IMG/VR virus record: IMGVR_UViG_3300037882_002265
Span: 1 to 28,599 of that record
DNA: 28,599 nucleotides
Reading direction: 5' to 3' (one strand)
Source: a virus
Shown here: positions 1-28,599 of the stretch, piece by piece
Layout of the letters: every line of letters starts with the position of its first letter
Position numbering within the stretch: position 1 is the first letter of the stretch
Made by a program: the position numbers and the translations under genes
The notes under the pieces: model-generated
The model's input: only the letters and a program-made list of their open reading frames with translations
Told to the model about the DNA's origin: nothing
Databases searched by the model: none

Positions 1-256
1 CTGATTAGAAATCAGACGGTCCCGATATTTCAGCCGTCCCCCTGTTTTGGCATATCGACATGTGCATATCCTTATGTAGCTGTATGGCATGCACCAAGCG
101 CATGGCCAGCTGCCGATGCAGGAAGCGCTTCCCCCGAAGCCACCCCCGCCCCCCCCTGTAGGGAGGGGAAGTCCCACATAGGGGCGACCGGAAAAAAATT
201 GGGCTTGCTTTTGCCCGGAAACATCTTCGCGCAATCCCAAGGGTTGGGGGTTGGGC
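1..256. other. Leader region before the large terminase; no convincing gene
   Basis: No reading frame here looks like a real gene. Frame 1 stays open from base 1 to a stop at 262-264 that overlaps the terminase start, so the tail of a small-terminase gene cannot be excluded, but the C-rich run at 143-158 and the deduced composition do not look coding. The first 15 bases form a hairpin (CTGATT, AGA, AATCAG), and a GACGG/CCGTC pair lies just behind it. The segment around 125-190, read on the minus strand, resembles GC-rich intergenic repeats common in proteobacteria. No small terminase gene is visible, although one usually lies directly upstream. Confidence 0.4.
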
Positions 257-1906
257 ATGGTTGAGTTTTTGGATAAGGCCTTTGCCGATCTGACTGAGGA
301 TGAACGCTTGGAGTTGTACGGGCTGGAACCGGGGCACCAAGGCGATTTGATGATGTGGCAAGCGCCGGGGCCTGATAGCCTTGCCTTCCTGAATGACAGC
401 ACCTCGCTATCGACCTTCCTGATGGGGCCTGTGGGGCAGGGCAAGACCACCACCATGTGCTTGAAGCGTGTGGCGGATGGTGTAGACCAAGGCCTGTGCC
501 AGGATGGTTGGGTGCGCGACCGGGCGCTGGTGCTGCGCAAAACATGGCGCACGGCCAAGGCCACGATTTTGAAATCATGGCATGGCTGGTTTCCAAGGAA
601 TTATCCGGGATCAAGTTTCGTAGGTGGGGAGGATCGCCCTGCCACCCACACCTTGCGCTTTCAAGACCCTGTGCGGGCGGGCAGCTTGAACCCTGTGAAG
701 GTGGAACTGGAAACCGACTTCATGGGGCTTGATGACAACGACATTGAGGTGCTGTTGCGCGGGCGGCAATATAGTCGGATCATCTTTGACGAAACTGACC
801 AATTCTCGCTGGCCGCAATCGAAGAAGGCGAGAGCCGTGTGGGCCGATACCCGGACATGAAAGATTTGGCCGATGGTGAGAAGCGCACCAAGCAGGTGAC
901 GGGAGCCTTCAACGCGCCGGACAAAAGCAATTACCTTTATGACATGCTGGTGGAAAAGCGGAAAGAAACACGCTTGCTGCATTCCGCCCCTGCGGGTTTG
1001 AACGTGATCTGGAATGCCGATGGCAGCATGGCCAGCCGGATGGTGAACCCTGCTGCTGAAAATCTGAAAATGCTTGACCCTGATTATTACACCAAGCTGG
1101 CTGACAGCTGGGAAGACTGGAAGGTGCGGCGTTTGATCCTGAACGAGTGGGGCTATTCGCGCGATGGCTTGCCGGTGTTTGTTTCAGAATTCCGCGAGCA
1201 TTTGCATGTGGCGCAAAAGATCATTGAACCAAACCCAAAGCTGCCGCTGATCATTGGCGTGGATGGCAGCACCGGTGGCCTGCGGCCTGCGGCGGTGTTC
1301 ATGCAGCCGGATGGAGCGGGCTTCCTGAATGTGATCCGCACCTTTGCGCCGGGCACGGGTTATGGCTCAGTGCGGTTTTGGGAAAACGTGAAAGCCCTTG
1401 TCGATGCCGAATGGCCGGGGTGCAGCGAAATTGAAATCTGGTCTGACCCTGCCAGCCAATATGGTGGCGACAAGGAAGGCGGGCAGCTTTCGTTCCATGA
1501 ATTCGGTGAGGTCATCATGGGGCGCACGGTGCGCATTCCCTTTGGTGGCTCGAACGAGATTGCCTTGCGGCTTGATGTGATCCGCAAGGAACTGACAACG
1601 GTGGTGCAGGGCGAAGCGCGGCGCTTGCGCATTTCGCCACACCCGACAAACCGGATTTTGATCAATGGTTTTGCCTCCGCCTATCGCTTCAAGCGCAGGC
1701 CTGCCGGTGCCAGCAGCCAATGGGAAACAACGCCGGATAAGCAAGCCGAATGCTCAGACCCGATGGACGCGCTGCAATATGGCATTGGCGGCTTCCGCCG
1801 TGTAACGGCAAGGGCGCTGGCCGATGACATGCGCGGGCATAATTCACGCGCACCCCAAGGTGGCTGGGGCAGTGGCCGCAAAGATTTTGATGTGCATGGA
1901 GTTTGA
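257..1906 (+). CDS. terL: Phage terminase large subunit (packaging ATPase/nuclease)
   Basis: Motor protein that drives DNA into the procapsid and cuts the concatemer. In the 549-aa product from ATG 257, a Walker A motif GPVGQGKTT lies at residues 57-65 and a Walker B motif RIIFDE at 174-179. The C-terminal RNase H-like nuclease is marked by Asp336 (in IIGVDGS), Asp397 (in IWSDPAS) and Asp504 (in SDPMDAL), the usual acidic triad. The length is normal for the family. An in-frame TTG at 251 is possible, but ATG 257 has a G-rich stretch 7 nt upstream and is preferred. It heads the head-gene operon, three bases before the next gene. No small-terminase partner is seen upstream. Confidence 0.93.
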   Translation: MVEFLDKAFADLTEDERLELYGLEPGHQGDLMMWQAPGPDSLAFLNDSTSLSTFLMGPVGQGKTTTMCLKRVADGVDQGLCQDGWVRDRALVLRKTWRTAKATILKSWHGWFPRNYPGSSFVGGEDRPATHTLRFQDPVRAGSLNPVKVELETDFMGLDDNDIEVLLRGRQYSRIIFDETDQFSLAAIEEGESRVGRYPDMKDLADGEKRTKQVTGAFNAPDKSNYLYDMLVEKRKETRLLHSAPAGLNVIWNADGSMASRMVNPAAENLKMLDPDYYTKLADSWEDWKVRRLILNEWGYSRDGLPVFVSEFREHLHVAQKIIEPNPKLPLIIGVDGSTGGLRPAAVFMQPDGAGFLNVIRTFAPGTGYGSVRFWENVKALVDAEWPGCSEIEIWSDPASQYGGDKEGGQLSFHEFGEVIMGRTVRIPFGGSNEIALRLDVIRKELTTVVQGEARRLRISPHPTNRILINGFASAYRFKRRPAGASSQWETTPDKQAECSDPMDALQYGIGGFRRVTARALADDMRGHNSRAPQGGWGSGRKDFDVHGV

Positions 1907-1909
1907 GGG

Positions 1910-2188
1910 ATGCGGGTTAACCTTGCTGTGCCGGTTGGTTTTTCGCATGTGCGGGCGATTTGGCTTGATACCGATGTCGACCGCCTTGAAATTGAACATG
2001 ACGGGCAGGTGACGTGGGACGAATTACAATCGCTCAAAACCTTGGTGTGGGGCGAAGGGGCTGTGGCGGTTGAAGTGTACCCACCATCAGCAGAGGTGAT
2101 CAACACTGGCAACTTCCGGCACTTATGGCGCTGGCTGAAAAGCCCTTTGGATTTGCCCAGCATGATAGATGACGGGGCGCGGCAATGA
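1910..2188 (+). CDS. Small conserved phage protein (DUF7694-like)
   Basis: A 92-aa protein with the pattern WDELQSLK, then AVEVYPP, then RHLWRW. I recall this pattern from small proteins next to terminase and portal genes in many phages (DUF7694-type, from memory, not searched). No signal peptide, membrane helix or catalytic motif is visible. The gene starts three bases after the terminase stop and ends in an ATGA overlap with the next gene, so it is translated as part of the packaging operon. The function is unknown. Confidence 0.75.
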   Translation: MRVNLAVPVGFSHVRAIWLDTDVDRLEIEHDGQVTWDELQSLKTLVWGEGAVAVEVYPPSAEVINTGNFRHLWRWLKSPLDLPSMIDDGARQ

Positions 2189-2622
2189 CCAACACCCTGC
2201 ACAGCCCTTGCACCATCGGCGACCTTGTGGAGGTGGTTGAGCATGCGACACATGCGCAAATGGCCATGTATCGGGTGCAGCTTGGGGCTGGAATGTCCTT
2301 TGCGGGGCGCAACGGGTTGGGGGTGGCTTTTGTTGTGGGTGGGTTTGTGCCGTTGGATGATGGCACGGTTGAAGCTTGGTTTGCGGTGAACCCCAATGTG
2401 GGGGCTTCCGGCATGGTGGCGGTTATTCGCACCATCACGTTGACGCTGCGACAGTCGGGTTACTTTGAGGTTCATACAAGGGCTGTGACGCCTGCTGGCC
2501 TGCGCATTGCGCGGGCTGCGGGGTTTAAGCCTGTGAACCCTGAAGGAGACGACCATGGCAGACAAAGTGATGGGATTACTTGGCGGTGGCAAAGACAAGG
2601 CGGGCGCGCTGGCGCGGGCTGA
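2185..2622 (+). CDS. GNAT-like / T7 gp13-like phage protein
   Basis: A 145-aa protein beginning at an ATGA overlap with the preceding stop. The order of features resembles the degenerate acetyltransferase-like (GNAT-fold) proteins of podoviruses, related to T7 gp13: a strand containing AWFAVNPNV, a helix after ASGMVAVIRTITLTL, and a terminal GLRIARAAGFKPV. These are thought to help virion assembly rather than to acetylate. The usual domain ends near GFKPV. The last 26 residues or so are a Gly/Arg-rich extension encoded in a 68-base overlap with the next gene in another frame. The assignment is inferred from fold pattern and position. Confidence 0.65.
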   Translation: MTNTLHSPCTIGDLVEVVEHATHAQMAMYRVQLGAGMSFAGRNGLGVAFVVGGFVPLDDGTVEAWFAVNPNVGASGMVAVIRTITLTLRQSGYFEVHTRAVTPAGLRIARAAGFKPVNPEGDDHGRQSDGITWRWQRQGGRAGAG

Positions 2623-2773
2623 GGGTGCCGCAAACCAACGCCGCGCTTTGGCGCAAATGTCGAAAGACGGGGCCTTGGCTGATGCGGCTGCGGGCCGTTC
2701 AGGTGGCAAACGTGGGCGTAGCCTTTTGACGTTCATGGGTGCTGAGGGCACGAGCGGGTTGGCTGCGGCTTAA
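2555..2773 (+). CDS. Small phage protein upstream of portal
   Basis: A 72-aa basic, Ala/Gly-rich protein. It starts with MADKVMGLLGGG and ends GRSLLTFMGAEGTSGL, a layout typical of short proteins found just before portal genes in podoviruses. A GGAGA ribosome-binding site lies 5 nt before ATG 2555, inside the preceding gene. The stop is three bases from the portal ATG. It may be an assembly or minor structural protein. No enzymatic motif is present. Confidence 0.7.
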   Translation: MADKVMGLLGGGKDKAGALARAEGAANQRRALAQMSKDGALADAAAGRSGGKRGRSLLTFMGAEGTSGLAAA

Positions 2774-2776
2774 ACC

Positions 2777-4384
2777 ATGGACACCAGCTTGAAGGGCATG
2801 ATGGCGCGGAGCAAAGCTGCGCAAGGTGAAAAAGACCAATTCAAACCGATCCTTGATGATTGCTTTGAATATGCCATTCCCTACAGGCGCGGCGTTTCCC
2901 GATCTGGCAAGGGCGAAAAGCGCACCAACCGCGTGTTTGACCACACGGCGATTGTTTCGGCTTTCCGCTCGGCCAACCGGGTGGCGCAAGATATTTCACC
3001 GGCAGGCCAGCAGGGTTTTGATTTGAAGCCCGGCCCGCTGGCCAAGGCCACCATGACCAAAGATGACCAGAAGCAATTGGCTGGCCAGCTTGAAATTATC
3101 AAAACCGTCATTGGTGCCCACTTCCAAACCGGCGAATGGGATTTGGCCTTGGCGGAAATGTGCCTGGACCTGATGGCGGGCACGGGTTGCATGCTGATTG
3201 TGGCGGACCCTGTGCGCCAAACCGCACGTTTTGTGACGGCCAGCCTTGAAGACGTGATGCTTTCCAGCAACGGCTTTAACGAGGTTAACGGGATTTACTG
3301 GTGCAAAAAATGGTCGTTGCAGGATTTGCGCGATGAATTCGGCGAGGAGGCCGCGAAGAAGTGGCCAAAAGACCTGCGGGAAAAACTTGCTGCAAAGCCC
3401 GAAACTGAAATTGAATTGAACCAGGACACGGTTTTTGACGTGATGAAAATGCGCTGGGTGCGCGTGGCCTGGTCAAAGGATTGCAAGAACGACGACAACA
3501 CGGAGGGTTATGAATTTGACCGTTCGACAAGCCGCACCTGCCCGTGGATTACGCCGCGCTATTTCAAGGTGCCGGGTGAAACTTATGGCCGTGGCCCACT
3601 GCTATTGGCGATGCCGACGATCAAGGCCGTCAACACCGCAGTCAAACTGAACCTTCAAGCCGCTGCCATTGCCATGCTGGGCATTTACACAGCGATTGAT
3701 GATGGGGTTTTCAACCCGAACAATGCGCCGATTACACCAGGCGCGTTTTGGAAAGTGGCCCGCAACGGCGGTGCGCTTGGTCCTTCAATCTCAAAGCTGC
3801 CTGACCCGCGCATTGATCTTTCCCAAATCATTATCAAGGAATTCCGCATGGCCATTCAAGAGGCCATGAACGACATGCAACTGCCGCCTGATGGTGCGGC
3901 TGTGCGTTCAGCCACGGAAATTCTGGAACGTGTCAAACGTTTGGCCAGTGACCACATGGGAGCCTTTGGTCGCCTGATCATGGAAATCATGGTGCCTGCG
4001 GTGAAGCGGGTGATGGAAATTGCCTATGACCTGAAGCAACTGCCTGACACGGTGAACATTGACCGCCTGTTCGTGGACATTCAGGTGGCAAGCCCGATGG
4101 CCTTGGCGCGTGAAGCCGAGAAGTGGCAGAAGGTGACGCAGTTTGTGGAAATCGTTGTGATGTGGACGCAAGCCCAAATGGCTGCACCCGGCATGAACCG
4201 CCATGTGAAACTTGATGTGGTTATTCCCGACATGGCCCGTGACCTTGCAATGCCGGAACGCTATTTGCCGTCCGAAGATGAAATCAAAGAAATAGATGAG
4301 GCGGCACAGGCGCAAGCCATGGCCATGGCGGCAGCGCAAGGCCTTGGTGCGGGCGGTGGCGAACTGGCACAGGTGGCAGCATGA
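2777..4384 (+). CDS. Portal / head-to-tail connector protein (T7 gp8-like)
   Basis: Forms the dodecameric ring at one capsid vertex through which DNA enters and leaves. The 535-aa length and the segments RYFKVPGETYGRGPLL (a portal-type 'GE.YGRGP' motif), QLPPDGAAVRSATEILER and the Ala/Met/Gln-rich C-terminus are typical of podovirus head-tail connector proteins. It follows the terminase and small head genes and precedes scaffold and capsid, the standard order. The stop overlaps the next ATG (ATGA at 4381-4384). Confidence 0.92.
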   Translation: MDTSLKGMMARSKAAQGEKDQFKPILDDCFEYAIPYRRGVSRSGKGEKRTNRVFDHTAIVSAFRSANRVAQDISPAGQQGFDLKPGPLAKATMTKDDQKQLAGQLEIIKTVIGAHFQTGEWDLALAEMCLDLMAGTGCMLIVADPVRQTARFVTASLEDVMLSSNGFNEVNGIYWCKKWSLQDLRDEFGEEAAKKWPKDLREKLAAKPETEIELNQDTVFDVMKMRWVRVAWSKDCKNDDNTEGYEFDRSTSRTCPWITPRYFKVPGETYGRGPLLLAMPTIKAVNTAVKLNLQAAAIAMLGIYTAIDDGVFNPNNAPITPGAFWKVARNGGALGPSISKLPDPRIDLSQIIIKEFRMAIQEAMNDMQLPPDGAAVRSATEILERVKRLASDHMGAFGRLIMEIMVPAVKRVMEIAYDLKQLPDTVNIDRLFVDIQVASPMALAREAEKWQKVTQFVEIVVMWTQAQMAAPGMNRHVKLDVVIPDMARDLAMPERYLPSEDEIKEIDEAAQAQAMAMAAAQGLGAGGGELAQVAA

Positions 4385-4758
4385 GTTTTGACAGCTTGGC
4401 CTTGGAAGAATTGCTGAAGCAGGCGGGGGTTGACCCTGCCATGGCTGATTTGTTTGGTGGCACAGAACAACTTTCACAGATCCGTGAAAAGCAGAAACTG
4501 CATGGCGATGAACGCTTGCGGCTGTGCCAGTCGATTTTGAATGTTTACAATTCACCTGATGGGCAGGTGATGTTTGAGTATTTGGTCGGGGCTTATATTC
4601 GGCGCTTCAACAATGTGAATGCGCTGGGGCTTCGGGCAGATGTGGCGTTGCAGCTTCATGCTGAGGCTTGCGGCCAGCGGGTGGTGGTGGATGACCTTTT
4701 GCGCATGATCCATGAGGCCAGAAAGCCCGCTTCACCTTCAACAAAACAAGAGGCATGA
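4381..4758 (+). CDS. Hypothetical phage protein between portal and scaffold
   Basis: A 125-aa protein, mostly helical by composition and without membrane segments. The middle (DGQVMFEYLVGAYIRR) and a later Ala/Leu-rich helix with CGQRVVVDDLL faintly recall the small Bbp19-like proteins encoded beside portals in podoviruses. That is resemblance only. It overlaps both neighbours by ATGA, implying coupled translation in the head operon. A role in head assembly is inferred from position. Confidence 0.7.
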   Translation: MSFDSLALEELLKQAGVDPAMADLFGGTEQLSQIREKQKLHGDERLRLCQSILNVYNSPDGQVMFEYLVGAYIRRFNNVNALGLRADVALQLHAEACGQRVVVDDLLRMIHEARKPASPSTKQEA

Positions 4759-5558
4759 CAATGGCAGACGACAATCAACAGCAGCAACAACAAAACCAGC
4801 AGGGCAGTGGCGACGGCCAGCAGCAACAACAGCAACAACAGGGCGGCGGTGAACCGTTCTGGAATGCGTTGCCAGAAAACATGCGCGGTGCCACGGCAGA
4901 GGAAACCTTGAAAAAGGTGATGCCAGCCTATCAAGGCTTTCACAAAGCCCACAGTGAACGGGAACCTGCACTTTCCAAAGTCGAAGACCTTGTTCTGGAA
5001 ATTACCAACGACAAGGCCAAGCCACACTTTGACCCCAAATCACCCATGGCACAGCAGTTCTCGAAAGCCGCTGTGGAATTGGGCCTCACTAAAAAACAAG
5101 CCGCTGGCATTGCCGACAAGGTGATGGGTGGACTTGCTGAAGCAGGGGCCTTTGCCGATGTGCTGGATGTGAAAGCCACGGTGACCGGCATTGCCAAGGT
5201 GTTGGGCCACAGTGAATTGAATGATGCCGCCAAGCAAGCGGTGCAGCAGTTTGAAACCGAAAGCTTGGCTTGGGCGGATAATCTTTCAAAGCAGTTGAAG
5301 CTTTCAGAACACGGCCAAGCCGAACTGGAAAGCCTTGTGCTGACGCCGGGTGGCGTTGAACTGATCAAGGCGCTGCGGGCACAAGGTGGTGCTGGCTTTG
5401 CCATGGGTGGGCAGGGTGGTGGGCAGGGTGCCATGACGGCTGAAAAGCTTCATGCGATGGGTAGTGACCCGCGCGTGGACCCAATGAATGCCAAATATGA
5501 CAAAGCTGTGCGGGCTCAATATGACGCGGCTTGGAGCGCTTTCTACAACAAAAAATAG
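4755..5558 (+). CDS. Scaffolding protein (Gln-rich N-terminus)
   Basis: Probable internal scaffold that guides capsid assembly and then leaves the head. The 267-aa product begins with two Gln homopolymer stretches separated by a Gly-rich linker (residues about 7-32). A helical, charged middle and a C-terminal Gly-rich linker follow, then a conserved-looking end (DPMNAKYDKAVRAQYDAAWSA style, residues about 243-262) that would bind capsid protein. Position directly before the major capsid gene supports the call. Two starts are possible: ATG 4755 (overlapping the previous stop) and ATG 4761. Confidence 0.85.
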   Translation: MTMADDNQQQQQQNQQGSGDGQQQQQQQQGGGEPFWNALPENMRGATAEETLKKVMPAYQGFHKAHSEREPALSKVEDLVLEITNDKAKPHFDPKSPMAQQFSKAAVELGLTKKQAAGIADKVMGGLAEAGAFADVLDVKATVTGIAKVLGHSELNDAAKQAVQQFETESLAWADNLSKQLKLSEHGQAELESLVLTPGGVELIKALRAQGGAGFAMGGQGGGQGAMTAEKLHAMGSDPRVDPMNAKYDKAVRAQYDAAWSAFYNKK

Positions 5559-5595
5559 CACATCACGTTGACGGCAGTGGAGCGCCATTACCATC

Positions 5596-5631
5596 GGCGG
5601 CAGCACAGGGGCAGGACCCCTCACTGCCGCC
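5596..5631 (+). promoter_or_regulatory. Strong hairpin between scaffold and capsid genes
   Basis: GGCGGCAG (5596-5603) pairs perfectly with CTGCCGCC (5624-5631), and an inner AGGGG/CCCCT pair extends the stem. No T-run follows, so this is not an ordinary terminator. It lies in the 163-base leader of the major capsid gene and may act in mRNA processing or stability. Nothing else is seen in 5559-5721 except the capsid ribosome-binding site (GGAGA at 5709-5713). Confidence 0.5.
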
Positions 5632-5721
5632 GTTATCCTTCACAGGACCGGACTTGAAGCCAGTGAAGGTTATCCAAACCCGGTGATCAACCGACACACT
5701 TGATCAACGGAGAATTTCCAA

Positions 5722-6588
5722 ATGACTATTCAAGCTGATACCCACTATGTTGAACAATACCGTTCGCGCGTGACGCATGTTTACCAAAACCGTGGCAACA
5801 TTCTGAAGGGCCTTCTGATGCCAGAAGGTCGGCTGGAAGGCAAAAAAGCATGGTGGCCCGTTCACGGCTCCACCACAGCCCAGAAAAAAGAGCGTCGCAA
5901 AAAAGCAACCCCCGGCAACGTTGCAAAATCCCAAGCCAGTGCGGATTTGCAGACATGGGAAACTTTTGACTGGATCGGCAAGTTCGACATGACGCGCCAG
6001 ACTGTCAACGAAAAGGAAGCACTGGTGAACGCTGGTGCCATGGCGTTGGGTGCGGCTGTTGACAAGGAAATTACTGACAAGTTCAACGCTGTTGCGCCAA
6101 CGACAGGCACAACGCAGTTCTTTGACATTTCGGCTGCTGAACTGAATGTGGGTAACACGCTGTTTGCTCTTGGCAAGTGGCGCGGGCAAAACAAAATCCC
6201 GCGTGATGGCAATGTGTATGGTTTGTTGCGCGATATTGATTACTCCACGCTGATGGGAAAGAAAGAGTTTTCCAACAGTCAATGGAGTGGTGGAGATTTG
6301 CCGCTGCGTAGCCTGACGGAAAGCCGCACGTGGGCCGGAGTGCACTGGATTGTGGTGCCGGACGATTACCTGCCTTCCACGGGCGCGACTGCTGACTTGT
6401 TTGTGTTCCACAAACCGGCATGGGGCTGGGCAGAAAACTTCATGATCGAAACCTATTTCGCTTGGGACAATGAATATGGCGAATGGTCGTTGCGTCAAGA
6501 AAGTGAAGGCACTGCCGTCAATCTTCTGTCGCAAGGCATTGCCCGCATTCGCGTGAAGAACGACATCACCGGCATTACCACAAACTAA
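5722..6588 (+). CDS. Major capsid protein
   Basis: A 288-aa protein expected to form the shell, in the standard place after scaffold. Recognisable features are an N-terminal MTIQADTHYVEQYRSRV, a basic patch (QKKERRKKATPG) near residue 55, DIDYSTLMGKKEF in the middle, and AWGWAENFMIETYFAWDNEYGEW near the end; the last resembles capsid proteins of other short-tailed prophages. GGAGA at 5709-5713, 8 nt before ATG 5722, sets the start. It is flanked by two hairpins and a long leader, consistent with separate high expression. Confidence 0.9.
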   Translation: MTIQADTHYVEQYRSRVTHVYQNRGNILKGLLMPEGRLEGKKAWWPVHGSTTAQKKERRKKATPGNVAKSQASADLQTWETFDWIGKFDMTRQTVNEKEALVNAGAMALGAAVDKEITDKFNAVAPTTGTTQFFDISAAELNVGNTLFALGKWRGQNKIPRDGNVYGLLRDIDYSTLMGKKEFSNSQWSGGDLPLRSLTESRTWAGVHWIVVPDDYLPSTGATADLFVFHKPAWGWAENFMIETYFAWDNEYGEWSLRQESEGTAVNLLSQGIARIRVKNDITGITTN

Positions 6589-6595
6589 TCAGGTT

Positions 6596-6622
6596 GGGCG
6601 GCGTAAGTCGCCCTTCCTTCTA
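6596..6622 (+). terminator. Probable weak rho-independent terminator after capsid gene
   Basis: GGGCG plus GC (6596-6602) pairs with GT plus CGCCC (6607-6613) across a GTAA loop, followed by the pyrimidine tract TTCCTTCT. The T content is modest, so it is more likely a partial (attenuating) terminator that lowers downstream tail-gene transcription relative to capsid. Confidence 0.5.
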
Positions 6623-6661
6623 CTCATGTTTTCATTTTCAATTTATTGAGGAGTTTTTCCT

Positions 6662-6961
6662 ATGTCTCTTGCAACAAGCATGAAGGGTCTTTTCCTTCTT
6701 TCTGCCCTTGGCATTACGGTTTCTGCTGGTGCTGGTAGCCCCGAAGAAACCAAGCGCGTTTGGACGTTCCACACACAAGACGACGCAGCCACGGTGCAAA
6801 CCGCCAACTATTTCTTTGATGCGGCTTTTGTGACCCGTTTTCGCAAAGGCGATATTATCATGGCGGTGATGGATGTGGATGGCACGCCTGTGTTCAAGCA
6901 GTATGTGGTGACCGTTGCTAACTCCACCACTTGCACGATTGTGCTTCAGACCGTCGCTTAA
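6662..6961 (+). CDS. Small virion protein next to capsid (possible decoration/stabilising protein)
   Basis: A 99-aa protein with a GAGGAG ribosome-binding site shortly before ATG 6662. A hydrophobic N-terminus (LFLLSALGITVSAGAGS) looks superficially like a signal peptide. In this position, however, the strand-rich body (ANYFFDAAF, GDIIMAVMDVDG, VVTVANSTTCTIVL) is more like small beta proteins that follow capsid genes in podophages. A capsid-associated role is inferred. It is flanked by terminator-like hairpins on both sides, so it may be expressed at its own level. Confidence 0.7.
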   Translation: MSLATSMKGLFLLSALGITVSAGAGSPEETKRVWTFHTQDDAATVQTANYFFDAAFVTRFRKGDIIMAVMDVDGTPVFKQYVVTVANSTTCTIVLQTVA

Positions 6962-6982
6962 AATTTGTTTGTGCGCACGAAT

Positions 6983-7034
6983 GGTGCTGGCGGCAAGTCA
7001 TGCTGTTGCCAGCACCACCTCTCTTTTCCCCTTT
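6983..7034 (+). terminator. Rho-independent-type hairpin before tail genes
   Basis: GGTGCTGGC (6983-6991) pairs perfectly with GCCAGCACC (7008-7016), with a 16-nt loop, followed by a pyrimidine-rich tract containing CTTTTCCCCTTT. Just upstream at 6971-6978 is the palindrome GTGCGCAC. It probably separates the capsid and tail transcription units, perhaps with read-through, because no clear promoter is seen before 7050. Confidence 0.55.
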
Positions 7035-7049
7035 GCCGGATGGTTTCCA

Positions 7050-7679
7050 ATGACTGACGTGACCCGCCTTTTGATTGCCAACCGTGCTTGCGCCTTGTTT
7101 GGCAATGACGCTTTGCAGTCGCTCGATGATGAAACGCCGGGCGGGCAAAAGGTGGAACTGATTTTTGATAGCCTTTTGGGCTTTTGCTTTGACCTTCACC
7201 CTTGGACCTTTATGCGCGAAACGGTGCAGCTGGCCAAGTTGGCGCCACCACCCAATCACACGGTTTATGCCAATGGCTATCGCAGCCAGTTTGTGGTGCC
7301 GCGGGGCTTTGTTATTCCCCCCTCACGGCTGATGCGTTCGAAAGACCCTGACGATGTGTTGCTGCGCTTTGAGCGTGAAGGCGACAAGGTTTATTCCGAT
7401 GATGAGACGTGCTTTGCGCAGCTGCTGATCAACCAACACCCCGAACGGTGGAGCGGCAGCTTTACCCATGCCTTTACCGTGGCATTTGCTGGCGAATTGG
7501 CACTGGCCATGGCCGATGACAAGCAGGTGAGCATGGCGAAAAAGGATGAGGCGTTTGGACCGCCTTCCATGAATTATCGTGGTGGGTTGATGGGTGCTGC
7601 CATTCAGGCGGATGCCCGCAATTCACCTGTGCGGACATTGCCGCAATCGAACCCGCTTCTTGATGCTTGGGCCTCATAA
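7050..7679 (+). CDS. Tail tubular protein A-like (gp11-like gatekeeper)
   Basis: The 209-aa product (MTDVTRLLIANRACALFG onward) resembles tail tubular protein A of T7-like phages, the ring that joins portal to tail nozzle. Matching features are a helical start with LLIANRACALFG, then LIFDSLLGFCFDLHPWTFM (family hallmark 'HPW.F') and a terminal segment with ARNSPVRTLPQSNPLLDAW. The frame is open upstream to 6915, but that part overlaps the previous gene and the hairpin at 6983-7016, so ATG 7050 is chosen. The stop overlaps the next start (TAATG). Confidence 0.85.
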   Translation: MTDVTRLLIANRACALFGNDALQSLDDETPGGQKVELIFDSLLGFCFDLHPWTFMRETVQLAKLAPPPNHTVYANGYRSQFVVPRGFVIPPSRLMRSKDPDDVLLRFEREGDKVYSDDETCFAQLLINQHPERWSGSFTHAFTVAFAGELALAMADDKQVSMAKKDEAFGPPSMNYRGGLMGAAIQADARNSPVRTLPQSNPLLDAWAS

Positions 7680-9784
7680 TGGTTGCGCGCCCCGGTAAAC
7701 TGCAAGCCGTGTTCAGTGCGGGTGAAATTGGCCCGCGCTTTGACCAACGCACGGGCCTGAAATATCACGCTGCCGGATTGAAACAGGCGACACGCATTGA
7801 GCTGTTGCCGCAAGGCGGCTTTACATTAACGCCGGGCCTTCGACACATTGGTGACACGGCCATTACGTCAGAACGGATTATTCCCTTCGCGGCTTTGAAC
7901 GGCAATGTGTATGACCTTGTGCTGAATGCGGCTCAAGTGGAAGTGTGGGGCGAGGCGGCCAAGCTTTACCAATTCAACCATGTGTATTCTGCAACTCAAG
8001 TGCGGGAAGTGCTGTTCACACAAGACCTCGACACGCTACTGACCTTTCATGAGGATGTGGCCCCTTGGCGCATGGTGCATGGTGCACCAACAACATGGGC
8101 GGTGGGCGATGCACCTTTAACCGATGTGCCGAACTACGACTATGGCGCGGTGTATGTGAATGGTGTGGCCAGTGAATTTGAACTGGAATTCATTGGCTTT
8201 CATGAAGGTGCAGCCCCTTATTGGGACAACATTGCTTTCACCATAACCGTGAACAACCAAGAGACGCGAAGCATTCGCGGGGAAAGTACCGCACCACCCG
8301 CTGGCACCACGCCTGATATGACCGTTCTCGCTGCCAACATCGAAGCTGCGATTTTACAATTGCCGAATGTGCAGCCTGGTGTGACCGTTTCTGTGGTGAG
8401 TGCGACGGCACCTTTCCGTGTTAAAATTGTGTTTGGTGGAACGGAAAACCTGGGCGACGTCTGGGGCGTTTCGGGCCGGGTTGTGAACAAAAGTGATGCG
8501 GCGTTGCTTACTAATAAAACCGTTGTGGGTGTGGCACCTGGTGAACCGATTGTTTCAGCCGCACGGGGCTGGCCGCGCTGTGGCACGTTCTATCAACAAT
8601 CGCTTTTGCTGGGGGGCTTCAAAAGCTTGCCCAATGCGTGGATGAAATCCATCACCGGACGTTATTTTGATTTTGACCAACGGCTTTCAACAGCGGATGG
8701 CAGCTTTGTTATTCCTCTCAACATTCCGGGTGGTGAGCGGATTGAGAATATCGTCAACAACCAGTTTCTTTTGGTGATGACCTCGGAGCGAAATTACTGG
8801 GTTGCGGGTTCACAAAATGGCTTGTCAAAAACTGCACCGCCAAAACATGTGCCCGCAACCGACCATGGTGTGGCGGCGCATGTGCCGGTGGTGGATAATG
8901 AAGGGGCTGCGGTTTACGTTCACAAATCCGGCGATTTTATTGGTGAGATGCGTTACACCGATATTGACGGCAATTACACCGCAACTGACTTGTCTTTGCT
9001 GGGCTATCATCTGGTTGAGGATGTGGTTGACATTGCAGTGAAGCGCAAGGCCAGCAAGCAAAGCGCCAACATGGCGGCGGTGGTGAATGCCGATGGCAAG
9101 ATGCGCGGCATATTTTTGCTGCGTGAACAGGAGTTAACGGGCTTTAGCCGCCTTGACACTGAGGGCTTGGTCAAGGCCTGTGCCGTCAACAATCGAAACG
9201 AGTTGACGGTGATTGTGGAGCGTGCACGCGGCGCTGGTGTTGCCCGCACCGTTGAGCGGCAAGAAAATGGTTTGCTGCTCGATGCGGCAATGAGCTTTGT
9301 ATTCCCCTATGCCGTGACGTTGATCGCCGGGCTTTCCCACCTTGAGGGGCAAGAGGTGTGGGCCTTGGCCGATGGTCATGTGCTGGGGCCTTACACGGTT
9401 GAAGCCGGGCAGATTGAAATTGAGATTGCAGCCCGTGCCATTACCGTTGGCCGCTGGGTGCCGCCACGGGCGGAAACGCTGCCGTTTTCGCGCATGGTTG
9501 GCCCTGACATTTGGCTGCAAAAAAAGAGCCGCATTCACACGGTGCAGGTGTTTGTTGAGAACACCACCAGCATTGCCTTTGGCTGCAATGGCGGAAAAAT
9601 TTATGACTATGACCTGCGCCGCTTTGGGCAAGTGCCAGATGTGCCGGAATTGGAAGCGGGTTACACCGGCTTGATTAAACTTTCAGGCTTTGGCGGCTTT
9701 GTGGATGAACCCACATTGGTGATTACACAATTACGACCGGGCCGGATGACAGTGAAAAGCGTCATCACTGAAGCGGCAATTTGA
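7679..9784 (+). CDS. Tail tubular protein B-like (gp12-like tail nozzle)
   Basis: A 701-aa strand-rich protein. The start MVARPGKLQAVFSAGEIGPRFDQR, the central GWPRCGTFYQQSLLLGG followed by a hydrophobic/charged FDFDQR segment, and a C-terminal beta region are typical of podovirus tail nozzle proteins, which extend the DNA channel. ATG 7679 overlaps the previous TAA (TAATG); an in-frame ATG at 7667 is less likely. The next gene starts 10 bases after the stop behind a GAGGAG site. Confidence 0.88.
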   Translation: MVARPGKLQAVFSAGEIGPRFDQRTGLKYHAAGLKQATRIELLPQGGFTLTPGLRHIGDTAITSERIIPFAALNGNVYDLVLNAAQVEVWGEAAKLYQFNHVYSATQVREVLFTQDLDTLLTFHEDVAPWRMVHGAPTTWAVGDAPLTDVPNYDYGAVYVNGVASEFELEFIGFHEGAAPYWDNIAFTITVNNQETRSIRGESTAPPAGTTPDMTVLAANIEAAILQLPNVQPGVTVSVVSATAPFRVKIVFGGTENLGDVWGVSGRVVNKSDAALLTNKTVVGVAPGEPIVSAARGWPRCGTFYQQSLLLGGFKSLPNAWMKSITGRYFDFDQRLSTADGSFVIPLNIPGGERIENIVNNQFLLVMTSERNYWVAGSQNGLSKTAPPKHVPATDHGVAAHVPVVDNEGAAVYVHKSGDFIGEMRYTDIDGNYTATDLSLLGYHLVEDVVDIAVKRKASKQSANMAAVVNADGKMRGIFLLREQELTGFSRLDTEGLVKACAVNNRNELTVIVERARGAGVARTVERQENGLLLDAAMSFVFPYAVTLIAGLSHLEGQEVWALADGHVLGPYTVEAGQIEIEIAARAITVGRWVPPRAETLPFSRMVGPDIWLQKKSRIHTVQVFVENTTSIAFGCNGGKIYDYDLRRFGQVPDVPELEAGYTGLIKLSGFGGFVDEPTLVITQLRPGRMTVKSVITEAAI

Positions 9785-9794
9785 GGAGACGAAA

Positions 9795-10319
9795 ATGCAT
9801 TTTGTTCCGATGTTGTTTGCAGGGGTGAAGACGGCGGCGGCGGGTGTTGGCTCTGCCATTGCCAGCACGGGCTTGACGGCTTCCGGCATTCTTTCAGGTG
9901 CGGCCACAGTGGGCGGGGCGCTTGCCACCATTGGTGCTTCGCGGGCGCAAGCCAACAGTTACAAAGCGCAAGCGGCTGAAACCGAGATTGAGGCCGTGGC
10001 CAGTGACACACAGGCGGTGCAAAAGCAAACCGCCATGAAGCGCGAGTTGATGCGAGTGCTGGGTGAAAACAGTGTGACGGCAGCGGCAAGCGGCATTGAC
10101 TTGGGAAGTGGCCTTGCGGCTGATACGGCTTATGAAGCGAAGTCCCGTGCGGCCAGTGAATTGTCGATTGATCGCAGCACGCAAGATGCACGCCGTGCCA
10201 TGTTACGGGCAAGGGCTTCTGGCCTTCGCAGCATGGCGAAAAGTGCGAAGCGCCAAGGGGCTTTTGCGGCGTTTGGACAATTGGCAAATGGTGCTGCTGA
10301 TATTGCGGAACGGGGTTGA
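9795..10319 (+). CDS. Internal virion (ejection) protein, gp14-like
   Basis: A 174-aa Ala/Gly-rich protein. A hydrophobic N-terminal half (residues about 7-48, AGVKTAAAGVGSAIAS and ASGILSGAATVGGALATIGAS) could insert in membrane; a long charged helix follows (residues about 50-150). This is the layout of small ejection proteins of T7-like phages (gp14) that form a channel in the host outer membrane. A GAGGAG-type site precedes ATG 9795. It sits between the tail nozzle and two giant ejection proteins, as expected. Confidence 0.8.
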   Translation: MHFVPMLFAGVKTAAAGVGSAIASTGLTASGILSGAATVGGALATIGASRAQANSYKAQAAETEIEAVASDTQAVQKQTAMKRELMRVLGENSVTAAASGIDLGSGLAADTAYEAKSRAASELSIDRSTQDARRAMLRARASGLRSMAKSAKRQGAFAAFGQLANGAADIAERG

Positions 10320-10321
10320 AC

Positions 10322-12973
10322 ATGCGGGCTTCCAAGGATTTTGAAACGTTCAACGGGCGGGCTGATGCCGGTGGCAATTATGTTTCAGCACCGTTTGATG
10401 ATGGCAGTGAATTTCGGCAAGTGGCGCAGGTGTTCCAAGGCCTGAGTGCACGGCTTGGAAAGATTGCTGACAAGGCGGCTGCAACTTCGGCCTATGACGC
10501 GGCCACGCGACAAGCTGATGCTGGCATTGGCTTGCCGGAAGTGAGTTTCAAGTTGAAGCCGGGTAAGGTTGACGAAAGTGGAACTGGACGCAGGGAGCCG
10601 CAAGGCGCGGTGCGACAAGCGCCTGCCAACAGTACAGGGCGCATGGCTGAATTGCTTGTGGCCAACCAAGGTGCGACCCGCAACAAGCCGGTGACGGGAA
10701 CGCTTTCTGCCAAAGTGCAGCAAGCCGTGGCTTCGGTTTATGGCGATGGTTACAAGGTTCAATTGTTCAGCGGCGGACAAGACGGCATTGGGCAGGGTAA
10801 TCGTCGGACGGGATCGACGCGGCACGACCACGGCAAAGCTGGTGACTGGTATGTGATCGGACCGGATGGCAAAAAACTTGAAGGTGATGCGCTTGCGCCT
10901 TTGGGCCAATTTTGGGCTGCATCGAAATTTGGTGGCGTGGGCATGGAAATGCGCGGCGGTGGCATTCATTTGGATGAACACACAGACCGTGCAAAAGCGT
11001 GGAACTATGCGGACAAAGGTGGGCGATATACGCCTGCCATGAAAGCTGCAATTGATGCTGGCCTTGCCGGGCGCATGCCGCAATTGCGTGGTGGTGTTGG
11101 CAGTGCTGCAATTGGTGGTAACGTTAACCCGCAAGCCGCATTCACGCCGTCAACCCCTGAATATGAGATGCAAGTGAATGTGCCGGAGCCAAAGCCACTG
11201 GCTTTGCGCAGGGATGGCACGATTGCGGGGGATGCCCATGACCGGGCGATTTTTGAAACGGCTGGCTGGAAAATGCAAGCCGGCATGGATGCTGAGCTGG
11301 GTGCGGCCTATGAGAACAACAAGGACGACCCTGCGGCGTTTCAGGCTGCGATTAAAGAGGTGGCCGACAAATATGTGAAGCAAGCGGGCGAGATTGGGCC
11401 TGAAGTTTCGATGAAGATCAAAGAGCGGGCTGCGGGCCAGCTGTTGACCTTTGGCCGTGATGTGGCTTCACGCAATGAGCAGAAGGTTGAGGGGGAACGC
11501 AAAACCGCTGCCCTTGCTGCGGTTGACGAAGCAACCAAAGGCATTGACCGGCAAGCCTATTTAATCGGGGCGAATGAAGATGGTGACGAGCGGCTTTCAG
11601 CCCTTGCATCACAAGCCCATGCCAGTGTGGATGCGGCCTTGGCCAGTGGTGCGATTACGCCAGAACAGGCACGGGGCAAGCGCGAGGACATTGCCACGGG
11701 CTTAGTGACCTCGCGCATTCAAGGGGTGTTTGATGCGCTTGACAACCCTGCGGCCAAGCTGGCCTTTGTGGATGGCTTAGACGAACAATATGCTGACCCT
11801 TCAAGCCCGCTGGCGGCACTGGCACCGGAAACCTTCAAGCGCATGCGTGATGGCTTGGCCGTTGATGCCCGGCAGATGACGGAAAAAGCAACGGCGGCAA
11901 GTGCGCTGCAAAAATACACCTTGAAGCGAGCGATGGCCGATGACTTGGCCAGCTTGGAAACCACGGGGCAGGGCGGCACATTGGACGGTGCACCGATTGA
12001 CGCCAATGCCGTGGCCCGTGCTTTAGGGCCGGATGATGCGGCGCAATGGCTGGAACTGCGGGGCATGAAACGGAAGTTGTGGGAAGCCACCTCGACCATG
12101 CCCATTCAAAATGCCGAACAGATTGAAGCCACCTTGGCACGGCTGGAACCGAAAGCCGGTGAAGAAGGTTTTGCCATAAAGCAGCAGGTGTTTGAAGCGG
12201 CTGACAAACAGGCGCAACAGATTTTGAAGCAACGGCGCGAAGACCCGGCAGCAGCAGCGGAACTGGCATTCCCTGAAATTGCGAAAGCTGAAGAGCCACA
12301 AGCCAAAGCCTTTGCACGATTGGATGCACAAGCCGCCTTGGGTGTGCCGGAAAAACTGCGCCAACCCTTGACCGTGGCTGAGGCGCGGGGCCTTGCTGAC
12401 CGGATTGAACTTGTCGAAGACAACCCCGATGCATTGCAGCCCGAACTGGAAACCATGATGGGAGAAATGCAAAAACAGTTTGGACCACTTGCCGACAATG
12501 TGATGGTGCAAGTGTTTGAACAGCGTGGCATTGGCGAGGTGACGGCGCAAATGGGCCTTGGCCTGATGCGCGAAATGAACCTTGGCCAAATGCCGACACG
12601 CGGGCACTTGCAAGTTTATGGTGAGGCGCGGCGCACCGACATGGCAGACAAGGCCATGGCGGGCGATGCGCCAAAGCCAAAGGTGCAAACAGGCTACCGC
12701 CGTGGACCGGAGCCTGCAAACCCCAATGCCAAAGCAGCGGGCCGCGCCAAAGCGCCCAATGCAGCGCAAATCAATTTACTGCGCAAAAACCCTGAGATGG
12801 CCCCGCAGTTTGATGCCAAGTTTGGGCAGGGTGCAGCCGAGCAATTCTCGAAAAACCGTGACCAGCCGGTGCGGCGCAAGCTGGCCAATGGCGCGGTGGA
12901 ACTGACTTACCCTGATGGCTGGGTTGAAACCTTGAATGCCGATGGCAGTGTGGATGGAAGGCAGGGACCATGA
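10322..12973 (+). CDS. Large internal virion protein with M15-like peptidase motif
   Basis: An 883-aa ejection protein. Residues about 110-220 contain a peptidoglycan peptidase signature of the M15 (D-Ala-D-Ala carboxypeptidase-like) type: a TRHDHGKAGDW block (His168, Gly171, Asp175) and GGGIHLDEH (His216), matching the HxxGxAxD ... H zinc-ligand pattern. The remainder is long Ala-rich helical sequence of the kind that unfolds for ejection. This suggests local cell-wall cleavage during DNA entry, the role of gp16 lysozyme in T7. The frame continues upstream to TTG 10316, but ATG 10322 is preferred. The stop overlaps the next start (ATGA). Confidence 0.82.
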   Translation: MRASKDFETFNGRADAGGNYVSAPFDDGSEFRQVAQVFQGLSARLGKIADKAAATSAYDAATRQADAGIGLPEVSFKLKPGKVDESGTGRREPQGAVRQAPANSTGRMAELLVANQGATRNKPVTGTLSAKVQQAVASVYGDGYKVQLFSGGQDGIGQGNRRTGSTRHDHGKAGDWYVIGPDGKKLEGDALAPLGQFWAASKFGGVGMEMRGGGIHLDEHTDRAKAWNYADKGGRYTPAMKAAIDAGLAGRMPQLRGGVGSAAIGGNVNPQAAFTPSTPEYEMQVNVPEPKPLALRRDGTIAGDAHDRAIFETAGWKMQAGMDAELGAAYENNKDDPAAFQAAIKEVADKYVKQAGEIGPEVSMKIKERAAGQLLTFGRDVASRNEQKVEGERKTAALAAVDEATKGIDRQAYLIGANEDGDERLSALASQAHASVDAALASGAITPEQARGKREDIATGLVTSRIQGVFDALDNPAAKLAFVDGLDEQYADPSSPLAALAPETFKRMRDGLAVDARQMTEKATAASALQKYTLKRAMADDLASLETTGQGGTLDGAPIDANAVARALGPDDAAQWLELRGMKRKLWEATSTMPIQNAEQIEATLARLEPKAGEEGFAIKQQVFEAADKQAQQILKQRREDPAAAAELAFPEIAKAEEPQAKAFARLDAQAALGVPEKLRQPLTVAEARGLADRIELVEDNPDALQPELETMMGEMQKQFGPLADNVMVQVFEQRGIGEVTAQMGLGLMREMNLGQMPTRGHLQVYGEARRTDMADKAMAGDAPKPKVQTGYRRGPEPANPNAKAAGRAKAPNAAQINLLRKNPEMAPQFDAKFGQGAAEQFSKNRDQPVRRKLANGAVELTYPDGWVETLNADGSVDGRQGP

Positions 12974-15900
12974 ACCCGTTTGATGAACTCGACTTTGAAC
13001 TGACAGATGCCGAGCGGGCCAGCCTTGAAAACCAGCCCATGCCCAGCTTTATGGAACGCTTTCGCGCCAATGAAGAACAGGCCTATTACACCGGCACGCT
13101 TGCGGGCGGCACCAAGGGCCAAACCACCAACCAGCTGGACCGCGACATTGCTGTTGATGCCTATGACAGCATGCCGCAATGGGAAACGCCATTGGATGGG
13201 CTTGCCGCGTTGAGCGGGCAGCTGTGGGGCAGTTTACAATCCCCTGAAAACTTCACACCCCTTGGACCGGGTGCGAAGGTGGTGGAATTTGCAGGCGTGA
13301 AAACAGCGCCGTGGATGGCACGGTTCTTTGCGGGTGCCGTGGATGCGGGCCTTGTCAATGCCACAGTTGATGCCGTGGTGCAGGGTGCGGAAATTGGTGG
13401 TGGGGATCGTGAAAGCTTCGACCCGAAGCAAACCGCCATTGCCACCGGACTTGGTGCTGCCATCGGCGGTGCGGCGGGTGCGGTGGTGGGGAAGGGTGGG
13501 CAACCAGCAGTCAAGGAAAACTTGACAGTTGAGGCCGCGCCAAAGGCACCTGATGTGGTTTCGTCCAAAATTGAGGGTGTGACAGCCAAAACAGACGAAC
13601 CGCTTCCAGCCTCAAATTTGGGGCAGGAAACACCCACGATAACAAAAGCCGTTGAGCCTGAGGTGGAGCCGCCTGCCTTGGGCGATGTGCTAGATGTGGA
13701 AGCACGACAGGTGCGGGGCTTGCCGCCACGGGCGGTGGAAGCTGAACCTGCACCCAGTTTGAGAGCGCCTGCGCCTGTGCAGGGTGAGCTTGCCTCGCTG
13801 GCGCAAGGGCCGCGCAAGGGTGAATTGAAGCGTGATGATGCGGGTGTTGCTGCCACGCCTGAACAGATTTTGGAGCCGCCGCAATTCACGCGGTTGAAAG
13901 ACACGGCGGACCAGTTGATGACCAGCCTGAATGCAGTGGCGGTGCGCATGGGGCGGATTGCAACGCCCAAGGCTGACGGCATTTACAAGGTGGGCAGTGG
14001 GGTTATTCGCCTGAAAAAAGCTGATGACTTTGACGTGCTGGCGCATGAACTTGGCCACCATGTGGAGCAACATGTGGGGCCTTCAGTGAAAAAGCTGATG
14101 GCTGACCATGACGCGGAATTGACGCCCATGGCCTATGAAGGGGCTGACCCCAAGTTTTTGCGTGAGGAAGGCTTTGCCGAATACATGCGGGTGATGGTGA
14201 CCAACCCGGCCTATGCCGCACAGCAGGCCCCGCAATTTGACGCGGCGTTTCGGACGATGCTGGCGAAAGAAGAACCTGAGGTGTTGAAAGCGATCGACAC
14301 TTCGGCCAAGGCGTGGCGCACATGGCTTGAACAACCTTCCACCACGGCGGTGGCCAGCACCATTGTTTCATCCGAAGTGGGATGGTTTGCGCCAAAGCTT
14401 CGGAAAGAATTGAAGGATTTAGGCTTGAGCGGCACCATTGCCGAGCGCTTGCAGCGGTTTTATGGCGCGGCCTTTGATGACTTGCACCCTGTGAACCGTG
14501 CGGTGCGCGGACTGGCCAAAATCTATACTGAAAACACAGGGAAGGTGCTCGATCTTAAGGTGTCAGATGATGCCTACAAACTGGCACGGCTGGCGCGTGG
14601 GGCTTACAATGCGGGCCAACAGGATTTGATGTTTGGCGTTGCCGAATATGGCAGCGGCAAGGTGGTGAGCAGCAGTTTGCGGGATGCACTGGTGACAGCC
14701 ACAGGCAAGGCCAATGCACTTGCCAATTTTAACAGTGCGCGCTTGCAACAATTCGGGGCTTATCTTTGGAGCCGCCGTGCCTTGGGTGAATGGGAGCGCT
14801 TTGACCAAGGCCTGATACCCAACCCGCCTGACAAGCTGACGCGGGGCGACCATGCGCAGAATGTGAAGGATTTGGAAAAGGCCTTCCCTGCCTTTGTGGA
14901 TGCGGCCCCGATGGTGCATGATTTTGCGCAAGCGCTGTGGACCAAGAAACGTGATGCCGGATTGATTACCCATGAGCAATGGGACGCTGGCATGGCGATT
15001 AAAGACTATGTGCCGGGGCTTCGCGCCTTTGACCAGGTTGGTGATGCTGCGGGTGGTGGCGGCAAGCGCGGTGGCAGCATGAAGGGTGGTTTGGTGAAGC
15101 GCTTCAAGGGTTCGACCCGCGATGTGTTGAACCCGCTGGAAAGCCTGATGATGGATGCCCATGAAACCGCCAATGCCATTGCCCGCAATGATGTGGTGCG
15201 AGCGCTTGACCGCTTGGCCAATGTGGCTGGCGTTGGCAGCGGTGCGATTGCCGAGCGCATTCCCAGCCACCAGATGAAAGCCACCATGGTTGATGTGCTG
15301 GAAGCCTTGCACAAGGCGGCGAAAGACAATGGTGTTGCCGATGCAGATTACATTGCCATGCGGGATATGGTTGAAGGTGCGATTGGTGATGATGTGCGCA
15401 CCACGCTCTTTCGCCCTGCCGTGATCAATGAAAAAGGAGAAGCGATTGCGTTTTATCGTGACGGGGGTGAGCTGAAGGCGTTGCGCTTGGCAGATGGGCA
15501 ATTTGGCAAAGATATGCAACGCGCCCTTTCCGGCATGACGCGGGCAGAAAAGCAGTTGTTTGACACTGTTTCGCTGCCACTGGCGAAGGCTGCTGCGGTG
15601 GCGCGCATTGGCGTGGTGGCTGATATTCCCTTCCTGATCAAGAATTTCATTCGTGACCAGATGCAGGCTTTCATTTTTTATGGTTCGCCCGTCAAAACCT
15701 TGGGCGGTAGCTTCAAGGGCATGGCGGCTGAGGTGATGGGGAAAGACATTGCTCGCGCTTACAACGTGTATGGTGGCATTATGGGTGGGGCCAACACGGC
15801 CACAGTGCGTGATGCCCGCAGCAACCGCAGCCTGAATGCCTTGGCCCGCAAGGGCTGGGCGGTCAATCGCTTCACAAGCTTCAAGGGTTTTTTGGAAGCC

Positions 15901-17460
15901 ACAGAACTTTCAGAAACGGGCATGCGCCTCAGCCTGTTTGCCCGCTTCACCGAGGAGGCCAAGGGCCGTGGGTTGCGTGAACATGAGGCTTTGCTGGAAG
16001 GTGCATTTCAAGCGCGGGACTATATCGACTTTGACAGGCGCGGTTCACTGGTGACGCCTATCACACGGTTGATCCCATTTCTGAATGCGAATTTGCAGGG
16101 CCTTGATAAATTCACGCGGCAAATGGTGGTGCCGTTGTTTCGCGAGGGTGTGACGGTTTCTGAGCAGGCGCAACGGGCGCAAGCGGTGAAGGCTTGGGCG
16201 CGGGTTTCCGCTGTGATGGTGGGCACTTTGGCGCTGCATGCGGCCATGAGTGATGACGACACTTACAATGACATTGACCCTGACTTGAAGGCCCGCAACT
16301 GGATTTTTAAATGGGATGGTGCATGGGTTGTTATCCCCAAACCGTTTGAAGCCATGGCCTTTATCAACATGGGGCCTGCGGTGTTTGATGGTGTGCAGAA
16401 GAACGACCCGCGCTGGGGTGAAACAGTGAAGGCCAGTTTGCAAGCGGCCTTTCTGCCGCCTGATATTCTGGTTGGTAATCCGATCATTAAAACTGCAACC
16501 GAATATTACACGGGCAATGATTTGCGCACGGGCAACAAGATTATTCCGGTTGATCGGGAAGGGCTCGAACCGATGTTGCAATATGCTGATCGCACCTCTG
16601 CCGTGGCACGCGCCATGGGGCAGGCGGTGAATGTGCCACCTGTGGCGATTGACCAGTTGATTTTGAACTTCACCACCAGCTTGGGGCGCACGGCGCTTTC
16701 GCTTTCCGATTATGCGATGAGCGACAAGCCGATTGGCGGATGGGATGATTTTGTCATCACGTCCAGCTTCATCAAAGACGTGTCACGCAATGCGTCTTCG
16801 GTGCGGGCGTTTTGGGATTTGGTAGGATCCCGCAATGGTCAGCTTGAAGGCATGCGCAAAAGCTATGAAACGCTGTTGGAAAGTGGGGACGCGGTGGCGG
16901 CTTCCAACTTCTTCAATGCGCAAGACGCCAACACCAAATCATGGATTGCGCTTGGCAGCACCAAGGCCGAGGTGCGGCGCTTGCACCCGTTCACGCGGGC
17001 GCGTTCGGCTGTCACTGCCATCAATGATTTGAAGCGTGATATCATGCAGTCAAAGGTGGAAACCGCTGCTGGACCTGTAGAGGTTTCACGCCGTGACCGT
17101 GGAGCGGTTGACGACATTCTGAGTAAGCTTGCAATGACAGAGGCGCGTAACGCCTTGGTGATGATGGGTGTGCCGGGGTGGAAAGGCCGTGAGGTGATGG
17201 AAACCGCTGGCTATTACCGTGAGCTTGATGCGGTATCACCTGCGCTTTCCACGGCACTGGCTGACAGGTTCGCCACGGCCAAGGTGTTGCCCTTGGATGT
17301 GGTGGAAAAAGCATGGCCGGAAGTTGAAAAGCGCTTGTTGAAAGACGGCAGCGACATGTTGCAATCAGACTTTGTGGCGCGGGCGAAAGCGGCTGGCTAT
17401 GAGATGGACGGCAAGGCCATGAAGCGGAAGCCAAGGGCAAAGGTGAAGGGGTTAGAATAA
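12970..17460 (+). CDS. Giant internal virion/polyvalent protein with zincin motif and LPD38-like region
   Basis: A 1496-aa protein, by size and position the largest ejected protein. Residues 359-363 read HELGH in DVLAHELGHHVEQH, followed by EEGFAEY (residues 399-405), so a gluzincin-type metallopeptidase (HExxH plus downstream Glu) is likely. The C-terminal half (IKNFIRDQMQAF near residue 890, ITRLIPFLNANLQGLDKF near residue 1030) resembles the LPD38 'large polyvalent protein-associated' domain. Together they suggest a multidomain protein injected with DNA. It ends convergently with the minus-strand gene at 17452, overlapping by 9 bases. Confidence 0.85.
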   Translation: MNPFDELDFELTDAERASLENQPMPSFMERFRANEEQAYYTGTLAGGTKGQTTNQLDRDIAVDAYDSMPQWETPLDGLAALSGQLWGSLQSPENFTPLGPGAKVVEFAGVKTAPWMARFFAGAVDAGLVNATVDAVVQGAEIGGGDRESFDPKQTAIATGLGAAIGGAAGAVVGKGGQPAVKENLTVEAAPKAPDVVSSKIEGVTAKTDEPLPASNLGQETPTITKAVEPEVEPPALGDVLDVEARQVRGLPPRAVEAEPAPSLRAPAPVQGELASLAQGPRKGELKRDDAGVAATPEQILEPPQFTRLKDTADQLMTSLNAVAVRMGRIATPKADGIYKVGSGVIRLKKADDFDVLAHELGHHVEQHVGPSVKKLMADHDAELTPMAYEGADPKFLREEGFAEYMRVMVTNPAYAAQQAPQFDAAFRTMLAKEEPEVLKAIDTSAKAWRTWLEQPSTTAVASTIVSSEVGWFAPKLRKELKDLGLSGTIAERLQRFYGAAFDDLHPVNRAVRGLAKIYTENTGKVLDLKVSDDAYKLARLARGAYNAGQQDLMFGVAEYGSGKVVSSSLRDALVTATGKANALANFNSARLQQFGAYLWSRRALGEWERFDQGLIPNPPDKLTRGDHAQNVKDLEKAFPAFVDAAPMVHDFAQALWTKKRDAGLITHEQWDAGMAIKDYVPGLRAFDQVGDAAGGGGKRGGSMKGGLVKRFKGSTRDVLNPLESLMMDAHETANAIARNDVVRALDRLANVAGVGSGAIAERIPSHQMKATMVDVLEALHKAAKDNGVADADYIAMRDMVEGAIGDDVRTTLFRPAVINEKGEAIAFYRDGGELKALRLADGQFGKDMQRALSGMTRAEKQLFDTVSLPLAKAAAVARIGVVADIPFLIKNFIRDQMQAFIFYGSPVKTLGGSFKGMAAEVMGKDIARAYNVYGGIMGGANTATVRDARSNRSLNALARKGWAVNRFTSFKGFLEATELSETGMRLSLFARFTEEAKGRGLREHEALLEGAFQARDYIDFDRRGSLVTPITRLIPFLNANLQGLDKFTRQMVVPLFREGVTVSEQAQRAQAVKAWARVSAVMVGTLALHAAMSDDDTYNDIDPDLKARNWIFKWDGAWVVIPKPFEAMAFINMGPAVFDGVQKNDPRWGETVKASLQAAFLPPDILVGNPIIKTATEYYTGNDLRTGNKIIPVDREGLEPMLQYADRTSAVARAMGQAVNVPPVAIDQLILNFTTSLGRTALSLSDYAMSDKPIGGWDDFVITSSFIKDVSRNASSVRAFWDLVGSRNGQLEGMRKSYETLLESGDAVAASNFFNAQDANTKSWIALGSTKAEVRRLHPFTRARSAVTAINDLKRDIMQSKVETAAGPVEVSRRDRGAVDDILSKLAMTEARNALVMMGVPGWKGREVMETAGYYRELDAVSPALSTALADRFATAKVLPLDVVEKAWPEVEKRLLKDGSDMLQSDFVARAKAAGYEMDGKAMKRKPRAKVKGLE

Positions 17461-17823
17461 CCCGATTGAGATGCTTGGTGAGCGGCGCACAAAACCACCT
17501 GATGCAGCGCAAAGTGGATCAGGCAGGTAGTATTGAGGTCTGTCGTGGGTTAATCTTCGAGCTCTACTCGAGGTGGTCGCTTGTACTTTGTCTTTCCAAC
17601 TAAATATGTTGGAAATCATTTCGAGGCTTGAGTTGTCATCGACATAGTTTGCTTGAGCATTGCCTTTTAGAATGCAGTCGAATGTCGCGTAATAGTATCG
17701 AAAGCCATATTCAGTGCGCATCAGAACAGGTGTGTCTGATGGCAATGAGCTCGTTGATCTTGTCAAGTTTCCTACCAGAAAAGCACATCCAACAGCTGCG
17801 CCAATTGCTGGCCATTTCCACAT
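17452..17823 (-). CDS. Small membrane-anchored protein of unknown function (moron-like)
   Basis: A 123-aa product on the strand opposite all surrounding genes. From ATG 17823 it has an excellent ribosome-binding site (GGGGAAG, 4 nt spacing). Residues 1-20 (MWKWPAIGAAVGCAFLVGN) form a single membrane anchor or signal segment, followed by a mixed soluble domain (FRYYYATFDCILKG, MISNIFSWKDK). Local DNA is visibly more AT-rich than the neighbours. An oppositely oriented small gene inserted among late genes is typical of morons expressed in the lysogen, such as superinfection-exclusion proteins; that role is a guess. An upstream in-frame ATG at 17850 lacks a good site. No family is recognised. Confidence 0.6.
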   Translation of the reverse strand: MWKWPAIGAAVGCAFLVGNLTRSTSSLPSDTPVLMRTEYGFRYYYATFDCILKGNAQANYVDDNSSLEMISNIFSWKDKVQATTSSRARRLTHDRPQYYLPDPLCAASGGFVRRSPSISIGLF

Positions 17824-17927
17824 TTTTGCTTCCCCTTGCAATTGAAGCACAAATCATGGCACAAGTTGCCCGTGGCTGAAAACCACCAATTCTAGACCGA
17901 ACACCCGCCTCGAAAGTTTGTGGGAGG

Positions 17928-18025
17928 AACCACTATATGGCGGGGGTGTGACGGATAAGGCGGGAAACCGCCCCAAGAAGTCCGCCTGTGTCTAGACAGG
18001 TTTTCAACCCCCGCCACCAGTGGTG
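17928..18025 (+). ncRNA. C4-type antisense RNA upstream of antirepressor
   Basis: The sequence folds into a branched structure strongly resembling the C4 antisense RNA that controls antirepressor genes in P1-like phages. The closing stem TGGCGGGGGT (17938-17947) pairs with ACCCCCGCCA (18007-18016) and is extended by ACCACT/AGTGGT (17929-17934, 18019-18024). Inside are CGGA/TCCG (17952-17955, 17981-17984), hairpin GGCGG-GAAA-CCGCC (17959-17972) and hairpin CCTGT/ACAGG (17985-17989, 17996-18000). It lies 54 bases before the Bro gene start, exactly where C4 sits relative to ant. Identification is by structure and recall; no covariance model was run. Confidence 0.8.
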
Positions 18026-18060
18026 CCTGAAAAGCACGGCTGGTGGTGAACCGAAACCCT

Positions 18061-18078
18061 TCTAGAACGAGGTTCATC
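18061..18078 (+). promoter_or_regulatory. Bro gene translation start region, likely C4 target
   Basis: GAGG at 18069-18072 lies 6 nt before ATG 18079. Just upstream, TCTAGA (18061-18066) is complementary to the loop TCTAGA of the C4-like RNA (17991-17996). Pairing resumes over GAAACC (18053-18058) with GGTTTT (17999-18004). This gives 12 pairs out of 14 positions (one G-U), reaching close to the ribosome-binding site. Confidence 0.5.
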
Positions 18079-18957
18079 ATGAACGCGATTACTCCCTTTG
18101 TATTTGAAGACAATCTGGTTCGAACTATCTCACGGGAAGGCCTGCCATGGTTTATTGGCAAGGATGTTTGCCGTGCCTTGGACATTGGCAACACGTCTCA
18201 AGCCATGGAAAGGCTCGATCCTGATGAAAAGGGTATCACTACTAATGATACCCTTGGCGGTGAACAGACGGTGATCATCGTCTCAGAGGCGGGTGTGTAT
18301 CGCCTGATCTTCACCTCTCGCAAGCCGTCCGCCGAACGGTTCAAGCGCTGGCTGGCGCATGAGGTGTTGCCTGCACTGCGGAAAACCGGACGTTTTGCCA
18401 TGGAGGGTGCGCTGCAACATGAAGCCAACCCCTATGACATAACCTCGGAGGCCATTCCGGTGTTGCAAACCAAGCTGGCCATGGTGCGGGAAGCGCGCCA
18501 CCTGTTTGGGCATGAGCGGGCGCGGCAATTGTGGTCACAATTGAAACTGGCTGAGGTTGCCATCAACAGCCATTCCGGCAAGGGCGAGGCTTTGGACCTG
18601 TTGCAGTATATTCTGGATGGCAAGTTCATGGCTTACACCCTGCGTAGTTACCTTGACCCCGCTTTGGAAGGCGACCGCGCCAGCAACGACCACCTGAAAC
18701 AGTGTGGGCTGTGGGCGGAACCGGCCCGAGATGGCTTTCTGATTGCCAACCAGCACCCGTTCCTTGAGCAATTGCTGAAAGGCACAGACTGGGCCGATGG
18801 CAAATGGCAATGGGTGCTGCGGCGCTTGCCCGGTGCGGTGCCTGTGAAGCCCCGTTCGTGGGGTGGCAAGGTGAATTCCCGTGGGTTGTTTCTGCCGTGT
18901 TCGGTTTTGGACTTTGGCGAGCATGATATTGGCAAGAATTTTGAAGTGGTGAATTAG
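18079..18957 (+). CDS. Bro-N domain antirepressor-like protein
   Basis: The 292-aa product begins with a Bro-N (BRO family) DNA-binding domain. Hallmarks at residues about 5-110 are FVFEDNLVRTI, PWFIGKDVCRALDI, DEKGITTNDTLGG, VIIVSEAGVYRLIFTSRKPSAERFKRWLAHEVLPALRKTG. Proteins of this type serve as phage antirepressors that inactivate the prophage repressor and trigger induction. The C-terminal two thirds is a separate helical domain I do not recognise. The upstream C4-like RNA fits antisense control of ant-type genes. It sits within the late-gene region, as the immI region does in P22. Strong stems follow the stop. Confidence 0.85.
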   Translation: MNAITPFVFEDNLVRTISREGLPWFIGKDVCRALDIGNTSQAMERLDPDEKGITTNDTLGGEQTVIIVSEAGVYRLIFTSRKPSAERFKRWLAHEVLPALRKTGRFAMEGALQHEANPYDITSEAIPVLQTKLAMVREARHLFGHERARQLWSQLKLAEVAINSHSGKGEALDLLQYILDGKFMAYTLRSYLDPALEGDRASNDHLKQCGLWAEPARDGFLIANQHPFLEQLLKGTDWADGKWQWVLRRLPGAVPVKPRSWGGKVNSRGLFLPCSVLDFGEHDIGKNFEVVN

Positions 18958-18970
18958 TCTGTCAGGGGTG

Positions 18971-19032
18971 GCCCGCTTCCGCGGTTGCTGCGCAATCGCT
19001 AGGCGGGCTTGTTACCGGGAAACCCCGGTAAC
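18971..19032 (+). terminator. Two strong stem-loops after the Bro gene
   Basis: First stem: GCCCGC (18971-18976) with GCGGGC (19003-19008), enclosing an 8-bp hairpin GCGGTTGC/GCAATCGC (18981-18999). Second: GTTACCGGG (19011-19019) with CCCGGTAAC (19024-19032), loop AAAC. There is no classic U-tract, so termination would be partial or factor-aided. Alternatively they insulate or stabilise the transcript before the fibre gene. Confidence 0.5.
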
Positions 19033-19042
19033 GCGTTGACAA

Positions 19043-19076
19043 CTCATGATCAGGGTTATTCTGCCCTGATCATGAG
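19043..19076 (+). promoter_or_regulatory. Hairpin burying the first copy of the fibre start codon
   Basis: CTCATGATCAGGG (19043-19055) pairs perfectly over 13 bp with CCCTGATCATGAG (19064-19076), loop TTATTCTG. The ATG at 19072-19074 is inside the stem. In the downstream copy the left arm is replaced by unrelated bases, so the real fibre start at 19362 is free. Confidence 0.7.
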
Positions 19077-19134
19077 CGCAATATTCCCATTACCGCATTC
19101 CCCTAGGACTCGAGCCAAGGTGAAGGTGCAGTAA
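19072..19134 (+). pseudogene. Truncated duplicate of the tail-fibre N-terminus
   Basis: From ATG 19072 the first 13 codons are identical to the tail-fibre gene at 19362 (MSAIFPLPHSPRT). The frame then enters unrelated sequence and stops at 19134 after 20 codons. It is best read as a remnant from the duplication, either an older fibre start displaced by insertion or a leader peptide. Confidence 0.6.
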
Positions 19135-19361
19135 ATTTCCGGATCTAGGTTGCCAGTTATTCCCTTCCTTGGGCAACTCCGCGCGACCATTTCTGGTTTC
19201 TGCCATTTCAGACTTTATCAAGCGCATAGTTGGAAGGCTAGATGTTCTCGTGTCAATCCGGATGGAGAACCCACGCCCAAATTTTTTAGCTAACGTTTTG
19301 CTGGAAGGCAAGACGCGGTAACGCGTTGACGGGTATCTGACGGGGTTATTCTGCCCTGATC

Positions 19362-20702
19362 ATGAGCGCAATATTCCCATTACCGCATTCCCCTAGGACT
19401 TTTGGCCCTTACACCGCCACGGCGGGGCAGACTGACTTTGCCGCTTCGTTCGGCATTCAGGATGATGATGACGTTGAGGTGACACGCACACGTGGCGGGG
19501 CTGCAAGCATTCTGGTGCTGGATGTGGATTATGAGGTGATTTCGGCCAATGACCCCAACGGCTTTACCGTGCGGCTGCTGGCGGGTGCGCTTGCGGGGGA
19601 TATTATCTCTGGCCGTGGCCTTGCCGTGATCGAGCGCACGTCAAGCATTGTGCAGGCGGGGCAGTTCAACAGTCGCATTATGGACAGGGAGCTTGACCGT
19701 AGCCGCATTATCGACATGGAGTTGCGCCGCGATGTGGATGACTTGGTGCAGATGGATATTCAAAATGCCGTCACGCAAGTTGCTAATGACAGGGCGGCGG
19801 CTGAGGTTGCGGCGGCAGATGCCGAATTATCCGCCGCACAGGCTGACACGTCTGCTGACTTGGCACAAACCGAGCGCATCGCCGCGCAAGGTGCCGCTGC
19901 GGCTGCTGCCAATTTTGCAGGGGTTAGCTACGGTGTAAACCTTGGTTCTCCTGTTCTACATGCAACAAATTTCACGGTCAGTGCTTTAGATTACGGGCTG
20001 CTTCATATTCTTACGCCGTCACTCGGTCAAACGCTGGAAGTCACGTTACCGCCAGCCGCTAGCAATGTTGGGAAGGTTATCGCTTTTTCCGTTCCGCATG
20101 ACGTTTCAGGTTTAGTGCAATTCAAAGCAACGGCGGGTCAAGTTTCTAGTTTGATTTCTGACTATGCAACTGATGATTTTTTCATTTGGCAAAAGGAAAC
20201 GGTCACGTTGCTTGCACGGTCCGATCGTTGGTTGATTTTGGATTGGCGCAAAAACCCATTTTTCCTTCAAGCCGATTTGCCCGCAACAGATATTGATTTG
20301 ACGGCGGGCGCTAGTAATCTGCTCAACGGATGGGTAGGCGCAAACTATGCGGGGACTTACTTGCGGCATTCCGTTTTCGGCCTGTCTGGCGGCAATATCG
20401 TGTTGCCAAGGCGCGGCGGTTACTTGTTAGAGGTTGATTTATTCTGCAATTGGACGGGAACGCCGCCAACCTATCTTTATGTTGATATAGACACGGTGAC
20501 GGGCGGCATTCCGGGACGCGGTTATGCCGACTTTATTCAAGCTTCAAGTCCCACTCAGGCAAACATTAATTTTCGCAAAAGCTTAAACGCAAGCCGTACA
20601 GTAATTGTTAATCCGCGTGTCTATTGCGGCACCGGATCGACAACGCCCAGAATACTTGCCTCCGCTGCACAACCTCGCCTTCGCTTGACGGAGATGTTCT
20701 GA
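19362..20702 (+). CDS. Tail fibre protein with podovirus N-terminal anchor domain
   Basis: A 446-aa fibre. Residues 1-125 resemble the T7 gp17-type tail-attachment domain: FGPYTATAGQTDFAASFGIQ, then VLDVDYEVIS, IISGRGLAVIERTS and FNSRIMDRELDRSRI. A coiled-coil Ala/Asp-rich shaft follows (about 126-185), and then a beta-rich receptor-binding part. From codon about 187 (near base 19920) base and codon usage change markedly, so the distal part was probably acquired. No strong ribosome-binding site is visible before ATG 19362. The gene stop overlaps the next ATG (TGATG). Confidence 0.85.
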   Translation: MSAIFPLPHSPRTFGPYTATAGQTDFAASFGIQDDDDVEVTRTRGGAASILVLDVDYEVISANDPNGFTVRLLAGALAGDIISGRGLAVIERTSSIVQAGQFNSRIMDRELDRSRIIDMELRRDVDDLVQMDIQNAVTQVANDRAAAEVAAADAELSAAQADTSADLAQTERIAAQGAAAAAANFAGVSYGVNLGSPVLHATNFTVSALDYGLLHILTPSLGQTLEVTLPPAASNVGKVIAFSVPHDVSGLVQFKATAGQVSSLISDYATDDFFIWQKETVTLLARSDRWLILDWRKNPFFLQADLPATDIDLTAGASNLLNGWVGANYAGTYLRHSVFGLSGGNIVLPRRGGYLLEVDLFCNWTGTPPTYLYVDIDTVTGGIPGRGYADFIQASSPTQANINFRKSLNASRTVIVNPRVYCGTGSTTPRILASAAQPRLRLTEMF

Positions 20703-21721
20703 TGGGCGTTCCGTTTTGGCGGTTGTCGGAGCCTACTGCACCTACTACATGGGATAGCTACGCGCCAAACCATGCCTCGATTGATGTGAGCGATTATGCC
20801 GCAATTTCAGAGCGCAGTGCAACACGACTTCGCTTTATTCGCCCCGTAGCGTCGGTTGCGGGTTACGAGCATTGTTCCCCCGGCTCACGATTGCGCTTTG
20901 TCACAAACAGCGACTTCCTGCGTTTAAGCCTTTTTTGGAACGCGCTCGTCACACGTCTTGACACATTCAACAGCGTTGGTTCTGTTTTGGTGGACGGTGT
21001 TGAACACGCTCAATTCGGTTGCCCTGTTGCCGCAAACGTTACAGCGGCACACCAGCCTGTGTTTTCGCTTCCTACCGGAAGTAAAACCGTAGAGGTTATT
21101 TGGCCTTATGGTGCAGGGCTTGATTGCACGGGCGTTGAAGTTGCCCAAGGCTCAACGTTCACAGCCCCGGCGGCACGTCCAACGGCCAAGATTATCGGTG
21201 CTGGCGATAGCATCACTCACGGCTACACTGTGCCTCGCACTGTGCAATCCTATGTTTATAGTTTGGCAGTTGGAGAGGGCAAGCAGATCGTTAACATCGC
21301 TAATGGTGGAGATACCGCTGTTGCAGCAAATGGAAATGCCGTTCCATTGGGCTTAGGTGCGAATGACCGGATTTTGTATTTCATCGGCTTTAACAACTTC
21401 TACCCTCAAGTCAGTATTGGACCTTTCCAGACGCAAGTTGAAGGCTGGATTACAAATGCAAGAGCGAGAGCGCCAACCACGCCGATTTATGTCGGGATGC
21501 ACCGCACGTTAAAAGTAGCTGCCGACTATAGCGGCACGATTGAACCAGCAACGTATCGCGCCGCCGTTCAAGCAGCCGAAGCCGCTGCCGGAGATGCAAA
21601 CACGTTCTACGTTGATGGTCACGCCTTGGTGACTGCTGACCCGTCGAACTTCACAGACGGCATTCATTTTTCAAGTTTGGGTGCTGCTGCTGTTTCGACG
21701 GCTTTGGAAGGGGTAATATGA
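20702..21721 (+). CDS. SGNH/GDSL-type esterase, tail-associated
   Basis: The 339-aa product has the SGNH hydrolase blocks in order: GAGDSITHG with Ser170 as nucleophile, IGFNNF as a block III-like Asn motif, and DGIHFSS with Asp319 and His322. Residues 1-150 form a beta-rich N-terminal domain that may attach it to the fibre or bind polysaccharide. Phage proteins of this kind often deacetylate capsule or O-antigen; the substrate here is unknown. ATG 20702 overlaps the fibre stop. Base composition matches the distal fibre, so both came as one cassette. Confidence 0.8.
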   Translation: MGVPFWRLSEPTAPTTWDSYAPNHASIDVSDYAAISERSATRLRFIRPVASVAGYEHCSPGSRLRFVTNSDFLRLSLFWNALVTRLDTFNSVGSVLVDGVEHAQFGCPVAANVTAAHQPVFSLPTGSKTVEVIWPYGAGLDCTGVEVAQGSTFTAPAARPTAKIIGAGDSITHGYTVPRTVQSYVYSLAVGEGKQIVNIANGGDTAVAANGNAVPLGLGANDRILYFIGFNNFYPQVSIGPFQTQVEGWITNARARAPTTPIYVGMHRTLKVAADYSGTIEPATYRAAVQAAEAAAGDANTFYVDGHALVTADPSNFTDGIHFSSLGAAAVSTALEGVI

Positions 21722-22578
21722 TGACATTCAATCGCAAAATCTTATTCGCAGGATTAAAGGCCGCGCTAAATCCTACGGGTTTTGATGAACCGCAGGTGAC
21801 GGCCATTGCCGCCATTGTCTCGGAGTTTGAGCGACGCGCGCTGCCGGATGTGCGGTGGCTGGCTTATATTCTGGCAACCGTTTGGCATGAGGCGCGGTTT
21901 AAATCCGTGCGGGAAATTGGCCGTGGCAAGGGCAAGAAATATGGTGTGCCGCACAAGCTGACGGGCAAGATTTACTACGGCCGTGGGTTTTCACAAATCA
22001 CCTGGTATGACAACTATCTGAAATTTCGAAGCACCCTCAATCTGCCGCTGACCACCGACCCTGACATGGCGCTGCTGGTGCCTGTGGCCGTGGCGATTTT
22101 ATTTGAAGGCATGACCACGGGGGTGACGGCGAAAGACAGCTTCACCAAATATCAACTGCATGATTTTTTCAACGCCACGAAAGATGATCCGGTCATGGCG
22201 CGTTCAATCATCAATGGCCGTAAAAAAGGTGAACCGCTGCCCGATAAGGCCAAGCTGATTGCTGGCTATCACGACAAGATTTTGGCAGTGCTGCAAAAGG
22301 CAAAGCGTGATGGTGCGCCAGCTGCAAAGCCCGCAGCGATGAAACCTGTTGTTGCCCATGCTGAACAGCTTGAAGATGAGGTGATTACTGTTCCAGCCTC
22401 GCCAAGCATTGACGGCAGCGCTGCGGCTGGTGCTGCTGTTGTGGCGGGTAGTGGCATTGCTGCGGCTTCGGGCTTTCCGTGGGAGCGTGTGCTGCTGCTG
22501 GGTGGCTGTGCGTTAGCTTTGATTGCAATCATCGTTGTGGTTTTAAACTTCAGGAGTAAATCCCATGAACCCAAATAA
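21718..22578 (+). CDS. Endolysin, GH19-like, with C-terminal membrane helix
   Basis: Peptidoglycan-degrading lysis enzyme of 286 aa. The block LAYILATVWHEARF (catalytic Glu58 likely), REIGRGKGKKYG and YYGRGFSQITWYDNY (86-100) are typical of GH19/chitinase-like phage endolysins. Residues about 195-255 form an Ala/Pro-rich linker. Residues about 258-277 (VLLLGGCALALIAIIVVVLN) are a clear membrane helix ending in a basic tail, unusual at the C-terminus of an endolysin. No N-terminal signal is seen. It starts at ATG 21718 overlapping the previous stop; ATG 21721 is an alternative. Confidence 0.83.
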   Translation: MMTFNRKILFAGLKAALNPTGFDEPQVTAIAAIVSEFERRALPDVRWLAYILATVWHEARFKSVREIGRGKGKKYGVPHKLTGKIYYGRGFSQITWYDNYLKFRSTLNLPLTTDPDMALLVPVAVAILFEGMTTGVTAKDSFTKYQLHDFFNATKDDPVMARSIINGRKKGEPLPDKAKLIAGYHDKILAVLQKAKRDGAPAAKPAAMKPVVAHAEQLEDEVITVPASPSIDGSAAAGAAVVAGSGIAAASGFPWERVLLLGGCALALIAIIVVVLNFRSKSHEPK

Positions 22579-22786
22579 TACGCAAGCCGCATGGCAAAGC
22601 CGTGCCAATTTATTGGCGATGGTGGGCATTGTGGCGTTTTGGTTGCAGCGCCATTATGGCGTGAGCTTACCCGTCGAATTGCAGGGCATGGTGGTGGACC
22701 TTGTGCCGATGGCGATTACCGCCATTTGGATGGCCGTGATTTATTTCCGCAATGTGGCGCGGAAAGTGATTGATCGGTGGCTGTGA
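22565..22786 (+). CDS. Small membrane protein, holin-like
   Basis: A 73-aa protein with two hydrophobic segments (about residues 17-30 and 43-63, MVVDLVPMAITAIWMAVIYF). An AGGAG site precedes ATG 22565, which overlaps the endolysin gene by 14 bases. Position after an endolysin and size suggest a holin or lysis-accessory protein. The stop overlaps the following ATG. Confidence 0.7.
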   Translation: MNPNNTQAAWQSRANLLAMVGIVAFWLQRHYGVSLPVELQGMVVDLVPMAITAIWMAVIYFRNVARKVIDRWL

Positions 22787-23151
22787 TGTTTACTGCACTT
22801 CTCAGCTGGTTAACGGGTGGTGGCATTGCTGCCATTGGCAAGCAATTAAACGCGGCTTACCAAGCCAAGCTTGCTGCCAAAAATGCAACGGAAGCCTTGC
22901 AAGCTGATATGGACATTGCCCAGCTTTCAGCGCGGCAAGCTGTGTTGATTGCCGAGCAAGGCTCGTGGATGACACGCTGGATCAGGCCTGCATTTGCAGC
23001 GCCGTTTGTTGTTTACATCTGGAAAGTTGTGGTGTGGGACATGGTGCTTGGCTGGGGCGTTACCCGTCCGCTGGGCGACCAGATGAACTGGGTGTTGGTG
23101 ACTATGGTTGGCGCGTTCTTCTTGGCGCGACCATTCGAGAAAAGCAGATAG
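22786..23151 (+). CDS. Holin-like membrane protein (three-helix type)
   Basis: A 121-aa protein. A weakly hydrophobic N-terminus (MFTALLSWLTGGGIAAIG) is followed by an amphipathic charged middle, then two membrane segments RPAFAAPFVVYIWKVVVW and NWVLVTMVGAFFLA. Such proteins recur in alphaproteobacterial phages and GTAs as predicted three-helix holins. ATG 22786 overlaps the upstream stop (TGATG); GTG starts at 22777 and 22783 are also possible. It likely works with the endolysin and neighbouring membrane proteins. Confidence 0.7.
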   Translation: MFTALLSWLTGGGIAAIGKQLNAAYQAKLAAKNATEALQADMDIAQLSARQAVLIAEQGSWMTRWIRPAFAAPFVVYIWKVVVWDMVLGWGVTRPLGDQMNWVLVTMVGAFFLARPFEKSR

Positions 23152-23160
23152 GGGCGGCAC

Positions 23161-23406
23161 ATGACCGATCAAACGCGGGGGCAGTTTATGAAATTTTGGC
23201 CAGTGGTTGCCACGGCCATTGTGCTGCTGGCCTATGGTGTGGCGGGCGTTTCGTCCTATTCCACCATGGCTGCAAAAATGGAGCAGTTGGAAGAGTTTCG
23301 GGTTGAAGCCAAGGCCGACTTGAAAGAAGTGGCAAAAGACGTTTCAGAAATCAAAAGCGATATAAAGGTTTTGTTATCTCGTCAAACGCGAAAGGCTGGT
23401 GAGTAA
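23161..23406 (+). CDS. Membrane protein with coiled coil, possible inner-membrane spanin
   Basis: An 81-aa protein: short polar N-terminus, membrane helix at about residues 11-32 (FWPVVATAIVLLAYGVAGVSSY), then a charged coiled coil (residues 36-75). This is the topology of i-spanins or of XhlA-like lysis accessories, and the location in the lysis cluster agrees. No separate o-spanin lipoprotein was found. GGGG upstream of ATG 23161 is the ribosome-binding site. The stop overlaps the next gene (TAATG). Confidence 0.65.
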   Translation: MTDQTRGQFMKFWPVVATAIVLLAYGVAGVSSYSTMAAKMEQLEEFRVEAKADLKEVAKDVSEIKSDIKVLLSRQTRKAGE

Positions 23407-23726
23407 TGGCCGCATTCCTGAAAAAGAACCGCGCCACGCAACGGCTTTATGGCTTGCTGGAAGTGGGAACTGGCCCTGCTGATTTGACGGGAAAAACCCT
23501 TGTGGTTTATTTGGCCATGCCGGATGAAAGCAATGCGGTGGAAGTGGCAGCAACCATTATGCCGCAAACGGGCGGTGATGTGGGGCGCTATTACTTTGAT
23601 GTGACAAGCGCCAACATTGCAGCTGTGAGCGCCAATGCAGCGCAATTGCTGATCGTGGCCAATGTGTGGAATGCCGACAACAGCCGCTTTCGCAGTGGAG
23701 CCGGTTTGTTTGCGGTGAAACTGTGA
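23406..23726 (+). CDS. Small beta-domain virion protein (BppU-N-like)
   Basis: A 106-aa protein with the pattern [14 protein letters not shown], then a short strand, [12 protein letters not shown] and [12 protein letters not shown]. It resembles the small Ig-like or BppU N-terminal domains at baseplates and fibres. It is translationally coupled to the next gene (GTGA overlap), which encodes a collagen-like fibre, so a fibre-attachment role is plausible. Not certain. Confidence 0.65.
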
Positions 23727-24640
23727 CCGAACCCTTTGTCATAAACGCGGCCCGCGAAGCCCGCTTCACCTTTGGTGATGGTGTCGCTGATGCCACGTTC
23801 ACGGTGCAGGATGAAGACGGCGGCCTTGCCCTGATGGTGGGTGATGCCGGGGCCTTTAAGTTGGTGACGGAAAATTCCGGTGAACTGACAGTGATTGCAG
23901 AGGCCATGCAGGGTGCGCAGGGTGTTGCTGGGGTGGCTGGCCCTGCTGGTGCAGCGGGTGCCACTGGTCCGCAAGGGCCTGCTGGTGCAGATAGTACAGT
24001 GCCCGGCCCGCAAGGCCCTGCGGGTGCTGCTGGTGCCGCTGGTCCGCAAGGCATTCAAGGTGTTGCGGGGCCTCAAGGGCCTGCTGGTGCTGACAGCACA
24101 GTGCCCGGCCCACAAGGCCCTGCGGGTGCCGCTGGTCCGCAAGGCATTCAAGGTGTTGCAGGTCCTCAAGGGCCTGCTGGTGCAGATAGCACAGTGCCCG
24201 GCCCACAAGGTCCACAAGGCATTCAAGGCGTGGCTGGTCCGGCTGGTGCTGATGGTGCTGATGGCCAAGGTGTGCCCGCTGGTGGCACCACTGGGCAGGT
24301 TCTTAAAAAACTTTCGGCCACGGATTTTGACACGGCTTGGCAGGCCGACAACACGGGCGGTGGCGGTGGGGCGACGATCAACACGGTGGAAGTGAATTTC
24401 ACCACTTCGGCGCGGCAGCGGTTTTTTGATGTTGCCCATGTGGGTGCCACTATAGGGCAGAAAATTGTGGCTTCACCCAGCTTGAACATGCCTGCCGGGG
24501 TGGCGGAAGACGAATTGGAAATGGACCCGGTGTGTGTGGCGGGCCATTGCAAAACGGCCGGTCAAGTGCGGCTTCTGGTTTACTCGGCGCGTGGCGGGCT
24601 TCTCAGCGGCAAGCGCAACGTCAATTATATTTTGGTTTAG
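23723..24640 (+). CDS. Collagen-like tail fibre protein
   Basis: A 305-aa product from GTG 23723, overlapping the previous TGA. An N-terminal beta domain (residues 1-60) is followed by a Gly-X-Y collagen-like region (about residues 65-190) rich in Pro, Ala and Gln and interrupted by the block ADSTVP three times. Next is [21 protein letters not shown]-type sequence, common at junctions of phage fibres, and a C-terminal beta domain. The collagen region should form a trimeric rod. At DNA level the same region is a tandem repeat (see repeat entry), so length variation between relatives is likely. Confidence 0.83.
23976..24240 (+). repeat. Tandem DNA repeats coding the collagen-like rod
   Basis: Three near-identical units are spaced by 102 and 93 bases; the block CAGTGCCCGGCC recurs at 23997, 24099 and 24192. 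Differences between units are mostly silent or whole-triplet changes, so recombination here keeps the frame. Confidence 0.85.
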
Positions 24641-24651
24641 GAGAATGAGAC

Positions 24652-25320
24652 ATGGCAAAAATTGAAAGCATCAGTGGTGCCAACATGATGGAAGTGGACC
24701 CGACCTACAAGGCGGGGCGCGTGTCTATTTATCCACATGATGCGTTGGGCGCTTATCGCTATTCAGGCTTTACGGGCTTGTTGCCTGCGGCCCTTGCGGC
24801 AAATGCTGAAATTTTCCAGTTCCGGTGGACGGATAACGTCAACCTGTGTGTGCTGAAATTTTTGAAGGTGCGCTATGCTGTCATCACCGGCTTTACGGCG
24901 GCACAGGAATTGGCTTTCGATGTGCAGCCGTCAACAGCTTGGAGTGCCAGCGGCACGGGCGGCACAGCTATTGTGCCATCGACCGCCAACCTGATGCGGC
25001 GCACCAATTACCCGCAATCGAAAGTGGGGGATATGCGCATTGCCACCACGGCAGCGTTGGGTGTTGGCACCAAGACGTTGACAGGTGCTTCCATTCTCAC
25101 TGGCATGGGCAAAACGCTGGCGGCTGCGGCCACAGTGCAGGATGCGAGTTTTGAAAGCGTCATGGATTTAACCTCAACCTTTGATGATCCGATGATCTTT
25201 CAACAGAATGAAGGCTTCTCAGTGCGCAACAGTATTTTGTTTGGCGCGGCTGGCACGGTGCGAGCTTCGATTGCAGTGGGCTGGACTGAATACCTCGGCA
25301 CGGATTATCCGACGATGTGA
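24652..25320 (+). CDS. Probable virion-associated protein, unknown function
   Basis: A 222-aa strand-rich protein following the collagen-like fibre, with GGAGA before ATG 24652. Segments such as FQFRWTDNVNLCVLKFLKVRY, a Gly/Thr-rich middle and IFQQNEGFSVRNSILFG resemble proteins found at the end of tail-fibre clusters in prophages of alphaproteobacteria. No catalytic motif or membrane segment is visible. It ends the + strand block ahead of the terminator at 25405-25430. Confidence 0.7.
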   Translation: MAKIESISGANMMEVDPTYKAGRVSIYPHDALGAYRYSGFTGLLPAALAANAEIFQFRWTDNVNLCVLKFLKVRYAVITGFTAAQELAFDVQPSTAWSASGTGGTAIVPSTANLMRRTNYPQSKVGDMRIATTAALGVGTKTLTGASILTGMGKTLAAAATVQDASFESVMDLTSTFDDPMIFQQNEGFSVRNSILFGAAGTVRASIAVGWTEYLGTDYPTM

Positions 25321-25404
25321 TGAGTTTTGTGAGTGTGCGTATGTGTTGTCTTTGAGTGAACTGTTTCGTTCCACTCTGTGTTTTGATGCCTCCCTGTTTC
25401 AACT

Positions 25405-25430
25405 GGCCTCGCTTCGGCGGGGCCGTTTTT
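25405..25430 (+). terminator. Rho-independent terminator ending the late transcript
   Basis: GGCCTCGC (25405-25412) pairs with GCGGGGCC (25417-25424, one T-G wobble) across a TTCG loop, followed by G and five T. It lies 85 bases after the last late gene. Confidence 0.85.
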
Positions 25431-25493
25431 GTGGGGTTGTGTTTATTGATGAATGTTCGGAAGTGGTTCTGCGGTCCGGTCGCTACTCCGGAT

Positions 25494-25564
25494 GTGTTAT
25501 GTGGGGGCTTCACCCACAACCTGAACCAATGCCTTGGCCCTGCTCTCAATTGAGCTAATAACAT
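25494..25564 (-). pseudogene. Degenerate tRNA-like structure
   Basis: On the minus strand the 71 bases follow tRNA architecture piece by piece. The acceptor is ATGTTAT (25558-25564) with ATAACAC (25494-25500), 6 of 7 paired. TA linker bases and D-arm GCTC-AATTGA-GAGC come next. The anticodon stem GGGCC/GGTTC (two wobbles) has an 8-nt loop AAGGCATT. A 5-nt variable loop leads to T-arm GTGGG-TGAAGCC-CCCAC, abutting the acceptor. The T-loop lacks TTCRA, position 33 is not U, the D-loop has no GG and no CCA follows. A decayed tRNA or tRNA mimic is more likely than a working tRNA. Confidence 0.4.
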
Positions 25565-25699
25565 TCGACCTCAACTTACCATGCCGCCGATGCCTCAAAC
25601 GGAACAGATTTCTTCGGTTCGATTGCGTGTCTGCTTTCCACGCCGCCGCATTAACGAATATATTTAACGCCAAGAGACATAATGGCAAGGCAAATTTCC

Positions 25700-25743
25700 A
25701 AGGGTCTTGCGGTTGGCAAGCCTGCGCAAGCGGGGCCTTTTTT
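25700..25743 (+). terminator. Possible second terminator
   Basis: CTTGCG (25706-25711) pairs with CGCAAG (25725-25730), with an outer AAGG/CCTT pair across an unequal internal loop, and a run of six T ends at 25743. It may back up the terminator at 25405-25430 and shield the attachment region. Confidence 0.4.
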
Positions 25744-25786
25744 GTTCGAAACAAGTGGGGAACAAAGCATCTGATTTTCGGGTGCC

Positions 25787-25850
25787 CGTCCGACCATCGG
25801 ACGTTTTGCCGCCCGATTTTGCCCTATTTCGTCCGATTTGTTCTCGGATC
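25787..25850. repeat. Cluster of TCCGA repeats beside the attachment core
   Basis: CGTCCGA (25787-25793) and TCGGACG (25797-25803) form a perfect 7-bp inverted repeat. Further copies occur as GTCCGAT at 25831 and CTCGGAT near 25843. Four TCCGA/TCGGA units within about 60 bases next to the att core could be arm-type binding sites for integrase or an excisionase. This is suggestive only. Confidence 0.35.
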
Positions 25851-25875
25851 GTTTTAAGTAAGTTATTGAAAAGAT

Positions 25876-25921
25876 TGGTGAGCCCAGCGGGATTCGAACC
25901 CACGACCCTCTGATTAAAAGT
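25876..25921 (-). other. Attachment core: 3' part of tRNA-Lys(UUU)
   Basis: Read on the minus strand, this is a tRNA from the anticodon loop to CCA: CTTTTAA loop (anticodon TTT, plus-strand 25916-25918), TCAGA anticodon-stem 3' strand, variable loop, T-arm with the standard TTCGAAT loop, and GGGCTCACCA 3' end. No 5' half follows: the bases beyond 25921 do not fit the rest of a tRNA. Such a 3' fragment is what phages carry as att core when they integrate into tRNA genes. A 13-bp direct repeat TTGAAAAGATTGG flanks it (25866-25878 and 25935-25947). Confidence 0.85.
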
Positions 25922-25981
25922 TGGAGGTGAGCCGTTGAAAAGATTGGACAATCTGTTTTACCGGATGCGAGTTTGCGTGAA

Positions 25982-26341
25982 TTACGGTAATTTTCCGTTG
26001 TCGATATCGGAAATTTTGTTGCGCTTCAAAAACAGCATATCTTTGTCAGTGCGCATGGGAGTGAGTTGTGCGACTGAACCTTCAGTGTTGAAGATGCTGT
26101 CTTTCTGGCAATGCGGGCACGTGAAGATGGGGAAGTAGTGTTCATTGGCGTTGGCATAACCGTCTTCAAGCACTGGTACGCGGCCTTCAAGTGTGAAGGG
26201 GCCAGTGCTGTCAACGCTGGGGCCCAGGCAGGCCACCAGCATTTCGAGTGTGATGGTGGCGTCTGACATATCGTGATCGCAGTGAGGGCAGTCAGGGGTT
26301 TCACCCGCTGCGATGAGGCCGAGGCTAGGGCGAATGGGCAT
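25982..26341 (-). CDS. Small zinc-ribbon-like phage protein
   Basis: A 119-aa product from ATG 26341, two bases after the upstream stop. Two CPHC pairs (DCPHCDHD near residue 19 and TCPHCQKD near residue 85) suggest one zinc ribbon. The frame is open further upstream to 26377, but that would overlap the preceding gene. It is the last gene of the minus-strand integration operon and borders the att core. Function unknown; zinc binding is inferred from the Cys spacing only. Confidence 0.7.
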   Translation of the reverse strand: MPIRPSLGLIAAGETPDCPHCDHDMSDATITLEMLVACLGPSVDSTGPFTLEGRVPVLEDGYANANEHYFPIFTCPHCQKDSIFNTEGSVAQLTPMRTDKDMLFLKRNKISDIDNGKLP

Positions 26342-26343
26342 GA

Positions 26344-26631
26344 TCAGCAATCCGATGGGTCTGGCATAGCCATCCACATGGCCAGCAAGTGTTCATCACG
26401 CGGTTGCCAGTGTTCGGGGCGAGGTTTGCCGTCGATAGAATAGCGGTATGCTTCGATCATGTCATAGAGCGTGCCGCCTTCGCCGTAAGCATAGGCCTGC
26501 TTGGCTTTTTCCAGTTCTGGCAAGGCGTCATAGGCGGCGCGGGCGGCGTCTCTCTCTTCGGCTGTTGCTGGCGAAGGAAACCCCCAAGTATATTCATTAA
26601 TGCGAAATGCGCCAGGAAATGCGTTGCTCAT
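26344..26631 (-). CDS. Hypothetical phage protein
   Basis: A 95-aa acidic protein with a strong GGAGGA site 4 nt before ATG 26631. It includes a helical TAEERDAARAAYDALPELEKA and a C-terminal WQPRDEHLLAMWMAM. No known domain is recognised. The start overlaps the preceding stop (ATGA), so it is coupled to the gene upstream on the minus strand. Confidence 0.7.
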   Translation of the reverse strand: MSNAFPGAFRINEYTWGFPSPATAEERDAARAAYDALPELEKAKQAYAYGEGGTLYDMIEAYRYSIDGKPRPEHWQPRDEHLLAMWMAMPDPSDC

Positions 26632-26819
26632 GCTTCCTCCTCCTTAAGCTGGGTTCCGGCTTTCGCCGGAATGACGGGTGGGTGGCGGCGCTGCCACGCT
26701 TCTCCAAATTCGACTTGCGCGGCTTTTTTGGCTGCAAGCGCAGGGCTGATTTTGAGTTGAAGGGCCTTACGCAATTGCACACGTTGAAATCGCTCAACAA
26801 CTTTTTTCGTGGCCATCAT
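26628..26819 (-). CDS. Short basic protein with a repeat-derived C-terminus
   Basis: A 63-aa protein whose start (ATGATG) overlaps the integrase stop. Residues 1-43 are basic and helical (KKVVERFQRVQLRKALQLK). The end, PPVIPAKAGTQ, is the characteristic translation of a REP-like palindrome, so the original C-terminus has probably been replaced. The basic helix and position after an integrase leave an excisionase or DNA-binding role open, but this is speculation. Confidence 0.5.
   Translation of the reverse strand: MMATKKVVERFQRVQLRKALQLKISPALAAKKAAQVEFGEAWQRRHPPVIPAKAGTQLKEEEA
26646..26690. repeat. REP-like chromosomal palindrome inside a phage gene
   Basis: TTCCGGC (26654-26660) and GCCGGAA (26665-26671) flank TTTC, followed by the familiar ATGACGGGTGGGTGG. 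This matches the dispersed palindrome that translates as VIPAKAGTQ or as PAFAGMTG in many proteobacteria. It forms the end of the 63-aa gene. Confidence 0.65.
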
Positions 26820-28069
26820 CCCAGTTCCTCCTTATCGCCTGCCATGGCTGATATGATTGTGGCTTCTAGTAGGTTTACGGCTGCGTCGGCCTGCTGTTGA
26901 TCGGGGGCGACGTAGTGTTTCTTTTGCAGTTGCGCAAAGCTTGACGGGCTGTGGCCTGCCATTTTGGCCAGCACTTTGGGGTCGGTTCCCGCGTGTGCGG
27001 CCCATGTTTGGTTGGTGGCGCGCAGGGATTTTTCCAGCAGGGTTTTGCAGCTGGGCATGGTGATGGCTGCAATGTCACGGATCTGTGCGAAGACATGGCG
27101 GTAATGGTCGCCCTCTTTGGCCCATGGCCTTCCCGCCGTTTCGTCAATGAACAAGTGTGGCCAGTGCACGTTGGCTTTGGCACGGCGTTTCTTGGCGGCT
27201 TCTAGCCTCGTGGCCAGCATGGCGGGCTTGGTTAACGTGACCACCTTGCCGCGCTTAGACTGCTTCACGGTGATGTGGGTTTCGGTTTCGCTTTCAATGG
27301 TGATGACGAGGCGGTCAGACTGGCGTTGGCCGTGCAACACGCCGTAAATGAACATGTCGGCCAGTTCGGGGCGGTTGTTAGCGTCTGCTGTTGCCACCAT
27401 GTGCAGGAATTGTTCCACTGACCATGGGGCCAATGTGCCTTCCAAGGTTTCCATGCGGGTGAGTTGTTTGAAGATGAAGGGGTTTGCCCCTTGCTCCTTG
27501 GCGCCCAGCTTCGTCCACAGTGTTGACAGAAAGGCGCGGGTGGCGCGGGCTGACGCAAGGCCGGATTGCTCATGCACATTGTCGATGATGGCCTGCATGG
27601 CCGAGGGCGTGAACTGGTTGGCCGGTGCATCCCACATGTTGAGGCCCTTGGCGCGGGGTTCCTGTGCCAGCCGATCGCAGGCGGCTTTCACCCAATTCTT
27701 GTTGTGACGATAACCCCACACGGTTTTGGGTGATAGGCCCTTGGTGATGCGCTTGCCGATGGCTTCACCGCCGTTGAATTCCGGCAGGGTGAAGATGATT
27801 TCGCAGAGTTGGCCCAAGGTTTTGATGTGGGGTGAAGATGGGCCCCGTGTTTCCACGGGGTGACGGCTTTCGGCTGTACTGGCTTCAATCTTGCGGCTGA
27901 AAGCGTGGCATTCCTCGAAGCTGAACCATTCGCCATTGGGGTGTTTCAGGTCATAGCTTTTGTGGCCCAGCTTTCGCAGGCGGGCACCCGGTGCAAAGCG
28001 CGGGCGGAAGGTGCCATTGGCCTGTGGCCGCATGTCAATGTGGCGCGGTGCGATGCGATTTTTGATCAT
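26816..28069 (-). CDS. int: Tyrosine recombinase (phage integrase)
   Basis: Catalyses site-specific integration at the tRNA-Lys core. In the 417-aa form starting at ATG 28069, the catalytic residues are Arg249 (HGQRQSD), a following Lys region (KQSKRGK), Arg350 (KSLRATNQTW), His373 (AGH) and nucleophile Tyr386 (KKHYVAP). The usual His of HxxR is replaced, since the block reads SLR. The N-terminal half is the core-binding/arm-binding portion. An alternative start at ATG 28204 adds 45 residues but lacks a ribosome-binding site, whereas ATG 28069 has AGGGGAAG. That site lies in an inverted repeat (28076-28122). Confidence 0.9.
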   Translation of the reverse strand: MIKNRIAPRHIDMRPQANGTFRPRFAPGARLRKLGHKSYDLKHPNGEWFSFEECHAFSRKIEASTAESRHPVETRGPSSPHIKTLGQLCEIIFTLPEFNGGEAIGKRITKGLSPKTVWGYRHNKNWVKAACDRLAQEPRAKGLNMWDAPANQFTPSAMQAIIDNVHEQSGLASARATRAFLSTLWTKLGAKEQGANPFIFKQLTRMETLEGTLAPWSVEQFLHMVATADANNRPELADMFIYGVLHGQRQSDRLVITIESETETHITVKQSKRGKVVTLTKPAMLATRLEAAKKRRAKANVHWPHLFIDETAGRPWAKEGDHYRHVFAQIRDIAAITMPSCKTLLEKSLRATNQTWAAHAGTDPKVLAKMAGHSPSSFAQLQKKHYVAPDQQQADAAVNLLEATIISAMAGDKEELG

Positions 28070-28075
28070 CGAAGT

Positions 28076-28122
28076 CTTCCCCTGTTCCGGTGAGTGTACG
28101 CCAGCAACAAGAACAGGGGAAG
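28076..28122 (-). promoter_or_regulatory. 12-bp inverted repeat covering the integrase ribosome-binding site
   Basis: CTTCCCCTGTTC (28076-28087) and GAACAGGGGAAG (28111-28122) are perfect complements with a 23-nt loop. In the minus-strand mRNA the proximal arm contains the AGGGGAAG that serves the start at 28069, so the stem would hide it. As DNA it could also be an operator. Confidence 0.65.
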
Positions 28123-28207
28123 TGTGGCCACCACGGGGAGACGAAACGCCAAGCTGGGGAGGAAGCAGACGGCGCTTTTGCAGGGTGGTGGCGGTGTGGG
28201 TCATTGG

Positions 28208-28432
28208 TTATCGCCGCTTCCAACGGCGCACTTTGTGCGGGTGTGCGATGGCGGGTCGATGGCTTGAAATGTAATTTTGAACGCGGCCTGCACGATTGAA
28301 TGTGACGAGTGTGAAGCGCATGCCATCTGGCAGCAGTTTGGTGATGCTGACGCCCAAGGCTTGCAGCAATGGCATGTGTGCCGCGTCTTGTGGAATGGCA
28401 GGTGGTTGTTTCAGTCTGGTTTCGCGTGGCAT
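28208..28432 (-). CDS. Small conserved phage protein
   Basis: A 74-aa protein with an AGGAAAGAG site before ATG 28432. The pattern LPDGMRFTLVTFNRAGRVQNYIS resembles a short protein common in alphaproteobacterial phages (LP.G..F.LL.F..G....YIS). Its function is unknown. It lies between a glycine-rich protein and the integrase on the same strand, 138 bases ahead of the preferred integrase start. Confidence 0.7.
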   Translation of the reverse strand: MPRETRLKQPPAIPQDAAHMPLLQALGVSITKLLPDGMRFTLVTFNRAGRVQNYISSHRPAIAHPHKVRRWKRR

Positions 28433-28451
28433 GATTTTCTCTTTCCTGAAG

Positions 28452-28484
28452 TGCCAGCGAATGGCTCGATGCCATTCGCTGGCA
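28452..28484 (-). promoter_or_regulatory. 14-bp perfect hairpin between minus-strand genes
   Basis: TGCCAGCGAATGGC (28452-28465) pairs with GCCATTCGCTGGCA (28471-28484), loop TCGAT. No T-run follows on either strand. It sits 8 bases after the glycine-rich gene stop and about 19 bases before the next ATG, so partial termination or mRNA processing are both possible. Confidence 0.6.
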
Positions 28485-28492
28485 GATGGTTG

Positions 28493-28599
28493 TTAGCCGT
28501 AGCCGGAGCCGTCGCCGTAGCCGTAGCCGGAGCCGTCGCCGTAGCCGGAGCCGTCGCCGTAGCCGTCGCCGTAGCCGGAGCCGTCGCCGTAGCCGTAGC
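28493..28599 (-). CDS. C-terminus of a Gly-Tyr-Gly-Asp repeat protein (partial)
   Basis: Runs off the right edge; only the last 35 residues are visible, ending at TAA 28493-28495. Every second residue is Gly, alternating with Tyr, Asp and Ser (GYGDGSGYGDG). The coding DNA is a tandem array built from 6-base steps in 12- to 24-base blocks. Similar Gly-rich tails occur in phage proteins of unknown role. The N-terminal domain is outside the window, so function cannot be judged. Confidence 0.7.
   Translation of the reverse strand, partial: YGYGDGSGYGDGYGDGSGYGDGSGYGYGDGSGYG

Follow-up and report, generated by a model that had tools for sequence, protein, structure and literature searches.

The 28,599-base virus sequence analyzed here, referred to throughout as the window, very likely encodes, as the preliminary description had proposed, a C4-like antisense RNA that controls a Bro-type antirepressor gene, bro. 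On this reading, the RNA belongs to a temperate phage, is co-transcribed with bro, lies just upstream of it, and blocks its ribosome binding. The evidence consists of the fold, compensatory changes in its stems, the order of the parts, antisense and target boxes that vary together across the family, and a position upstream of Bro that is shared with true (Rfam) C4 RNAs. By analogy with P1, we infer processing of the RNA, its pairing in vivo, the translational block, and an antirepressor activity of the Bro protein. The RNA is, with high likelihood, real and functional. It is an undescribed subtype of the C4 type, and its nearest Rfam family is sRNA-Xcc1. More broadly, C4, sRNA-Xcc1, and the window RNA probably represent subtypes of a single plug-in antisense module with the layout a1-b1-RNA-a2-b2-gene, which precedes at least six unrelated antirepressor families as well as symE. 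In front of symE, the module would serve as a type I antitoxin that replaces SymR. On this view, sRNA-Xcc1 would repress its neighboring gene locally instead of being a dedicated virulence regulator.

Gene context, fold and comparison with known RNAs

The source record is a linear virus of 28,599 bases. It encodes a terminase, a head-tail adaptor, a major head protein, tail proteins, a holin, an endolysin, and an integrase (PHROG assignments), and this combination of an integrase with structural and lysis genes indicates a temperate phage. No phage repressor was recognized among the ORFs scanned (window positions 17628-28599) in this linear and possibly incomplete record. A DUF7694 protein is encoded after the terminase (1910-2188), and a GDSL-like lipase/acylhydrolase domain is found near the lysis and tail-fibre genes (20624-21721). 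The window also contains an exact 58-nt direct repeat (19053-19110 and 19343-19400); its second copy holds the start of the ORF 19362-20702, so that a duplicate of this gene start seems to have arisen 290 bases upstream.

The RNA structure is located between the gene for an LPD38 protein, which ends at position 17460, and the Bro-N gene, whose start codon (ATG 18079) lies 53 bases past position 18025. The product of the latter gene scores above the curated cut-off for the Bro-N domain (Pfam ID PF02498; 83.6 versus 25.6 bits). The stretch from 17928 to 18025 forms a closed, branched fold with an outer stem, a 10-bp closing stem, a composite P2 made of two helices, and a P3 hairpin (Table 1). 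Its energy is -51.0 kcal/mol, compared with -31.5 +/- 3.7 kcal/mol for shuffled sequences (z = -5.3; 0 of 200 shuffles equally stable), and the two arms of the closing stem (17938-17947 and 18007-18016) complement each other at all 10 positions (100%), so that the previously noticed branched fold with a perfect closing stem is real. The outermost stem (17929-17934 with 18019-18024) falls outside the RNase P-type core, and its conservation is not apparent by eye in the flanks of the relatives; for these reasons, the RNA proper is placed at approximately 17939-18018. Its predicted 5' end is an RNase P-type cut at AT/GG (17938/17939, the slash marking the cut), judging from the sequence, and its 3' end would read ...CCCGCCACC; the AT/GG start and the GCCACC end are common to the window RNA and the P1 C4. 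Because target boxes are found at 17876-17897 and 18027-18067, the functional element is wider than 17928-18025 on both sides. The boundaries 17928-18025 proposed earlier thus describe the structure correctly, but not the extent of the RNA or of the element.

Table 1. Features of the RNA locus and of the phage, in window coordinates
Feature	Position	Strand	Basis or description
a1 target box CTGAAAACC	17876..17884	+	8-nt perfect complement of a'
b1 target box TTCTAGAC	17890..17897	+	7-nt perfect complement of b'
P1 closing stem, 5' arm	17938..17947	+	Fold; pairs with 18007-18016
C4-like antisense RNA core	17939..18018	+	Fold; model search; ends like P1 C4
Composite P2	17952..17984	+	Outer helix 17952-17956/17980-17984, inner hairpin 17959-17963/17968-17972, internal loop between
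P3 hairpin with antisense box b'	17985..18000	+	Fold
Antisense box b' GTCTAGAC	17990..17997	+	Loop of P3 hairpin
Antisense box a' GGTTTTCA	17999..18006	+	P3-P1 linker; complementary to a1 (8 nt) and a2 (6 nt)
P1 closing stem, 3' arm	18007..18016	+	Fold, complementarity, two-sided changes
a2 target box CTGAAAA	18027..18033	+	Complement of a'; loop of predicted hairpin 18014-18046
b2 target box TTCTAGAA, core TCTAGA 18061-18066	18060..18067	+	Complement of b'; 2 nt 5' of Shine-Dalgarno sequence
Shine-Dalgarno sequence GAGG of bro	18069..18072	+	Sequence
Bro-N antirepressor gene, 292 aa	18079..18957	+	Pfam Bro-N; PHROG anti-repressor Ant, E = 2.9e-49
Integrase	26816..28204	-	PHROG integrase, E = 8e-10

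Searches of the whole window against Rfam returned no family at its gathering cut-off. The C4 model (RF01695, cut-off 45 bits) has no match in the window either at gathering or at E <= 10, and scores 66.7, 57.1, and 56.5 bits in the positive controls L009, L006, and L036, respectively. The window RNA is therefore not a member of Rfam C4 as defined, and the earlier statement that it matches the C4 family is not supported. The only Rfam signal at E <= 10 between positions 17600 and 18300 is sRNA-Xcc1 (RF02221; E = 0.05), whose 25.4 bits against a cut-off of 53 do not amount to membership by score. The alignment to RF02221 is full-length (model positions 1-87), with several P2 pairs broken and the two-part P2, P3, and P1 fold present. 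A nucleotide similarity search of a phage collection with this region of the window gave no match. In its architecture, the window RNA has the three-stem fold of C4, with a long closing P1, a P2, and a P3, and its functional layout: a' and b' complementary to a2 and b2, with b2 at the ribosome-binding site, a1 and b1 upstream, and an antirepressor gene (Bro-N/Ant) directly downstream.

In the P1 record, the annotated order is putative a1 and b1 sites, C4, target sites a2 and b2, icd, and ant. By sequence, the P1 b' box TCACTAAC is complementary to b2 GTTAGTGA, which lies at the Shine-Dalgarno site, and the a' box CTGTCAA is complementary to a2 TTGACAG. In the C4 RNAs of P1 and P7, b' occludes ribosome-binding sites, a' determines target specificity, and processing is by RNase P at GG (PMC5320573). 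The order in the window is a1, b1, the RNA with b' and a', a2, b2, GAGG, and ATG 18079. Like C4, the window RNA is thus found upstream of an antirepressor gene in the order a1-b1-RNA-a2-b2-gene; b' is in the P3 hairpin loop, a' is the linker before the closing stem, the ends are AT/GG...GCCACC, a2 is in a hairpin loop, and b2 is at the Shine-Dalgarno site. It differs from C4 in lacking a match to RF01695, in its longer two-part P2 with an internal loop, in its own a' and b' sequences, and in being followed directly by bro, with no icd-like leader gene.

Several other RNAs are comparable. The Xanthomonas sRNA-Xcc1 shares with the window RNA the two-part P2, also present in its Rfam model, followed by P3 and a short linker. 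It has been described as a virulence-regulated, integron-borne sRNA and not as an antirepressor regulator (PMC2996969). The group 1 sRNAs of Acinetobacter baumannii are C4-like and extend the type beyond P1 and P7, as reported for gammaproteobacteria (PMC5320573). The same applies to the gammaproteobacterial c4-a1b1 RNA (Weinberg 2010, PMC2864571), named for its upstream boxes and likened here by its description. The sar RNA of phage P22 resembles the proposed window RNA as a small RNA that blocks antirepressor translation, but is described simply as pairing with the ant mRNA, without the two-box branched C4 design (PMC12197685).

Relatives, stem covariation and box pairing

Viral and genome contigs supplied relatives of the Bro protein; a scan for two short patterns covered viral contigs. 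RNA of the same kind is found in at least 10 phages or prophages, mostly upstream of Bro (L001/L060, L003, L005/L061, L008/L057, L010/L056, L015, and L035) and also upstream of other phage genes (L054, L055, and L058). The same slot before homologous Bro genes is occupied by Rfam C4 RNAs above the cut-off in L006, L009, L036, and L067 (the Pseudovibrio contig of L041) and, before a related Bro, by an above-cut-off sRNA-Xcc1 in L016. Three RNA subtypes, window-type, Rfam C4, and sRNA-Xcc1, thus share one position before homologous Bro genes. Among the other candidates, L059 was a chance pattern match within a coding region, and the weak model matches L047 and L064 were judged spurious.

A joint MAFFT alignment of all subtypes put P1 one base off, so the covariance model was built from one subtype with a hand-set structure, and the rest were fitted to it. 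This model, R1, comprises five type-2 RNAs and leaves the window out. Among the five sequences, 7 of 22 pairs change on both sides and 98% of cells are paired; the slid controls are all far lower. With filters off, the best place for R1 in the whole window is 17937-18015 (20.4 bits, E = 0.0046; next best, 0.94). When 11 sequences are fitted to R1, in an alignment that leans towards the structure, two-sided changes are found in 12 of 22 pairs and covariation is 0.436, versus 0.146 for shuffled alignments; they affect 5 of 7 modelled P1 pairs and all 3 modelled P3 pairs. A search with the Rfam C4 model and covariation in relatives had both been suggested beforehand as checks on the RNA; the former gave no significant match, but compensatory changes are clearly present in both the 5- and the 11-sequence sets.

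The antisense and target boxes vary in concert. In four near-identical RNAs, the P3 loop b' and b2 change together, the b'/b2 pairs being TCTAGA/TCTAGA in the window, GTTTGTA/TACAAAC in L058, TGTTCGTG/CACGAACA in L060, and TCTCTGA/TCAGAGA in L061. Targets likewise change with the antisense boxes in the more distant RNAs of L035 (CTCTGAC/GTCAGAG and GTTCTTTAG/CTAAAGAAC), L015 (TCCTACGT/ACGTAGGA for b'/b2 and TTTTCTAG/CTAGAAAA), and L004 (TCCAGTGC/GCACTGGA). The b2 box is at or adjoins the Shine-Dalgarno sequence in L058, L060, L061, L035, L015, and P1, and the a2 hairpin is predicted in the window and most relatives. Upstream, the b1 sequence tracks the b' loop across relatives, and the position of a1, which in the window lies in the loop of a small hairpin (GTGG-CTGAAAA-CCAC, 17872-17886), matches in L058, L060, and L061. 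For a box test across 17 loci, including three Rfam C4 RNAs, P1, and one sRNA-Xcc1, each RNA was scored by adding the lengths of the two best complementarities that its antisense arm forms with the flank. Own flanks score higher than those of other loci, both downstream (14.8 versus 10.4) and upstream (15.0 versus 10.8), and in a permutation test over the 17 loci, 0 of 20,000 permutations reach the matched sum.

Within the window alone, dinucleotide shuffles give a match as good as a2 (6 nt) in 22% of cases, as b2 (6 nt) in 3.5%, as a1 (8 nt) in 1.3%, and as b1 (7 nt) in 0.9%. The a2 and b2 matches of the window itself are thus weak and those of a1 and b1 moderate, so that the case for its boxes rests on their position and on the family; the b box of the window is also palindromic, which makes a chance match easier.

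The RNA of L058, near-identical to that of the window, precedes a different gene without a Pfam match (MNTITLQDLTVMNGEPRVLDL...), which suggests a modular exchange of RNAs and target genes. In L001/L060 and in L015, a small leader ORF separates the RNA from bro, at the place that icd takes in P1. A different branched fold, GAGCTNCATCGGC...GCCGATGGAG-ATG, occupies the last ~100 nt before the Bro start codon in L011, L012, and L014 (also in L037 and L039). The closing stem of this fold pairs the Shine-Dalgarno site itself, and its loop bases may pair with an upstream GAATGCG/GAACGCG-like box.

Proposed mechanism and competing readings

In a lysogen, cleavage of the leader, probably by RNase P at AT/GG, would release an ~80-nt RNA (17939-18018). 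Base pairing would then join its a' linker, which is single-stranded, to the a2 hairpin loop, and its P3 loop, b', to b2 adjoining the Shine-Dalgarno site. Ribosome binding to bro would be blocked, no antirepressor would be made, and lysogeny and immunity would persist. With too little of the RNA, in an incoming phage or after an inducing event, Bro would be made and the repressor inactivated. This scheme predicts RNA-set immunity groups among phages with nearly the same RNA but differing b' loops. No convincing promoter was found upstream of the window RNA, the promoter and terminator scan giving nothing above chance.

It is unlikely, though the longer matches of a1 and b1 compared with a2 and b2 in the window would fit it, that the main target of this C4-like RNA is not bro but either the antirepressor of another phage, acted upon in trans as immunity against relatives, or the upstream a1/b1 sites, as in orphan copies that have a1/b1 alone. 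Many chromosomal relatives also have upstream boxes without downstream ones (26/32 versus 8/32 of the R2 loci described below). Control of bro is favored by the location of b2 beside its Shine-Dalgarno sequence and of a2 in a hairpin loop, at a spacing shared with relatives whose a2/b2 boxes are perfect.

The element might instead act in cis only, as a leader in which the RNA fold and the a2/b2 region are mutually exclusive and open or shut the ribosome-binding site of bro, no small RNA being released. This reading, which we consider quite improbable, draws on the behavior of the longer leader: folded alone (17885-18110), it adopts an alternative structure that competes with the C4-like fold of the isolated RNA, and the CCACC end of P1 can pair within the a2 hairpin (18014-18046) instead. 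The related-looking fold in L011, L012, and L014 also pairs the Shine-Dalgarno site directly. However, the ends of the window RNA match those of P1 C4, which is processed by RNase P (PMC5320573); its relative sRNA-Xcc1 shows up on Northern blots as a discrete RNA of ~100 nt (PMC2996969); and the upstream a1/b1 copies would be superfluous in a simple cis switch.

An intergenic terminator or processing stem without a regulatory role, or chance G+C-rich folding, is highly improbable: the stem is indeed very G+C-rich and the box matches of the window in isolation are weak, but no T tract follows the stem, no terminator is called there on the + strand, and a z of -5.3, compensatory changes, and co-changing boxes would be unexpected.

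Distribution and the proposed link to sRNA-Xcc1 and symE

Rfam C4 RNAs above the cut-off are found in 11 of 199 genomes of the alphaproteobacterial order that includes Pseudovibrio, so that C4 in alphaproteobacteria is not new with this window. Of the range extension suggested in the preliminary description, the RNA subtype is new; Rfam C4 as such was already present in that order and before Bro in alphaproteobacterial phages. The combined model R2 matches 26 of 385 alphaproteobacterial genomes, and RF02221 matches 37 of 289 genomes at the class level (6 above the cut-off) and 58 of 399 at the phylum level (40 above the cut-off). Places matched by both R2 and RF02221 are found in the alphaproteobacterial genomes G207, G215, G224, G319, G323, G401, and G478.

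Boxes were scored as present at a summed length of >= 14, with the expectation taken from mismatched flanks. By this measure, upstream boxes are found in 26/32 R2 loci (1.9 expected), 9/10 class-level RF02221 loci (1.3 expected), 24/29 phylum-level RF02221 loci (2.0 expected), and 15/18 loci of a further order (0.35 expected). Downstream boxes are found in 8/32, 3/10, 12/29, and 11/18 of these, respectively. Eleven chromosomal loci (L078-L080, L084, L085, L092, L093, L096, L098, L108, and L110) keep a1/b1 and have no matching downstream boxes; an antirepressor is not seen directly behind most of them. A scan of 53 downstream ORFs identified 7 Bro-N, 6 Phage_pRha, 4 P22_AR_N, 3 KilA-N, 2 ORF6N, 1 AntA, 1 ANT, and 2 SymE domains, and one protein can count repeatedly.

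On these sequence patterns, the C4-type antisense group should include sRNA-Xcc1. In Rfam, C4 belongs to clan CL00128 and RF02221 to none, and no link of sRNA-Xcc1 to C4 or to antirepressors was found in the literature searched, most subscription journals lying outside it. A sequence-level rule, two short antisense boxes plus two matching target pairs, would predict the direct target of many bacterial and phage RNAs. By this rule, sRNA-Xcc1, so far catalogued as linked to virulence and assigned many predicted targets, would join the C4 immunity scheme and act on the antirepressor gene or symE next to it.

In Xanthomonas integrons, the most widespread cassette carries sRNA-Xcc1 directly upstream of symE, and a divergent regulatory mechanism, none being named, has been suggested for it (PMC12444791). 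An sRNA-Xcc1 RNA lies directly upstream of symE in L133, with all four boxes (TTAAACA/CTATCAG downstream and TTAAACAC/CTATCAG upstream), in L113 (1501-1836), with b2 at the Shine-Dalgarno site, in L191, with a shorter b2, and in L188; boxes are partly decayed in L151 and L188. The arrangement in L113, L133, L188, and L191 suggests a type I toxin-antitoxin system in which a C4-like antitoxin replaces SymR. In genome G739, an RF02221 RNA stands before each of three symE genes; a symR-like sequence, scoring below the Rfam cut-off, takes its place at other symE loci, among them a fourth one in G739. A plasmid search with an sRNA-Xcc1/symE stretch gave only five partial matches.

The 2.3-Mb genome G958 contains ten sRNA-Xcc1-type RNAs (L146 and L152-L160). 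Box pairs flank nearly all of them on either side, and a small ORF of 106 to 148 aa follows in most cases; from the sequence, the group looks like a set of parallel RNA switches.
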